A stretch of DNA of 64,000 nt. Origin: Syntrophobacterales bacterium (GTDB lineage Bacteria > Desulfobacterota > Syntrophobacteria > Syntrophobacterales > Thermodesulforhabdaceae). The notes beneath the pieces are model-generated. The model saw nothing but the letters and a program-made list of their open reading frames with translations. It made no database searches and had not been told where the DNA came from. Each line of letters starts with the position of its first letter. Position 1 is the stretch's first letter. The translations under genes and the position numbers were made by a program. Shown here in pieces: positions 1 through 64,000 of the stretch. The stretch covers positions 1-64,000 of the forward strand of contig JAOACS010000011.1 in the NCBI GenBank assembly GCA_026417655.1, written 5' to 3'.

Positions 1-87
1 GTTTTAGGCTTACACCACACCTTTCCTTTGTCTTAACAGGTTACTCCCATGCTTGGGGAGAAGACACAGGAGCTGGGGGAGGAGTTT

Positions 88-2004
88 ATGGCTCCTTCTG
101 GATCTCCTACTAAAAATCCTATTGAAGAGGAGGCGAAAAAAGGGGATCCCCTAGGACAGATCCTTCTACGTCGGGGGCTCATAACGGAAGGCCAACTCGA
201 TGAAGCCCTTAGAATCCAAAGAGAACGTGGAGGGAGGTTAGGATGGATCATTCTTACCCAGGGATGGATAAGCAGATTAGAATTATTTAAGGCTCTCTCG
301 GAACATTTCAAGATCCCCTTTTGGGAGTTTTCTATAGAAGATTTTGAAGCTAAGTGTGACAAGACACTCATAAACAGCATTAACTCTTCTTATGCTGTAA
401 CAAACCACTTTATTCCTTTTTTCAAGCCTCACCCAAGGGAGATTATCGTTCTTACTGACTATCCGAGGGAGAATTTACATAAGAGCCTAGAGCCCTTAAA
501 GGAAGAGTTTGATGTAGACACTATTACTCCATGGATTATAACGGACTTAGATTTTACTAAGCTTCTGCAACATATATGGAACCTAGAAATTGCTGATCAA
601 GCTATTTATGGACTTTTTTTCAGACATCCGGAACAATCCGCCATTAAGGTTTTTACACGAAATCAAGTCATTTTCTTGGGAATACTTATATATGCCTCTC
701 TTCTGTGGTTATATCTTAAACCTATCTCCTTCATATCTTTACTTTTTGGTTTTATACAGGCTCTCTTTTCTATACTTGTCCTTTATAAGACCCTTCTTAG
801 CCTTGTTGGCGCAAAATATGAAATGTATAAACCCATAACCGAAGAAGAGCTAAAAGAATTGAAGGACGAAGACTTACCAGTTTATACCATCCTAGTTCCC
901 GTTTACAAAGAACCTGAAGTTATAGGACATCTTGTAAGAGCTCTTAAGAAAATGAACTATCCCCAGAACAAATTGGACATAATCCTACTCTTAGAAGAGG
1001 ACGATAAGGCAACACTGGAAGCAGCAAAGAGAGAAAGACCTCCCGGAAATTGGAGATTTCTCGTAATCCCCCATGCTATCCCTAAGACGAAACCTAAAGC
1101 CTGCAATTATGGGCTATTCTTCGCCCGAGGGACCTATCTTACAATATACGACGCAGAGGACATTCCAGAACCAGATCAACTCAAAAAAGCTGTTGTGGGT
1201 TTTAAGAAGCATGGACCATCCTGCGTATGCCTTCAGGCCGCTCTGAATTATTTCAATTCGAATGAAAACCTTATCACCCGCATGTTTACCCTCGAATATT
1301 CCTATTGGTTTGATTATCTTCTCCCGGGTCTTGACAAACTAAAGCTACCCATTCCGCTTGGGGGAACAAGCAATCACTTCAGAACGGATCTCTTAAAGCA
1401 ATTAGGCGGATGGGACCCCTTTAATGTTACAGAGGATGCAGATCTTGGCGTTAGAGCTTCGGCTCACGGTATGACTGTTGGAGTAATTAACTCCACCACT
1501 TATGAGGAGGCTAACTCGAAATACTGGAACTGGGTCCGTCAGAGGTCTCGATGGATAAAGGGATATATGCAGACATCCCTAGTCTACAATCGACATCCAA
1601 TCAAGATGATAAAAACCCTCGGGATCAAACAGTGGATAAGTTTTCAGCTCTTCGTTGGAGGAACCCCCTTTCTGTTTCTAGCTGTTCCTATCGTATGGAG
1701 TATCTTCGTATACTGGGTTTTTACTCAAACAAAAATCTTCGATCCCTTCTTCCCACCAATATTGGTCTACTGGGGACTCTTTAACCTCCTATGGGGTAAT
1801 TTTCTCGGGGTCTATCTAAATATGATCGCCGTCTTCAGAAGAAAACTTCACTACCTAATGCCCTATAGTCTATTTAACCCTATATACTGGCTATGTTTTC
1901 ATTCAATAGCCGCCTATAAGGCCCTTTGGCAGCTCTTTTTTAAGCCATTTTATTGGGAAAAGACGGAACATGGAATTACAAAATTTAGGATCAAAACAAC
2001 GTAG
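88..2004 (+). CDS. Family 2 glycosyltransferase with N-terminal MshEN domain
   Basis: Membrane processive glycosyltransferase of the cellulose-synthase-like GT2 type, probably making an exopolysaccharide or surface glycan. The first ~75 residues hold two tandem MshEN-type motifs (LGQILLRRGLI... and LGWIILTQGWI...), a domain known from type II secretion/pilus ATPases and from the glycosyltransferase NfrB, where it binds c-di-GMP. Two membrane segments follow, then the catalytic domain: PVYKE near the nucleotide site, DAED for the metal, TEDAD as catalytic base and QRSRW as the Q-x-x-R-W acceptor motif. Several C-terminal membrane segments finish the protein. I chose the ATG at 88 because GGAGG lies 5 bases upstream; an in-frame ATG at 49 has only a weak site. 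The stop overlaps the next gene by 35 bases. c-di-GMP control is inferred. Confidence 0.85.
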   Translation: MAPSGSPTKNPIEEEAKKGDPLGQILLRRGLITEGQLDEALRIQRERGGRLGWIILTQGWISRLELFKALSEHFKIPFWEFSIEDFEAKCDKTLINSINSSYAVTNHFIPFFKPHPREIIVLTDYPRENLHKSLEPLKEEFDVDTITPWIITDLDFTKLLQHIWNLEIADQAIYGLFFRHPEQSAIKVFTRNQVIFLGILIYASLLWLYLKPISFISLLFGFIQALFSILVLYKTLLSLVGAKYEMYKPITEEELKELKDEDLPVYTILVPVYKEPEVIGHLVRALKKMNYPQNKLDIILLLEEDDKATLEAAKRERPPGNWRFLVIPHAIPKTKPKACNYGLFFARGTYLTIYDAEDIPEPDQLKKAVVGFKKHGPSCVCLQAALNYFNSNENLITRMFTLEYSYWFDYLLPGLDKLKLPIPLGGTSNHFRTDLLKQLGGWDPFNVTEDADLGVRASAHGMTVGVINSTTYEEANSKYWNWVRQRSRWIKGYMQTSLVYNRHPIKMIKTLGIKQWISFQLFVGGTPFLFLAVPIVWSIFVYWVFTQTKIFDPFFPPILVYWGLFNLLWGNFLGVYLNMIAVFRRKLHYLMPYSLFNPIYWLCFHSIAAYKALWQLFFKPFYWEKTEHGITKFRIKTT

Positions 2005-3469
2005 CATCGATCCCTTTCTGGGGTTAGTCCTAAGTTTCGCTCCACTACTAGGATTTTTCTTAACGCTCAACCACACAGCCCTTCAAAATAACTATATCTA
2101 TGAAGAACTAATGATGCTTGGTGAAAAGGCGCTTCTAGTATTCCATGGAGCTCCCCCAAGACTTGAAAATCTAGGCTTTGTGTATCCACCACTCATTTAT
2201 ACCTTTGTTGTCATATTCAGAAGCCCCCTGGTTGCATCGGCCTTTGTGGGGGGACTTTGCGCCTCCTTACTGATATTTTATCTTTACAAAGCTCACAAAA
2301 TAGGGCGTGTCCCTCCGTTACTTTTTCCTATTGTGTTGTTATTTATCCTTGGAACCCCTTCATCTCTTTTCATCCTAAGTGAACATCAGAGCCTCTGTCT
2401 CTTCTCAGCGGTCTTTCTCCAGCTAACATACCACCTATATCGCTATTGTCGTTACCATTACACCTTTGATCTTCTTCTATTTGGTATGATGACAGCTTTT
2501 CTGTTTTTTTTACGCTTCCAAGCCATTTTTCTTGTTCCTTTACTTATTCTCCCCTTTATCTTTTCAAGGAATGAGATCTCTGCACCCGAAAAATTATCAA
2601 TAATTATGGTCGCCTTTTTTCCTTCAATCTTCTTTATAAGCTCATGGAGTTACCTAAACTGGATCTTCATGGGAGATCCCCTATACTTTTTCAAGGCCTG
2701 GCTAAACTCTGTGGGATCGGCTACCTCCAAGGACGAGGTGGCTGGCGATATGTTAGGGGCCCTATCCTACTCTTTTGAGCGTATAAAAGAGATGCTACCA
2801 TTAATATTTCCATTCATAGTCACAGTGGCTAGACAAGCAAAGATTGGATACCGTAGATGTAAGGTTTCCCCCTCAGTGCTTGCTGCTCCTCCATCTCTTA
2901 TGATCTTTGACGCCTTCTTTGGTGTAACCCATGAACACTCCATGAGCTATTCTATTTTGTTCCTATTAACAGCCTTGGCCTGCTGGATGTATATACCGCT
3001 TGAAGAAAGGACTATCTGGTTCGATCGAGCATTGATCGTTTCCTTTATCTTAACCTTCGCCTTCAACTGGGCGCTTTTGAATAAATACCCAGAAGAACAG
3101 GCCTTTATAAAGGCTCTCGAGAAACCTCTTGACCACTCAACCATAAAGAGTGCCAAAACCCTTATCCAAGAACTAGATCAAGAGGGAAACATCCTTATAG
3201 ACGATGCAAGAGGGTTTCCCCTTGTTTTTTTCGAAGGGAACCCCCGCCGTTTTATCCTTCCATACCAATATGAATATGAAACGGTTCTTTCTTCACCTTA
3301 CCTCTTTGTTCGATATGTTGTGGTCTCATCCACTACAATAGATCGGGTAGCAGGTAGATGGCAGGAAGCCCTTTACGGAAACCTTCACGGATTTAAACTA
3401 ATTGGAACCTTCGGGCATTTTATTCTTTATGAACGGATACCAGACTATATCGCCTCAACCGTTCCTTAA
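1970..3469 (+). CDS. Multi-pass membrane protein, GT-C glycosyltransferase-like
   Basis: Hydrophobic protein of 499 residues with roughly ten membrane segments to about residue 385, then a soluble C-terminal part of about 110 residues. The topology, the acidic pair YEEL in the first outside loop and the YPPLIY motif suggest a GT-C/PMT-like lipid-linked sugar transferase, but no diagnostic motif proves it. It starts inside the end of the MshEN-glycosyltransferase gene (35-base overlap, site GGAAAAGACGGA upstream), so the two are probably translationally coupled and work in one glycan pathway. Its 3' end runs 50 bases into the 3' end of the opposing recD2. Confidence 0.7.
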   Translation: MELQNLGSKQRSIDPFLGLVLSFAPLLGFFLTLNHTALQNNYIYEELMMLGEKALLVFHGAPPRLENLGFVYPPLIYTFVVIFRSPLVASAFVGGLCASLLIFYLYKAHKIGRVPPLLFPIVLLFILGTPSSLFILSEHQSLCLFSAVFLQLTYHLYRYCRYHYTFDLLLFGMMTAFLFFLRFQAIFLVPLLILPFIFSRNEISAPEKLSIIMVAFFPSIFFISSWSYLNWIFMGDPLYFFKAWLNSVGSATSKDEVAGDMLGALSYSFERIKEMLPLIFPFIVTVARQAKIGYRRCKVSPSVLAAPPSLMIFDAFFGVTHEHSMSYSILFLLTALACWMYIPLEERTIWFDRALIVSFILTFAFNWALLNKYPEEQAFIKALEKPLDHSTIKSAKTLIQELDQEGNILIDDARGFPLVFFEGNPRRFILPYQYEYETVLSSPYLFVRYVVVSSTTIDRVAGRWQEALYGNLHGFKLIGTFGHFILYERIPDYIASTVP

Positions 3470-5639
3470 AAAGAGAAAATCGTTCTTCCATCGAAGAGTT
3501 TTTTACTGCCATCGCTAGAGCCTTAGGTGTTCCTATGATTACAACAAGCTGTTTACCCCGGGTAATTGCTGTGTAGATAAGATTTCGCCTTAACATAACA
3601 TAATGTTGTGTTACGACGGGGATAATTACAGCCTGGTATTCACCACCCTGGGATTTATGAATGCTTATAGCGTATGCTAGGGTGAGCTCCTCAAGTTCAG
3701 AAAAGTCGTAGGTCACCCTTTTACCGTAGAAATCAACTGTAACCTCCTGATATTCGATATCTATGAAACGAACAATTCCGAGATCTCCGTTGTATACATC
3801 CTTTTCGTAATTATTCTGAATCTGCATAACCCTATCACCTACACGGAACCTTTCTCCTCCCCTTTCTATTTGAAACCCCTTGGGATTTAGAGCGTCCTGA
3901 AGGAGTCGATTAAGATTTCTTGTTCCAAGTATCCCCTTATTCATTGGAGTAAGGACCTGAATATCCTCAAGGGGATTCAGTCGAAAACTTTTTGGAATAC
4001 GCTCACAAAAAAGTCGGACGATAAGATTAGCGATCTCTTCAGGGCTATCTCGACGTATGAAATAAAAATCACTTCTACCATTTGAAATCAGAGCAGGCAT
4101 TTTGCCCTCTTTTACTCTATGAGCATTACTTACAATCTGACTATCCTTTGCTTGGCGATGTATGGTAGAAAGCCTCACCACAGGGAAAAGGTTGCTCTCG
4201 ATAAGATCTCTTAATACCATTCCAGGGCCTATGGAAGGAAGTTGATCAATATCTCCAACAAACACAATCCTCATCCCGGGAGAAACAGCCTTTAGAAGAT
4301 GATGAAGAAGGGGAAGATCTATCATTGAGACCTCATCTATTATGATCACATCCCCCTTTAAGGGTGGAAAGGAGCTTTCTTTACTAGGCCCATTAGAAGA
4401 TCTACTCTTGGGACTGAGCCTCAACAATCGATGGATAGTGCTTGCTCGCCTTTTAGTAGCCTCTTCTAGCCTTTTGGCAGCCCTCCCTGTTGGGGAAGCA
4501 AGAAGAACTCGAAGGCCGAGAAGTTCGAAGGCAGCTATAATAGCCTTTACAAGAGTCGTTTTACCCGTTCCGGGCCCCCCAGTAATAATCGTAACTTTGC
4601 TGGAGAGAACGGTCGTAAGAGCCAGACGTTGATCCCTATCTAAAGCGAAAGAAAGTGTTTCTTCCACTTTCTCGACAAGGCCTGGTGGAATAATAAGATG
4701 CCTTACCCTTTTACTAATTTCTAAAAGTTTCCGAGATGCTGCCTCTTCACAGATGTATAAACCGGGAAGATAGAGAAATGGTGTAGAATCGCTACCATAA
4801 TCCCTTACAAGAAGCCTCTCATCCAAAAGCTTATTTGCTACGATTTCAAGAATATTTCTAGCTAAACCAAATTCCTTTTCTATAATCCCAAAAAGCCTCT
4901 TCTCTGGAAAACACAAATGACCTTCTGCGGCTAATTTTTGGAGCATGTAGATAATGGCACCCTTCACTCTCAGGGGAGAATCTTCGGGAATTCCAATTTT
5001 TTTTGCAATCATGTCGGCCGTGATAAAACCGATACCACTTACTTCCATAGCGACACGATAGGGGTCTTCCTTTAGGATAACCATTGAAGCTTTGCCATAT
5101 TGCTTGAAAATTTTTGAGGCATATCCCGTTGGAATGCCATAGGATTGAAGAAACTGTATAAGATCTCGAATTTCTTTCTGTTCCACCCAGGCCTTTTTTA
5201 TCCGCTCAAGCCTTACCTTTCCAATCCCTTCGATTTCGAGAAGCCTATCCGGTTCTCGATCCATAATATCAAGGGTTTCAGGGCCAAACTTTTCAACAAT
5301 TCGTTCGGCAATAACAGGACCTATGCCCTTAATGACACCGGAGGCGATGTATTTCCTTATGCCTTCAGAATCGGCCGGAAGAAGGACCCTGTAGGATTCA
5401 ACGTAGAACTGCCTTCCATGGTAGGGATGATTCATCCATCTTCCAAAAAGCTCAATTATTTCTCCAGGTTTCACATCCGCAAAATGTCCTACGGCTACTA
5501 TCGATTCCCTTCCCTCACAAGCTATAACCCTTACTACGGTGTAACCATTCTCGTCATTTCTAAAGCTTACTCTCTCAATTTCTCCCTTCAAAAATTCCAT
5601 TCCAACTAACCCCTTAAGAGACTTCAAACTTTTATCCAC
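3420..5639 (-). CDS. recD2: RecD2-family ATP-dependent DNA helicase
   Basis: 5'-3' superfamily 1B helicase of the RecBC-independent RecD2 type. Length 739 fits the family. The start of the protein has the usual OB-like sequence (GEIERVSFRNDENGYTVV), followed by helix-hairpin-helix repeats (about residues 85-190, e.g. GIGPVIAERI, IEGIGKVRLERI), Walker A GGPGTGKTT near residue 355, the DEVS motif of Walker B, GDIDQLPSIGPG of motif III, and a C-terminal TLAYAISIHKSQGGEY (UvrD_C_2). A second ATG 13 codons in (MEFLKGE) matches the typical family start and may be the true one. It has its own promoter region facing the exported protein gene at 5787. Confidence 0.93.
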   Translation of the reverse strand: MDKSLKSLKGLVGMEFLKGEIERVSFRNDENGYTVVRVIACEGRESIVAVGHFADVKPGEIIELFGRWMNHPYHGRQFYVESYRVLLPADSEGIRKYIASGVIKGIGPVIAERIVEKFGPETLDIMDREPDRLLEIEGIGKVRLERIKKAWVEQKEIRDLIQFLQSYGIPTGYASKIFKQYGKASMVILKEDPYRVAMEVSGIGFITADMIAKKIGIPEDSPLRVKGAIIYMLQKLAAEGHLCFPEKRLFGIIEKEFGLARNILEIVANKLLDERLLVRDYGSDSTPFLYLPGLYICEEAASRKLLEISKRVRHLIIPPGLVEKVEETLSFALDRDQRLALTTVLSSKVTIITGGPGTGKTTLVKAIIAAFELLGLRVLLASPTGRAAKRLEEATKRRASTIHRLLRLSPKSRSSNGPSKESSFPPLKGDVIIIDEVSMIDLPLLHHLLKAVSPGMRIVFVGDIDQLPSIGPGMVLRDLIESNLFPVVRLSTIHRQAKDSQIVSNAHRVKEGKMPALISNGRSDFYFIRRDSPEEIANLIVRLFCERIPKSFRLNPLEDIQVLTPMNKGILGTRNLNRLLQDALNPKGFQIERGGERFRVGDRVMQIQNNYEKDVYNGDLGIVRFIDIEYQEVTVDFYGKRVTYDFSELEELTLAYAISIHKSQGGEYQAVIIPVVTQHYVMLRRNLIYTAITRGKQLVVIIGTPKALAMAVKNSSMEERFSLFKERLRRYSLVSVHKE

Positions 5640-5786
5640 AAGTTCCTTGCGTATCTTCTGGCTTGCTGATATTTTCCAAGGTCGGTATCCTTTCTAGTCC
5701 AGCAACTATTTGGAGAGTTCCTATTATAAACCATGAAAAGATCCCCCTTTTGCAAGAACTTTATTATTTCTAAGGAGGAAAGAGGT

Positions 5787-6485
5787 ATGAGATGGAGTTT
5801 AATAACAGCCCTAGTCATATTAATCTTTACCAGCACCACTCTGGCTTCCGACATTGTTATTACCCTAACAAGTGATAATACCATCTCAGTTCCCTACTGT
5901 TGGAAAAAGGGTGATCAGATAAAGTTTGATTCTCCTGGAGGGGTAGTTGGACTCAGTATGGCTTACATTAAAGCAATAGAGGAACGACCTATCCATTCGG
6001 ATTTAGACTTTCAATACCTTATCTCCAATGCCATAGATCGTCCATCGAAGGAGCCTCTTGCTATACTTAAGGACTTTCTTGCCAAGAAGCGTGGAGTGTC
6101 CGTAAGATTTAAAGAAAGGATCTCTCAAAAATCTAGCTCTAGTCCTCTAAAAACTCCTTCAACCTCCGATGAAAGGCTAATCTCTCCTGCAACAAAGGTT
6201 TTTGAATCTTATACCCAAGCGATGAAGGATGCCAAGGGAAGCTCTATTCTAATTGGGGTATTTGTCAACTCTAGAGAAGAATTGGAAGGAAGAAAGTGCT
6301 CGGTGAAACTGCTCGACCTTGATAAAAAAATTATCGCCCAAGAGCCTATGAGGGTTATAGGGCTTTATGTTTCAGAAGAGGACAGGACGAAAAATAGAAT
6401 CTCGCCCTTTTTCTACCTCATTTATGGAACAGTTACGGCAAATATAGAGTTTTGGTCCTATGATGTTGTTTGTGAGATTATTTAA
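5787..6485 (+). CDS. Exported protein of unknown function
   Basis: The start at 5787 is set by AAGGAGG 8 bases upstream and by a clean signal peptide (MRWSLITALVILIF...TTLAS); an ATG at 5733 would add a non-signal extension. The mature protein begins with a short beta-rich unit ending in FDSPGGVVGLS and AIEE, which resembles the G-G-x-x-G-x-x-x-x-x-I motif of small domains common in deltaproteobacterial exported proteins. A Ser/Thr/Pro linker follows (about residues 110-135), then a second beta-rich domain (about residues 145-232). I do not recognise the family. It lies upstream of, and in the same direction as, a sensor kinase, but with 156 bases between them. Confidence 0.6.
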   Translation: MRWSLITALVILIFTSTTLASDIVITLTSDNTISVPYCWKKGDQIKFDSPGGVVGLSMAYIKAIEERPIHSDLDFQYLISNAIDRPSKEPLAILKDFLAKKRGVSVRFKERISQKSSSSPLKTPSTSDERLISPATKVFESYTQAMKDAKGSSILIGVFVNSREELEGRKCSVKLLDLDKKIIAQEPMRVIGLYVSEEDRTKNRISPFFYLIYGTVTANIEFWSYDVVCEII

Positions 6486-6512
6486 TTAAAGATGGCAAAG
6501 GTCTTTAACAAA

Positions 6513-6542
6513 TTGCAAAGAAAGCTGACAGAGTGATACAAT
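6513..6542 (+). promoter_or_regulatory. Candidate sigma-70 promoter for the two-component cassette
   Basis: TTGCAA at 6513-6518 and TACAAT at 6537-6542 with an 18-base spacer, 100 bases before the kinase start. The -10 box matches 5 of 6 positions, the -35 box 4 of 6. Based on eye inspection only. Confidence 0.35.
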
Positions 6543-6641
6543 AGTACACCCTTTGTAGCTTTCGGTATCTCTATCTTCAACCTTGGAATAGTTCTTGCGG
6601 AAAGAAAAGGTTGTAACAACGGATACAAGGAGATTCAGAGA

Positions 6642-8324
6642 ATGACCAAACGCTACCATATACTTGGGATTAAGATAACCGCGGCAATACTTTGTTTTTC
6701 CCTAATTCCCCTCATAGTTTTAGGTGTTTCTCTATATAAACACTTTGTTACGTCCTACACCAATAGAGTCCTAGAAGCTCTAAGAGCGTCGGTAGAGGAG
6801 AGAAAACGAGCCCTTGACTTTTTTTTCGAAGAACGGGTTTCCCAGCTTTTGAGTATCGCCCACACTCATAGCTTCGATCAAATAATTAAAGCAGGGTATC
6901 TGGACGAGCTTTTTGCCGTAATCCAAACCCGCTCAAAATACTACATAGATATTGGCGTCATCGACATGGATGGAAACCATGTTGTTTATGTCGGTCCCTA
7001 TAACCTCAAGGGTTTTAATTATCGAGAAACCGAATGGTTTCAGGCTGTATCAATGCAGGGAGTATATATAAGCGATGTATTCATGGGTTTTCGAAAGATC
7101 CCTCATTTCATCATCGCTGTTATGAAGCGGGAGGGGGAGAAATTTTGGATTCTAAGAGCTACAATAAATACGGAGCTATTTGAGTCTTTGGTTCTTGCCG
7201 CCAGAAAGGGTCGGTATGGAGACGCATTTCTTGTAAACGAGAAGAAGGAATATCAAACTAATCCCCAAGTGATAGGCAAAACTACGGAGCATTTCATACC
7301 CATAACGGAACTAGGCTTCTTCCGAGGAACTAAAGTAATGGAATCATATATAAGCGGGCGAAGGAGCGCAATAGGAGCATCGTGGTTAGAAAATAAGAGA
7401 TGGTTACTTGTGGTAATTGAGGATCTAGAGGAAGAACTTTTTCCTATTCTTCAGGCAAGACATTTAGCTCTTATGCTGCTCCTAGGTGGTATTGGGGCCA
7501 TCGTTGTTGGAGCCATTGGAGTATCCGTAGTAATGGTGAGACAAATGGAGGAATCGGACAGAGAAAAGGCTGCCCTTGATGCTGAACTGATGCATTCTTC
7601 CAAAATGGCAGCTCTTGGAAGGCTCGCTGCTGGTGTGGCTCACGAGATAAACAACCCCCTAGCCGTAATTAGAGAAAAGGCGGGGTGGTTAAGAGATCTT
7701 CTTGAAGAAGAGGACATCCGATCAAGCGAAAATTTTAAAGAGTTTGCCGACGCGGTGGATAAAATCGAATATCACGTTGAAAGAGCCCGAGAGATAACCC
7801 ATAGACTCCTTGGATTTGCTCGACGTATGGAGCCCCATAGAGAAAAGGTGAATATACACCGAGTAATCACCGAAACATTGTCATTTTTAGAGAATGAAGT
7901 TTTGTATAGGAACATTACCATCCATAAGAGCTTTGACCCAAGAATTCCAGATATCGAGAGCGATTCTACTCAACTTCAGCAGGCCTTTCTCAACATAGTC
8001 AACAATGCGATTGATGCAGTCGACAAAAACGGCGATATATGGATTACCTCTAAACTCGATACCCACAGAAACCTAGTAATAGTAGAAATAAAGGACAACG
8101 GTCCTGGCATTCCAGAAGATATCCTAGAGCGCATATTCGATCCCTTTGTCACAACAAAACCTGTTGGCAAGGGAACAGGTCTTGGATTATCTATTACCTA
8201 CAGCATAGTAGAAAAGCTGGGTGGGAAAATATATGCGAGCAATAGAAGAGATGGGCATGGTGCTGTATTTACCCTTGAATTTCCCATAACAGGTAGCAAA
8301 AGTGAGGATGTGTTGAAAACCTAA
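6642..8324 (+). CDS. Sensor histidine kinase with extracytoplasmic Cache-like domain
   Basis: Membrane histidine kinase, 560 residues. Membrane segment 1 is at about 10-32, an extracytoplasmic Cache-like sensor at 33-268 (contains [11 protein letters not shown] and [12 protein letters not shown] features of double-Cache domains), and segment 2 at about 272-297. The HisKA domain carries the phospho-acceptor His334 in [10 protein letters not shown]; the ATPase domain has [16 protein letters not shown] and GKGTGLGLS. The sensor probably reads a small ligand outside the membrane. A CheY-like receiver gene begins 25 bases downstream and a second kinase/receiver pair follows, so this is the head of a four-gene phosphorelay-type operon. 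Confidence 0.92.
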
Positions 8325-8349
8325 CAATGAAATAGGGGAAGAGGTTATC

Positions 8350-8742
8350 ATGAACAATGTCGCTATAAAAGTCCTCGTTGTAGATGATGAATTAGATTTT
8401 TTGGAAACGATCGTCAAGCGGCTGGAACGGCGAGGCTTCTTAGCCATCGGCGTCTCCAGTGGCAGAGCAGCTCTAGATTACTTAGAAAGTCACAGTGTTG
8501 ACGTTGTTATTCTCGATGTTCGCATGCCCGGCATAGATGGGATTGACGTTCTAAAGGAGATCGTTACCAAGTGGCCTACAACTCAGGTGATTCTCTTAAC
8601 CGGCCATGGATCGATTGAAGCTGGCATGAAGGGCCTTGAGCTGGGAGCCTACGATTACGTCCTAAAACCAGCTAAGCTCGAAGATATTATAAAGAAAATT
8701 AACCAGGCCTATGAACGAAAACTCATACTTGAAAAGGAATAG
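8350..8742 (+). CDS. Single-domain response regulator (CheY-like)
   Basis: Receiver domain only, 130 residues. The acidic pocket is VVDDE, the phospho-acceptor is Asp56 in VVILDVRMPG, the switch Thr is in LLTGHG and the Lys in VLKPAK. It has no output domain, so it acts by protein contact or as a phosphorelay intermediate. Its last 32 bases overlap the next kinase gene, which suggests coupled translation with that kinase. Confidence 0.92.
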   Translation: MNNVAIKVLVVDDELDFLETIVKRLERRGFLAIGVSSGRAALDYLESHSVDVVILDVRMPGIDGIDVLKEIVTKWPTTQVILLTGHGSIEAGMKGLELGAYDYVLKPAKLEDIIKKINQAYERKLILEKE

Positions 8743-9700
8743 ACAAATATCTCAAAAAAGTCATCTTAAAAACTATAGGAACCTAGAGCTTCCCCCTTCC
8801 TTCTTATTTGTATGGATTGGGGTCTCTTCCACTCTACTTGCTATCTTGGGAAGTTCCTGTTTCCATAGTGGAATTAGTATTGTTTTTATCTTTGGGTTGT
8901 TAATCTCGAATCTACTATCCCTTTACGGGATTTACAGTTCTTTACGTTTTCTTCAGGAACAGCAAAGGCAGATAAACGAACACCTTGCTCAATCCCATAA
9001 ACTGTCTGCTCTGGGTGAAATAGTTACTGGCATTGCTCACGAAATTAATAACCCCCTAGCAATAATCTATCAGGAAGTGCAGTGGATTCAACACTGCCTC
9101 TCCTCCGATAATCCCGACTCCATTAATGAAATAAAGGACTCTATCCAGGAAGTTTCACGCCAAGTGCAGAGATGTCGAGATGTTACTCACAAGCTTCTTG
9201 AATTTGCCAGAAAGAGAAAACCTGTAACCCAGCCTGCTAATCTAAATGAGATAATAGAAGAGATGGTGAAACTGGTCGAATTTACAACGGTAACCTCCTC
9301 GCCTGAGGAGACAATAAAAATTGAACGATTCTACGATGAGAATCTTCCCCTAATAGCCCTTGATGTACCCCTCATAAAACAGGTTATCTTAAATCTTCTT
9401 ATTAATGCTGTTCAGGCTATGGAAGGAAAAGGGGGTGTTATAAAGGTTACCACTAGGTACGATGGTAAAAATAGCGTGGAATTCTCTGTAATTGACACCG
9501 GCTGTGGTATTCCACCTGAAAATATAGATAAGATCTTTTTACCATTTTTTACGACAAAGGCTCCTGGTCAGGGTACGGGTCTAGGACTTTCTCTATCTTA
9601 CACAATTGTTCACAGCATGGGGGGCACTATAGAGGTTGAAAGCTCTATAGGTAAAGGTAGTCAATTTACGGTAAGACTTCCACTAAAGACGAAGGGATAG
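8711..9700 (+). CDS. Sensor histidine kinase with minimal input region
   Basis: A 329-residue NtrB-like kinase. Two membrane segments (about 31-48 and 54-77) are joined by a very short loop, so there is no room for an extracytoplasmic sensor; sensing must be in the membrane or through partners. HisKA carries His110 in [10 protein letters not shown], and the ATPase domain has NLLINAVQA, DTGCGIP and GQGTGLGLS. The start lies inside the preceding receiver gene. The receiver gene at 9706 follows after 5 bases. Confidence 0.9.
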   Translation: MNENSYLKRNRQISQKSHLKNYRNLELPPSFLFVWIGVSSTLLAILGSSCFHSGISIVFIFGLLISNLLSLYGIYSSLRFLQEQQRQINEHLAQSHKLSALGEIVTGIAHEINNPLAIIYQEVQWIQHCLSSDNPDSINEIKDSIQEVSRQVQRCRDVTHKLLEFARKRKPVTQPANLNEIIEEMVKLVEFTTVTSSPEETIKIERFYDENLPLIALDVPLIKQVILNLLINAVQAMEGKGGVIKVTTRYDGKNSVEFSVIDTGCGIPPENIDKIFLPFFTTKAPGQGTGLGLSLSYTIVHSMGGTIEVESSIGKGSQFTVRLPLKTKG

Positions 9701-9705
9701 CAATT

Positions 9706-10140
9706 ATGGAACAGACAAAAGAGATGCAACCTAGAATCTTAATAGTCGATGATGAAGATCGATTCAGAAAAACTCTTTCAAAACTTCTTAAAGCCCAGGG
9801 ACTTACTGTAAACGATGTTGGTAGCGGAGAAGAAGCTTTAAGATTCATCGAAAACCATCCAGTAGACATTATCCTTTTAGACATGAGAATGGCCGGAATG
9901 AATGGGATAGAAACCCTAAGTGCCATCAAGAAAAGGGATCCCCTGATAGAAGTCATTATACTAACCGGTCATGCGTCGGTTGATGTGGCCGTAGAAATAA
10001 TGAAGTTGGGAGGATATGAATATCTTTTAAAACCATGTGATATTGATGAACTTACAGTCAAGATAGATGGAGCCTTTGAAAGACGAATGACTCGGTTAAA
10101 GCATGCCAAACAATCCCAAGATAAAGGGTCCCTTGATTAA
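9706..10140 (+). CDS. Single-domain response regulator (CheY-like)
   Basis: Receiver domain of 144 residues with VDDED, phospho-acceptor Asp59 in IILLDMRMAG, LTGHAS and LLKPCD. No DNA-binding or enzymatic output domain; a charged tail of about 20 residues follows the receiver fold. Last gene of the kinase/receiver/kinase/receiver cassette; it resembles the receiver at 8350 and the pair may have arisen by duplication. Confidence 0.9.
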   Translation: MEQTKEMQPRILIVDDEDRFRKTLSKLLKAQGLTVNDVGSGEEALRFIENHPVDIILLDMRMAGMNGIETLSAIKKRDPLIEVIILTGHASVDVAVEIMKLGGYEYLLKPCDIDELTVKIDGAFERRMTRLKHAKQSQDKGSLD

Positions 10141-10252
10141 GTTCGATTATGGGCTAGTGAAGGAGGCTCCTCTTCTATTGACAATCTAACATCAATTCTC
10201 GATAAAAAAATTGTAGATACAATCCTAACAGGCGGAGGGGTTACATTAAAAA

Positions 10253-11542
10253 ATGACCCAAATAGAAATGGCAAAGAAGGGTATCATTTCAGAAGAGATG
10301 AGAAAGGCCGCCGAAGCCGATAGTATTTCTCCAGAACTCTTAAGAGATCTCATCGCATCGGGGAGGGCTGTTCTACCCAAAAATGTAAATCACAGCTTTG
10401 AAAAGATCTTAGCTATTGGGGAAAAACTTAGGACAAAGGTAAATGCGAACATTGGAAGTAGTGGAGCCTGTGCCTCCGTTGAAAATGAGTTAGCAAAACT
10501 TGAAGCGGCCCTCTCGGCAGGAACCGATTCGGTAATGGATCTATCAACGGGGGGTGATCTAGAAACGATAAGAGCTAAGATATTGGAAAAATCTACTGTA
10601 ATGGTGGGAACCGTTCCCATATACGCTGTTGCAGCACGGCTTAATAGGAATAATGTCCCCATATATAAAATGGATATTGACGAGCTTTTTAAAAGCATTG
10701 AGGATCAGTGCCGTCAAGGGGTGGACTATATAACTGTTCATTGTGGGATTACCCGCGAGACCATTAAAAGAATTGAAGGAAGTAACAGAGTTATACCATC
10801 CGTAAGCCGAGGAGGTTCAATCCTTCTTCAATGGATGAAACATAATAATAAGGAAAATCCGCTATACGAGTATTTTGACGATCTTTTAGAGATCGCCTAT
10901 AGATACGATGTAACTCTAAGCCTTGGGGATGGAATGCGACCTGGAACCATCGTAGATGCTACAGACCGTCCCCAGATAGAAGAGCTTATCTTGCTCGGGG
11001 AACTTGCTAGAAAATCAAGAGAAAAAAATGTACAGGCGATGATTGAAGGGCCAGGGCATGTGCCGCTAGATCAGATTAGTGCAAATGTTTTGCTAGAGAA
11101 AAGGCTCTGCGATGGAGCTCCCTTCTACCTTCTAGGTCCTCTTCCAACGGATATAGCACCAGGCTATGATCATATCACAGCTGCCATAGGTGGGGCTATT
11201 GCTGCAGCAGCAGGGGCCGATTTTCTATGTTATGTAACACCAGCAGAACATCTTGCTCTCCCAACGGCCGAGGATGTTTATGTGGGTGTTGTCGCATCTC
11301 GAATCGCAGGGCATGCGGCCGATATAGTAAAGGGTGTTCCAGGAGCTATTGAAAAGGATCGTCTTATGTCCATCTATCGTCGAGATTTAAACTGGAAAGG
11401 GATGCTTTCCGTGGCCATCGATCCTCAGGAAGCAAGAAAAAGGCTTGCTCTTACTCACGATAGGGAAACCTGCACCATGTGTGGAGAGCTTTGTGCAGTA
11501 AAACTTTCAAGAGGCTTTCTTAAGAAGGATCAAACCAAATAG
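10253..11542 (+). CDS. thiC: Phosphomethylpyrimidine synthase ThiC (short form)
   Basis: Radical-SAM-type enzyme converting aminoimidazole ribotide to HMP-phosphate for thiamine synthesis. Length 429 is that of the short form lacking the N-terminal extension of E. coli ThiC. Visible family motifs: ANIGSSG, DLSTGGD, GTVPIYA, TVHCGIT, SRGGSIL, SLGDGMRPG, EGPGHVPL and GPLPTDIAPGYDHIT. The C-terminal cluster-binding cysteines are Cys407, Cys410 and Cys414 (CTMCGELC), spaced C-x2-C-x3-C, one residue shorter than the C-x2-C-x4-C of the E. coli type. No TPP riboswitch consensus is visible in the 112 bases upstream. The related BzaF (5-hydroxybenzimidazole synthase) is an alternative that motif inspection cannot exclude. 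Confidence 0.87.
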   Translation: MTQIEMAKKGIISEEMRKAAEADSISPELLRDLIASGRAVLPKNVNHSFEKILAIGEKLRTKVNANIGSSGACASVENELAKLEAALSAGTDSVMDLSTGGDLETIRAKILEKSTVMVGTVPIYAVAARLNRNNVPIYKMDIDELFKSIEDQCRQGVDYITVHCGITRETIKRIEGSNRVIPSVSRGGSILLQWMKHNNKENPLYEYFDDLLEIAYRYDVTLSLGDGMRPGTIVDATDRPQIEELILLGELARKSREKNVQAMIEGPGHVPLDQISANVLLEKRLCDGAPFYLLGPLPTDIAPGYDHITAAIGGAIAAAAGADFLCYVTPAEHLALPTAEDVYVGVVASRIAGHAADIVKGVPGAIEKDRLMSIYRRDLNWKGMLSVAIDPQEARKRLALTHDRETCTMCGELCAVKLSRGFLKKDQTK

Positions 11543-11566
11543 AACCGAGGACAACCATAGCCCCCA

Positions 11567-13033
11567 TTATCCTTGATTCCCACTAAGTGGATTTAGAACA
11601 TATCTGGCGCTTCTTCCCTTACCCACCCGGATTATATATCCATGAGAAATCAAGTCATCTAGATCTCTCAAGGCATGGCGGGGAGAGATTTTATTAATTT
11701 CAGAATAGTATTTATTGGTAATGTAACCATGCTTACGTATAAAATCCAATCCCCTTCTCTGCCTTGGCGAAAGCAAGAAAAATGAAGAGTTAGCGATCGG
11801 TAAAGATGGACTACCCTCTTCCTCTAAGTCTTGTGACTCCTCTAGAAACTGGTTATTTTTTCTGCGGACCTCAATGGGTAAGTCCGCTAAGGTAATAACA
11901 TTTCCCGATGAAAGTAAGGTTGCCCTTTCTATCACGTTTTCAAGCTCCCTTACATTCCCTGGCCAATGATATTCCATAAGACACCTCATTGCCTCCTTAT
12001 CCACCCTGAAATCCCTTCCACTTCCCGTTTCTTTGCTATACTTATTTAGAAAGTGCGATACAAGGAGGGGAATGTCCTCAACTCGATGTCTTAAGGGTGG
12101 AAGATGAATATTTACTACATTGAGCCTATAAAAGAGATCTGAGCGAAACCTTCCCAGTTCCACTTCCCTTTTTAAATCACGGTTTGTAGCAGCGATAATC
12201 CGAACATCAACTCGGATTGTCTGAGCCCCACCAACTCTTTCAAACTCCATTTCCTGAATAACCCTTAAAAGTTTTACCTGAAGATGTAAGGGCATTTCGC
12301 TTATTTCATCGAGAAAAAGAGTCCCTTCATGGGCAAGTTCAAAGCGTCCCTTTCTCTGATATAAGGCCCCCGTAAAAGCTCCTCTTTCATGGCCAAAAAG
12401 TTCACTTTCGAGAAGGGTCTCCGGTAGGGCACCACAATTTACAGACACAAAGGGTTTTTCCCTTCTAGGACTCTGATAATGAATAGCCTTAGCTATCAGT
12501 TCCTTCCCTGTTCCGGATTCACCCGTAATAAGAACCGTTGAGCGGGAAGGCGCGATCTTTTCAACTACATAAAAGACCTTTTCCATTGCTTGGCTCTTTC
12601 CAATAATATTTTGGAAAGAATAACGATTCTTAACTTCTTCTTCCAACTCCCGATTACGGCGAAGAAGACGATAATGATCTACTGCTCTAGCTACAATCAC
12701 TTTAAATTCTTCATTTTCAAAGGGCTTACAGATGTAATCAAAGGCCCCTTTTTTCATAGCTTCAACAGCCTTTTCTATAGTTCCATAGGCTGTCATCATA
12801 ATGATAGGGAGATCTGGTTTAAGACGATGAAGGTTATCCAGAAAGGTCATCCCATCAACTCCCGGCATCTTCATGTCAGTTACTACAACGTCGACCTCCC
12901 GTTCAGTAGCTAATTCAAAACCCTCCGATGCATTTTCCGCTGTAAGCACTGTATAACCTTCCTCCGCAAGTAGTTCCTCCAGGATTATAAGATAATTGGG
13001 CTCATCATCCACTATTAACACAGTTGGTGCCAC
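11567..13033 (-). CDS. Sigma-54-dependent NtrC-type response regulator with non-Fis C-terminus
   Basis: Start is GTG. The receiver domain carries Asp53 ([10 protein letters not shown]). The AAA+ domain has Walker A GESGTGKE at 171-178, the sigma-54 contact loop GAFTGA at 218-223 and Walker B GTLFLDEI near 237. After a linker, residues about 420-488 do not show the usual Fis-type helix-turn-helix. They read as a winged helix resembling the C-terminal domain of Fic-family proteins ([46 protein letters not shown]). It should open sigma-54 promoters after phosphorylation. No kinase is adjacent; it is convergent with thiC and divergent from the PAS-like gene at 13282. Confidence 0.9.
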
Positions 13034-13052
13034 CGTTTATAACACCAGTTAA

Positions 13053-13075
13053 CCAAACTGCTAACCCCAGTTTGG
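13053..13075. repeat. Inverted repeat in divergent intergenic region
   Basis: CCAAACTG at 13053-13060 and CAGTTTGG at 13068-13075, perfect 8-base arms with a 7-base spacer, 20 bases upstream of the GTG of the NtrC-type regulator. It could be an operator for that gene or the first hairpin of a leader RNA for the gene at 13282. Confidence 0.5.
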
Positions 13076-13092
13076 GCTGGAGTATTTATGAT

Positions 13093-13141
13093 CCGCCTCT
13101 TAAAACATGGGAAGCTCCAGCAGGCGGTATTTTCCCATGTT
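13093..13141. repeat. Interleaved inverted repeats with pseudoknot topology
   Basis: Two arm pairs are interleaved: CCGCCT (13093-13098) with AGGCGG (13122-13127), and AACATGGGAA (13104-13113) with TTCCCATGTT (13132-13141). All arms are perfect. The order A-B-A'-B' means that as RNA they form either a pseudoknot or two mutually exclusive hairpins. Confidence 0.5.
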
Positions 13142-13170
13142 ACAAAATAATTATAACTCATATCGGCCAA

Positions 13171-13196
13171 GATTGTAAGACATACAATCCTTTTTC
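13171..13196 (+). terminator. Terminator-like hairpin with short T run
   Basis: GATTGTA (13171-13177), loop AGACA, TACAATC (13183-13189), then CTTTTTC. The stem is AT-rich and weak. No plus-strand gene ends just upstream, so if it works it would be a leader terminator for the gene at 13282. Confidence 0.35.
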
Positions 13197-13215
13197 ATTG
13201 CTACGGAATCTTACA

Positions 13216-13263
13216 GGTGTTAAATAGTTCCCGATACCCATCAGTTTATCTGATTTCAACACC
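13216..13263 (+). promoter_or_regulatory. Nested leader hairpin before the PAS-like gene
   Basis: Outer arms GGTGTT (13216-13221) and AACACC (13258-13263) enclose an inner hairpin ATCAG/CTGAT (13240-13244 and 13250-13254). The Shine-Dalgarno TTAGGAG follows immediately, before the ATG at 13282, so the structure could influence translation. Confidence 0.35.
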
Positions 13264-13281
13264 CAACTTAGGAGATGTATA

Positions 13282-13863
13282 ATGGTCGAAATAGGCGAGA
13301 CCTGGTCATACGTTATCGATAGGAATGACATCCTTATAGATTTCAGTGAAAACTTTATAACCTTTGCCGAATCAAACGGTTGGAAAGTTACCTCCCTAAA
13401 TAGGGAGCTTCTAGGGCGAAATATTTTCGACTTTATAGATGGCGCAGAAACGAGACATATTTACAGGATACTTTTCGATCTTATCAGACAGAATAAAAAA
13501 ATAGGTCCTATACCTTTCAGATGTGATGCGCCCCATTTGAGAAGATTCATGGAATTATACCTTACTCCCTTACCAGAAGGAGCGATTCGCATCACTACAA
13601 AACTTTTACAGGTGGAACCCAGGGAACCATTAATAGCTCTTGTGAGCAGCAGTGAAAAATCTCAAAGGCTTACAAAGATGTGTAGCATGTGTAAAAAAAT
13701 CGAAGTAGGCGACCATTCATGGGTAGAGATAGAGGATGGCCTTTCACTCCTTAAAATCTTTGAACATGAAAAAATGCCAGCCATAACCCATGGCGTATGC
13801 CCTCCCTGTTTTAGGGATGTGATGTTAGAGATTGAAAGACTAAGGAGATCGATTCATATTTGA
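13282..13863 (+). CDS. PAS-like protein with C-terminal four-cysteine motif
   Basis: Soluble protein of 193 residues. Residues 1-115 look like a PAS-type sensor fold (opening WSYVIDRNDILIDFSENF, then GRNIFDFI). The C-terminal part has Cys134 and Cys137 (CSMCKKI), a Trp-containing segment, and HGVCPPC at 170-176 with Cys173 and Cys176; this motif pair also occurs at the ends of some PAS proteins and may bind zinc or iron. No DNA-binding or catalytic domain is seen. It is divergent from the NtrC-type regulator, with 248 structured non-coding bases between. It overlaps the thioesterase gene at its 3' end by 10 bases. Confidence 0.65.
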   Translation: MVEIGETWSYVIDRNDILIDFSENFITFAESNGWKVTSLNRELLGRNIFDFIDGAETRHIYRILFDLIRQNKKIGPIPFRCDAPHLRRFMELYLTPLPEGAIRITTKLLQVEPREPLIALVSSSEKSQRLTKMCSMCKKIEVGDHSWVEIEDGLSLLKIFEHEKMPAITHGVCPPCFRDVMLEIERLRRSIHI

Positions 13864-14318
13864 ACCTCTATTTTTACCTGTGGATCATAAACCTTGACCC
13901 TCTCTAAAAATTCAGTGCTCCATTTAGCTCTTTTTAAAATTTTGTAATCATAGGCCACAATAAGAGCCCAGCCTATAGCAACTATGCGCTCCTGGCGCTG
14001 ACTATAAAGGGCATACTCCTGCTCCATCTCGGAATCTCGAACTACTGTAGTTCTGCACCCCACCTCAATTGTATCCGGGAAACGAAGGGGTCTTATGTAA
14101 CGACAACTCGTTTCCGCAAGAATAGGTCCTACACCAGTTTCCTCCATAAATTTCATCAATCTAGCCTCTTCGAAATAAGCGATTCTTGCAGATTCTAAGT
14201 AGCGGAAATAGACTACATTATTTACATGTTGAAAAGCATCCATATGCCCCCAAAGAACAGGAAGAGTTAGTTTAAGGGGGAAATCCTTCATTGAAACCAT
14301 TTCTTTATCTTTACCCAT
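13854..14318 (-). CDS. Acyl-CoA thioesterase, 4HBT (YbgC/FadM-like) hotdog
   Basis: Single hotdog domain of 154 residues with the family signature D-x-F-x-H-V-N-N-x-x-Y around Asp27 (MDAFQHVNN) and YLESARIAYFEE. The Asp is the usual catalytic residue of 4-hydroxybenzoyl-CoA-type thioesterases. It hydrolyses acyl-CoA; the chain preference cannot be read from sequence. It sits 4 bases after livF, so it is probably the last gene of the livKHMGF operon and may act on CoA esters from branched-chain substrates. Confidence 0.85.
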   Translation of the reverse strand: MGKDKEMVSMKDFPLKLTLPVLWGHMDAFQHVNNVVYFRYLESARIAYFEEARLMKFMEETGVGPILAETSCRYIRPLRFPDTIEVGCRTTVVRDSEMEQEYALYSQRQERIVAIGWALIVAYDYKILKRAKWSTEFLERVKVYDPQVKIEVQI

Positions 14319-14322
14319 CTCT

Positions 14323-15024
14323 CTATTCTCCTAGATATGCCTTTTTTACTCTCTCGTCTTCCAAGAGATCAATCCCCCTTCCCTCTAAAACGATAGATCC
14401 CGTTTCGAGAACATAGGCATAATCTGCGATTGTTAACGCTGCCATAGCATTCTGCTCTACAAGAAGAATTGTTGTCCCTTTACGGTTTATTTCTTCAATA
14501 GTTCTAAAGACTTCCTCAACAACGAGTGGAGCAAGCCCAAGGGAAGGCTCATCCAACAAAAGCAACTCCGGTTTTCCCATAAGAGCCCGCCCAAGAGATA
14601 GCATCTGCTGTTCACCACCACTTAAGGTTCCTGCAAACTGTCTCTTACGTTCAGAAAGCCTAGGAAAAAGGGAAAAAACCCATTCTACCCTCTCTTTGAA
14701 CTCACCCTTTGGGAGATGATAAGCTCCAAGTTCCAAATTTTCCATAACCGTAAGATTAGCAAATATCTTTCGACCCTCTGGGCTTATGCCGATCCCCTGC
14801 CGTATTATTTCGTGGGTAGGTGCCTTGTGAATAACCTGTCCTTTGAATAGGATAGAGCCGACCTTTGGCCTTACAAGCCCTACAATCGCTCTAATGGTTG
14901 TGCTCTTTCCAGCCCCGTTTGCTCCAATTAGAGTGACAATTTGACCTTTATCCACTTTCAAGCTTATACCCTTGACGGCGTGAATACCCCCGTAGTAGAC
15001 GTGTAGATTATCAATAACGAGCAT
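14323..15024 (-). CDS. livF: Branched-chain amino acid ABC transporter ATPase LivF
   Basis: ABC ATPase of 233 residues: Walker A GANGAGKST, signature LSGGEQQ, Walker B LLLLDEPSLGLAP, and the LivF-type VEQN in place of the H-loop histidine. It pairs with LivG on the cytoplasmic face of LivHM. Its start overlaps the end of livG by 14 bases. All catalytic motifs are intact, unlike the second LivF in this window (59262). Confidence 0.93.
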   Translation of the reverse strand: MLVIDNLHVYYGGIHAVKGISLKVDKGQIVTLIGANGAGKSTTIRAIVGLVRPKVGSILFKGQVIHKAPTHEIIRQGIGISPEGRKIFANLTVMENLELGAYHLPKGEFKERVEWVFSLFPRLSERKRQFAGTLSGGEQQMLSLGRALMGKPELLLLDEPSLGLAPLVVEEVFRTIEEINRKGTTILLVEQNAMAALTIADYAYVLETGSIVLEGRGIDLLEDERVKKAYLGE

Positions 15025-15793
15025 GTCTTTTTTCCCCCAAATAGGCTTTTATCACTTCAGGATGATGTTGAATATCTTCGGGTCTTCCCTCAGCAATAGT
15101 ATGTCCATAGACCAAAACAACTATACGTTCACACAATCCCATAACAAACTTCATATCGTGTTCTATAACAATGAGGGTAAGGTCAAAGCTATCTCTAAGA
15201 CTTCTAACAAATCGAGCCAGTTCAAGAGTTTCCTGAGGGTTCATACCCGCTGCAGGTTCATCTAATAGGAGCAGCTTAGGATTAGTGGCAAGGGCCCTTG
15301 CGATCTCAAGTTTCCTTTGCTGTCCATAGGGCAAAGAAGAAGCTGGCTCCCTCGCAAAATGATCCAAACCGACCATTGTTAAAATCCTAAAGGCCTCTTC
15401 ACGAATATGTTTTTCTTCCGATCGATATCTACGAGTTCTAAGCATGGCATCCCAAAAAGAAGACTTCAGCCGATGATGGTAAGAAACCATAACGTTGTCC
15501 AAGACGGAAAGGTTCCCAAAGAGACGAATATTTTGAAAGGTACGGGCAATGCCAAGTGTTGTGATATAGTGAGGTTGAAGAGCTGTAATATCTCGGTCAA
15601 GCCATATTATTTTCCCTGAAGTTGGGATCAAATTTCCCGTTATCATGTTAAAAACTGTAGTCTTACCCGCTCCATTGGGACCAATGAGACCTATAATTTC
15701 ATGGGGCTCTATCTTAATACTAAAATTGTGAACAGCTACAAGTCCCCCAAATTGCATGGTAAGATTTTGGGTTTGAAAAAATATTTGACCCAT
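15011..15793 (-). CDS. livG: Branched-chain amino acid ABC transporter ATPase LivG
   Basis: ABC ATPase of 260 residues with Walker A GPNGAGKTT, LivG-type signature LPYGQQRKLEIARAL, Walker B LLLLDEPAAGMNP and H-loop VIEHDM. The LivG-specific insert near ARTFQNIRLF is present. Follows livM after 7 bases. Confidence 0.94.
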   Translation of the reverse strand: MGQIFFQTQNLTMQFGGLVAVHNFSIKIEPHEIIGLIGPNGAGKTTVFNMITGNLIPTSGKIIWLDRDITALQPHYITTLGIARTFQNIRLFGNLSVLDNVMVSYHHRLKSSFWDAMLRTRRYRSEEKHIREEAFRILTMVGLDHFAREPASSLPYGQQRKLEIARALATNPKLLLLDEPAAGMNPQETLELARFVRSLRDSFDLTLIVIEHDMKFVMGLCERIVVLVYGHTIAEGRPEDIQHHPEVIKAYLGEKRHARY

Positions 15794-15800
15794 ATTATTT

Positions 15801-16841
15801 TTAGGTGTGCTTTCTCTTTATCTTTGCAAATACCCAATCCCAGCTAAATTCCCTTTGTCCCATAATACCCTTTCGAGCAAAAATGATAACAACCATCAAT
15901 ATGACACTGAATATAACCATCCGCATCCCTGGAATACCCGGTATATATAGAGAGCCTATTTGCATTGGACTTTCGACAATTCTTAGAGCCTCGCTTCCCC
16001 ATGCGAAAAGGGTTGCTCCGATAACTGCCCCCGTTGTACTCCCTAATCCTCCAACTACAATGATCATGAGAAGATTAAAGGTAAGGAAGAAAGTAAAAAG
16101 TGTCGGTGAAATCGTGGTAATGAGATGGGCGAGTAGACCACCTGCTACACCGGAAAAAAAGGCGTTTATCAGGAAGGCCATCAAAAGATGGCGGAAGGGA
16201 TCAATCCCCATAGCTTTAGCAGCTATCTCGTCCTCACGTATAGCCTTCATCGCGCGACCCCAGCTGCTGTTTATGAGCCTTTGGATAACAACTATTGTTA
16301 TAACAGCGATCGCCCATGACCACCATAAATTCGTATATGGCTTGAGTCCCTTAAGTCCTAAGGGACCGTTGGTTACACCCTGTAAAGCATTACACAGAAC
16401 TCTAACGACCTCACCAAAACCTAGAGTTACAATGGCTAGGTAATCTCCTCGAACACGGAATACCGGGTAGCTAATTAGAAAAGCGAAAACCGTTGAAACG
16501 AGTCCAGCTATAATGAGACTCATCCAAAAGGGAACCTGTATCACGCTAAGAGGCCAGATGAGAGGCTCAATTATAAAACTTATCTTCTTCTCCGCTGGAC
16601 TCATGGTAAGAAGCGCCGATGTATAAGCACCAATAGTTATAAAAGCATTTGGTCCCAAATGAAGAACACCGCAAATACCGTTTACCAAGTTATAACTAAC
16701 GGCCAAAATAATAAATACCGCTATGTTATTAAGGATTCTTACGTGATATTCAGTCCCATATCTATCAAACAACCAGAGTGCAAAGAACAGGAGCCCTATT
16801 GCTGAAATGTTAAGGATAGTTTTTTTTAAGCCTTTATCCAT
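15801..16841 (-). CDS. livM: Branched-chain amino acid ABC transporter permease LivM
   Basis: Inner-membrane permease of 346 residues with 8-10 membrane segments. The cytoplasmic coupling loop RAMKAIREDEIAAKAMGI and the C-terminal IVVGGLGSTTGAVIGA are typical of LivM. It lies 9 bases after livH and forms the channel with it. Confidence 0.93.
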   Translation of the reverse strand: MDKGLKKTILNISAIGLLFFALWLFDRYGTEYHVRILNNIAVFIILAVSYNLVNGICGVLHLGPNAFITIGAYTSALLTMSPAEKKISFIIEPLIWPLSVIQVPFWMSLIIAGLVSTVFAFLISYPVFRVRGDYLAIVTLGFGEVVRVLCNALQGVTNGPLGLKGLKPYTNLWWSWAIAVITIVVIQRLINSSWGRAMKAIREDEIAAKAMGIDPFRHLLMAFLINAFFSGVAGGLLAHLITTISPTLFTFFLTFNLLMIIVVGGLGSTTGAVIGATLFAWGSEALRIVESPMQIGSLYIPGIPGMRMVIFSVILMVVIIFARKGIMGQREFSWDWVFAKIKRKHT

Positions 16842-16850
16842 ATCACCTGC

Positions 16851-17744
16851 CTATGCCTTGTCCACTATAGCTTCTCCCATGATACCTGTGGGCCGGAAGA
16901 TAAGAAGAAATATCAAGACCATAAAAGCGAAGGCATCTCTATACTGAGCAAGACCAGGAAATATCGCAACAATTAAAACCTCACCAATACCTAATAAAAA
17001 TCCTCCCACAACGGCTCCCACTATGCTTCCGATACCACCAAGAACTGCCGCAATAAAGGCTTTAAGTCCTGGTATAATACCCATAAATGGATTAACTTGA
17101 GGGTACTTCATCGCCCACATGATACCTCCAGCAGCAGCAAGAGATGATCCCAAAAGAAACGTAAGGGCGATAACTCGGTCAAGATTGATCCCCATAAGCC
17201 TTGTGGTTTCAAAATCTCTGGATGCCGCCCTCATAGCCTTTCCAACCTCTGTGTATCTCACGATATAGAGAAGGCCTAGAAGGAGAACAATCGTAGTAAG
17301 GGGTGTATAGATAGTAAGCACCTGAATCTTAACACCATATAGATCCACTACTTTATCAAAAAGAGATGGCCTAGGAAAAGGCTTAGGAACACCCCCTATT
17401 ATGACAAGAGCCAGGTTTTCCATGAGAAAACTTGCCCCTATAGCTGAAATTAGAAGTGATATACGGGGAGCATTACGAAGGGGCCTGTAGGCTACCCGAT
17501 CCAGAAGTATTCCGACAAGACCGGTAAAAAGGATCGCCAGAGGAAAGCTTAAATACCATGGAAGCATAAAAAGCGCCATAGAGTATATCACTGCGTAGGT
17601 TGCCACCATTAAAAGGTCACCGTGAGCAAAGTTGATGAGTCGTAGGATGCCATAAACCATCGTATAGCCAATGGCAACTAGGCCATAGAGACTTCCCAGG
17701 GTAATGCCGTTAATTAATTGTTGCATAAAAATTTGAAAGTTCAC
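16851..17744 (-). CDS. livH: Branched-chain amino acid ABC transporter permease LivH
   Basis: Permease of 297 residues. The N-terminal NGITLGSLYGLVAIGYTMVY and LINFAHGDL are LivH hallmarks; the coupling loop is GKAMRAASRDFETTRLMGI, and AAVLGGIGSIVGAVVGG lies near the end. Separated from livK by a strong hairpin. Confidence 0.94.
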   Translation of the reverse strand: MNFQIFMQQLINGITLGSLYGLVAIGYTMVYGILRLINFAHGDLLMVATYAVIYSMALFMLPWYLSFPLAILFTGLVGILLDRVAYRPLRNAPRISLLISAIGASFLMENLALVIIGGVPKPFPRPSLFDKVVDLYGVKIQVLTIYTPLTTIVLLLGLLYIVRYTEVGKAMRAASRDFETTRLMGINLDRVIALTFLLGSSLAAAGGIMWAMKYPQVNPFMGIIPGLKAFIAAVLGGIGSIVGAVVGGFLLGIGEVLIVAIFPGLAQYRDAFAFMVLIFLLIFRPTGIMGEAIVDKA

Positions 17745-17766
17745 TGCCCTAAAAACTCCGTGTAAA

Positions 17767-17793
17767 GGGCAGAAACCTTCACGGTCTCTGCCC
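17767..17793 (-). terminator. Intercistronic hairpin between livK and livH
   Basis: Read on the minus strand, GGGCAGAGACC and GGTTTCTGCCC form an 11-base-pair stem (one G-U pair) around the 5-base loop GTGAA, followed by only TTT. It lies 14 bases after the livK stop. Such hairpins usually attenuate or protect the upstream message so that binding protein is made in excess over the permeases. Confidence 0.65.
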
Positions 17794-17806
17794 CTGTATA
17801 GTTAGC

Positions 17807-18934
17807 TTACGGGTTTACTGTTGTTACATAGACAAATTTTCCATTTTCAACCTTATTGATTACAACACTTTTTACGGGATTTCCTTCGGGCCCCATCGTT
17901 ATAACACCAGAAACTCCCTGAAAGTCCTTAAGCTGGCTCAAGGCATCCCGAATCTTAGTTCCATCGGTGGAACCCGCCTTTTCAATGGCAGCTAGAATCA
18001 TAAAATACGCATCGGCCCCAAGAGCTTCAAATGCACTTAACTCCTTTTTGAATTTTTCTTCAAAGGCCTTAATATAATCCTTGGCGAGCTGAGTATTTGC
18101 AGCCTGTTTATGGAAATGAGCTGTAAAATACATATTCTCCACAGCCTGTCCACCAATCTTGATTAACTCATCCGCCTGGGCTCCATCCCCCGTAAGAATA
18201 GGAACATTGATTCCCAAGTCCCTTGCCTGCTTAGCAAGAAGAGCATCCTCGGTGTAGTAATTCGGGGCATAAATGATATCAGGTTGAGCGGCCTTTACAG
18301 CGCTCAATTGAGCAGAAAAATCCTGATCACCGGTTTGAATATATGTGGTTGATACAATCTGTCCTCCAAGTTTAACAAACTCTTTGACAAAGAAGTTCGC
18401 AAGGCCGACACAATAGTCCTGGGCTACATCGATAATTACTGCAGCTTTATTGGCCTTGAGCTCATTTTTCGCAAAACGAGCAGCAACCTGCCCCTGGAAT
18501 GGATCAATGAAACAGGCTCTGAAAGCATATTGCTTTCCTTGAGTCACAAGAGGATTAGTCGCTGTTGGACTTACAGAGGGAATTTTCGCAGCTTCGGATA
18601 TGGGATTTCCAGCCATAGTATTGCCACTTATGGCCTCTCCTATGATCGCAACCACCTTCTCTTTATCCACAAGGCGCGTTACAGCGTTAGCTGCCTCAAT
18701 CTTATCGCTTTTAGTATCCACCAGGATAAGCTCAATTTTTTTTCCAAGAACTGTTGGCTTCATTTCATTGGCCACCTGGATACCATTCCATTCCATCTGG
18801 CCATAAGAAGCCACAGAGCCTGTCATGGGAAGATATACGCCTATTTTGATAGTTTCTTGAGCCTTTACCCCATTAATACCCAAGCAGAGTAGACCTATCC
18901 CGAGCATGGTAAAAAGCGCTACTAGCTTTCTCAT
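17807..18934 (-). CDS. livK: Branched-chain amino acid ABC transporter substrate-binding protein
   Basis: Periplasmic binding protein of 375 residues (Peripla_BP_6, LivJ/LivK type). It has a signal peptide (MRKLVALFTMLGIGLLCLGI...KAQE), the opening IKIGVYLPMTGSVASYGQ and the conserved VVAIIGEAISGNTMA. The substrate is probably leucine, isoleucine or valine, but this family also carries aromatic acids, urea and amides, so specificity is inferred from context. First gene of livKHMGF; GGAGGG precedes the ATG. Confidence 0.92.
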   Translation of the reverse strand: MRKLVALFTMLGIGLLCLGINGVKAQETIKIGVYLPMTGSVASYGQMEWNGIQVANEMKPTVLGKKIELILVDTKSDKIEAANAVTRLVDKEKVVAIIGEAISGNTMAGNPISEAAKIPSVSPTATNPLVTQGKQYAFRACFIDPFQGQVAARFAKNELKANKAAVIIDVAQDYCVGLANFFVKEFVKLGGQIVSTTYIQTGDQDFSAQLSAVKAAQPDIIYAPNYYTEDALLAKQARDLGINVPILTGDGAQADELIKIGGQAVENMYFTAHFHKQAANTQLAKDYIKAFEEKFKKELSAFEALGADAYFMILAAIEKAGSTDGTKIRDALSQLKDFQGVSGVITMGPEGNPVKSVVINKVENGKFVYVTTVNP

Positions 18935-19011
18935 CTCTATTCCCTCCCCTATTTAATTAAGCGAGTTAAATTGGACAAAACTAACCTTTGGAAAAAAAAT
19001 ACTTCTTTTCC

Positions 19012-19040
19012 TTTTTAAGTAAAAATTTCGAAATGGTCAA
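19012..19040 (-). promoter_or_regulatory. Candidate sigma-70 promoter of livK
   Basis: On the minus strand TTGACC (19040-19035), a 17-base spacer, and TAAAAA (19017-19012), about 80 bases before the livK start. The -35 box matches 5 of 6 and the -10 box 4 of 6. Confidence 0.45.
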
Positions 19041-19081
19041 ATAGTTGTGAATGAGGATCCTATGCTTTTAAAAGTCTTGAC

Positions 19082-19108
19082 TTGACGTATTAAGATAAAA
19101 CCTATAAG
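19082..19108 (+). promoter_or_regulatory. Candidate promoter of the carbonic anhydrase gene
   Basis: TTGACG (19082-19087) and TATAAG (19103-19108) with a short 15-base spacer. An inverted repeat, ATAAAACC (19095-19102) with GGTTTTAT (19131-19138), spans the -10 box and the purine-rich ribosome site before the ATG at 19145. It could therefore regulate at the DNA or RNA level. Confidence 0.35.
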
Positions 19109-19144
19109 CTCCCAATTTGGTTAGGGAAGAGGTTTTATAGTCTC

Positions 19145-19729
19145 ATGGAGACCTTTAACAAAATGGCCAAAGATATGGATAAAATCATAGAAAGACTTAT
19201 TGAAGGAAACCATAGATTTTCTAAAGGGGAAGCCCTACGAGCTAATATAAGTGTTTCCCGTCGAAATCAGGTCGCCGACTCACAAAATCCATTCGCCACA
19301 GTCTTTGGGTGTGCAGATTCCAGAGTGCCACCAGAAATAATCTTCGACTGTGGCCTAGGAGATCTTTTTGTAATAAGGACGGCAGGACATACGATGGACA
19401 ATGCTGTTATAGAAACCATCAAGTTCGGTGTTCAATCCCTTAATATTCCCCTTGTTATAGTGCTTGGTCATACGAACTGTGGCGCCCTGTTAAAGGCTAT
19501 CGAGAGTCAAACAAAGGAAGGTAGCATCTCATGGATTGTAGAACAAATAATACCGGCAATAGAACCCTGTAGGGAAGCTACAGAACTGTTAAACTGCGTC
19601 GTAAAGGAACACATAAGAAGGACTACTTCCCAACTGCAAAATATATTAGCCCCCCTTTCAAAAAAGGTTATAATCTTAGGGGCCTGTTACGATCTACACA
19701 CTGGCCTTTTAGAAATCTTAGAGGCATAG
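19145..19729 (+). CDS. Beta-class carbonic anhydrase
   Basis: Reversible hydration of CO2 to bicarbonate in the cytoplasm. Zinc ligands and dyad are all visible: Cys56, Asp58 and Arg60 in GCADSRV, and His109 and Cys112 in LGHTNCGA. Also typical are VIRTAGH and the C-terminal ILGACYDLHTGLLEIL. Length 194 is on the short side of the family but complete. An internal ATG at codon 7 is possible. It has its own promoter candidate, with 62 bases to the following operon. Confidence 0.94.
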   Translation: METFNKMAKDMDKIIERLIEGNHRFSKGEALRANISVSRRNQVADSQNPFATVFGCADSRVPPEIIFDCGLGDLFVIRTAGHTMDNAVIETIKFGVQSLNIPLVIVLGHTNCGALLKAIESQTKEGSISWIVEQIIPAIEPCREATELLNCVVKEHIRRTTSQLQNILAPLSKKVIILGACYDLHTGLLEILEA

Positions 19730-19791
19730 TTTCGATACCCCTTAAAAAGAGACCGCTCCTTTCCATCATTCATGGGACCATAGGAGGAATT

Positions 19792-20343
19792 ATGGGACTT
19801 TTCGACTGGATACTAGGAAAAAAAGACAAAGAAGCCCAAAAGCCAGCTTTTGATCCTACAAGGGTGCGTCTTCAGGATCTTCAACCGGGATGGTTAGTTG
19901 ACTTTGATCTTAAAACCTGGGAGGTATTGGCGCGACATAGATATGATATGGGCGATGGGTTTGAGATGATCGAGTGGGAACTCAGGGCGGGAAACGACGT
20001 TAGATACCTCTGTCGAGAAGAGGATGATGGCGTATACTGGACCCTTATGAAAAAGGTTCCCCTAGGAGCTATAGCCTCTGGATTAAAAAAACACATTCTC
20101 GAGCATGAAGATCCTCCCTCAAAACTACATTACGAAGGTAGTGACTATGAAATGGTAAGTTACGGAGGAGCAAAATTCTTTAAAGATGGGTCCCCTCCGG
20201 GAATTCCCTTTCTCTACTGGGAATATGAAAGTGTCGATGGAGAAAGGGTAATAACTATAGAGCAGTGGGGTGATACGGAATTTGAAGCCTCAGTCGGGGA
20301 ATATGTGGAGGAGTATCAATTCAGTAATATCCTACCCCGGTAG
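19792..20343 (+). CDS. DUF4178 domain protein
   Basis: Soluble protein of 183 residues, mostly beta strands, built around one DUF4178 domain (DLQPGWLVDFDLKTWEV, a WELRAG strand, YLCREEDDG, then VSYGGAKFF and YWEYES). DUF4178 has no assigned biochemistry but is repeatedly found beside DUF350, spermidine-synthase-like and PspA genes, exactly as here. Preceded by AGGAGG. First gene of a six-gene run to 24800, all on one strand. Confidence 0.85.
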   Translation: MGLFDWILGKKDKEAQKPAFDPTRVRLQDLQPGWLVDFDLKTWEVLARHRYDMGDGFEMIEWELRAGNDVRYLCREEDDGVYWTLMKKVPLGAIASGLKKHILEHEDPPSKLHYEGSDYEMVSYGGAKFFKDGSPPGIPFLYWEYESVDGERVITIEQWGDTEFEASVGEYVEEYQFSNILPR

Positions 20344-20352
20344 TATTAGCTG

Positions 20353-21153
20353 GTGAGAGAGACTGTGCCTTCAACGGAAAAAACCCTTTCTATTGGTCTT
20401 ACGTGTTTAGTGCTATTTACCGGGATCTTTATGGCGGGATGTAGTAGCTCCCCCCAAGATCCCTTAGAAAAACTTAAAAAAGAACTATCTCCCTATTCTG
20501 AATACTCTGTTATTCTTACCGACATGCGGGAAGAGGGTCTCCTATTTTCTAACTATTATCATATTTATCGGATTATTTATCTCGATCGAGATCCAAAGGA
20601 GGGAGAGCCTATTCTAAGAGAAAAAATAACCTCCTGGTATCCGGTCAGTAAGGCCTTTTATGAAAAATACAAACCCTGCCTTGGAATGACAATCTTTGCG
20701 AAGGAGAAGGACGGTACCATTACAGATGTCCCCCATCCCCCTGCATACCAGTTCATTGGTGACACAAGATTCGGCCAATGGAAAACCGATGAAAAGGGTA
20801 ATCAGATCTGGGAATGGATTGGAAAGTATTACGTGATTTCGTCAATTCTCGATCTTCTTGGTGACCATCGGAGAATATCCTACGAAGACTGGCACAATTA
20901 CAGAACCAGCATGCAGAAAAGAAAGCCCTACTTCGGCCCCCAGGATGAGTCAAAAAATCCAACCTTCGGCACAGGGGGAAGTTGGACCCAAAAAAAATTT
21001 CCTACCTTTTTCGAACGCCAACAGGCTCGGATGGCAGCTAAAAAAGCCAGTTTTGAACAGAGGGTTTCCCAAAGCATGGGCAAAACCAAAACATCAACCT
21101 TTACTTCCAGAACAGGCGGAAGTAGTTTCGGGGGGCGTTCAGGCGGCAAGTAA
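20353..21153 (+). CDS. Lipoprotein with Gly/Ser-rich tail
   Basis: Signal peptide with lipobox FMAGC (Cys30), so lipid-anchored. The mature part is a folded domain to about residue 195 with many aromatic residues (SNYYHIYRIIYLDRD, WIGKYYVISSILDLL), then a basic segment and a tail rich in Gly, Ser and Thr (TGGSSFGGRSGG). The tail recalls the E. coli YgiB/YjfM (DUF1190) lipoproteins, which sit in a comparable gene set, but the folded part is not obviously the same family. The start is GTG at 20353; a second GTG at 20365 is equally plausible. Lies 9 bases after the DUF4178 gene. Confidence 0.7.
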   Translation: MRETVPSTEKTLSIGLTCLVLFTGIFMAGCSSSPQDPLEKLKKELSPYSEYSVILTDMREEGLLFSNYYHIYRIIYLDRDPKEGEPILREKITSWYPVSKAFYEKYKPCLGMTIFAKEKDGTITDVPHPPAYQFIGDTRFGQWKTDEKGNQIWEWIGKYYVISSILDLLGDHRRISYEDWHNYRTSMQKRKPYFGPQDESKNPTFGTGGSWTQKKFPTFFERQQARMAAKKASFEQRVSQSMGKTKTSTFTSRTGGSSFGGRSGGK

Positions 21154-21191
21154 TTTATAAGGGTAACCAAGTTTTGAAGGAGTAGGCCACC

Positions 21192-22058
21192 ATGGACAAT
21201 ATGCTCATTTCTGCAGCTAAATGGGTGGGTGCAGTTATTGGGTTCTTCGTTGGATCAGTCATTTTACTAAGTATGGGGCGAGCGGTCTTCACCCTTATGT
21301 ATCCTCGCTGTAACGTGAAAGAAGAACTTGTCGATAAAGATAATCCTGCGATGGCTATTGTTTTTGGAGGTTATGTGTTAGGCATAGCGCTTGCCATTGG
21401 GGGGTCCCTTGTAGGGCCAAGCCTTACGGTTAGGCTGGCCTTCTATGATCTCCTTATTTACGGTCCTCTTGGAATTGGACTAATGTTTTGTTCCCATCTG
21501 ATCGCAAAAAAAATAATTCTTCACCCCTTTGATATGACAAAGGAGATCGTTGAGGATCGAAACTGTGGAACCGGTATAATTATAGCAGCTAACCATATAG
21601 CTATGGGGCTCATAGTCTATGGAGCTATAGCTGGTGAAGGTAATATCTTTACGGCCTTTGTCTTTTGGTTTCTTGGCCAGCTCGCTTTGGTTATAGCCAC
21701 GCTGTTTTATCGTAGGATCCTCCCCTTCGATCTCCATCAAGAAGTTGAAAGGGACAACGTAGCCGTGGGCATAGCCTTTGCCGGAGTTTTAATTGCAACG
21801 GGAAATATTGTCCGTTTTGCCATTCAGGGAAATTTCCTATCCTGGGAAAGAGATCTCCTGTTTTTCGCTCTCGTTATGGGGCTAGGTGTAATCTTTATGC
21901 CTATTGCAAGAATGTTAGTCGAAAAGGTTATGTTAAGCGGCCGAAAATTGATGGATGAACTTGTAAGACAGGACAAGCCTAATATTGGAGCAGCTATCAT
22001 TGAGGCCATGATTTATGTGGCTCTTTCCTTCCTTGTGGGCTGGAGTGTTTCTATATGA
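21192..22058 (+). CDS. DUF350 (YjfL-like) integral membrane protein
   Basis: 288 residues with two DUF350 units, each of about four membrane helices, joined by charged loops (MYPRCNVKEELVDKDNPAMAI in unit 1; DLHQEVERDNVAVGIAF in unit 2). DUF350 members are small helical-bundle membrane proteins of unknown transport or stress role. The last 4 bases overlap the start of the next gene (ATGA), so the two are translated together. Confidence 0.85.
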   Translation: MDNMLISAAKWVGAVIGFFVGSVILLSMGRAVFTLMYPRCNVKEELVDKDNPAMAIVFGGYVLGIALAIGGSLVGPSLTVRLAFYDLLIYGPLGIGLMFCSHLIAKKIILHPFDMTKEIVEDRNCGTGIIIAANHIAMGLIVYGAIAGEGNIFTAFVFWFLGQLALVIATLFYRRILPFDLHQEVERDNVAVGIAFAGVLIATGNIVRFAIQGNFLSWERDLLFFALVMGLGVIFMPIARMLVEKVMLSGRKLMDELVRQDKPNIGAAIIEAMIYVALSFLVGWSVSI

Positions 22059-23647
22059 GAAGAGGGAGCCTGCTAGAGAAGACAGGCTCAGCGATTTTTA
22101 AGTTTTTTGCTAACACATTACTTACTCCTTCCAGCATAATAAAACTTTCGGTCTTCGTTGCTGGCTTTTCGGGTATCCTCATTGAATACGTCATTTCTAC
22201 AGTAGCCTCCTACCTTATAGGGAATACCCTGTTCCAATGGGCTATAATAATTAGTCTTTTTCTCTTCGCGATGGGGTTAGGAAGTCGGGTAACGGGTCAC
22301 ATTAAAAATGACGAAGCTAATTACTTCATCCTCGTGGAATCTCTGATTACTATCACAGTAGCTATATTTCTTCCCACAGCCTATGCTGCTGTAGCTTACC
22401 CTGTTATCCTCCATCTAGTTTTATACGGAGCCACGCTTACTACCGGAGTTTTAATAGGTATGGAAATCCCATTACTCATAAGGCTTAATAGTAGGTTTGA
22501 GGAACTACCAAGGAACTTGAGTCGTTTGCTAGAAAAGGACTATATGGGCGCACTCTTTGGCGGTCTCTTCTTTGCTTTCGTTGGTCTTTCCTTCTTTGGG
22601 CCTCTTACTCTGGGACTTATGGTGGCAACCCTTAACTGGCTAATAGCTCTAATTTGCTGGCTGTCCTTTAGGCAGGTTTTGAAAAGAGCCTTTATCGCCG
22701 TGATAGCCTTGGCTGGCATCATTACCTTTGCCTCCTTCCCCCTGGGAAATGCCTTAGCCTCATGGGGAGAAGAGCAAAAATATAGGGACGAAATAATCTA
22801 CTCTGAACAGAGCCCCTATCAGCGCATTGTGATGACCAAATGGCGACAATTCTTTTGGCTCTATCTGGACGGCCATCTACAGTTTTCTAGCTACGATGAA
22901 TATCGTTACCATGAGACTCTTGTGCACCCGGCCATGATGGGAGCGACATCCCGCTCCCATGTTCTAATTCTTGGAGGAGGTGATGGGCTTGGAGCTAGAG
23001 AGGTTCTGAAATACCCAGATGTAGAAAGCATAACCATTGTTGATATTGACCCGGCAATAACTAGACTAGCCAAAAATCATCCTCTTCTTGTAGACCTAAA
23101 CGATAGCGCCCTTAATAATCCAAAGGTTAAAGTGATAAATGAAGATGCGGGAGTCTTTCTAGAAAAGAGCTCTCACCTATGGAATGTAATTATTGTGGAT
23201 CTTCCGGATCCAAGGACTCCTACCCTTGAAAGACTCTATTCTGTGGAGTTTTATCGAACATGTAAAAATCGCCTTGCCAAAGGAGGAGTGATAGTAACTC
23301 AGGCTACCAGCCCTATCTTTAGTCCCCATGCCTTTTGGTGTATTGCAAAGAGTGTAAACGCCTCGGGATTACATGCGATCCCCATACATGCCTATATTCC
23401 TACCTTCGGAGACTGGGGCTGGGTAATAGGGTCTGAATTTCCCGTAGAAATATTCCGATCTAGACTCGAAAAGGTGTGGACTGAAGCATCGCTTCCGTTA
23501 AAATTTTTAAATCTTGAAGTCCTTAAAACATTGTTTGTTTTCAGTCCTGCTGATAGAATAGATTTCCAGGCGGTTGAGGTGAATTCATTTTTTAAACCGG
23601 TCCTATACCGGTATTATAAACAAGGGATTTGGTCATTAGATCAATAA
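22055..23647 (+). CDS. Membrane-bound spermidine-synthase-like aminopropyltransferase
   Basis: N-terminal half (about 1-235) has six or seven membrane helices; the C-terminal half is a polyamine-synthase Rossmann domain with GGGDG near residue 307, the acidic ribose-binding VDIDP, EDAGVF, and DLPDPRTPTLERLYS in the active-site loop. In soluble spermidine synthases this loop reads DSTDP; DLPDP is usual in the membrane-anchored subgroup, whose substrate is not established. No AdoMet decarboxylase lies in the window, so the aminopropyl donor must come from elsewhere or the reaction differs. Coupled to the DUF350 gene. Confidence 0.85.
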   Translation: MRRGSLLEKTGSAIFKFFANTLLTPSSIIKLSVFVAGFSGILIEYVISTVASYLIGNTLFQWAIIISLFLFAMGLGSRVTGHIKNDEANYFILVESLITITVAIFLPTAYAAVAYPVILHLVLYGATLTTGVLIGMEIPLLIRLNSRFEELPRNLSRLLEKDYMGALFGGLFFAFVGLSFFGPLTLGLMVATLNWLIALICWLSFRQVLKRAFIAVIALAGIITFASFPLGNALASWGEEQKYRDEIIYSEQSPYQRIVMTKWRQFFWLYLDGHLQFSSYDEYRYHETLVHPAMMGATSRSHVLILGGGDGLGAREVLKYPDVESITIVDIDPAITRLAKNHPLLVDLNDSALNNPKVKVINEDAGVFLEKSSHLWNVIIVDLPDPRTPTLERLYSVEFYRTCKNRLAKGGVIVTQATSPIFSPHAFWCIAKSVNASGLHAIPIHAYIPTFGDWGWVIGSEFPVEIFRSRLEKVWTEASLPLKFLNLEVLKTLFVFSPADRIDFQAVEVNSFFKPVLYRYYKQGIWSLDQ

Positions 23648-23679
23648 CCTTTAGTTTTCCTCAAAAAGGAGGTTTCCAG

Positions 23680-24078
23680 ATGAGTGAATATTTCCAAAAG
23701 GTAAAGTCATACCTTTTGAACTTGGACGTCGAAATAGTAAAGGAGGACCCTCAAGAAGGGCTTTTCGTAGTTAAAAACGAAGATCGAGGACTAGTAAACC
23801 TAGTGGTAGACTGTGAAGATCCCATTCTTATTATTGAACAGCTAATCATGGCTGTTCCTGACAAAAACAGGGAAGAATTTTTTAAACGGCTTCTTCAAAT
23901 GAATCGGGCTCTTATTCATGGGGCCTTTGTTGTGGACGAAGAATCTAAAAATGTCATATTTAGGGATACTCTTCAGCTAAGAAATCTTGATTATAACGAA
24001 CTTGAAGCATCCATATTGGCTCTTGAGATGGCACTTCTCGAATACGGTGATGAATTGATTAAGTTTACTAAGGCTTAA
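23680..24078 (+). CDS. YbjN/YjfI-like small cytoplasmic protein
   Basis: 132 residues, acidic, alpha/beta. The opening strand-helix pattern and LLQMNRALIHGAFVVDEE are typical of the YbjN/type III chaperone-like fold; E. coli YjfI, which neighbours the PspA paralogue YjfJ, is the closest contextual analogue. The start at 23680 is preferred over an ATG at 23629 because AAGGAGG lies 7 bases upstream. It likely works with the PspA protein encoded 14 bases downstream. Confidence 0.72.
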   Translation: MSEYFQKVKSYLLNLDVEIVKEDPQEGLFVVKNEDRGLVNLVVDCEDPILIIEQLIMAVPDKNREEFFKRLLQMNRALIHGAFVVDEESKNVIFRDTLQLRNLDYNELEASILALEMALLEYGDELIKFTKA

Positions 24079-24092
24079 AAGGGAGGGTAAAA

Positions 24093-24800
24093 ATGGCAGG
24101 GATTTTACAAAGACTTTTTAAAATAGGTCAGGCCGAGGCTCATGCAATAGTAAATAAGCTCGAAGATCCCATAAAGCTTACAGAACAGGGCATCCGTGAC
24201 TTGAAAAGGGATCTTACAACAGCTATGGAGAGCCTTGCAGAGGTCAAGGCTTTAGCGATTCGCCTCAGACGTCAAATGGAAGATTTCCAAAGGGCCGCAG
24301 CCGATTATGAAAAGAAAGCCCTTCTTATCCTAGAGAAGGCAAAGCGAGGAGAGATGGACCTACAAGAAGCCGAGAGGCTTGCTCTAGAAGCTTTAGGCCG
24401 AAAACAGGAAAACGAAGAGCGCGCAAAACAGCTTCAGGTGGATTGCCAGACCCAGGAGTCCATGGCCGCTCAACTCCAGGTAAAAATTGAACAACTCAAG
24501 AAGCAAATAAGCTCCTATGAGAACGAACTGATTACTCTGAAAGCACGAGCCAAGACGGCCGAATCGATGAAGAAGATCAATAAACAACTTGCTCAGGTAG
24601 ACTCATCAAGCACTATCGCCATGCTGGAACGGATGAAGCAAAAGGTCAGAGAGGAAGAATCTCTTGCCGAAGCCTATGGAGCCGTAGTAGCAGATACTTC
24701 CTCTGTGGACGCTAAATTAGAAAAAGCCCTTGCAGCTCCTTCTTCCCCAGCTGTCTCCGATGCCCTAGCTGAGTTGAAGAGAAAGGCTGGTCTGCTGTGA
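24093..24800 (+). CDS. pspA: PspA/IM30 family membrane-stress protein
   Basis: 235 residues, almost entirely helical coiled coil, opening with the family pattern MAGILQRLFKIGQAEAHAIVNKLEDP and heptads through about residue 200; a helical tail ends in DALAELKRKAGLL. PspA proteins form ESCRT-III-like rods that bind and repair the inner membrane. The usual partners PspF, PspB and PspC are absent. Instead it closes a DUF4178/lipoprotein/DUF350/aminopropyltransferase/YbjN operon, like E. coli YjfJ in the yjf cluster. Confidence 0.9.
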   Translation: MAGILQRLFKIGQAEAHAIVNKLEDPIKLTEQGIRDLKRDLTTAMESLAEVKALAIRLRRQMEDFQRAAADYEKKALLILEKAKRGEMDLQEAERLALEALGRKQENEERAKQLQVDCQTQESMAAQLQVKIEQLKKQISSYENELITLKARAKTAESMKKINKQLAQVDSSSTIAMLERMKQKVREEESLAEAYGAVVADTSSVDAKLEKALAAPSSPAVSDALAELKRKAGLL

Positions 24801-24845
24801 ATGGTCCTAGTTAAAATCCTAAAGAACCAGGGGGAAATATAGTAA

Positions 24846-25760
24846 ATGTCATTTAAGTCTGGTTATGTCTCGATTATAGGAGCTCCAAATGTTGGCAAAT
24901 CGACGCTTATTAATGCCATTGTTGGGGAAAAGATCTCTATTACCTCTCCTAAACCTCAAACCACCAGAAACAGAATTGCTGGTATCTATACCGACGATCG
25001 TTGTCAAATTGTCTTTGTTGATACACCAGGCATCCATAAAAGCAAGGATCTTTTCAACGAAATCCTTGTCTCTACAGCCCTTTCAACAGTAGGGGACGTC
25101 GATGTGTTATGCTTTATGGTAGAGCCCATTAATCCCCCTGGAAGACTTGATATGCTCATCCTGGAAAAGGTGATTAGCCGCCTCTCTAATCCAACAATCC
25201 TCGTTATCAACAAAATTGACGTAGTGCCAGCCAAAAACTCCTTACTTCCTCTAATAGATTTTTACAGCAAACAACATAGCTTTTACTCTATTATTCCTAT
25301 TTCGGCCCTTCTCGGGGACGGGGTAAAGGAACTGGTAGATAGGATTGTGGAGATACTGCCAGAGGGTCCCAAATATTTTCCGCAAGATCAGATAACCGAT
25401 CTTCCCGAAAGATTTATTGTTGCAGAATTAATAAGGGAGCAGATCTTCAATCTCACCCACGAGGAGGTTCCCTATTCTGTCCACGTCTCAATAGAGCGTT
25501 TTGAAGACCAACCCGATAGAAATCTTGTTATTATAGAAGCCACCATCCATGCTGAAAAGGATTCCCAAAAGGGGATAATAATAGGAAAGGGTGGCAAAAT
25601 GCTAAAAGAGATTGGAAGGCTTGCAAGGATAAACATAGAAAAGTTTCTTGGAAAGAAGGTTTTTCTACAGCTTTATGTAAGGGTTCAGGAAAGATGGCGC
25701 CGGGACAAGCGAATTCTAGCCGAGTGGGGTTTTCGATTAAAATCCCCCTCCTCGTTATGA
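24846..25760 (+). CDS. era: GTPase Era
   Basis: Essential GTPase for 16S rRNA and 30S subunit maturation. G1 GAPNVGKST at residues 12-20, the TTRNR switch I, G3 DTPGIH, G4 NKID and G5 SAL are present; the C-terminal KH domain has IIIGKGGKMLKEIG. Length 304 is normal. It follows pspA by 45 bases and may be read from the same transcript. Confidence 0.96.
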   Translation: MSFKSGYVSIIGAPNVGKSTLINAIVGEKISITSPKPQTTRNRIAGIYTDDRCQIVFVDTPGIHKSKDLFNEILVSTALSTVGDVDVLCFMVEPINPPGRLDMLILEKVISRLSNPTILVINKIDVVPAKNSLLPLIDFYSKQHSFYSIIPISALLGDGVKELVDRIVEILPEGPKYFPQDQITDLPERFIVAELIREQIFNLTHEEVPYSVHVSIERFEDQPDRNLVIIEATIHAEKDSQKGIIIGKGGKMLKEIGRLARINIEKFLGKKVFLQLYVRVQERWRRDKRILAEWGFRLKSPSSL

Positions 25761-25788
25761 TCCCGGCTTTTAATTTAAAGCAAAGAAT

Positions 25789-26976
25789 CTAAACTACCCC
25801 CTCCTCCCGTAGTTTAGCTATTTCTTTAGAGTTAAGCCCTAGTTTTTGAAGGACTTCCTCAGTGTGTTCTCCCAACTCTGGAGCACCCCTTTTTATCATT
25901 CCCCCCATTTCCCTGCACTGTAACACCACGCCAAGCTCCTTATATAGCTTTCCATAGGTATCGATCATAGAAACTACCACTCCCTTCTCTTCAAGCTCAC
26001 GATCATTGATTACTTCGTCGAGATTTCGAAGAGGTTCACAGCAACAATCTATATTTTTAAAAAACTCTATCCACTCTTCTAGGCTCTTCTGTTCGAAAAC
26101 TCTAGAAATAGCCTCTATAAGAGCTCTCTGATGCTCGCCCGGTTCAAAATACGAGGGGGTATCCCATTCCGGATGACCTACAGCCCCACAAAAGGCTTTC
26201 CAAAATTGGGGCTCCAATGCTCCAAGGCTCATATATCGCCCATCCTTTGTGCGATAGATATTGTAACAGGCCAGGCCATGATTTAGCATATCATCTCCAG
26301 GCTGTGGCACCTTCCCATCGGCAAGAAATTTCCCCCATCTCAAAGCGTGAAACAGAAGAAGCCCATCGGTCATGGAGATATCAATGAAATCTCCTCTTCC
26401 AGTTTTTTCCCTTCGGTATAAAGCAGTGGCTATAGAAAAGGCTGCCAATAGAGCTCCTCCACCAATATCTCCTATCTGAACTCCTGGGAGTATAGGTTCA
26501 CCATCCTTTCCAGAGTAGGAAAGCACCCCACTTATAGCTAGATAGTTGATATCATGCCCCGCCCGATGGGCTCTTTCGCCCCTTTGTCCATATCCAGTTA
26601 TAGCACAATAAATTAAACGGGGATTCTCTAATCTAAGAGCATCATACCCAATACCAAGTCGCTCCATCACCCCAGGTCGAAAGCTTTCAAGAACAACATC
26701 GGCATTTCGAACTAACTTTAGAAAGATTGCTCTTCCCCTAGGATCCTTAAGGTTGAGAGTAAGGGACCTCTTATTCCTATTAAGAACAAAGTGGAAACCA
26801 CTGGATTTACCTATAAAAGGGGGCCAGCTCCTTATGTAATCTCCACCCTTAGGATCTTCGATTTTGATAACGTCAGCCCCAAAGTCAGCTAGAAGCATTG
26901 AACATAAAGGCCCTGGAAGAAGTCTTGAGAGATCCAAAACCATAACTCCAGAAAAAGGAAGCTTCTCTTCCTGCAT
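25789..26976 (-). CDS. CaiB/BaiF family protein, alpha-methylacyl-CoA racemase-like
   Basis: 395 residues of the class III CoA-transferase fold (opening VMVLDLSRLLPGP, then DVIKIEDP, NADVVLESFRPGV). It carries both residues used by alpha-methylacyl-CoA racemase: His141 in GHDINYL and Asp170 in GDIGGG. True class III CoA-transferases keep the Asp but lack this His. Racemization of 2-methylacyl-CoA is therefore at least as likely as CoA transfer. Last gene of the acyl-CoA block. Confidence 0.85.
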   Translation of the reverse strand: MQEEKLPFSGVMVLDLSRLLPGPLCSMLLADFGADVIKIEDPKGGDYIRSWPPFIGKSSGFHFVLNRNKRSLTLNLKDPRGRAIFLKLVRNADVVLESFRPGVMERLGIGYDALRLENPRLIYCAITGYGQRGERAHRAGHDINYLAISGVLSYSGKDGEPILPGVQIGDIGGGALLAAFSIATALYRREKTGRGDFIDISMTDGLLLFHALRWGKFLADGKVPQPGDDMLNHGLACYNIYRTKDGRYMSLGALEPQFWKAFCGAVGHPEWDTPSYFEPGEHQRALIEAISRVFEQKSLEEWIEFFKNIDCCCEPLRNLDEVINDRELEEKGVVVSMIDTYGKLYKELGVVLQCREMGGMIKRGAPELGEHTEEVLQKLGLNSKEIAKLREEGVV

Positions 26977-26994
26977 AAAAAGATCTCCCCTTCT

Positions 26995-28128
26995 TTATGA
27001 AAGTCCAAGTCTTTTAGCAACGATGAGTCTCATGATCTCATTTGTGCCAGCAAAGATGGGAATAACTCTGACATCTCGGTAGAACCTGGCTATAGGATAC
27101 TCTTCCATGTAACCATAGCCTCCATGAAGCTGAACACACTGATAGGCCACCCTGTTGGCCATTTCCGAAATCCAAGTTTTTCCCATAGAGACCTCTACCA
27201 CTACGTCTTCTCCGTTCATGTGACGGCGGATAAGTCTTTCTAAAAAAGTTCGTCCAATGGTTATTTCAGTAGCCATATCCACCAGTTTGAAGGCATTGTG
27301 CTGAAATGTTCCTATAGGACGTCCAAAGGCGATCCGTTCACGGGAATAGGTGAGCGTCATATCGAACATGGCCTCAGCCATGGCTTGTGCCATTATACAA
27401 GCAAGAAGCCTTTCTTGCTGGAGGTGTTCCATCATGTAGTAAAACCCCCTGTTTTCTTCTCCCAAGAGATTTTCTAAGGGGACTTTGCAATCCTCAAATA
27501 TAAGTTCCGCCGTATCCTGACCGTGGAGCCCCATTTTCTTCAACCTTCGACCTCTTGAAAATCCCTCAGCATTTCTTTCAACGACAATTAGGCTAATACC
27601 TCTTGGTCCAGATTCTTTAGAACCAGTTCGACAGGCTACAATGATAAGATCTCCGTGAATACCATTGGAGATAAAGGTCTTCTGGCCATTTATGATCCAG
27701 TAATCCCCTCGACGTTCAGCCCGAGTAGTGATAGCCGCAAGATCGGATCCCGTATTTGGTTCTGTCATAGCGATCGCAAGCACACATTCACCGGAAGCAC
27801 ATCGAGGAAGCCAACGCTTCTTTTGTTCCTCTGTGCCGAGGCGATAAATATAAGGTGCCACAATGTCACTATGAAGGGGAGCCATAAGACTTATGGCTCC
27901 AGCCTTCGTAAGCTCCTCAGTGATAATTACAGAATAGAGAAAATCCGCTCCACTTCCTCCATACTCTTCAGGAAGCCAAGGACAAAGAAAGCCCTGTTCA
28001 CCAAGTTTATTCCATATTTCTCGATCCACTATCCCTTCCTCTTCCCATCTGGGCACATGAGGAATAACCTCTCTTTCTAGAAAGCGCCGGAAGGTCTCAC
28101 GAAAGATTGCATGCTCCTGTGTATACAT
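26995..28128 (-). CDS. Acyl-CoA dehydrogenase
   Basis: FAD enzyme of 377 residues, first oxidation of beta-oxidation. MTEPNTGSD and the GQKTFISNG strand form the FAD/acyl site; PIFAGTNEIMRLIVAKRLG ends the fold. The medium-chain catalytic Glu position (YEGT) is Ala here, but Glu239 in LQQERLL matches the alternative base position used by long-chain and isovaleryl-CoA dehydrogenases. This points to long or branched substrates. Lies 18 bases upstream of the racemase-like gene. Confidence 0.93.
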   Translation of the reverse strand: MYTQEHAIFRETFRRFLEREVIPHVPRWEEEGIVDREIWNKLGEQGFLCPWLPEEYGGSGADFLYSVIITEELTKAGAISLMAPLHSDIVAPYIYRLGTEEQKKRWLPRCASGECVLAIAMTEPNTGSDLAAITTRAERRGDYWIINGQKTFISNGIHGDLIIVACRTGSKESGPRGISLIVVERNAEGFSRGRRLKKMGLHGQDTAELIFEDCKVPLENLLGEENRGFYYMMEHLQQERLLACIMAQAMAEAMFDMTLTYSRERIAFGRPIGTFQHNAFKLVDMATEITIGRTFLERLIRRHMNGEDVVVEVSMGKTWISEMANRVAYQCVQLHGGYGYMEEYPIARFYRDVRVIPIFAGTNEIMRLIVAKRLGLS

Positions 28129-28148
28129 TAAGAAATCCCCTCTTGCAC

Positions 28149-29825
28149 CTATTTGGCCTCTTTCGTATAAAAGTCTTTATACATGTCCCTTGCAACTCGC
28201 TTTGCAAACTTCCCTACACTCGTTTTAGGAATTTCGTTGACAAATAGCACCTCATCGGGAAGTTGCCACTTAGCAAATTTGGGACGTATAAACTCGAGAA
28301 TATCCTCCTTTGTTACCTTTCCTTCATAATCCTTCCGTAAAATAACTAAAGCCAAAGGACGCTCCTCCCACTTAGGATGGGGAATACCTATAACCGTTGC
28401 CTCAGCTACAGCAGGATGGGCCATAATAGCATTTTCAAGATCTACTGAAGATATCCATTCGCCTCCACTCTTTATGAGGTCTTTAAAACGGTCTGTGATT
28501 TTTAAATATCCGTATTCATCAATGGTTCCAGCATCGCCACTACGCCAATAGCCATCCTGGGTGAAGGCCTCCTGAGTTCTAGGATCATTATAATAGGATC
28601 CTGTAATCCACGGTCCTCTAATAATCACCTCTCCAACACTCTTTCCATCATGAGGAAGTGGATTCCCTTCTGGGCCTAGAATATCAACATCTAACCCAGG
28701 AACCGGAAGCCCTTGTCTTCTCTTAAGATCCCACTTGGCATCTTCGTCTAGGAACTGTAGAGATGGCTTTAGGTGGTTTACTGTAACAATAGGAGCCGTT
28801 TCGGTTGCACCATAGGCATGAATAACCTGAGCTTTACCAAGCTCCCAATAGCCCCTCATCATAGCAAGAGGTGGTTCTGTAGCTCCTGAAACCATTTTGA
28901 GTCCCGCCAAATCTGGTTTGGGTTCCATGGTCCTGATATACTCAAGCATAGGCATAAAAACGGCGGGAGCTCCACAGGTAGCAGTAACCCTTTCCTGAAT
29001 GATGAGATCTACAACCGGTTTCATATTGTCCACTGCATACCTTCCTGGGAAGACGAGCTTAGCACCCACCATAGGAGCAGCGAAAAAGACGCCCCAGCCC
29101 TGAGCATGGAACATGGGAACGAGCTGAAGTACCGTATCGTCATGGGTTAATCTCAAAGCGTGAGAAATAGCCCAGGTATGGAGGTAAAGAGCTCTATGAG
29201 ACATATAAACTCCCTTGGGTTTCCCAGTAGTTCCAGAGGTATAACAAGCCACAGCCGCACTTCTCTCATCAACCATAGACCATTCGTAAATAGGAGGCTG
29301 ATCCCTAAGGAGACTTTCGTAATCGTAGGTTGGAACAGGGAGCGATGGAAGGGGTTTTGAGGCATCGTCTCTTAAAATGATTACCCCTTTCAGGGCGGAA
29401 AGGGATGGAAGCGATGGTTCTAACAATGGAAGCATAGTTTCACTTACGGCGACAAAACTCGCCTCGCTGTGTTGTAACACGTAACTTCTCTCTTCGACGG
29501 ATATTCGGGGGTTTACCTCTAGAAGCACCGCCCCGATACCGGAAACAGCAAAGTATAGTTCGCAAAATCGCTGGGTATTCCACTCCATTACCCCAATTCT
29601 ATCGCCAGGTTTGACACCTAAGGCCTCCAGGGCATTAGCGAGTTGTTGAACTCTTCGGTAGGTGTAGGCATAGTTTGATCGATATATTGAGCCATCAAGA
29701 TTTCTTGATACGACCTCCTGCTCAGGATATGTTCTAGCGGCGAACTTGAGAAATGTGATAAGATTTAGTTGGTAATCGTCCTGAGACGTTGCAGGAAAAC
29801 CCTTAATAATCTTCCATCTAGTCAT
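28149..29825 (-). CDS. Medium/long-chain fatty acyl-CoA ligase (AMP-binding)
   Basis: Adenylate-forming ligase of 558 residues. Motifs: YTSGTTGKPKGV (AMP/phosphate loop), GATETAP, the hinge ITDRFKDLIKSGGEW, and the C-terminal catalytic Lys in PKTSVGKF. It is close to the fatty-acid ligase family with an N-terminal VNPRI/HSEASFV pattern. Activates the acid that enters the block. Translation starts 75 bases after the MaoC gene; that gap holds a weak hairpin (ACTAGG/CCTAGT) and a 12-base palindrome. Confidence 0.92.
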   Translation of the reverse strand: MTRWKIIKGFPATSQDDYQLNLITFLKFAARTYPEQEVVSRNLDGSIYRSNYAYTYRRVQQLANALEALGVKPGDRIGVMEWNTQRFCELYFAVSGIGAVLLEVNPRISVEERSYVLQHSEASFVAVSETMLPLLEPSLPSLSALKGVIILRDDASKPLPSLPVPTYDYESLLRDQPPIYEWSMVDERSAAVACYTSGTTGKPKGVYMSHRALYLHTWAISHALRLTHDDTVLQLVPMFHAQGWGVFFAAPMVGAKLVFPGRYAVDNMKPVVDLIIQERVTATCGAPAVFMPMLEYIRTMEPKPDLAGLKMVSGATEPPLAMMRGYWELGKAQVIHAYGATETAPIVTVNHLKPSLQFLDEDAKWDLKRRQGLPVPGLDVDILGPEGNPLPHDGKSVGEVIIRGPWITGSYYNDPRTQEAFTQDGYWRSGDAGTIDEYGYLKITDRFKDLIKSGGEWISSVDLENAIMAHPAVAEATVIGIPHPKWEERPLALVILRKDYEGKVTKEDILEFIRPKFAKWQLPDEVLFVNEIPKTSVGKFAKRVARDMYKDFYTKEAK

Positions 29826-29900
29826 AGGCCCGCCCTCCCATACCTTATGAGATTTTAAAATCCACTAGGAGAATATTAGTCCCCCTAGTATTATAGTTAT

Positions 29901-30740
29901 TTATTCTACAACTTCTGCCCTAACACTAGACAGAGCATCCCCTCTTTCTGTGGCAACCCTCATATGGTAAACTCCAGGTTCTACTCGCCAACCCGATATG
30001 GTAAGATTATCACCGGGATAGACAACACTTGAAAATCTACAACCAAAGGATTTCAGTTTCTCCACATTACCATTACAGGCCTCATCAATAAGAACCCGAA
30101 CAGCAAAGCCAAAGGTACAAAGTCCATGAAGAATTGGTTGAGAAAGCCCTGCGGCTTTAGCGAAGTCAGGGTCAATGTGAAGGGGGTTATAGTCACCAGA
30201 TAGTCTATAAATGGCTGCCTGGTTTTCGGAAATTTTTTCAACAACGGTGAAATCTGCCGGTCTATCCTTTGGAACCTCATAGGAGGGTCTCTTAGGGCCA
30301 GGGTCTCCACCCCAACCACCAAGCCCCCGGCAAAAAAGAGTCATAGAGGTTTCAAAGAGCCTATTCCCTTCTCCATCCGTTGAAATGGTCTCTAGTTCAA
30401 CAAGGGCCGCTTTGACCTTATCATAAATTCCGGCTACTTTCACCTCTGTAATGATCTTTCCCTCTGTAGGAATAGGCTTCAAAAGTTTTATGAATTCTTC
30501 ACCGTGTAAAAGGGTTTTAAGATCTATATTAAGCTTTTCTAAAATTGAAAAAAGAGGACCATAGCTTGTTATTGTCGCGAAGGAGGGACATACCTTTAGA
30601 CCTCCCTTAACACGCTCGTAAACATAGTGTAAGTCAGTCCCCTTCGCTCCTATGCCTAAATTATAAAGAATCACATCTCGCCATGTATAGGTCATTTCAT
30701 AGGGCCCAAAACGTCCTCCAACAAGATCAAAGTTTATCAT
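29901..30740 (-). CDS. MaoC-type (R)-specific enoyl-CoA hydratase, double hotdog
   Basis: 279 residues with two hotdog units, like hydratase 2 of peroxisomal multifunctional enzyme. The degenerate N-terminal unit covers about 1-140; the C-terminal unit carries the hydratase-2 motif YRLSGDYNPLHIDPDFAK with Asp183, Asn185 and His188. Hydrates trans-2-enoyl-CoA to the (R)-3-hydroxy product, matching the SDR encoded upstream rather than an FadB-type (S) enzyme. Possible role in branched or sterol-like side chains. Confidence 0.9.
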   Translation of the reverse strand: MINFDLVGGRFGPYEMTYTWRDVILYNLGIGAKGTDLHYVYERVKGGLKVCPSFATITSYGPLFSILEKLNIDLKTLLHGEEFIKLLKPIPTEGKIITEVKVAGIYDKVKAALVELETISTDGEGNRLFETSMTLFCRGLGGWGGDPGPKRPSYEVPKDRPADFTVVEKISENQAAIYRLSGDYNPLHIDPDFAKAAGLSQPILHGLCTFGFAVRVLIDEACNGNVEKLKSFGCRFSSVVYPGDNLTISGWRVEPGVYHMRVATERGDALSSVRAEVVE

Positions 30741-30783
30741 CTAAGTCCTCCTCTTCGCTTTTTCCATCCAAGGCGTAATATAT

Positions 30784-31608
30784 CTACCATCCTCCTGTTA
30801 CCTTAATGACCTGCCCAGAGACGTAATCAGAAAGAGGTGAAGCAAGGAATAGAATTACCCGAGCAGCCTCTTCAGGAGTTCCTGGTCGTCCAAGGGGGAT
30901 CATAAGCCTAAAGACGTCTAGATGTTCCTTAGGAACACCAATGGGGATCCGCTTCCCATCCTTTTCAATAACCGTTTCCTCTTTTTTTGGTTGTGTAAGC
31001 CTTGTTTCAATCCAACCAAAGGCGACGGCATTAACATTTACATTTAAAGGTCCCCACTCCTTAGCAAGCGTTTTGGTAAAACCTAAGATCCCAGCCTTTG
31101 CAGTAGAATAATTTGCCTGACCAGCGTTACCATCTGTCCCGGCTATGGAGCTTACATTAACGATTTTTCTCATTACCACCCGTCCTTCAGCCCTTTCTCT
31201 TTTAGCATTTTCTCTGATATAGGGTGCTGCTGCCCTAATAATTCGAAATGGCGCCGTGCAGTGAACCCTTAGCATGGCTTCCCATTGCTCATCGGTCATC
31301 TTGTGAACTACACCATCCCACGTATAACCGGCATTATTCACAATAACATGGATATCGGGACCAAAGGTTTCCACAGCTCTTTGAACAAACCCCTCGGCAA
31401 AACCATCGGCTGTAACGTCTCCCACCACTCCCACAGCCTTACCACCCTGATCTTTGACCTGGGAAACCACCTCACCAAGGGGCTGCTGATCCATATCGCT
31501 AAGAACGAGCTTCGCCCCTTCAGAAGCGAACAAGAGTGCAGTAGCCCTTCCAATTCCTCGACCTGCCCCTGTGATAAGACAAACCTTTCCTTCGAGCATC
31601 TTTTCCAT
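30784..31608 (-). CDS. Short-chain dehydrogenase, 3-hydroxyacyl-CoA/ACP type (FabG-like)
   Basis: Start set at 31608 because GGAGG lies just upstream; a longer reading to 31659 overlaps the thiolase gene with no site. 274 residues: NAD(P) motif TGAGRGIG, NNAG, catalytic Ser153/154, Tyr167 and Lys171 (YSTAK). An insert of charged residues precedes the serine. The C-terminal YVSGQVIKVTGGW is typical. It would oxidise the (R)-3-hydroxyacyl-CoA made by the MaoC hydratase. Confidence 0.9.
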   Translation of the reverse strand: MEKMLEGKVCLITGAGRGIGRATALLFASEGAKLVLSDMDQQPLGEVVSQVKDQGGKAVGVVGDVTADGFAEGFVQRAVETFGPDIHVIVNNAGYTWDGVVHKMTDEQWEAMLRVHCTAPFRIIRAAAPYIRENAKRERAEGRVVMRKIVNVSSIAGTDGNAGQANYSTAKAGILGFTKTLAKEWGPLNVNVNAVAFGWIETRLTQPKKEETVIEKDGKRIPIGVPKEHLDVFRLMIPLGRPGTPEEAARVILFLASPLSDYVSGQVIKVTGGW

Positions 31609-31631
31609 AAGTTTTCCTCCCTCTCCTCGGA

Positions 31632-32828
31632 TCAGAGACCAAATATAGCCACACTGCACACGCTAAATGCTGGAATACCACCCAGATTATGGGTAAGGCC
31701 AAATCTTGGATTTTGAATTTGACGAGGTCCCGCTTTCCCCTGAAGCTGTTTATAAACCTCGTAGATCATCCTAAGCCCTGAAGCACCTATAGGATGTCCA
31801 AAACATTTTAACCCCCCATCGGATTGGCAGGGAATTTTACCTGTTAGCTCAAAAAGACCGTCGTTTATATCGTGAATAGCACGCCCCCTTTCAGATATTT
31901 GCAGATCTTCATAGGTTACGAGTTCGGTGATTGAGAAACAATCATGAACCTCAAGAATACTAATTTCCTCTCTCGGTTTTTGAATTCCTGCCTCCTTGTA
32001 GGCTCTTATAGCGGCCTCTGTAGTGGTTTTCAAATAGGTTCCATCCCACCTTGTCGTATAAAGCTCTTCCCCTGATGTAGCAGCAACCTGGAGAGCCTTA
32101 ACCATAACAGGATCCTTCCTCAAGGATCGAGCGATCTCTGGCGTTGTAACGATCGCTGCAGCGGCACCATCACTCACTCCACAACAGTCAAAAAGCCCTA
32201 AAGGCCAGGCTATAATAGGAGCCTTAAGGACCTGGTCTTCAGTGATTTCCTTTCGTAGGTGGGCTTTTGGATTTAAGGCCCCCGCCCGATGGCTCTTACA
32301 TGAAATCCTGGCAAGGGCGCGCTTTCCCTCTTCAGGGCTGATACCGTATTTTGCAAAATATCTTGTAGCCATAAGAGCGAAGCCACCTGGAGCTGTAAAG
32401 TTGGGCAATATAAAACGGTTTAAAGTTCCCATAGCAGATCCAAAGTCGGGAAGTCCACCATATCCTGTGTCTTTTAGCTTTTCCACCCCTAAAGCGAGCG
32501 CTATCTTAACAGCACCTGATGCTACAGCATAACAGGCCCCCCTAAATGCCTCAGTTCCCGTAGCACAAAAATTCTCTACCCGAGTTACGGGTATGTTTTG
32601 GAGTTTTAAACACTGAGCAAGAGGGATAGCACTCTTTCCAACGTTAATTTCGTCAAAACAGGTTCCAAGCCATGCAGCTTCGATCTCTTTCTTCTCAATA
32701 CCTGCATCCTCAAGGGCTTCCTGAAAGGCTTCCACCATCAGATCTCCGGCTCCCACGTCCCATCTTTCGCCAAATTTTGTGCACCCCATACCGACGATGG
32801 CGATTCTGTCCCTTATTCCTGAAGCCAT
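31632..32828 (-). CDS. Thiolase of the SCP-x/acetyl-CoA acetyltransferase type
   Basis: 398 residues. Nucleophilic Cys88 in NFCATGTEA, His in HDCFSI and in GHPIGASG; the final active-site Cys motif of classical thiolases is not obvious, as is usual for the SCP-x group. Cleaves 3-ketoacyl-CoA, or acts with the adjacent HMG-CoA-synthase-like/OB-fold protein, a pairing that recurs in archaea and deltaproteobacteria. Gene lies 26 bases after that neighbour. Confidence 0.9.
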   Translation of the reverse strand: MASGIRDRIAIVGMGCTKFGERWDVGAGDLMVEAFQEALEDAGIEKKEIEAAWLGTCFDEINVGKSAIPLAQCLKLQNIPVTRVENFCATGTEAFRGACYAVASGAVKIALALGVEKLKDTGYGGLPDFGSAMGTLNRFILPNFTAPGGFALMATRYFAKYGISPEEGKRALARISCKSHRAGALNPKAHLRKEITEDQVLKAPIIAWPLGLFDCCGVSDGAAAAIVTTPEIARSLRKDPVMVKALQVAATSGEELYTTRWDGTYLKTTTEAAIRAYKEAGIQKPREEISILEVHDCFSITELVTYEDLQISERGRAIHDINDGLFELTGKIPCQSDGGLKCFGHPIGASGLRMIYEVYKQLQGKAGPRQIQNPRFGLTHNLGGIPAFSVCSVAIFGL

Positions 32829-32854
32829 AATACCTCCTTTTTATCTCCAAGCAC

Positions 32855-34306
32855 CTAATTTACCATCGGTATAGCTTTCCAAAAATAGGTATGAATACCT
32901 CTATGGCGGTCGTGATACTTACGGCGAAAAGAAAGCTCCACCCCCATGCCAACCTTAAGATCCTCAAGGGCACAATCGGTAAAATCGAGCATCATCCGTC
33001 CTCCCTCTTCAAAATCAATAAGGCCATATATTTGAGGAGGATCATACGAAAAGGCCAGATTGTCCCCTGTATAACTAAAGACTACCGCCTTTTTTTTAGA
33101 AAAATTGTAGGGCTCCATAGCATCGACCGCTTGACACTCAGCTATGACACAAATCCGTTGGGGAGGAAATTGGGGAACCCCACAACGAAGACAGCGAGAA
33201 CCTACCAGTCCTAATATAGCCTTTCTATTTCTCCACATAACCGATAGAGGGGTTTCAGCCTGAAACTCACCCCTTAGGCCCGTCTCCACCTCTAGGACTT
33301 CTCGAAAAGCCAAAAACTTCTGATAGGATATGGGAGCTTTTCGGAGGAGAAGAGACTCTAGAGACCTAACAGGTCTAATTTCTCTAATGAGCTCAGTTGC
33401 CTTAAAATGCAAAAGGTCCACACCGCTCCCGTACCCAACAAGAAGAATCTCATCTGCTGGTTGACATTCCTCAAGGGCGGCCGCAAGAAGCACTAGTGTA
33501 TGAGCAGCTCCAGTATCACCTACTTGGACTAACAGGGGATTAAAAATTTGCTCATCCGAAAAACCTGCCATTTTCCCAATGATACCATGTTCTCTCGGGT
33601 AATGGCAGGGATAGATAAGAAAGCGAAAATTCGATGGAGAGAGATCATGTCGAGCAAGATAGCTCTTTACAGCGGAGGGTATAATCTTCATAAATCCCTC
33701 ATCCCTTATCCATCTCTCTTCCCAAAGTCTAGGAAAAGACTTAGAAGATTCTCTAAGGGGAGAAGGGAAATCTCCAGATATTGATAAACTCCCTCTGAAG
33801 GAGGCGATAACCTTTTCTCTTCCCAACACAACTGTAGCACCCCCATCTCCCTGGAGGAACTCGTCCGTGCTTCCAGGCTTTGTTTTTCTCACTTCCCCCG
33901 CCGTTACAATACCCCAGGAAGTATCCCCTGATTGAATGGCGTTAAGTCCAGCAATTAATGCAGCCGTCCCTGCCCTAGAACTTCCTGAAAAATCTGCTGT
34001 TGAAGAAACCTCACCATACCCAAGTGCCTCCGAAATAATGGCAGCGTTGAGCCTTTCGGCATAGGGAAAACTCGTAGAAGCGGCGTAAATGAACATTTTT
34101 TCATCAGGTAGAGATATCGATGAAAGTGCATTTCTTGATGCGGCAACAGCAAGGGTTATGGCATCCTCATCATAATTTGCCACAGTTTTCTCTCCAGAGG
34201 CGAAACCTAGTGTTGGTGGATTGATCCAGGATATAGCCTTTGCTATTTCCTTTCTTTCGAGACGATACCTTGGAAGATAGGCTCCAAAAGCCACAATTCC
34301 CACCAT
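32855..34306 (-). CDS. HMG-CoA synthase-like protein fused to zinc-ribbon OB-fold (DUF35)
   Basis: 483 residues. Residues 1-~340 are a thiolase-fold HMG-CoA-synthase-like domain (opening VGIVAFGAYLPRYRL); residues ~350-480 are a DUF35 OB-fold with four cysteines (RCLRCG...ICVIAEC) and a PPQIYGLIDFEEGGRM strand. The position of the catalytic Cys of HMG-CoA synthase holds Ser110 (SGSSRAGTAAL), while a conserved His region (PCHYPREHG) remains. It may thus be a non-condensing scaffold or use a different chemistry. In archaea the free DUF35 protein bridges thiolase and HMG-CoA synthase; here the two are fused beside a thiolase. First gene of the block. Confidence 0.85.
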   Translation of the reverse strand: MVGIVAFGAYLPRYRLERKEIAKAISWINPPTLGFASGEKTVANYDEDAITLAVAASRNALSSISLPDEKMFIYAASTSFPYAERLNAAIISEALGYGEVSSTADFSGSSRAGTAALIAGLNAIQSGDTSWGIVTAGEVRKTKPGSTDEFLQGDGGATVVLGREKVIASFRGSLSISGDFPSPLRESSKSFPRLWEERWIRDEGFMKIIPSAVKSYLARHDLSPSNFRFLIYPCHYPREHGIIGKMAGFSDEQIFNPLLVQVGDTGAAHTLVLLAAALEECQPADEILLVGYGSGVDLLHFKATELIREIRPVRSLESLLLRKAPISYQKFLAFREVLEVETGLRGEFQAETPLSVMWRNRKAILGLVGSRCLRCGVPQFPPQRICVIAECQAVDAMEPYNFSKKKAVVFSYTGDNLAFSYDPPQIYGLIDFEEGGRMMLDFTDCALEDLKVGMGVELSFRRKYHDRHRGIHTYFWKAIPMVN

Positions 34307-34346
34307 AATATCTTTCCTCCTTAGCGGATGAAGGATTTATCCCAAG

Positions 34347-34366
34347 AACTGACCGCTCGTTAAGTT
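34347..34366. promoter_or_regulatory. TetR-type operator candidate before the acyl-CoA block
   Basis: A 20-base imperfect palindrome: left half AACTGACCG, centre CT, right half CGTTAAGTT, with 14 of 20 positions symmetric. The left half matches the ACCGnnCGGT core of several TetR-family fatty-acid regulators. It lies 41 bases upstream of the HMG-CoA-synthase-like gene. No TetR gene is in the window. Confidence 0.4.
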
Positions 34367-34463
34367 TCAACCTACCCCATCACCTCTGGTGTTGTCAATT
34401 TAAAAATCCTTCTAGGGAAGGGAAGAGCCGCAGGTAAAGAGCTAAAGTCTAACTATGCCCATC

Positions 34464-34492
34464 TTGAAAAAACCTATTGAAGAGCTTAAAAT
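34464..34492 (+). promoter_or_regulatory. Sigma-70 promoter of the OmpA lipoprotein gene
   Basis: TTGAAA (34464-34469), a 17-base spacer and TAAAAT (34487-34492); each box matches 5 of 6 consensus positions. It stands 41 bases before the ATG, which has GGAGGAG as ribosome site. Confidence 0.6.
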
Positions 34493-34533
34493 CGAAGAGC
34501 CAAGGTGGTAATAACACATTTTAGGAGGAGTCT

Positions 34534-35202
34534 ATGAAGAAAATCTTGGTTGTTGTCTTAGTGTCTGGATTGATCCTTTCGAGCTGTGCGACCCAGCCTG
34601 GTTATCCTCCACCTAGCCATGCCCAACAGGGCACATTGGTCGGTGCAGGTGTTGGAGCCGCCACTGGTGCCATTCTTGGAGCGGCTATAGGGGGAAGTGG
34701 AAGGGCCGCACTCCTTGGAGCTGCAGGTGGTGCTCTTGCAGGTGGGCTTGCCGGTGGAATGATAGGAAGTTACATGGATCGTCAGGAACAGGAACTCCGT
34801 CAGGCCTTTGCCAATGTGGAAGGGGCAAGTATTAAAAGGGAACAAAACATCTTAGCAGTAACCCTTAAGTCGGATGTGTTATTTGATACTAACTCTTATA
34901 CTCTACGGCCTGGAGCCTATTCGGAAATAGATCGAATCGCTCGAGTTTTAGTAAATTATCCCCAGACCCGTGTAAGAGTTGAGGGCCACACGGATGCGAG
35001 AGGTTCTTACTCATACAACCAAATGCTTTCCGAGCGTCGAGCTATAGCCGTAAAGGATGCCCTTGTTACAAGGGGTGTTGATCCAAGGCGCATCGAGACT
35101 ATTGGGTATGGAGCCTCACAGCCAGTGGCTACAAACGATACGGAAGTAGGCCGACAGATGAATCGTCGAGTTACAATCGTTATCATACCCCAGGAGGGAT
35201 AG
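34534..35202 (+). CDS. OmpA-family outer membrane lipoprotein with glycine zipper
   Basis: 222 residues. Lipobox LSSCA with Cys18; residues about 36-90 form a glycine-zipper membrane segment (GAGVGAATGAILGAAIGG); residues 105-220 are an OmpA C-terminal peptidoglycan-binding domain with LFDTNSYTLRPGA, VEGHTDARGSY and LSERRA. YiaD/Pal-like cell envelope anchor. Its 3' end overlaps the opposing SpoU-type gene by 20 bases. Confidence 0.93.
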   Translation: MKKILVVVLVSGLILSSCATQPGYPPPSHAQQGTLVGAGVGAATGAILGAAIGGSGRAALLGAAGGALAGGLAGGMIGSYMDRQEQELRQAFANVEGASIKREQNILAVTLKSDVLFDTNSYTLRPGAYSEIDRIARVLVNYPQTRVRVEGHTDARGSYSYNQMLSERRAIAVKDALVTRGVDPRRIETIGYGASQPVATNDTEVGRQMNRRVTIVIIPQEG

Positions 35203-35983
35203 AGCGACTGAACCACCTATAGAGTGCGATGGATAGGGCCACCGAGCTGTTTAGAGATTCCACCTTACCAGTTGTAGGAATCCTAACAGCTCGATCCCTC
35301 CACTCAGGCGGAAGTCCTGGTCCTTCTAGGCCAGGTAGAAGCCCAAAGGATTCCGGAAAGGAAAAGTGGTTTATGTCTTTTCCCTTAGCGTCAAGTGGAA
35401 CTATAGGAAGTGAAGAGGGTAGCTCATTTATAGATGGACCGGCAAAAAATTTTATTTTGAATACCGCTCCTGCCGATGTTCTTATGGCCTTAGGGTGGAA
35501 AGGATGGGCCCCTTCCCTTAGTATTATTACTTGCTTGACACCAAAAGCCACAGCTGATCTAATAGCAGAACCTACATTTTCAGGATCCTGCAAAGGGATC
35601 AAAAGAGAACATCCACTTCCTGGAAGTCCTTTGGAAAAATCCCAAGGAAGCATAGGGGGAACCTTACAGAGGGCACAGGGAAAACCTGTATTGAAAATAT
35701 CTAGAGTGGCAAAAAGTGATGATTCTAAAAGATACCAAGAAGAGACCGATTGTAATAAGTCCCTACCCTTTGAAGATTCAATAAAGCCAGTATAGCCAAT
35801 GATGGCTTCAACAACCTCCGGCATGTTTAAAATGAGTTCTTTTACAAGTCTTTCACCAAATACAAGAGTTTTTCCAGCTCTTTTAATACCTCGCGCCCTA
35901 AGGAGGCTTTCAAAATGACGGAATGTATCGTTACGCCTCGATTGAATCCTGACGATACGGGGAGAGAAGGTTTCTTTTTTCAT
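35183..35983 (-). CDS. TrmH/SpoU-family RNA 2'-O-methyltransferase
   Basis: SAM-dependent 2'-O-ribose methyltransferase with a trefoil-knot domain. Motif 1 is QDPENVGSAIRSA, motif 2 IRTSAGAVFK, motif 3 SLNSSVALSIALYRW. An N-terminal substrate-binding region (ESLLRARG, GERLVKEL) precedes it. The open frame runs to 36055, with possible starts at 36055 (TTG), 36016 and 35983 (both ATG). I chose 35983, but all lie inside the divergent RluA-type gene that begins at 35915. The target RNA is unknown. Confidence 0.85.
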   Translation of the reverse strand: MKKETFSPRIVRIQSRRNDTFRHFESLLRARGIKRAGKTLVFGERLVKELILNMPEVVEAIIGYTGFIESSKGRDLLQSVSSWYLLESSLFATLDIFNTGFPCALCKVPPMLPWDFSKGLPGSGCSLLIPLQDPENVGSAIRSAVAFGVKQVIILREGAHPFHPKAIRTSAGAVFKIKFFAGPSINELPSSLPIVPLDAKGKDINHFSFPESFGLLPGLEGPGLPPEWRDRAVRIPTTGKVESLNSSVALSIALYRWFSRSIPPGV

Positions 35984-36760
35984 CCATCCTGGCCTATCTT
36001 TTACGAAGACAATCATCTGCTTGTTCTTTATAAACCATCGGGACTTCTTACTCAAGGTGACATTTCAAAAGAACCCAATCTCTTCGATCTTGTCAAACGA
36101 TGGATCAAAATAAAATATTCAAAATCAGGAAATGTCTTTGTTGGTCTAGTCCACAGATTAGATCGGCTCGCTTCAGGAGTTATTGTATTTACTAAGACCT
36201 CTAAGGCTGCTGGAAGACTTACAGAGCAATTTAAAAACCATTTGGTAGAAAAGATCTACCTTGTCGTTGTCGAAGGTATTGTGGAAAGAAGATCTGATGT
36301 ATTAATCCATAATGTTAAACCCGGGAGGTTAAGAACAGTTGTGGTTCCTAAAGACGATCCAGATGCCCAAAAGGCTGAGCTATGGTATGAGGTGCTAGAT
36401 AGATCAATAAAAGAAAAGAAAACTTTTATGAAAATCAAACTACTTACAGGAAGAAAACACCAAATCAGGGCCCAGATGAGCTTTATAAAACATCCTGTTT
36501 TGGGAGATACCCTATACGGATCTACGGTTAAACTAAGGTCAGGAGCCATAGCACTCCACGCCCACGAAATAATCTTTGAACATCCTACAAGAAAGGTTCC
36601 CATCCCCATTACCTCGCCTGTCCCAGCTTCATGGCCTTGGAAAAAAAAAGTCTCCATCGATAAAAACCTTTTTTGGACATGGGAAGAGATAAAGGAATCC
36701 TTTTTACCCCTTCTTGTAGAGGCAGACCAAGGGCCTGCCCCTACACAAAATTTTAAATAG
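35915..36760 (+). CDS. RluA-family RNA pseudouridine synthase
   Basis: 281 residues with the RluA core: PIFYEDNHLLVLYKPSG, catalytic Asp83 in HRLDRLASGVIVF, TGRKHQIRAQ and HPVLGDTLYG. No S4 domain. AGGAGG 8 bases before the ATG supports 35915 as the start even though this places 69 or more bases opposite the 5' end of the SpoU-type gene. Pairing of an RNA methyltransferase and a pseudouridine synthase suggests linked rRNA or tRNA modification. Confidence 0.92.
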   Translation: MTECIVTPRLNPDDTGREGFFFHPSWPIFYEDNHLLVLYKPSGLLTQGDISKEPNLFDLVKRWIKIKYSKSGNVFVGLVHRLDRLASGVIVFTKTSKAAGRLTEQFKNHLVEKIYLVVVEGIVERRSDVLIHNVKPGRLRTVVVPKDDPDAQKAELWYEVLDRSIKEKKTFMKIKLLTGRKHQIRAQMSFIKHPVLGDTLYGSTVKLRSGAIALHAHEIIFEHPTRKVPIPITSPVPASWPWKKKVSIDKNLFWTWEEIKESFLPLLVEADQGPAPTQNFK

Positions 36761-38756
36761 CCATCCCTACTTTGGAGCCTTCATGAATAGCATCGAAGGC
36801 CTTCCCAATTTTTAACGCATCACCTACCACATGGTATGGTATCTCCAGCTTCTTTAGAACCTCTTCTAGATCGCGACAGGGTTTTGATCCGGTGGCAACC
36901 ACAATAGTGTCGGCCTCCAGAACTTTGCGGCCCTCAGGAGTTTCCACAATAACTCCCTGGGCGTTTATTTCTATAACCTTTGCAGAGGTAACAACCCTAA
37001 CGCCATGCATCTGAATATCCTGCATTAGACACCACCTAGTGGATAGCCCTATGTCTTTTCCTATTTCGGGTAACATCTCAACGATTGTTATGTCCTTTGT
37101 CCCTCGAGTAGCCATTTGGAGAATCAATTCTGTATCTTTTACCTGATGAATAAGGAGAAATTTCAGCGATGCCGCATCTATTGTTCCCTTCTCTGCAAGA
37201 TAAAGGGCCGTTTCGATACCGACCGCTCCGCCTCCAATGATTACTACCCTCTTTCCCGTCCACCTTTTTCCACCAAGGACCTCCCAGGCATGGAGGACCT
37301 TTTCATTATCAATACCTGGTATGGGAAGTTTAGAAGGCTCAGCACCTGTTGCAAGAATTACCACATCAGGTTTTTCCCGTTTTAAGATATCCTCCGTTAC
37401 CGTCCTGTTTAGTATCACCGAAATTCCACGAAGCGAAACCTGCTCCACAAGATCCGATGCGAGCTGAAGAAACTCTTCCCGCCCTGGAGGGGCACCGGCG
37501 AGAAGAAGTTGACCGCCAAGTCTACTGCTTTTCTCATAAATAGTAACTGAATGGCCCCTATCATGGGAGGCGATAGCAGCGCTCATTCCTGCCGCCCCTC
37601 CCCCTATAATCATTACCTTCTTCGGCTTTAAGACTCTCTCTATTACCCGTTCTCTCTCATATCCAGCCCTTGGATTACATAGACACTCTACAGATCTCAT
37701 CTTGAAAAGATTATCAAAACATCCCTGGGCACAGCCAACACAGTGAATAATTTCATGTTCTCGACCATCTTTAGCCTTTTCTGGAAGGAAGGGATCGGCG
37801 ATAAGGGCTCTCCCCATTGCTACCATGTCACATAGATGGTTTCCAATAAGTTCACGGGCGATATGGGGATCGTTGATACGATGACCTGAAATAACAGGAA
37901 CATGAAAGATCTCTTTGAAGTATCTAGCAAGATAAGCATAGGCTCCCCGTGGTACTTCAGCAACAATTTGGGGAACTCTCGCCTCATGCCACCCTACGTT
38001 TACATTTATTGCGTTGGCTCCAGCCTTTATAAGGCGTCCAACATATTCGGTGAGCTCTTGCCGTGTTATCCCTCCAGGCATCATATCATTTCCGTTTACT
38101 CGAACAAGAATCGGAAAATCGCTACCAACAGTTCTTCTAACAGCTTGAACAACCTCTATTCCAAAGCGCATGCGGTTTTCCAAGGATCCGCCATACTCAT
38201 CCTGCCTTTGATTTGTAAGAGGAGAAAGGAACTCGCTTATAAGATATCCAGTCCCACTAAGAATTTCGACAGCATCAAATCCAGCTTCCCTAACACGTCT
38301 TGCCGCATTGGCAAAACTGGTTATGGTTGTCCGTATCTCCTCAAGAGTCATCTCCCTTGGGGTTTCCTTGGTTAACCTCGAAGGGATCGGAGAGGGCGCG
38401 ACGGGTTGCCTACCGTTAAGAAACACGGAAAGATTATATCTTCCAGCATGATTAAGTTGGACCGCGGCGCGAGCCCCATGACGCTTTATGGCCGATGCCA
38501 ACTCGGAAAGTCCCTTAATAAATTCATCTTTGTGAGCACCTATATGACCAGGAGGTCCAGAATATTCATCAACTGTGGCAAAACCTACCGTTATAAACCC
38601 AGCTCCTCCCTTCGCTCTTTCATCGTAAAAGGCAACAATTCTATCCGTTACAAAGTAGTTCTTTGCCATATTGAGGTGCATCGCCGGCATAAAAATCCGA
38701 TTTCTAATCTCAAGCCCATGAATAGTGATCGGTTCAAAAAGCGGATCTTTAGACAT
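36753..38756 (-). CDS. Old-yellow-enzyme family reductase, 2,4-dienoyl-CoA reductase-like
   Basis: 667 residues in the three-part FadH layout: an FMN TIM barrel (1-~330), a 4Fe-4S site with cysteines in CVGCAQGC and ECLCNP (~344-363), then FAD (GGGAAGMSAA) and NAD(P)H (GGGAVGIETALYL) domains. The barrel has LNHAGRY and the GPPGHIG segment. Likely reduces 2,4-dienoyl-CoA or another enone, which fits the nearby acyl-CoA genes, though it is not contiguous with them. Ends 8 bases into the convergent RluA-type gene. Confidence 0.92.
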   Translation of the reverse strand: MSKDPLFEPITIHGLEIRNRIFMPAMHLNMAKNYFVTDRIVAFYDERAKGGAGFITVGFATVDEYSGPPGHIGAHKDEFIKGLSELASAIKRHGARAAVQLNHAGRYNLSVFLNGRQPVAPSPIPSRLTKETPREMTLEEIRTTITSFANAARRVREAGFDAVEILSGTGYLISEFLSPLTNQRQDEYGGSLENRMRFGIEVVQAVRRTVGSDFPILVRVNGNDMMPGGITRQELTEYVGRLIKAGANAINVNVGWHEARVPQIVAEVPRGAYAYLARYFKEIFHVPVISGHRINDPHIARELIGNHLCDMVAMGRALIADPFLPEKAKDGREHEIIHCVGCAQGCFDNLFKMRSVECLCNPRAGYERERVIERVLKPKKVMIIGGGAAGMSAAIASHDRGHSVTIYEKSSRLGGQLLLAGAPPGREEFLQLASDLVEQVSLRGISVILNRTVTEDILKREKPDVVILATGAEPSKLPIPGIDNEKVLHAWEVLGGKRWTGKRVVIIGGGAVGIETALYLAEKGTIDAASLKFLLIHQVKDTELILQMATRGTKDITIVEMLPEIGKDIGLSTRWCLMQDIQMHGVRVVTSAKVIEINAQGVIVETPEGRKVLEADTIVVATGSKPCRDLEEVLKKLEIPYHVVGDALKIGKAFDAIHEGSKVGMAI

Positions 38757-38782
38757 AGGTAAACCCTCTCCTAACTTAATAA

Positions 38783-39292
38783 TTATTTTTCGCTTAGCCT
38801 ACATTCCATAAGAAGAGCCTTTTCTCGACCCCCTGGAGTAAGATAATACCCCTCCCTTTCACCAACTAATTTAAAACCATGGCGGATATAAAGTCTCAAG
38901 GCGACCTCATTAGAGGCCCGAACTTCAAGAATAGCACGTTTGACTCCTCCCACTCTAGCCGCCTGATTAATTACCCAATAAAGAAGCGAACTACCAATCC
39001 CGAGACCTTGGTATTCTGGGTGGACAGCTATATTAAGGATCTCCAGAAAATCTTCCAAGATCCTTGCACATAAATATCCTACTATCCTTCCTTTGAGGAG
39101 AGCAACCCAGGAGAAACCCAGGGGATGGTCTACTTCATCCTCGAACATTTTTATACCCCATGGTTCATATTGAACCATCTTTTCAATGTTTAGAATGTCT
39201 TCTACGTGATGGTAATCAAGAGGATGGAAATCTAGAGAAATCCTATTCTGGCTCAAGGAGTTCATTTGCTCTTGCAATGTGTCTTTTCCCAT
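38783..39292 (-). CDS. rimI: RimI-like ribosomal protein N-acetyltransferase
   Basis: GNAT domain of 169 residues: acetyl-CoA site VHPEYQGLGIGSSLL, then RAILEVRASNEVALRLYIRHGFKLVGERE..YY, the RimI signature. Acetylates the N-terminus of a ribosomal protein, classically S18. The reading starts 50 bases inside the preceding EIIA gene; the domain proper starts near residue 17 and later starts (39265) are possible. Confidence 0.85.
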   Translation of the reverse strand: MGKDTLQEQMNSLSQNRISLDFHPLDYHHVEDILNIEKMVQYEPWGIKMFEDEVDHPLGFSWVALLKGRIVGYLCARILEDFLEILNIAVHPEYQGLGIGSSLLYWVINQAARVGGVKRAILEVRASNEVALRLYIRHGFKLVGEREGYYLTPGGREKALLMECRLSEK

Positions 39293-39665
39293 ATTCCTGA
39301 ACTAGAGCCGCTAATTCGTGTAGGTTACAGCTATTCCTAGAGGAATAGGCCTTTATTATCATCGGAAGGTTAACACCGCAGACCACATCAACATGGGGAC
39401 CAGAAAAAGCCAAAGCTACATTTGTTGGTGTTCCACCGAAGATATCGGTAAGAATTAATACCCCCTTACCCCTGTCGGCTTCTTTGATTTTACGTTCAAC
39501 CAAAGAAAAGATTTCATCCTGGGACATAGCGGGGCGAATAGAAAGGGCATGAAAGCCATCCATTGAACCAACGATAATTTCTGCTGTTCTCAACAATTCC
39601 TCAGCCAGCCCACAATGAGTGATAATGATCACCCCGACTGTGGGCGTAATTTCAAGCTTATTCAT
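39243..39665 (-). CDS. PTS EIIA component, mannose (ManX) family
   Basis: 140 residues of the EIIA-man fold with phospho-acceptor His17 in GVIIITHCGLA and the conserved LTDIFGGTPTNVA. No EIIB, EIIC or EIID lies in the window, so it is more likely a regulatory phosphocarrier than part of a sugar importer. It overlaps the end of rapZ by 8 bases. Confidence 0.92.
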   Translation of the reverse strand: MNKLEITPTVGVIIITHCGLAEELLRTAEIIVGSMDGFHALSIRPAMSQDEIFSLVERKIKEADRGKGVLILTDIFGGTPTNVALAFSGPHVDVVCGVNLPMIIKAYSSRNSCNLHELAALVQEYGKRHIARANELLEPE

Positions 39666-40545
39666 GGCCTATATCCCTGTGAAAGACCTTCACAGGATAA
39701 CCCTTATTTACAAACCATTTCTTAAAATACTCGGCCACAGCTACCGACCTATGTTTACCTCCCGTGCACCCAAATGCTATGGTTAAATAACGTTTACCCT
39801 CCTTGACATACAAGGGAAGTAGGAAGTTAAAAAGGGATGAAAGTAGATCCAGAAAAGACAAGGTCTCTTTATGGTTCATGATCCAGCTTGATACTTCAGG
39901 GTTACATCCAGTTAGGGATTTAAGGGATTCCACAAAATAGGGATTGGGTAAAAATCGAAGATCCATAACTATCTCCGCTTCTATAGGGATCCCATACTTG
40001 TAGCCAAAGGAAAGTAGCTGAATGGCAAGACGGCCCTGATCTGGATCGAAAGAATAGGTTCTGAATATGAGCTCTTTCAGCATATGAACCGAAAAGGCAC
40101 TTGTATCTATGATCCTATGAGCCCTCTCCCTAAGAGGTGTAAGCAACTCCTTTTCCTGATGTATAGCCTGAAGAAGGAATCTTTCTCCCTCGAATCTACG
40201 TTCCACCTCTAAAGGGTGAACACGCCGCGTCTGACTATACCGACGTTGTAATACCTCTGATGAGGCCTCTAGAAAGATGATCTCCAGAGAATATCCCTTT
40301 TCTTCTATCTCCTTAAAGACCTTCTCGTAACTGGCAAGAAAGCTTCTTTCCCGTATGTCTATACCGAGAGCAACCTTTGTGATATCGGTCATTTCCTCCT
40401 TACAGAGTTTCAGAAAGGGAGGTAGAAGGGGCACTGGGAGATTGTCTATACAGAAATAGCCCATATCCTCAAAGGCATCTATCGCCGTGCTTTTTCCTGA
40501 ACCAGAAAGGCCAGTGACAACCACAATATGAAGATTCCCTGCCAT
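39658..40545 (-). CDS. rapZ: RNase adapter / nucleotide-binding protein RapZ
   Basis: 295 residues. P-loop TGLSGSGKST at 11-20, then the DNLP segment, and the C-terminal domain with FGCTGGKHRSVAVAE. In E. coli RapZ binds GlmZ/GlmY RNAs and controls GlmS synthesis; its conservation in the rpoN cluster suggests a link between nitrogen-PTS signals and envelope precursor supply. Confidence 0.95.
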   Translation of the reverse strand: MAGNLHIVVVTGLSGSGKSTAIDAFEDMGYFCIDNLPVPLLPPFLKLCKEEMTDITKVALGIDIRERSFLASYEKVFKEIEEKGYSLEIIFLEASSEVLQRRYSQTRRVHPLEVERRFEGERFLLQAIHQEKELLTPLRERAHRIIDTSAFSVHMLKELIFRTYSFDPDQGRLAIQLLSFGYKYGIPIEAEIVMDLRFLPNPYFVESLKSLTGCNPEVSSWIMNHKETLSFLDLLSSLFNFLLPLYVKEGKRYLTIAFGCTGGKHRSVAVAEYFKKWFVNKGYPVKVFHRDIGHE

Positions 40546-40556
40546 CTTAAGACCTA

Positions 40557-41033
40557 CTAAGAACCGTTGTCGTATTGATTTATTATTTCAAGAATTTCCT
40601 TTCTAGTTTTAGCAAGAAGAAGTTTCTCCTGGACTTCCTTGTTCTTAAGAAGCCTGGCGATCTTAGCGAGCACCTTCAGGTGCATACCAGGATAATTTTC
40701 AGGAGCTATAAGAGCAAAGATCAAATAAACCGGTTTAGAATCCATAGCATCAAAATCGATTCCCCTAAGAGATCTTGCGAAAAGTAAAATAGGTAGGGGC
40801 TCAGAAGAGAATCGATCCTCAGGGAGTTTACCATGGGGGATGGCGATCCCATCCCCTACCCCGGTGCTTCCCAACTTCTCCCTCTCCATTAAAACCTGAA
40901 ATATCTCATCGGCATTGAAAGAAGGATAACACTTCGCAAGGGTATCGCTTATCCTTCTTAGGAGTTCTGTTTTGCTAGAGACGTCAAGTTCAGTAATAAT
41001 TCCTTCTTCAGCTAGCAAATTTATAAGTCTCAT
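40557..41033 (-). CDS. ptsN: Nitrogen-type PTS EIIA protein PtsN
   Basis: 158 residues with phospho-acceptor His67 in DGIAIPHGKL and the typical REKLGSTGVG. Regulatory EIIA of the PTS-Ntr branch. Sits between hpf and rapZ in the standard rpoN-downstream order. Confidence 0.94.
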   Translation of the reverse strand: MRLINLLAEEGIITELDVSSKTELLRRISDTLAKCYPSFNADEIFQVLMEREKLGSTGVGDGIAIPHGKLPEDRFSSEPLPILLFARSLRGIDFDAMDSKPVYLIFALIAPENYPGMHLKVLAKIARLLKNKEVQEKLLLAKTRKEILEIINQYDNGS

Positions 41034-41085
41034 ACGTTCTTACTCACGTTCTTCGCGACTCCATTTAGCATTTTTTCTAAAACTC

Positions 41086-41616
41086 CTAGGTTTCTATAAG
41101 TCCGTAGTAACCATCTCTACGTCTGTAGAGCACACTAATTTTTCCTGTAGTCCTATTTACAAAAACGAGAACATCCCTTTTAGTCGTATTTAACTGAAGA
41201 ACCGCCTCTTCCACATCAATAGGTTTAGGATCATACGTTTCGGATATAATAGTTTCTTCTTCGTCAAAGACAGATGACATTTCCATGGAAGAACCGATAT
41301 TGCCTTTGCCACCAGCCTTGAGACTACCCTTTTTGCGTCTGTTTTTATCAAGCTGCTTTTTTATTTGGGCTTCAACGGTGTCGGCAAGAAGATCTATGGA
41401 ACTTAAAATATCCTCCGTTTCTTCGGAGGCATTAATATTGAGACCATTAGAACTTATGGTAACTTCCGCTATCTGACGAAACTTTTCCGTCGTAAGGACT
41501 ATATTTACCTCAATAGGTTCCACAAGATAGCGTTTTATACGTCCAATCTTCTCCTCCGCATAGGCTCTTACTCGCTCAGATGGTTCCATGTGTCTGAAAG
41601 TTACATTGATCTGCAT
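41086..41616 (-). CDS. hpf: Ribosome hibernation promoting factor, long form
   Basis: The start is taken at 41616 because GGAGG lies 5 bases upstream and MQINVTFRH is the usual family beginning; an earlier ATG at 41628 shares bases with the rpoN stop (TAATG). 176 residues: an N-terminal S30AE domain (1-~100), a variable linker, and the C-terminal dimerisation domain with VLVFVNRTTGKISVLYRRRDGYYGLIE. The long form joins two 70S ribosomes into 100S dimers. Confidence 0.94.
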   Translation of the reverse strand: MQINVTFRHMEPSERVRAYAEEKIGRIKRYLVEPIEVNIVLTTEKFRQIAEVTISSNGLNINASEETEDILSSIDLLADTVEAQIKKQLDKNRRKKGSLKAGGKGNIGSSMEMSSVFDEEETIISETYDPKPIDVEEAVLQLNTTKRDVLVFVNRTTGKISVLYRRRDGYYGLIET

Positions 41617-41627
41617 GGCTTCCTCCA

Positions 41628-43067
41628 TTAGAATAGAAGTTTTTTCCTTTTGTGAGAAGGCAGAATATTCATTATCTCCCTATATTTAGCAACTGTCCGC
41701 CGGGCAATTATGATTCCTTCTTCCTTTAGTATGTTTACAATCTCTTGGTCACTGTAGGGATTAGAAGGATCTTCAGCTTTTATTATGGCTCTTATCTTTT
41801 CTTTAACAGTCTCAGAAGCAACGTCCTCACCAGCCTCTCTTTGTATAGAACTATTGAAAAAGTATTTCATCTCAAAGAGCCCATGTGGAGTCTGCATATA
41901 TTTGTTTGCTGTAACTCTACTTATAGTTGACTCATGCATGCCCACATCCATTGCTACATCTCTTAGCACCATGGGCTTTAGATAACCGGGGCCCTTTTCA
42001 AAGAATTCTCGTTGGAGTCTAACAATACTTTCCGCAACTCGATAGATTGTTCTTTGACGCTGATGTATGCTCTTTATGAGCCAATTTGCCGATTTTAATT
42101 TGTTTTGAATATAATCCCGAGCTTCTTGATTGAGCCTTTCCGGATGCTTAAGACATTCGAGATAGTAGGGACTAACTCTCAATTTGGGAAGGCCTTCATC
42201 GTTAAGAAGCACCACAAACTCATCGTCGACCTTTACGACAAATACATCGGGGCTTACGTATTGAGGCTCTTCATCAGAGTATGCCCGGCCTGGCCTCGGG
42301 TCGAGACTTAAAATAGCCTCCACTGCTACCTTAAGTTCATCGGGACTACACTTGAGCTTATTAAGCAGATACTGGTAATTCTTTGTTTCTAAGACATTTA
42401 GATGGTTCTTAATTATAGTCTCGACCAACTCATTGTCTGGCATCAAACAGTGAGCCTGTATCAATAGACATTCCCTAAGGTCTCTAGCTGCTATACCTGG
42501 AGGATCAAAGAGCTGAACAATCCTTAGAACTTTTTCCACCTCTTCAACCGATGCGCCGGTAAGTTTTGCTATCTCTTCAACGGTAGCTTCAAGATATCCA
42601 TCTGAGTTAAGATTTCCAATGATCTCCTCACCAATTTCCCTCTCTCGATTGGTAATATTTGATACATCAAGTTGCCATAGAAGATGTTCTCTAAGAGATG
42701 TTGGTTTCGTAAGACGCTGTTCTATGGAAGGAAATTCTTCAATCTCCTCCCGTTCGCGAATAAGACTAGAAGAAGAACTATATTCTTCAACAAAGGATTC
42801 CCAATCGAAATCGTCTTTAACCTGTTCCGTAACTTCCACCTCTTTGAACTCTTCCACCTTTGGTGAAATCTCAATCTCCTCCCCACCCTCATCTACTTCC
42901 TCAATAGAGTCTACCTCCTCAAGAACTGGGTTCATCTCGAGTTCCTGTTGAACAGTTTGGATTAATTCCAGCCTTGAGATCTGAAGTAGCTTAATTGCTT
43001 GCTGGAGCTGAGGCGTCATAACCAATTGAGGGGTTAATTTCAATTGCTGCTTGAGTTCAAAAGCCAT
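41628..43067 (-). CDS. rpoN: RNA polymerase sigma-54 factor RpoN
   Basis: 479 residues. Gln-rich region I (LKQQLKLTPQLVMTPQLQQA), an acidic region II (about 50-90), the core-binding domain, and the C-terminal DNA-binding part with the RpoN box ARRTVAKYRE (about 458-467). It serves the NtrC-type regulator at 11567. Translationally linked to hpf. Confidence 0.97.
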   Translation of the reverse strand: MAFELKQQLKLTPQLVMTPQLQQAIKLLQISRLELIQTVQQELEMNPVLEEVDSIEEVDEGGEEIEISPKVEEFKEVEVTEQVKDDFDWESFVEEYSSSSSLIREREEIEEFPSIEQRLTKPTSLREHLLWQLDVSNITNREREIGEEIIGNLNSDGYLEATVEEIAKLTGASVEEVEKVLRIVQLFDPPGIAARDLRECLLIQAHCLMPDNELVETIIKNHLNVLETKNYQYLLNKLKCSPDELKVAVEAILSLDPRPGRAYSDEEPQYVSPDVFVVKVDDEFVVLLNDEGLPKLRVSPYYLECLKHPERLNQEARDYIQNKLKSANWLIKSIHQRQRTIYRVAESIVRLQREFFEKGPGYLKPMVLRDVAMDVGMHESTISRVTANKYMQTPHGLFEMKYFFNSSIQREAGEDVASETVKEKIRAIIKAEDPSNPYSDQEIVNILKEEGIIIARRTVAKYREIMNILPSHKRKKLLF

Positions 43068-43130
43068 AACTTCCTACTCCATGTTATATTTTAGCCTCTA
43101 AAAATTGCCTTTCTCCAGCAACAGTGCCCT

Positions 43131-43904
43131 CTACAATCTAAAAGACTCTCCTAGATAAAGTCTACGGGCCCGCTCGTTTGATATAATCTCCTCCGGTGCC
43201 CCCTTCTCAAGCACACGGCCATTATGAATTATATAAGCCTCATCGCAAATACTAAGAGTAGCACTTACGTTGTGATCAGAAATAAGAACACCTATCCCCC
43301 TATTTTTAAGGGATATTATAGTTTCCTGGATATCCTTGATTGTCAAGGGGTCTATACCTACAAAGGGCTCATCAAGCAAAATAAAATCAGGCTCTGTCGC
43401 CAAAGCGCGACAAATTTCAACCTTGCGTCGTTCACCACCAGAAAGTCTTTCAGCCTTTACATCTGCTACCTTATCTAGGCCAAATTCCATCAGTAGATTC
43501 TTTGTCTTTTCCTCGCAAACTTCTCTATCTTCAATAAACATCTCAAGGATAGCCACAATATTTTCAGCCGCCGTGAGCCCTCTAAATACGGAGGTCTCCT
43601 GGGGTAGATAGGTTATACCCCTTCTAGCCCTTTCATATACAGGATAACCTACAATATTTTCCCCGTCCAAAAAAACCGCTCCCTCGTCGGGCTCAACAAA
43701 ACCAACGATACAATAAAAGGTTGTAGACTTTCCAGCTCCATTAGGCCCCAGAAGGCCTACCACTTCTCCTTGATACACGTTGATACTGACTTCGTCAACT
43801 ACCCTACGTTTACCATACCTCTTTACAAGCCCATAAGTTCGAAGCTCTTTCCTCGATCCATCTTTTTGAACAAACCCTTTGCGGAGCTCTCTGAAAGGCA
43901 TCAT
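43131..43904 (-). CDS. lptB: LPS export ABC transporter ATPase LptB
   Basis: 257 residues. Walker A GPNGAGKST, Q-loop, signature LSGGERRK, Walker B FILLDEPFVGIDP, H-loop ISDHNV. About 22 extra residues precede the usual start (LRTYGLVKRYG); the ATG overlaps the lptA stop by 4 bases, which supports this long reading. Powers LPS extraction from the inner membrane with LptFG, not in the window. Confidence 0.96.
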   Translation of the reverse strand: MMPFRELRKGFVQKDGSRKELRTYGLVKRYGKRRVVDEVSINVYQGEVVGLLGPNGAGKSTTFYCIVGFVEPDEGAVFLDGENIVGYPVYERARRGITYLPQETSVFRGLTAAENIVAILEMFIEDREVCEEKTKNLLMEFGLDKVADVKAERLSGGERRKVEICRALATEPDFILLDEPFVGIDPLTIKDIQETIISLKNRGIGVLISDHNVSATLSICDEAYIIHNGRVLEKGAPEEIISNERARRLYLGESFRL

Positions 43905-44446
43905 TTAGAACCTTTTTTTTCCGTAAGACCCTTACTAGGAGCAATAATTACCTGAACTGGCTTCTCCTGCCCTCCCTCAACAACACTTCGTCCCTCTTTA
44001 AGATATATCGTTATCATCTGTCCAGAGATACGGTCCTGCCCCTGTGAGATTATGGGATTCCCAATAAGAAGAATCTTTTGAGGTTCGACGTAATAAATCC
44101 CCTTCTCAGCAGAGGCCACCTTATTGCCCTGGATTATTCTCACATTACCCTCCACCTCTATTCTATCGAGCTGGTCTCCAAGAGGTTTTTCCATAGTTAT
44201 TCTTTCGTTTTGTTTCCCATATAAGTAAAGACGGTCAGCAGTTATCGTTATATCGCTTCGCTTTACAAAAACGTGGCCTTCGAAAACTACCGTCTTCTTT
44301 CGCTCGTCCAAAAACATCCTATCACTAGTAAGCTGGATTGTGGAATCCTCTGAAGATGGATTATTTTGAGAAGTTGCCCATAGAAATCCAAGGGGAAATA
44401 GACTAAAAAAAACTCCAATTGAAAAAATAAGTCTTTTCAATTTCAT
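43901..44446 (-). CDS. lptA: LPS transport periplasmic protein LptA
   Basis: 181 residues with a signal peptide (LIFSIGVFFSLFPLGFLWA) and the OstA beta-jellyroll: IQLTSDRMFLDERKKTVVFEGHVFV, ITADRLYLYG, VEGNVRI. Periplasmic bridge between LptC and LptD. Confidence 0.9.
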   Translation of the reverse strand: MKLKRLIFSIGVFFSLFPLGFLWATSQNNPSSEDSTIQLTSDRMFLDERKKTVVFEGHVFVKRSDITITADRLYLYGKQNERITMEKPLGDQLDRIEVEGNVRIIQGNKVASAEKGIYYVEPQKILLIGNPIISQGQDRISGQMITIYLKEGRSVVEGGQEKPVQVIIAPSKGLTEKKGSK

Positions 44447-44470
44447 TCCTGTTTCCTACAAGTATGGTTG

Positions 44471-45085
44471 TCAAAATGAAGTTTTTCGAACTGACGAAAC
44501 ACCGGTCCTCCATTTTATAAAAATCCCATCCTCTCCATAGCCCATACCATTGTCTAAATTGTAGCGACATCGTCCAACCCTTCCACTTAATGTTTTCGAT
44601 GAGAAATCGAGATAACCCTCCGTTGAAAGCTCCTTATCCTTGTTTTTATACGTAGCCTTTTCAGTTTTTAACACCATGCCATCAGGAAATGTAACCGTTA
44701 CGTTACCATAAACCTCAATATCCTTAACTCCCGCAAAAAAGGTCCCCTTATTCGCTGTCAATTTAATAACCTTGCCGTTTTTCGTGTAAAACTCAACGTA
44801 AACATCGTCCAGAAGACTTTTCTTTTCGTTAATAAAAACCTCGACCTCCCTAGCTACTATCTTCCATCGACTTTGACCATCCTCGGAGACTTCCGTGTAT
44901 TTTATGCCCTCAAGCTTGATTCCCCTTTCCTGCTTTTCAGAAGCAGGCTGCGAGCTCTGCAAAGGTTGTGAAGTGGCATGCTCCTTCCAGGAAGGATCTT
45001 CCCCCTTTTTTGACCATACCCCATAAAAGATAGCCACCAGAGCGGTCGCTGAAATCCCAACTAGCAGAATCCCCTTACGTATCAT
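44471..45085 (-). CDS. lptC: LPS export protein LptC
   Basis: 204 residues with one N-terminal membrane anchor (GILLVGISATALVAIFYGVW), a low-complexity Ser/Gln/Pro stretch, and a jellyroll with LTANKGTFFAGVKDIEVYGNV and YLDFSSKTLSGRVGR. Family and position (upstream of lptA) agree. Confidence 0.87.
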   Translation of the reverse strand: MIRKGILLVGISATALVAIFYGVWSKKGEDPSWKEHATSQPLQSSQPASEKQERGIKLEGIKYTEVSEDGQSRWKIVAREVEVFINEKKSLLDDVYVEFYTKNGKVIKLTANKGTFFAGVKDIEVYGNVTVTFPDGMVLKTEKATYKNKDKELSTEGYLDFSSKTLSGRVGRCRYNLDNGMGYGEDGIFIKWRTGVSSVRKTSF

Positions 45086-45144
45086 GGGGCCTACACCCCC
45101 GTTCTTCTAGCCAATTCAGGATTTCGATCCTCCAAGAAAGGATC

Positions 45145-45735
45145 CTATTCATCGAAATAAGGACCCGTTACGGTTCTCCATAACCCCTTTACCTGAAGCA
45201 CGATATCGCAAACTTCTCTACAGGCACCACGTCCACCGGATCTCTTAGTAATGTAGTGGGCAAAGGGGAAAACATAGATGCTAGCATTTGGAACCGTAAC
45301 GGCCCATCCAACCTTCTTCATGACAGGAATGTCTATAAGATCATCTCCCATGTATCCGATTTCCTGTGAATCGACATTGAGTTTATAAACTATATCTTCG
45401 TAGGCATCGAGTTTTCTCTTAATGTTCTGATAAACATACTTGACTCCAAGCTCCTCTGCCCGTCTTTCTGTAATCTTAGAGTATCTTCCAGACAAAAATG
45501 CTACCTCAATTCCTCCTTTCATTAGAAGCTTGAGTCCATGACCATCCTGAACATCGAAAACCTTTATCTCCGCTCCACTCTCGAGATATATAATGGAGCC
45601 ATCGGTAAGCACCCCATCTACGTCGAAAATCATCAGCTTAATCTTTTTAATCCGTTCGATATTATTTTTGCCCAAGCGGTCAATCAACAGGTGATCATAT
45701 GTTCCAGGGGTTTCCATGGCCCCGAAGGCTCCCAT
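45145..45735 (-). CDS. kdsC: 3-deoxy-D-manno-octulosonate 8-phosphate phosphatase KdsC
   Basis: HAD phosphatase of 196 residues: nucleophile Asp38 and Asp40 in DVDGVLTDG, DGHGLKLL, SGRYSK, and GDDLIDIPVMKKVG. It removes phosphate from KDO-8-phosphate made by KdsA, whose gene ends 2 bases upstream. An internal ATG at codon 7 is possible. Confidence 0.94.
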   Translation of the reverse strand: MGAFGAMETPGTYDHLLIDRLGKNNIERIKKIKLMIFDVDGVLTDGSIIYLESGAEIKVFDVQDGHGLKLLMKGGIEVAFLSGRYSKITERRAEELGVKYVYQNIKRKLDAYEDIVYKLNVDSQEIGYMGDDLIDIPVMKKVGWAVTVPNASIYVFPFAHYITKRSGGRGACREVCDIVLQVKGLWRTVTGPYFDE

Positions 45736-45737
45736 TT

Positions 45738-48259
<2,522 letters not shown>

Positions 48260-49315
48260 TCATTCCTCCAACATTTCTCTAAAGATTCTTGCAAGCTCTT
48301 CGGGAGGTGTTGCCATAATTTCATTCTCCATAAGCTTCTGGAAATAGTAGTCATCTGTTCGGTAATGAGGCAAAAAATTCTGTCTACAGACAAGCCTTAT
48401 GAAGGCCCCATAGGGCTCAATATCACCTTCACCGAGAGGACCTCCAAAAAGCGAGAAATTAAAGGTAGAAAAACCTATACTATGAAAGAACCGAAGAACG
48501 CGAGAAACCCCCTTTGAAAGAGCTCTTACATCAGCCACTTCCCATTTAAGAATATCAACCTTGTCTGGAAAGACGCCGACCACCTCATTAGTACCCATAG
48601 GAGAGAAGGCCATAATCCAGTGGCTTTCCCCAATACTCATGATGTAACGTTCGCCCCCTTGGCGTTCAATATCTACGAAATCCTTCCAATAGGGGGTGCC
48701 ATTTCTTTCATAATACTTTTTTGAAGCTTCCATGACCCTACTATAATGAGTAGATGGGACCTGGGCCATGAGAACCTGAATATGGGGATGAAATACACTA
48801 GAGCCTGCAGGTGGAAGGTAGTTAGCATTAATGGTAACAAAAGACATTCTTGAATCTTTCTGAAAAACCCTCTTTATAAATTCCACCGCCACATCAAAGG
48901 CATCTAACAAAAGATCTTCTGGAAAGTTGTCAAGAGAGCGGTAATGATCTTCCCCCAACATGATAACCGCATGGTAGGGGGAGGTAGGAAAAAGATTGGG
49001 AAAGAGAAGGACTTCACCCTTCTTTAGTCTTCCACCCTGGATCAAATCTTCGGAATATCGGGGAGTCATCCTCTCCCACTTACCATCACACAGAAAACAC
49101 GAAGCTCTAGTAGCATCAGCTATGCTTCTAACATAGGAATAGTCGGGTGCAGGGTAGAGAATATCACGCTTTCCTTGAATGGCAGGACTGAATAGGCTAA
49201 CATGCCCAAGCAGTGGATCCCTTCGAAATTCTAAGATCTGCTCATCGAGTTGCCAGTTCTTAAGTGGATTCACAAAAGTGGCAACATCTCTTTGTCTCCA
49301 AAACTCTAATGCCAT
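48260..49315 (-). CDS. Galactose-1-phosphate uridylyltransferase-like (GalT/HIT) protein
   Basis: 351 residues of the HIT superfamily, GalT branch: a CxxC pair (Cys73, Cys76) and the transferase triad HPHIQ at 176-180, where the middle His would be the nucleotide-accepting nucleophile. The rest diverges from GalT, and no galactose genes are nearby. The start is taken at 49315 (GAGGGAG upstream); a longer frame to 49351 overlaps the patatin gene. Substrate unknown; a nucleotidyl transfer from UDP- or another NDP-sugar is the family expectation. Confidence 0.75.
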   Translation of the reverse strand: MALEFWRQRDVATFVNPLKNWQLDEQILEFRRDPLLGHVSLFSPAIQGKRDILYPAPDYSYVRSIADATRASCFLCDGKWERMTPRYSEDLIQGGRLKKGEVLLFPNLFPTSPYHAVIMLGEDHYRSLDNFPEDLLLDAFDVAVEFIKRVFQKDSRMSFVTINANYLPPAGSSVFHPHIQVLMAQVPSTHYSRVMEASKKYYERNGTPYWKDFVDIERQGGERYIMSIGESHWIMAFSPMGTNEVVGVFPDKVDILKWEVADVRALSKGVSRVLRFFHSIGFSTFNFSLFGGPLGEGDIEPYGAFIRLVCRQNFLPHYRTDDYYFQKLMENEIMATPPEELARIFREMLEE

Positions 49316-49326
49316 CTTAAACTCCC

Positions 49327-50424
49327 TCAAAACTCTAAAGGTTCCACCCAATCCTTTAGTTTGCCACCTTCTATAACCTCTAGAAACTCCTCTACCATAT
49401 ATCTTCCTGCATCAACAGCCCTTTTCCAGCAAGAGATCCGTTCAGCATCCCTTCCTCTAAAGGTGTAGAAGTCATTTCGATCGGGAATTTTACCACCAGG
49501 AAGACTTTCAACCAAAGCTTTTGTGGGGCAAATAAGTAGAAGTTTTTCTAATCTTTCAGGATAGGGCCTTCTATGGTTGTATTTATCAAACCATCCTGGA
49601 ATAATACGATCGGTGTAGTGAGGATAAAGGACAAAGGAGTCCCCATCGAGTTCGTAAGGTAGATCTGGGTGGTAATCTATCAGCCCACCATCGCGATACG
49701 TTCCTGGTGGTGCCCCCTCTATATCACGCATTGACTCCATAACAAGGGGTATCGCTCCGGAAGCAAGGAGAGCTTTTCTGATATTTTTCTCAGAAAGAGG
49801 GACTAACTCCGTGGAAATAAAATCCTTGGAGAAATCCAGAGGAAACTTGTTCCTTGGATCAACAAATACAACACGATAAAGAAAGTGCCCTATAGTTTTC
49901 CGACTAATGAGATTTCCCAATCCTATAAGAGCCATAGCTATCTTAAGAGAATATCTTTCATCGGAGAGGCCAATCCTTCGATGACGAACAGTAATTATTC
50001 CCAGCCGACACTTTGGGTGCTCAAGGGCTTCCTTCAATCTATCCCCGTAAAAAAAGGCATCAAGTATTTTTATAGCCTCAGCGGATATTTCCCTGACCGA
50101 TGGTTTAAGAGAGTAGTGCTGATTCATGTAGGCATCGAAAAACTCATAAACCGCACTAGCAGGATCGCCACAACTAAGGGCAGCCATTCTCCATGCGCCT
50201 ATGGAAGATCCAATTAGAAATAGTTCATTCCCTCCAATCTTTCCCTGTGAAATGAGGTCAGCAATGTATCTATCGAAGTGATAAAGCACGAGCCCCTTAG
50301 GGCCTCCTGCTGCACCAACTATTACGCGGACATTTTCAAGTTTAAATCCCCCATCACGAATCATCTCCATGAGGTGACTTCCGGCGAATATTCTTAGGTA
50401 TCGACCTCTAAATCTATCAGGCAT
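49327..50424 (-). CDS. Patatin-like phospholipase
   Basis: 365 residues. Oxyanion loop GAAGGPKG, nucleophile Ser74 in GSSIGAW, and the dyad Asp in RDGGLIDYHPD near residue 233. Cytoplasmic, no signal peptide. Hydrolyses acyl esters; exact lipid unknown. Lies 11 bases upstream of the GalT-like gene, so the two are co-transcribed. Confidence 0.87.
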   Translation of the reverse strand: MPDRFRGRYLRIFAGSHLMEMIRDGGFKLENVRVIVGAAGGPKGLVLYHFDRYIADLISQGKIGGNELFLIGSSIGAWRMAALSCGDPASAVYEFFDAYMNQHYSLKPSVREISAEAIKILDAFFYGDRLKEALEHPKCRLGIITVRHRRIGLSDERYSLKIAMALIGLGNLISRKTIGHFLYRVVFVDPRNKFPLDFSKDFISTELVPLSEKNIRKALLASGAIPLVMESMRDIEGAPPGTYRDGGLIDYHPDLPYELDGDSFVLYPHYTDRIIPGWFDKYNHRRPYPERLEKLLLICPTKALVESLPGGKIPDRNDFYTFRGRDAERISCWKRAVDAGRYMVEEFLEVIEGGKLKDWVEPLEF

Positions 50425-50614
50425 CTGAGTTGCTCCTCCGTATCATTAAACAAATTCAGTTGGTAAGCCCTCTCAATTCTTAACTCTTTTACTTCAATCA
50501 CACCTTGAATTTCTACTGGTAAAGTTACAGGGTCATAGAAGTGTCTTTGTTCAAGCTAGGAGATTGGGGAAGTTAATTACTTAGAAGGGGCTCTCTTATC
50601 CTAGCGAAGAAAAC

Positions 50615-51193
50615 TCACAGGAGGAGTTTTCCCACAAGGGTCTTACCTGCACTAAAGCAGGCCTCAAGATAATCTGGATGAGAAAGGATAGCCCCCTTTT
50701 CATCTATTTCTCTAAAACAAAGTTCTCCACCATAGGAAACCCCTATAGCCTCAAAAAAATAACGAACCGTTAAGATGCTACAGTCGAAAAGCTTTTTGCC
50801 TTTAGTAGCCCCAACTCCCAGAAAGAAGCCGTAACGCTTAGATGCATCCGGTACGAAGAGGCCAAGCTTTTTAGCCATAAAAAGAGCCTGAGCCCTATCG
50901 ATAAGAGATTTAAGCTGTCCGGGGAGATGATAAAAGTAGTTAGGACTTGCAATAGCCACAATATCGCTTTCCATAAGGAGGGGATAGACAGAGTTTAAAT
51001 CGTCCTTTTGAGAGCAGACCCCCTTCTCATCACAATGGCCACAGGCGATACATCCTTTGAAGGAGAGGCGGCGGACATATAGAGGCTCCACCTTTGCACC
51101 AGCCTCTAGGGCTCCTTTTACGAAAAAATCCATCATGGTATCGGAATTTCCCTTGACTCTGGGTGAACCATAGATTGCCAAGAGTCGCATCAT
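50615..51193 (-). CDS. Iron-sulfur flavoprotein / NAD(P)H-dependent FMN reductase
   Basis: 192 residues of the flavodoxin-like reductase fold, opening LLAIYGSPRVKGNSD (FMN phosphate loop). Cys48, Cys51, Cys54 and Cys60 (GCIACGHCDEKGVC) give the compact cluster motif of archaeal-type iron-sulfur flavoproteins. SPNYFYHLPGQLKSLIDR lines the flavin site. Probable anaerobic electron transfer or oxygen detoxification. Divergent from the HIT gene. Confidence 0.88.
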   Translation of the reverse strand: MMRLLAIYGSPRVKGNSDTMMDFFVKGALEAGAKVEPLYVRRLSFKGCIACGHCDEKGVCSQKDDLNSVYPLLMESDIVAIASPNYFYHLPGQLKSLIDRAQALFMAKKLGLFVPDASKRYGFFLGVGATKGKKLFDCSILTVRYFFEAIGVSYGGELCFREIDEKGAILSHPDYLEACFSAGKTLVGKLLL

Positions 51194-51289
51194 AGCTTAT
51201 ACTCCCTAATTTGATGTTGACATAATTGGCTCTAAGGGACAGTAAAAGCATAGTGTTACTAAACTACCAAAAAAGACAAGGGGGAAGAG

Positions 51290-51703
51290 ATGACTTCATG
51301 CATCTTTTGCAAAATAGTGAAGGGGGAAATCCCTTCGGCAAAGCTTTATGAGGACGATTCTACAATGAGTTTTCTTGACATCAACCCAATAAACCCCGGC
51401 CATGCATTGGTGATTCCCAAAAATCACTACCCAACCATTCTGGATGTTGATGAAGAGGATTTGAAAAAGACGATAATAGCTACAAAAATCGTTGCCAAAG
51501 CCCTAAAGGATGCCCTCAGCTGTGATGGGATCAATATCCTTCAGAACAACTTTGAGGCGGCTGGCCAACTTATTTATCACTTTCATATCCACGTTATTCC
51601 AAGGTTTGAAGGTGATGGACTCAAGGTGTGGTCTGGTGTTCCTTATAAAGAGGGCGCTATGGAGGATATTCATGGGAAGATCCTATCTGCCATGAGGAAG
51701 TAA
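51290..51703 (+). CDS. HIT family hydrolase (Hint-like)
   Basis: 137 residues with CIFCKIVKGEIPS at the start and the histidine triad HFHIHVIPR near residue 95. Purine nucleoside phosphoramidase-type activity is the family role. GGGGGAAGAG ribosome site. A perfect TTGACA box (51217-51222) lies upstream but no good -10 box fits it. Confidence 0.93.
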   Translation: MTSCIFCKIVKGEIPSAKLYEDDSTMSFLDINPINPGHALVIPKNHYPTILDVDEEDLKKTIIATKIVAKALKDALSCDGINILQNNFEAAGQLIYHFHIHVIPRFEGDGLKVWSGVPYKEGAMEDIHGKILSAMRK

Positions 51704-51734
51704 AGCCTATTGTATCTCAATGCACATTTAAAAG

Positions 51735-51754
51735 GGTCGGCATAAAGGCCGACC
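51735..51754 (+). terminator. GC-rich hairpin after the HIT gene
   Basis: GGTCGGC (51735-51741), 6-base loop, GCCGACC (51748-51754), a perfect 7-pair stem 32 bases after the stop. There is no T run, so intrinsic termination is uncertain. Confidence 0.35.
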
Positions 51755-51978
51755 AATCTATTGAGCTTGTGAGTTTGTTACTAATATCCAAATTTTTCTT
51801 GATATTTTTCTTGAAATGGTCTAATGGTAAGTTGTGCTGTTTTTCTCAGAAAGCTCTCTCTGCTAACCAGCTCTTAGAACCTAGCGAAAGCTTTGGAGTT
51901 GAAGTTCCTTGATAATGATAAGTCATAGAGCAAGATTTAGATGAAGTCGTGGTTTCCTAATTTTTTTGGGGATCAGGG

Positions 51979-52677
51979 ATGCTTGTTAAAGACTGGATGA
52001 CAAAAGAAGTCGTGTGGATCCGTCCTGAGGCTACAATTCAAGATGCCCTAAAGATGATGAAACACTATAGCATACGACACCTACCGGTTAAAGAAGGTGA
52101 TGGAACCTTTGTAGGATGGATTACCGATTCAGACGTAAGAAGTGTTCTGATCGCCTCGATGATAGAGCAGCTTACAGTTTCCGATGTAATGGTTCGGGAA
52201 CCCTATGTAGCATCCCCTGAAGATCATTTGGAAGACGTGGCCTTTGTGATGATTACTAAGAAAATTGGGGGACTCCCTGTCCTAGAGGGAGATCAACTTG
52301 TGGGGGTCATTACAGTCATTGATGTGCTTAGAGCCTTTATGGAAATGTTAGGAGGTCTTGAAAGCGCAGGGCGAATCGATATTGTTTGCAGATCTAATGG
52401 TGATTATGATCTAGCGAAAATAATAGATATTGTTCATAACAGTGGCGCAACGGTCGTGAGTGTGTGCACCTTTGCGGGCGACTCCGGTAGTAATGAATCC
52501 CCGCCGGGGAACCTTTATTCTTTACATGTTAAAGGAAAAAATTTCTCCGAGCTCCTTGAGAAGCTCAAGGCCCAAGGGGTTATTGTTCTCTCCTCTCAAA
52601 GACCTCATCCTCTTAAGCCAGCCGTGAAATACTCTCGTTCACCATATTCTCGTACTATCCGGGACGTGGTTGAATAG
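51979..52677 (+). CDS. CBS-pair and ACT domain protein (AcuB-like)
   Basis: 232 residues. Two CBS motifs (residues ~1-125: VKDWMTKEVVWIRPEATIQ, RHLPV; then VSDVMVREPYVASP, GGLPVLEGDQLVGVIT) bind an adenine nucleotide; residues ~135-205 form an ACT domain (GRIDIVCRSNG, LYSLHVKG). The layout matches AcuB of Bacillus, an acetoin/energy-linked regulator. Upstream of it lies a 275-base non-coding stretch with two 10-base direct repeats TTTTTCTTGA (51793, 51805). Confidence 0.88.
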   Translation: MLVKDWMTKEVVWIRPEATIQDALKMMKHYSIRHLPVKEGDGTFVGWITDSDVRSVLIASMIEQLTVSDVMVREPYVASPEDHLEDVAFVMITKKIGGLPVLEGDQLVGVITVIDVLRAFMEMLGGLESAGRIDIVCRSNGDYDLAKIIDIVHNSGATVVSVCTFAGDSGSNESPPGNLYSLHVKGKNFSELLEKLKAQGVIVLSSQRPHPLKPAVKYSRSPYSRTIRDVVE

Positions 52678-52727
52678 GCTCCTTTGACCATTCGTATAGT
52701 TCAAACTGAAAAGTTTTGTCATCCTTT

Positions 52728-52838
52728 AGGGTTTAAGCGGATGGCAAAATCTTCTCTTTTCGTAGTGTCCTAAACCCTTAGAGCGCTATGAACCTACGAA
52801 AAGAGATTTAAGACCGTCTTAAGTTACTTGGGCGGTCT
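52728..52838 (+). ncRNA. Candidate structured RNA or leader with pseudoknot potential
   Basis: Three pairings occupy the 228-base gap before the aryl-CoA-ligase gene. P1: TCTCTTTTCGTAG (52753-52765) with CTACGAAAAGAGA (52794-52806), a perfect 13-pair stem and 28-base loop. P2: AGGGTTTA (52728-52735) with TAAACCCT (52771-52778), which lies inside the P1 loop, giving a pseudoknot or a switch. P3: AGACCGTC (52811-52818) with GGCGGTCT (52831-52838), 8 pairs with one G-U. No T run follows, so none is a clear terminator. I know no matching riboswitch class. It could be DNA operators instead. Confidence 0.4.
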
Positions 52839-52905
52839 ATAGTAGTGTACAAGTCCTTATCAAAAAACGTTCATTCTTTAAATTAAAAGAGGAGGGATTA
52901 TAGCG

Positions 52906-54543
52906 ATGGGAAAGATTCCAGAAAGTTACCTTCCACCGAGAGATCTATGGCCTGATTACACCATGCCTGAACAGTTCAAAGACATGCCTGAGAAGCTAAA
53001 CATTTGTCAGGAATTCATTGATCGCCACATAGATGAGGGTCGTGCTAATAATCATGCGATCTACTTCATGGATAAAATGATCACCTATGGGCAGCTTCAG
53101 AAGATGGTTAATCGCTTTGCAAATGCCTTGAGAAAAATGGGGGTTGAACCACAAGATCGAGTAGGGCTTCGGGTAGTTAACTCTCCTCCGGCAATTGTTG
53201 CCATTTATGGAATTTTCAAAATAGGAGCTATCCCTGTTCCAACTTCGCCCTTGTGGTCAAAGGAAGAGGTTGCCTTTGTAGTGAATAATGCTGAGATGAA
53301 GGCTTTTGTTGTCAATGAACCTTTAATGGGAGAAGTAGAAAAGGCTAAGGATTCCTTTGAAACAGCGCCTACCATTATCGTTGTTGGAGGTAACCCTGCC
53401 GATATTGAAGCCAAGGGCTATAAGTCCTACGAAAAAATGATAGAAGGTGAATCCGATGCCTGTGATCCAGAAATGGTTCATAAGGACGACATCGGTGTCA
53501 TCCTCTACACATCTGGAACTACAGGCCCTCCAAAGGGGTGTGTCCATTTCGTCCGGGAAGTCTACATCGAATCCCATATAGTGGGTGACTATGTGTGGAA
53601 GCTTACTCCATCCGATGTATTAGGTGGATCTGCTCCTGTGTCCTTCGCGGCAGGTTTCGGAACCTTTGGACTCATTCCATTTGCTAAGGGTTCGGCAATA
53701 AGCCTTCTTCCCAAATTTACTCCCCAGGATATGCTTGAGCTTTTTGAAAAACACGGAATTACAGTAGCAACGGGACTTCCTACGGCTTACCGAGCTCTTA
53801 TGAAGTTTCCAGACTTTAAGAAATACGACCTCAGCAAAGTTCGTATGTTTACCTCAGGTGGTGATGCCCTCGGCGTAGAAACCTTTAATGCTTGGCTTGA
53901 GCTCACTGGAAAGCCTATCTGGGAAGGATTGGGTGGCACGGAGATGCTTCACCTGGTAACTTCTAACACGATGGGAGAAAAGCCCGTTCCAGGCTCTATT
54001 GGAAAGCCTCTTCCCGGATTCGAGATTAAACTGATAACCCCAGAGGGTAACGAAGCTAAACCTGGTGAAGTAGGAAGCTTTTGCGTAAAGGGACCAACGG
54101 GCACAGTCTATTGGAAGCCCTACGCAGATGATAATCGCCTCCTCAAGTCACAGCAAAAAGGTGTAAGGGATGGCTTCAATTTGCTAGGCGATGCGGTCTA
54201 TGCCGATGAAAATGGTTATCTTTTCTTCGTAGCCCGAGAAGACGATATGATAAAGAGCTCCGGCTATCGAATTAGTCCCGCCGAAGTAGAAGAGGTTATT
54301 GCCAAGTATGAAGCTGTTGCTGACGTGGGTGTAGTGGGAATACCAGACCCCGAAAAGGGTCAAATCACCAAAGCCTGTATCGTGCTAAAGGAAGGATATC
54401 AAGCCTCCGATGAGATGAAGGAGAAAATCCTTAATTTCTGCCGTGAACACATTGCAGTCTACAAGCTCCCAAGAATTATTGAGTTCATGGATGCCCTTCC
54501 CAGAACTCCAACCGGTAAGCTTTTGAGGAGAATGTTGAAATAA
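52906..54543 (+). CDS. Aryl/benzoate-CoA ligase-like AMP-forming enzyme
   Basis: 545 residues, adenylate-forming family. YTSGTTGPPKGCVH is the AMP loop, GLGGTEMLH the adenine motif, LLGDAVY and ARDEDDMIKSSGYRISP-type hinge (seen as AREDDMIKSSGYRISP), and PRTPTGKLLRR the catalytic Lys. The N-terminal LNICQEFIDRHIDEGR and the ADDNRLLKSQQKGVRDGF insert are typical of benzoate-CoA ligase relatives. It likely activates an aromatic or short branched acid, perhaps one imported by the ABC system encoded at 55481-59990. Preceded by GGAGGG. Confidence 0.85.
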   Translation: MGKIPESYLPPRDLWPDYTMPEQFKDMPEKLNICQEFIDRHIDEGRANNHAIYFMDKMITYGQLQKMVNRFANALRKMGVEPQDRVGLRVVNSPPAIVAIYGIFKIGAIPVPTSPLWSKEEVAFVVNNAEMKAFVVNEPLMGEVEKAKDSFETAPTIIVVGGNPADIEAKGYKSYEKMIEGESDACDPEMVHKDDIGVILYTSGTTGPPKGCVHFVREVYIESHIVGDYVWKLTPSDVLGGSAPVSFAAGFGTFGLIPFAKGSAISLLPKFTPQDMLELFEKHGITVATGLPTAYRALMKFPDFKKYDLSKVRMFTSGGDALGVETFNAWLELTGKPIWEGLGGTEMLHLVTSNTMGEKPVPGSIGKPLPGFEIKLITPEGNEAKPGEVGSFCVKGPTGTVYWKPYADDNRLLKSQQKGVRDGFNLLGDAVYADENGYLFFVAREDDMIKSSGYRISPAEVEEVIAKYEAVADVGVVGIPDPEKGQITKACIVLKEGYQASDEMKEKILNFCREHIAVYKLPRIIEFMDALPRTPTGKLLRRMLK

Positions 54544-54614
54544 CATAAAATTATTGCTCTGGAGGTATAAAAACCTCCGGAGCGCCTCTAAAGGCATTAC
54601 CCATGGAGGCCAGA

Positions 54615-55460
54615 ATGGGAATAAAGCTAACGGTAGTGTGTGAAAACACGGTGACACGCCCAGGTTTTATAGGAGAACATGGCTTCTCCGCTCTCCTTGA
54701 GACTGACAATGGAAACATACTTTTTGACACAGGTCAGGGCTTTTCCCTAATCCATAACCTTCTTAGGTTCATAAAGGACGTAACCAAAATAGAAAAGGTA
54801 GTTCTTAGCCACGGGCATTTTGATCACACGGGGGGACTCTTAGCTTTTCTAGGTATTAGAGGACCATGTCAGATAATAGCTCATCCTGATATTCTAAAGG
54901 AACGCTTTAGACTCATGAGTCCAGCTCCGGGAATGGAAGAAAAACCTGTTTCGATAGGTATTCCTTGGCACGAAGCTTACCTTACAAGCCGTGGCGCTAG
55001 ATTTCAATGGATCTTAGAGTGGACCGAGATACTTCCCCATGTTTACGTTACAGGGGTGGTTCCAAGAAAGACCCCCTTCGAAACCGGTGATCCTAAATTT
55101 TTAGTGAAAACACCCGATGGATTTAGCCCTGATCCATTCTTAGACGACTACTCCCTAATTGTCGATACGCCCAAAGGACTGGTCATTATCCTAGGATGTG
55201 CCCACGCGGGAACCGTCAATATCTTAAACTACATAACCGATCGACTGGGAAAAGGTAGGATCTATGCCCTAGTTGGTGGAACCCATCTTGACTTCTCTTC
55301 CTCGGAACAACTTGAAAAAACAATAGAAGTTCTTAAAAATCTCGATATTGAGATTATAGCCGTAAGCCATTGCACGGGACAGAAAGCGGCAGTTAGGATG
55401 GAGAAGGAATTTGAATCGAGATTTCAATTTGCTCCGGTAGGGTTTCAATTGATCATTTGA
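54615..55460 (+). CDS. Metallo-beta-lactamase-fold hydrolase (dihydropterin phosphate synthase-like)
   Basis: 281 residues. Metal motif HGHFDH at 66-71, then CAHAG and VGGTHL, with the ENTVTRPGFIGEHGFSALLET opening seen in the archaeal RFA-phosphate synthase-like group. Start at 54615 (GGAGG 5 bases upstream) rather than 54603. True substrate unknown. It lies between the ligase and the transporter genes on the same strand. Confidence 0.85.
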   Translation: MGIKLTVVCENTVTRPGFIGEHGFSALLETDNGNILFDTGQGFSLIHNLLRFIKDVTKIEKVVLSHGHFDHTGGLLAFLGIRGPCQIIAHPDILKERFRLMSPAPGMEEKPVSIGIPWHEAYLTSRGARFQWILEWTEILPHVYVTGVVPRKTPFETGDPKFLVKTPDGFSPDPFLDDYSLIVDTPKGLVIILGCAHAGTVNILNYITDRLGKGRIYALVGGTHLDFSSSEQLEKTIEVLKNLDIEIIAVSHCTGQKAAVRMEKEFESRFQFAPVGFQLII

Positions 55461-55480
55461 GACTTGAGAGGTTTTACCAT

Positions 55481-56617
55481 ATGGGAAAGAGTGTGATCTT
55501 CAGTCTGATTGTAATTTTTTTAATTGGTCAGGTGGCTTTTTGTGGCCAATCCATAGTCTCTATTGGGGCAATAAACCCTCTTACGGGAAAACTTGCCCAA
55601 CACGGAATCGAAGTAGATCAGGGGATAAGGCTTGCGATAGAAGAAGCGAATCTAGAGGAGAAGAATCTTTATTTTAATCTGATCCGACGAGATGATAAAA
55701 GTCTTCCTGAAGATGCTATGAATCAGGCCCAGCAGTTAATTACAAGAGAGAAAGTGGTAGCTTTGGTTGGAGGATACGTAGATACCCTCGTAGGTCCCAT
55801 CGCTACAGTAGCTGGTAAGCACAGGGTGCCCTATGTAGCCTCAGCAAGTCTAGAAAGTCGACTTACAGAGACTATAAACCCTTTTTTTTTCAGGATTTCC
55901 CACATAAATGGAATAGCGCATCCTATAATTTACTTTCTTAAGGAGGAGGTAAAACCCAAGAGGTTAGCTCTTGTTTACGCCTCTACCCCTGGTGCTATGG
56001 AGCTTTCGGAGAAAATCCGAAAGGGGATTAGCGAAGGTAGTATCTTTTTGGTTCTTGAGGAAAAACTTAGACCCGGAACCCCTGATTTTTCGCCCTTTCT
56101 ACTAAAGTGTCGCGCCTATAACGTGGACTTTATTGTTTCCGCCATGTTTCTACCGGATCATCTTATACTCGTAAAGCAGATGAAGGAACTTAATGTTTTA
56201 GCCAAATACCTTGGCCCCTGGGGGATAGCCTATCCTACTTTCATAAAAGAAATGGGAGAGAGGGCAGAGGGGCTCCTAGGAATGCTTGCATGGTCACCAA
56301 CGATATTTCAAAGAGATAGCGAAGAGGAATCTTCAAGGTTTACTAAAAATTATAGCCAACGCTTCGGGACCGAACCAACCAGCACCGCAATGCACGGCTA
56401 TATTTCAGCAAAGGTTATTATTGACTCTGTAAGAAGAGTTGTAAAAAGTGGCCATCCTGTTAGATCGGATATACTTGCCGATTTTATAAGAAACACCGAT
56501 ATGATATCACCTATGGGAAGAATCGCCTTTGATGAAAAGGGAGATCCCAAATATTACTCCCAGACGATTGTGCAAATTCAAAAGGGTTCATTTGTTAAGG
56601 TGTATCCAATTAAATGA
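55481..56617 (+). CDS. ABC transporter substrate-binding protein (branched-chain family)
   Basis: 378 residues from the ATG at 55481 (GAGAGG upstream); an earlier TTG at 55457 overlaps the preceding gene. Signal peptide (VIFSLIVIFLIGQVAFC) followed by IVSIGAINPLTGKLAQHG and VVALVGGYVDTLVGPIA, the Peripla_BP_6 pattern. Diverges clearly from the LivK at 17807, so a different ligand is likely. Confidence 0.87.
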   Translation: MGKSVIFSLIVIFLIGQVAFCGQSIVSIGAINPLTGKLAQHGIEVDQGIRLAIEEANLEEKNLYFNLIRRDDKSLPEDAMNQAQQLITREKVVALVGGYVDTLVGPIATVAGKHRVPYVASASLESRLTETINPFFFRISHINGIAHPIIYFLKEEVKPKRLALVYASTPGAMELSEKIRKGISEGSIFLVLEEKLRPGTPDFSPFLLKCRAYNVDFIVSAMFLPDHLILVKQMKELNVLAKYLGPWGIAYPTFIKEMGERAEGLLGMLAWSPTIFQRDSEEESSRFTKNYSQRFGTEPTSTAMHGYISAKVIIDSVRRVVKSGHPVRSDILADFIRNTDMISPMGRIAFDEKGDPKYYSQTIVQIQKGSFVKVYPIK

Positions 56618-56644
56618 AGAAGATATGGGGTTCACTCTGCAAAG

Positions 56645-56695
56645 CGAGTTCTTGTAAAAACTGAAAACTCGGTTTATACCTGAATCGTAAGATTC
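56645..56695 (+). repeat. Two small hairpins between binding-protein and permease genes
   Basis: CGAGTT (56645-56650) with AACTCG (56666-56671), then GAATC-GTAA-GATTC (56682-56695). Both lie in the 88-base gap between the binding protein and the first permease, the same place as the stronger livK-livH hairpin in the other cluster. Confidence 0.35.
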
Positions 56696-56705
56696 GAGTC
56701 TAAAT

Positions 56706-57575
56706 ATGGTGCAAGGTTTCGGTCAGATTATTGTTCAAGCACTAAGCCTAGGCAGTCTTTACGCAATTCTTGCTATTGGATTTTCCCTTATATTCGGTTC
56801 AACCAGGGTACTCAATCTTGCCCATGGAAGCTTTGTTATTCTTGCAGCCTACATAGCCTACTTCATCGAGAGGTATTACTCGGTCGGGTTCATTGCTTCT
56901 TCTATAGTAAGTTCTATCCTATCTCTTATATTTCTTCCGGTTTTAGAGTTTATTGGCTCAAGAACTTCCACCCATAAGGAATCTTTTTCTTTGATACTTA
57001 CCTTTGGAGTAGCACTGGTTCTACAGAGTTTTTATTCCGCAATGTTTTCTTCAGATTACCGAATATTGTATTCAAACTCGACCATATACAACCTCACAAA
57101 ACTTGGGCTCTCCATCAGTTCGATACAGCTCACTATTATTCTCTCATCTCTATTTACAATCATCTTTCTCTTTGTCATGTTTCGTAAAACAATGACGGGG
57201 AAAGCCCTTAGGGCGACCATCCACAATGATGAAGCAGCCCTCCTCTCGGGGATTCCAGTAAAACAGATGCGACTTTTAGCTATTGGGCTTGGCTGCTTCG
57301 CTACAGGACTTGCTGGTTCTCTCTATGTTCGGGTCTCTTACGTTCATCCCGCAGGTGATATTGAAATTACACTTATTGCACTTCTCATTACCCTTTTTGC
57401 AGGAAGAGGAAAGATCAGAAGGGTTTTGATAAATGCCTGGCTCTTTGCCTTAATAGAAACCATCGTCTCCTATTGGTGTGGGGCTAAATGGCGAGAGCTA
57501 CTGAGTAGCCTTTTCATAATTATAGTGCTCATGGGGCGTGGGGAAGAAATTCTAAATAATTCCTCGGGGAAGTAA
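56706..57575 (+). CDS. ABC transporter permease, LivH type
   Basis: 289 residues, about eight membrane segments. QALSLGSLYAILAIGFSLIFG and VLNLAHGSF are LivH marks; coupling loop GKALRATIHNDEAALLSGI. The stop and the next ATG share TAATG. Confidence 0.9.
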   Translation: MVQGFGQIIVQALSLGSLYAILAIGFSLIFGSTRVLNLAHGSFVILAAYIAYFIERYYSVGFIASSIVSSILSLIFLPVLEFIGSRTSTHKESFSLILTFGVALVLQSFYSAMFSSDYRILYSNSTIYNLTKLGLSISSIQLTIILSSLFTIIFLFVMFRKTMTGKALRATIHNDEAALLSGIPVKQMRLLAIGLGCFATGLAGSLYVRVSYVHPAGDIEITLIALLITLFAGRGKIRRVLINAWLFALIETIVSYWCGAKWRELLSSLFIIIVLMGRGEEILNNSSGK

Positions 57576-58510
57576 TGAATAAGTCCAGGCTATTCAAATT
57601 GCTACCTCCATTGGTGTGGTTAATAATCCTAAGTCTCGGATGGATCCATAAGATTCCAGAAAGTTTTTTAAGTGTTCTTACCACGGCATTTCTTTATGGA
57701 GCCATGGCAACAGCATGGAATATTCATGCCTTGAGTGGGGTTACGTCCCTTGGACATGCAGCCTTTTTTGGACTTGGAGCCTACGGATTCGCTTTAGCTA
57801 TTTCTAAGCATGGCTTTCCCTTCTGGACAGGCCTATTAGCGGGCGCCTGTTGTGCGGTAATCTACGCTCTTTTATGGATACTTTCGATTGATAAATTAAG
57901 ACACGGAAGTTTTGTCTTGGCAACCTTTGTCTCTGTAGAAATCCCCCGGGTAATTATAGAAAATGTAGAAACTATAACTAATGGCTCTGCGGGTATAATG
58001 AACATTAGAGTTCCGAACCTTCCCATCCCAATTCCAACTGGCCTTCAAGGATGGTATGTGATTACCGTAGCCCTTACTGGCATATTACTCTGGCTACACC
58101 ATAAGGCTCTTTTTTCCCGATGGGGATGGGGGCTAAAGGCTATCCGAGATAACGAACGTGCAGCCCTTGCGGTAGGAGTTCCAGTAGATTTTTTGAGACG
58201 TCTGACCCTATTGTTAAGTAGCTTTTTTATGGGTGTATGTGGGGGCATATATGCTTCAATAATAGGTTTCGTGGAACCCTCTGTTGTCTTTGGCCTTCAT
58301 TTTTCCGCTATACCCTTAGTCTTCAGTCTTTTTGGAGGAAAGGAAAATGCCTGGGGCCCCCTTCTAGGGGCTATAATTCTATGCAGCCTTGACCAGCTTA
58401 TAATGGTTCCTCTATTCCCTGAAGCTCATAGAGCTATCTACGGCATTTCCCTTTTTCTTACCCTATGGTTCCTACCAAAGGGAATACTCGCATGGAAAAA
58501 AACAGGTTGA
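57575..58510 (+). CDS. ABC transporter permease, LivM type
   Basis: 311 residues with 8-9 membrane segments; TSLGHAAFFGLGAYGFAL, the coupling loop WGLKAIRDNERAALAVGV and the end segment FGGKENAWGPLLGAIIL identify the family. Overlaps the next ATPase gene by 19 bases. Confidence 0.9.
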   Translation: MNKSRLFKLLPPLVWLIILSLGWIHKIPESFLSVLTTAFLYGAMATAWNIHALSGVTSLGHAAFFGLGAYGFALAISKHGFPFWTGLLAGACCAVIYALLWILSIDKLRHGSFVLATFVSVEIPRVIIENVETITNGSAGIMNIRVPNLPIPIPTGLQGWYVITVALTGILLWLHHKALFSRWGWGLKAIRDNERAALAVGVPVDFLRRLTLLLSSFFMGVCGGIYASIIGFVEPSVVFGLHFSAIPLVFSLFGGKENAWGPLLGAIILCSLDQLIMVPLFPEAHRAIYGISLFLTLWFLPKGILAWKKTG

Positions 58511-59259
58511 TCCCTTCCCCTTATCTCACTCTGGAAAGTATTGTTGTTGAAAGGAATCGTCAGATCGTGATCAGGGGCCTTTCCTTCACATTGAAACGAC
58601 AAGAGATTGTAAGCATTATTGGACCTAACGGGGCTGGGAAGAGCACCATATTTGACGTCATAACGGGCTTCTTAAAACCTCTCTCAGGTCGAGTATTGTT
58701 CAGAGGGATCGATATAACAGGTTGGGATCCCTACAAAATATGTCGCCTTGGAATAGCTAGAACCTTCCAAATTGCACGTCCCTTTGTATCAATGACAACT
58801 CTAGAAAATGTTGTGGTAGCTCTCATGTTTGGCCACAAAAGGATCAAACTCCAATCCAAAGACCGGATTTACGAAAGGGCTCGAGAAATACTTGAGATGG
58901 TAGGCCTTGGACATAAAAGCCGCACACTTGCAAGGTGCCTTACTCTGTCGGAACAGAGACGATTAGAGGTAGCACGAGCTGTAGCGACAGACCCCGAAAT
59001 GCTTCTTTTGGATGAGTTTGCTGCTGGCCTTAGTCCTAAAGCGATTGAAAGTGCCATAACTCTCATAGAGCGACTTAGGCGCGAAGGGCTTACACTCCTA
59101 ATCATCGATCATTTTCTAAATGTAACAGCCCGCATATCCGATCGTATAATCGCCCTCGATCAAGGTGAAATTGTTGCATCGGGAAGCCCTGAAGAGGTTT
59201 TACAGAATCCTTTGGTTGCGGCTTCATACCTTGGTGATAACCTGACACTAGAAGAGTAA
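58492..59259 (+). CDS. ABC transporter ATPase, LivG type
   Basis: 255 residues from ATG 58492 (AAAGGGA upstream; a longer frame starts at 58465). Walker A GPNGAGKST, ARTFQIARPF, Walker B LLLDEFAAGLSP, H-loop IIDHFLN. The signature reads LTLSEQRRLEVARA, less standard than the LPYGQQR of the other cluster but within family variation. Confidence 0.9.
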   Translation: MEKNRLIPSPYLTLESIVVERNRQIVIRGLSFTLKRQEIVSIIGPNGAGKSTIFDVITGFLKPLSGRVLFRGIDITGWDPYKICRLGIARTFQIARPFVSMTTLENVVVALMFGHKRIKLQSKDRIYERAREILEMVGLGHKSRTLARCLTLSEQRRLEVARAVATDPEMLLLDEFAAGLSPKAIESAITLIERLRREGLTLLIIDHFLNVTARISDRIIALDQGEIVASGSPEEVLQNPLVAASYLGDNLTLEE

Positions 59260-59261
59260 AG

Positions 59262-59990
59262 ATGACTAGGGTCGAAGTGAAAAAACTTAGTGTATGTTAC
59301 AATAGAACCCCGATAGTCCACGAGATCTCCCTCTCCGTCGAAGAGGCCCAGATCGCTGCTTTAGTAGGCCCAAACGGAGCTGGGAAGACCACCATCCTCA
59401 AAGCCATTGCTGGCCTAATAAGACCCATAAAGGGTGAAATCCTCATAGGCGGTATACCTACGGCTAGTCTTACGGTCGAAGAGTTAGTAAGGCTTGGAGT
59501 AGTTTACATTCCCGAAGGAATGAGTGTATTTTCGGAGATGTCGGTAGAAGAAAACCTGGAAGTAGGGGGTTACACAAAAAGAGACCATCTGAAAGAAAGG
59601 ATAAAGGCGGTTTTTAACCTATTTCCTGAGCTTGCGAAAAAACGTAAAACCCCCGCAGGGATTTTAAGCGGGGGGGAACAACGGATGGTAACCGTAGGAA
59701 GAGGGCTTGTTACTGATGCGACAGTGTTCTTATTTGATGATCCCTTCCTTGGTTTTAGCCCTATAGTCACAAATAGATTTTGCGACGTTTTCAAGATTTT
59801 GAAACATCAGGGGAAGACCCTTCTTATAGCTGGTCAGCATGTTAGAAGGCTCCTTAAAATTGCCGACAAGGGATTTCTTATAGAAGATGGTCATCTTTCC
59901 TTGGAAGGCTCAGGTGAGGATCTCCTTCATAACCCCCACTTGATGCAGGTTTTATTTGGTCGGTTTACTTTCCAATTGAGTAAGTTTTGA
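59262..59990 (+). CDS. ABC transporter ATPase, LivF type, with altered Walker B
   Basis: 242 residues. Walker A GPNGAGKTT and signature LSGGEQRM are intact, but Walker B is VFLFDDPFLGFSP: the catalytic Glu is Asp, and the LivF switch segment reads AGQHV instead of VEQN. One ATP site of the LivG/LivF pair may therefore be weakened. Two bases after the LivG-type gene. Confidence 0.88.
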   Translation: MTRVEVKKLSVCYNRTPIVHEISLSVEEAQIAALVGPNGAGKTTILKAIAGLIRPIKGEILIGGIPTASLTVEELVRLGVVYIPEGMSVFSEMSVEENLEVGGYTKRDHLKERIKAVFNLFPELAKKRKTPAGILSGGEQRMVTVGRGLVTDATVFLFDDPFLGFSPIVTNRFCDVFKILKHQGKTLLIAGQHVRRLLKIADKGFLIEDGHLSLEGSGEDLLHNPHLMQVLFGRFTFQLSKF

Positions 59991-60088
59991 ATACGTGTTA
60001 ACAGGGTCAGAGGCGATGAAACCAAGTTTTTATGGGAAGGAAAAATTAGTAAAAACCCAGGCTTAGAGAGTCGAGAGGGGGTATTACT

Positions 60089-60628
60089 ATGGAACTTATG
60101 GAGGCTATCAAGACCAGAAGAAGCGTCAGAAATTTTGAGGAGAAGGACCTTTCGGAGGAACAGGTAAGGCAGATTCTTGAAGCCGTTCAATGGGCTCAAT
60201 CCTGGGCAAATACACAGTGCTGGGAAGTCATAATAGTGCGAAATGCGGAAACAAAATTGAAACTTCAGGAAACTCTTCCTAAAACAAATCCTGCCTTCAG
60301 GGCCATGGTGGAAGCACCTGTTGTATTTGTTCTATGTGGAAAACTTCAGGCTGCAGGATATTACAAAGGGCAGGTTACAACCAAATTCGGGGACTGGTTC
60401 ATGTTTGATATCGGTATCGCATCCCAGAACCTGTGTTTGAGAGCCCATGATCTTGGCCTTGGATCGGTTATTGTAGGACTTTTCGATCATAACAAGGCTA
60501 AAGAGATCCTAGGTGTTCCCGACGGTTACGAAGTAGTTGCTATGATCCCCGTAGGTTATCCTGCAAAAGTTCCATCCGCTCCCAAAAGGAAAGAAATTTC
60601 AGAATTTACCCACTACGAAAAGTTCTAA
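60089..60628 (+). CDS. Nitroreductase family flavoprotein
   Basis: 179 residues. KTRRSVRNFEEK is the FMN-binding start; AVQWAQSWANTQCWEVIIV and the dimer segment FDIGIASQNLCLRAHDLGLGSVIVG follow. Reduces quinones, nitro compounds or other electron sinks with NAD(P)H; the natural substrate is not predictable. About 100 bases after the transporter operon, with GAGGGGG as its site. Confidence 0.9.
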   Translation: MELMEAIKTRRSVRNFEEKDLSEEQVRQILEAVQWAQSWANTQCWEVIIVRNAETKLKLQETLPKTNPAFRAMVEAPVVFVLCGKLQAAGYYKGQVTTKFGDWFMFDIGIASQNLCLRAHDLGLGSVIVGLFDHNKAKEILGVPDGYEVVAMIPVGYPAKVPSAPKRKEISEFTHYEKF

Positions 60629-60698
60629 ATGGCAAGAGTTTGGCGATAATATCGCAATAACAAGTGGTTTCCGATAGATTAAACTAGCTCTACAGGCG

Positions 60699-60721
60699 CC
60701 GATCCCGCCTCGCGGGATCGG
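60699..60721. terminator. Strong convergent hairpin
   Basis: CCGATCCCGC (60699-60708), loop CTC, GCGGGATCGG (60712-60721), a perfect 10-pair stem between the convergent nitroreductase and cobA-hemD genes. No T run on either side, so it may block readthrough or exonucleases rather than be a textbook terminator. Confidence 0.5.
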
Positions 60722-60730
60722 ATCATGAAG

Positions 60731-62254
60731 CTAATGACTATAAAAGCGAACTAACGCTTCCACCATTCCCTCAATGGTGTAACGTTCCGCCACCACATGA
60801 ACCTTTAACCCTAACTGCTCCGCTGTCTTAGCCGTGATGGGACCAATAGAGGCTATTGTTACGCTAGAGAGATCCTCAAGAGAAATAAACCCCTCCATTA
60901 GGGTCATGAAATTTTTTACAGTAGATGAAGATGTGAAGGTAAGGCAATCTATTTCTCTTTCCCTTATCGCCCGGGCGAGATCCTTCGCTCTATCACTAGG
61001 CGGCATAACCGTCTTGTAAGCTGGTACTACATCTACATTAGATCCCCGTTCTGAAAGAATTTGAGGTAATACCTCGCGGGCCTCCATAGCTCTCGGGATA
61101 AGAACCCTTTTCCCTCTAAGGATCTCCTCTGGAAACCCCTCTGCTAAATCCTCTGCCCTATAGCTTTTAGGAATAAAGTTTACCCGGATACCTTTCTTTT
61201 CAACCGCTCCTGCCGTCTCAGGGCCAATAGTAGCAATAGAAATCCCCGAGAGATCTCTCACATCCCTTCCCAATTCCCAGAGCCTTGAAAAAAAGAACTC
61301 GACACCATTTACACTGGTAAAAATAATCCAACTATAGGAACTTAGGTTACCTATTGCCCGATCTAGTGCATCCCACGATGGAGGAGGTTCAATAGCTATT
61401 GTGGGAAATTCAACACAATTGGCGCCATACTCCGTAAGAAGCTCTGAAAGACGGCTTGCTTGAGATCTCGCTCTCGTCACCACAATGGTTCTTCCAAAAA
61501 GTGGTCTTTTCTCAAACCATTTTAGTTCATCTCTTAGTTTAACCACCTCTCCAACAACAATGATAGCAGGAGGCCTAACCCCCTCCGAAGCAACCTTTAA
61601 AGCTATATCCTTAAGCTCACCTACTAGGGTTTTCTGTTTAGGAGTTGTTCCCCATTGGATAATCGCTACTGGCATTTCAGGTGACATGCCGTTTTGTATA
61701 AGGCTTGAGGCAATATGTTCAATATTTTTTACTCCCATGAAGAAAACAATAGTTCCACCCAGCTCGGCTAAAGCTTTCCAATTGACTTTAGAATTTTTCT
61801 GATCTTCACGTTCATGTCCGGTCACAAAGGTCATTGAAGCTGTAATATCCCTATGGGAAAGGGGGATACCAGCGTAGGCAGGAACGGCGACAGCGGCCGT
61901 CACCCCAGGAACAACCTCATAGGGAATGCCGGCAGCAATAAGAGCCTGAGCCTCCTCTCCGCCTCGACCGAACACAAAGGGATCTCCGCCCTTAAGGCGA
62001 ACCACGGTAAAATTACGACCCTTTTCAACCAAAAGTCTATTTATATCACTTTGAGGCATTGTATGGGCCCCGGCCTTTTTGCCAACATAGATCTTTTCTG
62101 CATTAGGTCTGGCCTTTAGAAGAAGTGATTCATTCACAAGGTAATCGTAAATAATAACATCTGCCCTAGAGAGTAATTCAAGAGCTCTAGCGGTAATAAG
62201 TCCCGCATCTCCAGGCCCAGCCCCTACAAGATAGACTTTACCCTTAGACTCCAT
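60731..62254 (-). CDS. cobA-hemD: Uroporphyrinogen-III methyltransferase / synthase fusion (CobA-HemD)
   Basis: 507 residues in two enzymes. Residues 1-~245 are SUMT: VYLVGAGPGDAGLIT, RLKGGDPFVFGRGGEE, PGVTAAVAVPAYAGIPLSHR, the SAM-dependent methylation to precorrin-2. Residues ~255-507 are HemD, closing the tetrapyrrole ring (RTIVVTRARSQASRL, FTSVNGVEFF, FTSSSTVKNF, IASIGPITAKTAEQLG). The fusion and the preceding hemC are common in anaerobic deltaproteobacteria and clostridia, feeding siroheme and cobalamin. Confidence 0.95.
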   Translation of the reverse strand: MESKGKVYLVGAGPGDAGLITARALELLSRADVIIYDYLVNESLLLKARPNAEKIYVGKKAGAHTMPQSDINRLLVEKGRNFTVVRLKGGDPFVFGRGGEEAQALIAAGIPYEVVPGVTAAVAVPAYAGIPLSHRDITASMTFVTGHEREDQKNSKVNWKALAELGGTIVFFMGVKNIEHIASSLIQNGMSPEMPVAIIQWGTTPKQKTLVGELKDIALKVASEGVRPPAIIVVGEVVKLRDELKWFEKRPLFGRTIVVTRARSQASRLSELLTEYGANCVEFPTIAIEPPPSWDALDRAIGNLSSYSWIIFTSVNGVEFFFSRLWELGRDVRDLSGISIATIGPETAGAVEKKGIRVNFIPKSYRAEDLAEGFPEEILRGKRVLIPRAMEAREVLPQILSERGSNVDVVPAYKTVMPPSDRAKDLARAIREREIDCLTFTSSSTVKNFMTLMEGFISLEDLSSVTIASIGPITAKTAEQLGLKVHVVAERYTIEGMVEALVRFYSH

Positions 62255-62277
62255 AGGACCCTTTCCGGAATGTAAGA

Positions 62278-63207
62278 TTATCTACCATAAACAGACTGAA
62301 GGATCTCCTTACCGCCCCTATCTAAAAGTCTTCTAGCAAGTCTATTCCCTATAATCTCAGCCTCTGTAGGCTTTCCAAGGACTTCGTCCCTTAAGATCAC
62401 TGATCCATCAAGGGAAGCTATCATTCCCTTAAGCTTTATTGAACCATTTTCAAAAAAGCAGTGACATCCTATTGGAACCTGGCAACCACCTTCCAGTTCT
62501 CTGAGAAAGCTTCTCTCCGCTTGAACCGATATTGCAGTATACTCGTCATGAAGCTTGGAAACGAGACTATATATATCTCTATCATCCTCCCTAATTTCAA
62601 TTCCAAGGGCCCCCTGCCCCACTGCAGGAAGAAACTCATTAGGATCGAAATACTCCCTTATAACCTTCTGCCATCCCATCCTATGAATACCTGCAGCGGC
62701 AAGTATTACCGCATCGAAGTGTCCTTCCTGAACCCTTCTAAGCCTGGTATCAAGATTTCCTCTAAGCACCTCCACCTGAAGGTCAGGGCGAAGTTTCCTT
62801 ATTTGAACCATTCGCCTTAGGCTACTAGTCCCCACGACCGCCCCATAGGGAAGATCAGCAAGTCGCGTAAAGGAAGCAGAAACCAAAACATCCCGAGGAT
62901 CTTCCCTCTTAGGTATAGCTCCTATGATTAGACCCTTAGGAAGTTCGCTGGGAACATCCTTCATGCTGTGGACAGCACAATCTATACTGCCCGCCATAAG
63001 AGCTTCCTCAATCTCTTTGACAAAAAGCCCCTTGCCGCCAATGCGAGCAAGGGGCACATCGGTAATCTTATCTCCAGTGGTCTTTATGATAGACAGTTCT
63101 ACCTCAAGCCCTTCCCAGGCCCCTTCAAGCATCTCCTTGACTATGAGACTTTGGCGAAGAGCTAGTTTGCTTCCTCGAGTTCCAAGGACAATCCGCCTTT
63201 TAGGCAC
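62278..63207 (-). CDS. hemC: Hydroxymethylbilane synthase HemC
   Basis: 309 residues. RIVLGTRGSKLALRQS, GKGLFVKEIEEAL, HSMKDVP with catalytic Asp84, GTSSLRR, and Cys242 in GGCQVPIG, which holds the dipyrromethane cofactor. Makes the linear tetrapyrrole for HemD encoded 23 bases downstream. Confidence 0.97.
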   Translation of the reverse strand: MPKRRIVLGTRGSKLALRQSLIVKEMLEGAWEGLEVELSIIKTTGDKITDVPLARIGGKGLFVKEIEEALMAGSIDCAVHSMKDVPSELPKGLIIGAIPKREDPRDVLVSASFTRLADLPYGAVVGTSSLRRMVQIRKLRPDLQVEVLRGNLDTRLRRVQEGHFDAVILAAAGIHRMGWQKVIREYFDPNEFLPAVGQGALGIEIREDDRDIYSLVSKLHDEYTAISVQAERSFLRELEGGCQVPIGCHCFFENGSIKLKGMIASLDGSVILRDEVLGKPTEAEIIGNRLARRLLDRGGKEILQSVYGR

Positions 63208-63225
63208 AGAAGTCTCCCACCAATA

Positions 63226-63462
63226 TTAGTGACAGGAAGAACACGAAGAAGCCGTGCAACTAGTGCAACCAGACGATACCGAAGAGCCCATACGGCTACT
63301 TGCGGCTCCCTTATCGCCACCACTCTTAAACCCAAAAAGCGACATCTTCTTATTGACCTCCGAAGATCCGCAATCGGGGCAATTTACAGCTTCATCCTGA
63401 CGGAACACAAGAGTTTCAAAATCCTTTCCGCACTTTCCACAGCGGTATTCAAAAATCGGCAT
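63226..63462 (-). CDS. FmdB-family small zinc-ribbon protein
   Basis: 78 residues. MPIFEYRCGKCGKDFE with Cys8 and Cys11, and CPDCG with Cys28 and Cys31, form the ribbon; the tail is Ser, Gly and Cys rich (final CTSCTASSCSSCH), possibly a metal site. The family is annotated as regulatory but has no proven function. Lies 18 bases upstream of hemC. Confidence 0.9.
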   Translation of the reverse strand: MPIFEYRCGKCGKDFETLVFRQDEAVNCPDCGSSEVNKKMSLFGFKSGGDKGAASSRMGSSVSSGCTSCTASSCSSCH

Positions 63463-63507
63463 CTTTAAATCCCTCCCTTTAAACTAAGGCTTATGACAAC
63501 GCGCCAT

Positions 63508-63532
63508 AAAAAAGATAATTCTTTATAGAATC
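63508..63532 (-). terminator. Weak terminator candidate after the cyclophilin-like gene
   Basis: On the minus strand a short imperfect hairpin (ATTC/GAAT core, 63514-63532) is followed by six T residues (63513-63508). It would separate the gene at 63547 from fmdB, but the stem is weak. Confidence 0.3.
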
Positions 63533-63546
63533 GACGGTAGAGGTTT

Positions 63547-63921
63547 TCATCCCCTTTCAATAGTGATCTTTTCTCCATCCCTTGCATTCTTCAAAAGCTT
63601 GGCATCATCCTCAATCCGTCCCACAATGTTTACAGCACTCGCAGGAATAATCTCATCGCCTTTGCTAATCGGTGTAGGTCCAAAGAAAAGGCAGAAAGCA
63701 TTCCCCTTAGGCCAATATCCTATGTCCCCTACAGAGACAACAGATTTCGCACTTGGCTCAAGGGGCATCTTTACGGGTATGGAAAAATAGATCTCATCAC
63801 CCCATGTTTGGACTTCTGCTTCAATAGGAAGTATTTTTGCAATTTCCTGAGCGGTAGGAGAGTCATTAAGTTCCCCCCTAAGTTCTATAGAACCCGTCCT
63901 AATCTTTATCTTCACAGGCAT
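63547..63921 (-). CDS. Cyclophilin-like fold protein (TM1367/DUF369 type)
   Basis: 124 residues. RGELNDSPTAQEIAKILPIEAEVQTWGDEIYFSIP-like opening (seen as NDSPTAQEIAKILP and WGDEIYFSIPV), then GDIGYWPKGNAFCLFFGPTP and ASAVNIVGRI, the small beta-barrel of the TM1367-like family. No known biochemical role; structure resembles cyclophilin without proven isomerase activity. GGAGGAGG precedes the ATG. Confidence 0.85.
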   Translation of the reverse strand: MPVKIKIRTGSIELRGELNDSPTAQEIAKILPIEAEVQTWGDEIYFSIPVKMPLEPSAKSVVSVGDIGYWPKGNAFCLFFGPTPISKGDEIIPASAVNIVGRIEDDAKLLKNARDGEKITIERG

Positions 63922-64000
63922 ACCGGCTTATACCTCCTCCTCGCCAATTTTTAATCATCTCTATGACGGAGGCGAAAAAAAGGGGCACCATTATTTCATG

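What the first reader, a model, noticed from the sequence alone, without database searches (positions are those of the whole stretch)
19792..24800. PspA operon with DUF4178, lipoprotein, DUF350, membrane spermidine-synthase-like and YbjN-like genes
Six same-strand genes with short gaps, one 4-base overlap, and no PspF/PspB/PspC. Seen in sequence: lipobox, DUF350 duplication, GGGDG aminopropyltransferase with membrane domain, and PspA coiled coil. Established: the E. coli yjf cluster (yjfI, PspA-like yjfJ, yjfK, yjfL, yjfM, ATP-grasp yjfC) has related members, and its chemistry is unresolved. Inference: a membrane-surface system in which a polyamine-type group is made and perhaps attached to lipid or protein under envelope stress. 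The ATP-grasp ligase and AdoMet decarboxylase are absent here, so this is a reduced or different version. This is my best candidate for an undescribed system.
Basis: partly seen in the sequence, partly recalled or inferred. Interest (0 to 1): 0.72.

Follow-up and report, generated by a model that had tools for sequence, protein, structure and literature searches.

The report
PspA operon with lysine-tailed lipoprotein
This six-gene envelope-stress operon is already catalogued, but its exported lipoprotein ends in a lysine that is kept, across unrelated partner proteins, only where a membrane-bound polyamine-making enzyme is present, which suggests the enzyme attaches a polyamine-like group to that protein tip.

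Summary
The six genes are real: DUF4178, lipoprotein, double DUF350, membrane aminopropyltransferase (mSpdS), CesT/Tir-like protein, PspA. The operon is not undescribed: Ravi et al. 2024 (PMC11237479) list this gene set and leave its function open. It is not a reduced yjf cluster either; the genome has two speD genes elsewhere.

New here: in 51 of 51 mSpdS genomes or plasmids where I could find the exported partner, it ends in a C-terminal lysine, usually Gly-Lys. These partners fall into about ten types with no detectable sequence similarity. In the DUF4247 family, 20 of 20 mSpdS-bearing Bacillota genomes end in GK, while a nested clade of about 40 genomes without mSpdS at the locus (30 checked genome-wide) ends in KRR/RRR. 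Beside the E. coli-type peptide-spermidine ligases the partner mostly ends GG (10 of 14) and never K.

All 51 mSpdS proteins have intact catalytic residues, and their seven-helix charge pattern predicts a catalytic domain outside the membrane.

Best model: mSpdS transfers aminopropyl groups from decarboxylated AdoMet to the lipoprotein's C-terminal lysine, building a polyamine tip. The correlation is shown; the chemistry is inferred (about 0.5). Mass spectrometry of the tail would settle it.

The parts
19792..20343 (+). DUF4178 protein, predicted cytosolic, beta-rich; zinc-ribbon copies occur in related operons
   Evidence: Pfam PF13785 4e-26; conserved in related operons
20353..21153 (+). Exported lipoprotein (GTG start, lipobox FMAGC with Cys30 at 20440-20442); no Pfam family; proposed acceptor protein
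   Evidence: homologues in L023, L025, L027, L060-L062, L082, L142, L144
21103..21150 (+). Gly/Ser/Arg-rich C-terminal tail TSRTGGSSFGGRSGGK; terminal Lys266 codon AAG at 21148-21150
   Evidence: C-terminal Lys in all 51 mSpdS-bearing genomes/records with a located partner; codon
21192..22058 (+). DUF350 duplication, polytopic membrane protein (8TM class)
   Evidence: Pfam PF03994, two stretches 3e-50; AF2 pLDDT 88.5, pTM 0.89; no PDB fold match at E<=0.001
22055..23647 (+). mSpdS: seven-helix membrane domain (residues ~25-235) fused to an aminopropyltransferase domain (~245-500)
   Evidence: NF002956 543 bits; AF2 pLDDT 89 with catalytic domain matching TthSpeE and thermospermine synthase; catalytic residues conserved in 51 homologues
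23674..24078 (+). CesT/Tir-like protein (first-reader 'YbjN-like'); start taken at the ATG 23674 rather than TTG 23629
   Evidence: PF22550 9e-50
24093..24800 (+). PspA/IM30 membrane-scaffold protein
   Evidence: PF04012 2e-44

Best explanation
The operon builds a cationic, polyamine-like tip on an exported lipoprotein. SpeD, encoded elsewhere in this genome, makes decarboxylated AdoMet. The membrane-anchored aminopropyltransferase mSpdS transfers one or more aminopropyl groups from it to the side-chain amine of the lipoprotein's C-terminal lysine; that side chain, a four-carbon primary amine, mimics putrescine. Gly-rich sequence before the lysine lets the tip reach the active site. The charge pattern of the seven-helix anchor predicts that the catalytic domain, like the lipoprotein tail, faces the extracytoplasmic side; the donor would then have to cross the membrane, perhaps through the membrane domain, which has two nearly invariant in-membrane glutamates. 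DUF350, DUF4178, the CesT-like protein and PspA (swapped for SPFH or TelA proteins in related operons) would form the membrane and cytosolic complex that uses the polycationic tip, for example to hold or stabilise the membrane or gate the K+ channel found in some versions. SHOWN: lysine conservation and its covariation with mSpdS, intact active site, charge pattern. INFERRED: the transfer reaction, its side of the membrane, donor passage, and the downstream use.
For: (1) The exported partner ends in Lys in 51/51 mSpdS genomes or records with a located partner; 39 of these partners were identified without reference to the tail. Partners fall into about ten types not linked by BLASTP after tail removal; background C-terminal Lys is 8.5%, GK 1.5%. 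(2) Within DUF4247, 20/20 mSpdS-bearing genomes end GK, with no second basic residue in the last four; 44 copies from the mSpdS-lacking clade never end GK, and 43 of them have at least two K/R in the last four. These 44 form one nested clade. 30 mSpdS-lacking genomes were searched whole: matches only to the soluble-type catalytic domain or none. (3) With YgiC/YjfC-type ligases the partner ends GG in 10/14 and K in 0/14; those enzymes are reported as peptide-spermidine ligases (title of Pederick 2023, seen as a citation). (4) GGGDG in 49 of 51 (GAGDG in 2), D382xxD385 and the DExxYHE frame kept throughout; PDB relatives are aminopropyltransferases, including ones that accept longer amines. (5) K+R means 2.3/3.7/3.5 in loops 2/4/6 against 0.5/0.3/1.1 in loops 1/3/5, same sense in 51/51. 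(6) Layout III adds an amine-oxidase-family protein with a Tat-type signal. (7) speD in 27/32 mSpdS genomes.
Against: All comparative; no modification has been observed. The DUF4247 contrast is a single evolutionary loss. Five mSpdS genomes (G259, G344, G100, G474, G710) have no PF02675 speD, so their donor is unexplained (class 2 decarboxylase not tested). Extracytoplasmic use of an AdoMet-derived donor has no precedent known to me; the ATP-grasp ligases presumably act in the cytosol before export, and mSpdS could too. AF2 DSSP joins helices 5 and 6 into one run (151-204), and I could not inspect coordinates; six instead of seven crossings would put the domain inside. Twelve short partners were picked partly by looking at the gap next to DUF350. 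G002 and G004 keep the lipoprotein unlinked to mSpdS (the lysine is kept).
Confidence: 0.5

Rival explanations
1. mSpdS makes a free small polyamine (spermidine, thermospermine or similar) at the membrane, and the lysine tail is a pseudo-substrate or docking peptide that regulates the enzyme or senses its substrate.
For: Active site intact; catalytic domain closest to ordinary polyamine synthases; a Lys tip that fits the acceptor pocket would also be selected if it only binds.
Against: 27 of 32 mSpdS genomes carry speD, most with a soluble SpdS as well, so a second synthase is not needed. From memory, Li et al. 2019 report no complementation of an E. coli speE mutant by such a fusion (paper not held, not checked). 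The ligase-GG parallel favours covalent attachment.
Confidence: 0.22
2. The aminopropyl acceptor is a lipid head group (for example phosphatidylethanolamine); the lipoprotein carries or binds the product.
For: Membrane-embedded synthase, PspA and DUF350 partners.
Against: Gives no reason for a single terminal Lys that is lost when the synthase is lost; no known lipid-headgroup enzyme family in the operons.
Confidence: 0.1
3. The lysine tail is modified, but in the cytosol before export, with the catalytic domain inside.
For: Parallel with YgiC/YjfC, which need ATP; avoids moving decarboxylated AdoMet across the membrane.
Against: Charge pattern in 51/51 homologues predicts the domain outside; Tat-type signal on the amine-oxidase partner; some partners are short signal-anchored peptides.
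Confidence: 0.12
4. The Gly-Lys end is a sorting, amidation or cross-linking signal unrelated to the synthase chemistry, and co-variation reflects operon ancestry only.
For: Neighbouring genes share history; tails are low-complexity.
Against: Same ending in about ten non-homologous partner types across Desulfobacterota, Bacillota, Pseudomonadota and Gemmatimonadota; never K with ligases.
Confidence: 0.06

Closest known systems
CesT/Tir-PspA-spermine-synthase operon, second group of Ravi et al. 2024 (PMC11237479)
   Same: Same gene set: CesT/Tir, PspA, 7TM-fused spermidine synthase, 8TM DUF350, lipoprotein, DUF4178
   Different: That paper proposes polyamine sensing or aminopropylation of other substrates; its main text has no mention of lysine or of the lipoprotein C-terminus
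E. coli yjfIJKLMC and ygiBC (peptide-spermidine ligases YjfC/YgiC)
   Same: yjf shares PspA, DUF350, a CesT-like protein and an exported partner with a Gly-rich tail; both clusters have a polyamine enzyme beside such a partner
   Different: ATP-grasp ligase instead of mSpdS; partner DUF1190 ends GG, not GK
DUF4247-DUF2617-DUF350-SpeE variant listed by Ravi et al. (M. tuberculosis accessions CCP45395/CCP45394)
   Same: DUF350 and an exported DUF4247 partner
   Different: M. tuberculosis sequences not fetched; Bacillota relatives with DUF2617 (L104, L105) do carry GK
Deoxyhypusine synthase (eIF5A)
   Same: Would share the idea of adding a polyamine fragment to a protein lysine
   Different: Transfers aminobutyl from spermidine; unrelated enzyme; internal lysine; cytosolic (own knowledge)

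Membership tests
Ravi et al. 2024 CesT/Tir-PspA group 2 operon | CesT/Tir-PspA gene pair | tested here: met
   PF22550 9e-50 and PF04012 2e-44, adjacent
Ravi et al. 2024 CesT/Tir-PspA group 2 operon | Spermidine-synthase domain fused to an N-terminal 7TM domain | tested here: met
   seven hydrophobic peaks; NF002956
Ravi et al. 2024 CesT/Tir-PspA group 2 operon | 8TM DUF350, DUF4178 and lipoprotein genes | tested here: met
   identity of the lipoprotein with their Ctha_1186 domain not tested
E. coli yjf (ligase) type | ATP-grasp YjfC-type ligase in the operon | tested here: not met
   no such gene among ORFs of 19-25 kb
E. coli yjf (ligase) type | DUF1190 partner ending GG | tested here: not met
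   no DUF1190 hit in G000; partner ends GGK
Classical Psp system | pspF/pspB/pspC with pspA | tested here: inconclusive
   none seen in 17.5-27.5 kb; genome-wide search not made
Active aminopropyltransferase | GGGDG, catalytic Asp and DxxD, YHE motif | tested here: met
   present here and kept in 51 homologues (GAGDG in 2)
Active aminopropyltransferase | Transfer of aminopropyl to an amine in vitro | not testable with these tools
   needs enzyme assay

The most novel reading that the evidence does not exclude
A new kind of protein modification: a membrane-anchored aminopropyltransferase, with its catalytic domain outside the membrane, extends the C-terminal lysine of exported lipoproteins into a polyamine. 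It would be one of three interchangeable ways in which bacteria put a polycation at the tip of a Gly-rich envelope tail: Lys plus aminopropyl, GG plus spermidine by ligase, or encoded KRR/RRR.
Probability: 0.42. Interest if true: 0.88.

Novelty: new member of a known kind. Interest (0 to 1): 0.72.

Why it matters
The gene cluster has been listed but unexplained, and the substrate of membrane-fused spermidine synthases is an open question. A terminal lysine that comes and goes with the enzyme names one residue in one protein to look at, so the question becomes a single mass-spectrometry measurement. If right, it defines a new lysine modification, links the PspA envelope system to polyamine chemistry, and gives a common purpose to the mSpdS, YgiC/YjfC and polybasic-tail versions.

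Tried and rejected
Reduced-yjf reading: rejected, since speD is present twice in the genome and the mSpdS type is a separate, widespread layout. Phage origin: no match for a layout-II mSpdS (L069) in phage records. DUF4178 in plasmids: no tblastn match. Fold of DUF350: no PDB match, so no functional hint. Pattern scan of genome contigs with the first alignment gave only five loci, so wider sampling was done through the genome search centred on other phyla. DUF1190 in Desulfobacterota: one genome in 297, so ligase tails were taken from plasmid records and E. coli. Promoter and terminator scans were at chance level. No literature on aminopropylation of protein C-termini was found in the open library; Li 2019 is not held and Pederick 2023 was seen only as a citation.
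Full report
Observation. Pfam and NCBIfam name DUF4178, DUF350 (two stretches), polyamine aminopropyltransferase (NF002956), CesT_Tir_1 and PspA_IM30; the lipoprotein matches no family. Upstream is a beta-carbonic anhydrase gene and 45 bases downstream is era. In the same-genus genome G001 the carbonic anhydrase gene is not in front of the operon and era still follows it. Named relatives place the genome in the Desulfobacterota (the Desulfacinum hydrothermale locus L032 is genome G007, same order).

Already known. Ravi et al. 2024 (PMC11237479) describe a CesT/Tir-PspA operon with 7TM-fused spermidine synthase, 8TM DUF350, a lipoprotein and DUF4178, and suggest polyamine sensing or aminopropylation of other substrates. 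So the gene set is a member of a published class. The main text has no mention of lysine or of the lipoprotein C-terminus.

Supply of donor. The window's genome has two speD genes and two further, soluble-type SpdS matches. Of 32 genomes with mSpdS, 27 have a PF02675 speD; the five without (G259, G344, G100, G474, G710) also show no soluble SpdS at E<=1e-25. How these five make a donor is open.

The enzyme. AlphaFold2 gives a confident model (pLDDT 89) whose catalytic domain matches Thermus triamine/agmatine aminopropyltransferase and thermospermine synthase, as does the sequence. Over 51 homologues the catalytic aspartates, Q276 and the DExxYHE frame are kept, with GGGDG in 49 and GAGDG in 2. 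Averaged hydropathy shows seven peaks before the catalytic domain. Positive charge lies in loops 2, 4 and 6 (K+R 2.3, 3.7, 3.5) and not in 1, 3 and 5 (0.5, 0.3, 1.1), with the same sense in 51 of 51. By the positive-inside rule the N-terminus is inside and the catalytic domain outside. One reservation: the DSSP of the model joins helices 5 and 6 without a break, and I could not read coordinates.

Layouts. I: DUF4178-lipoprotein-DUF350-mSpdS-CesT-[K+ channel]-PspA (window; L023; L027 with the channel; L060 and L062 with rearranged order). II: mSpdS-signal-anchored protein-DUF350-unknown-K+ channel-CesT-PspA (L068-L070, L074; others truncated). III: [SPFH]-DUF4178-DUF4178-short exported protein-DUF350-mSpdS-amine oxidase family with Tat-type signal-speD (L066, L081, L084 in whole or part). 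IV: mSpdS-speD-hypothetical-TelA-DUF4178-lipoprotein-DUF350 on an Alteromonas plasmid (L082). V: DUF4178-PspA-DUF4247-DUF350-mSpdS-[K+ channel] in Bacillota (L103-L111; DUF2617 also present in L104 and L105). PspA, SPFH and TelA appear to fill one slot.

The lysine. The exported partner ends in Lys in all 51 mSpdS-bearing genomes or records where it could be located: 24 Desulfobacterota including Desulfothermus, 7 plasmids or chromids from Alphaproteobacteria, Burkholderia, Alteromonas and Gemmatirosa, and 20 Bacillota. G264 and G415 (short contigs) and the Rhodovulum fragment could not be scored. BLASTP on bodies without tails leaves 12 clusters; merging those with visible motifs leaves about ten types, including DUF4247, the window's lipoprotein family and 47-60 residue signal-anchored peptides. 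Background C-terminal Lys in nearby ORFs is 8.5% (GK 1.5%); ten independent types all ending in Lys would be about 2e-11. Twelve short partners were chosen partly by looking in the gap next to DUF350; the other 39 were identified by homology, annotation or plain ORF position, and all 39 end in Lys. In G002 and G004 the lipoprotein gene lies away from mSpdS and still ends GK.

Natural controls. In Bacillota, DUF4247 copies from loci beside mSpdS end GK in 20 of 20. Of 45 copies from loci without mSpdS, 44 do not end GK; the one that does (L223) is a second copy in G810, whose genome has mSpdS at another locus. Of the 45, 43 have two or more basic residues in the last four, against 0 of 20 with mSpdS. 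Thirty mSpdS-lacking genomes were searched whole: 29 had matches only in the catalytic region typical of soluble synthases and one had none at E<=1e-15. The tree puts the mSpdS-lacking copies in one nested clade, so this is one loss event, with GK kept through deep divergence elsewhere. Beside YgiC/YjfC-type ligases, partners end GG in 10 of 14 (E. coli YgiB and YjfM included), the rest GS, GS, CG and HA, and none ends in Lys. YgiC and YjfC carry the name peptide-spermidine ligase in RefSeq, after Pederick et al. 2023, which I saw only as a citation.

Interpretation. The simplest account is that these systems need a polycation at the tip of a flexible exported tail, made by aminopropylating a terminal lysine (mSpdS), ligating spermidine to a terminal glycine (ATP-grasp), or encoding KRR/RRR. 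The correlation is shown; the reactions at these tails are not. What the tip does is a guess: recurring K+ channels, DUF350 and PspA-type scaffolds point to membrane permeability or integrity.

Limits. Papers were searched only in an open-licence library. Genomes were sampled, not exhaustive.

Noticed in passing
L104 9591-11866 and L105 6300-10108; genomes G710, G474: DUF2617 sits in the mSpdS operon of two genomes that have neither PF02675 speD nor a soluble SpdS match; DUF2617 might supply or replace the donor step.
   Followed up: partly
genomes G259, G344, G100, G474, G710: mSpdS retained with no class 1 AdoMet decarboxylase and no soluble SpdS match; donor unexplained.
   Followed up: partly
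L066 6265-7926 (-), L084 9442-11058 (+): Amine-oxidase-family proteins with twin-arginine type signals (one with a lipobox) next to mSpdS, suggesting extracytoplasmic amine chemistry.
   Followed up: partly
L178 6144-8215, L188 5864-7957: Two DUF4247 genes with polybasic tails flank a gene that looks by eye like a YidC/Oxa1-type insertase, without mSpdS.
   Followed up: no
window 21192-22058: DUF350 has a confident AF2 model (pTM 0.89) but no PDB fold match at E<=0.001: an unsolved membrane fold common to most of these operons.
   Followed up: yes
L082 10542-11648: TelA (toxic anion resistance) occupies the operon where PspA or SPFH proteins sit in other layouts.
   Followed up: no
L069 4892-5572 (-) and relatives in L068, L071: Conserved layout-II protein of about 220 residues without any Pfam match, between DUF350 and the K+ channel.
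   Followed up: no
window 19145-19729: Beta-carbonic anhydrase gene 62 bases upstream of the operon on the same strand; not at this place in the same-genus genome, so probably not part of the system.
   Followed up: partly
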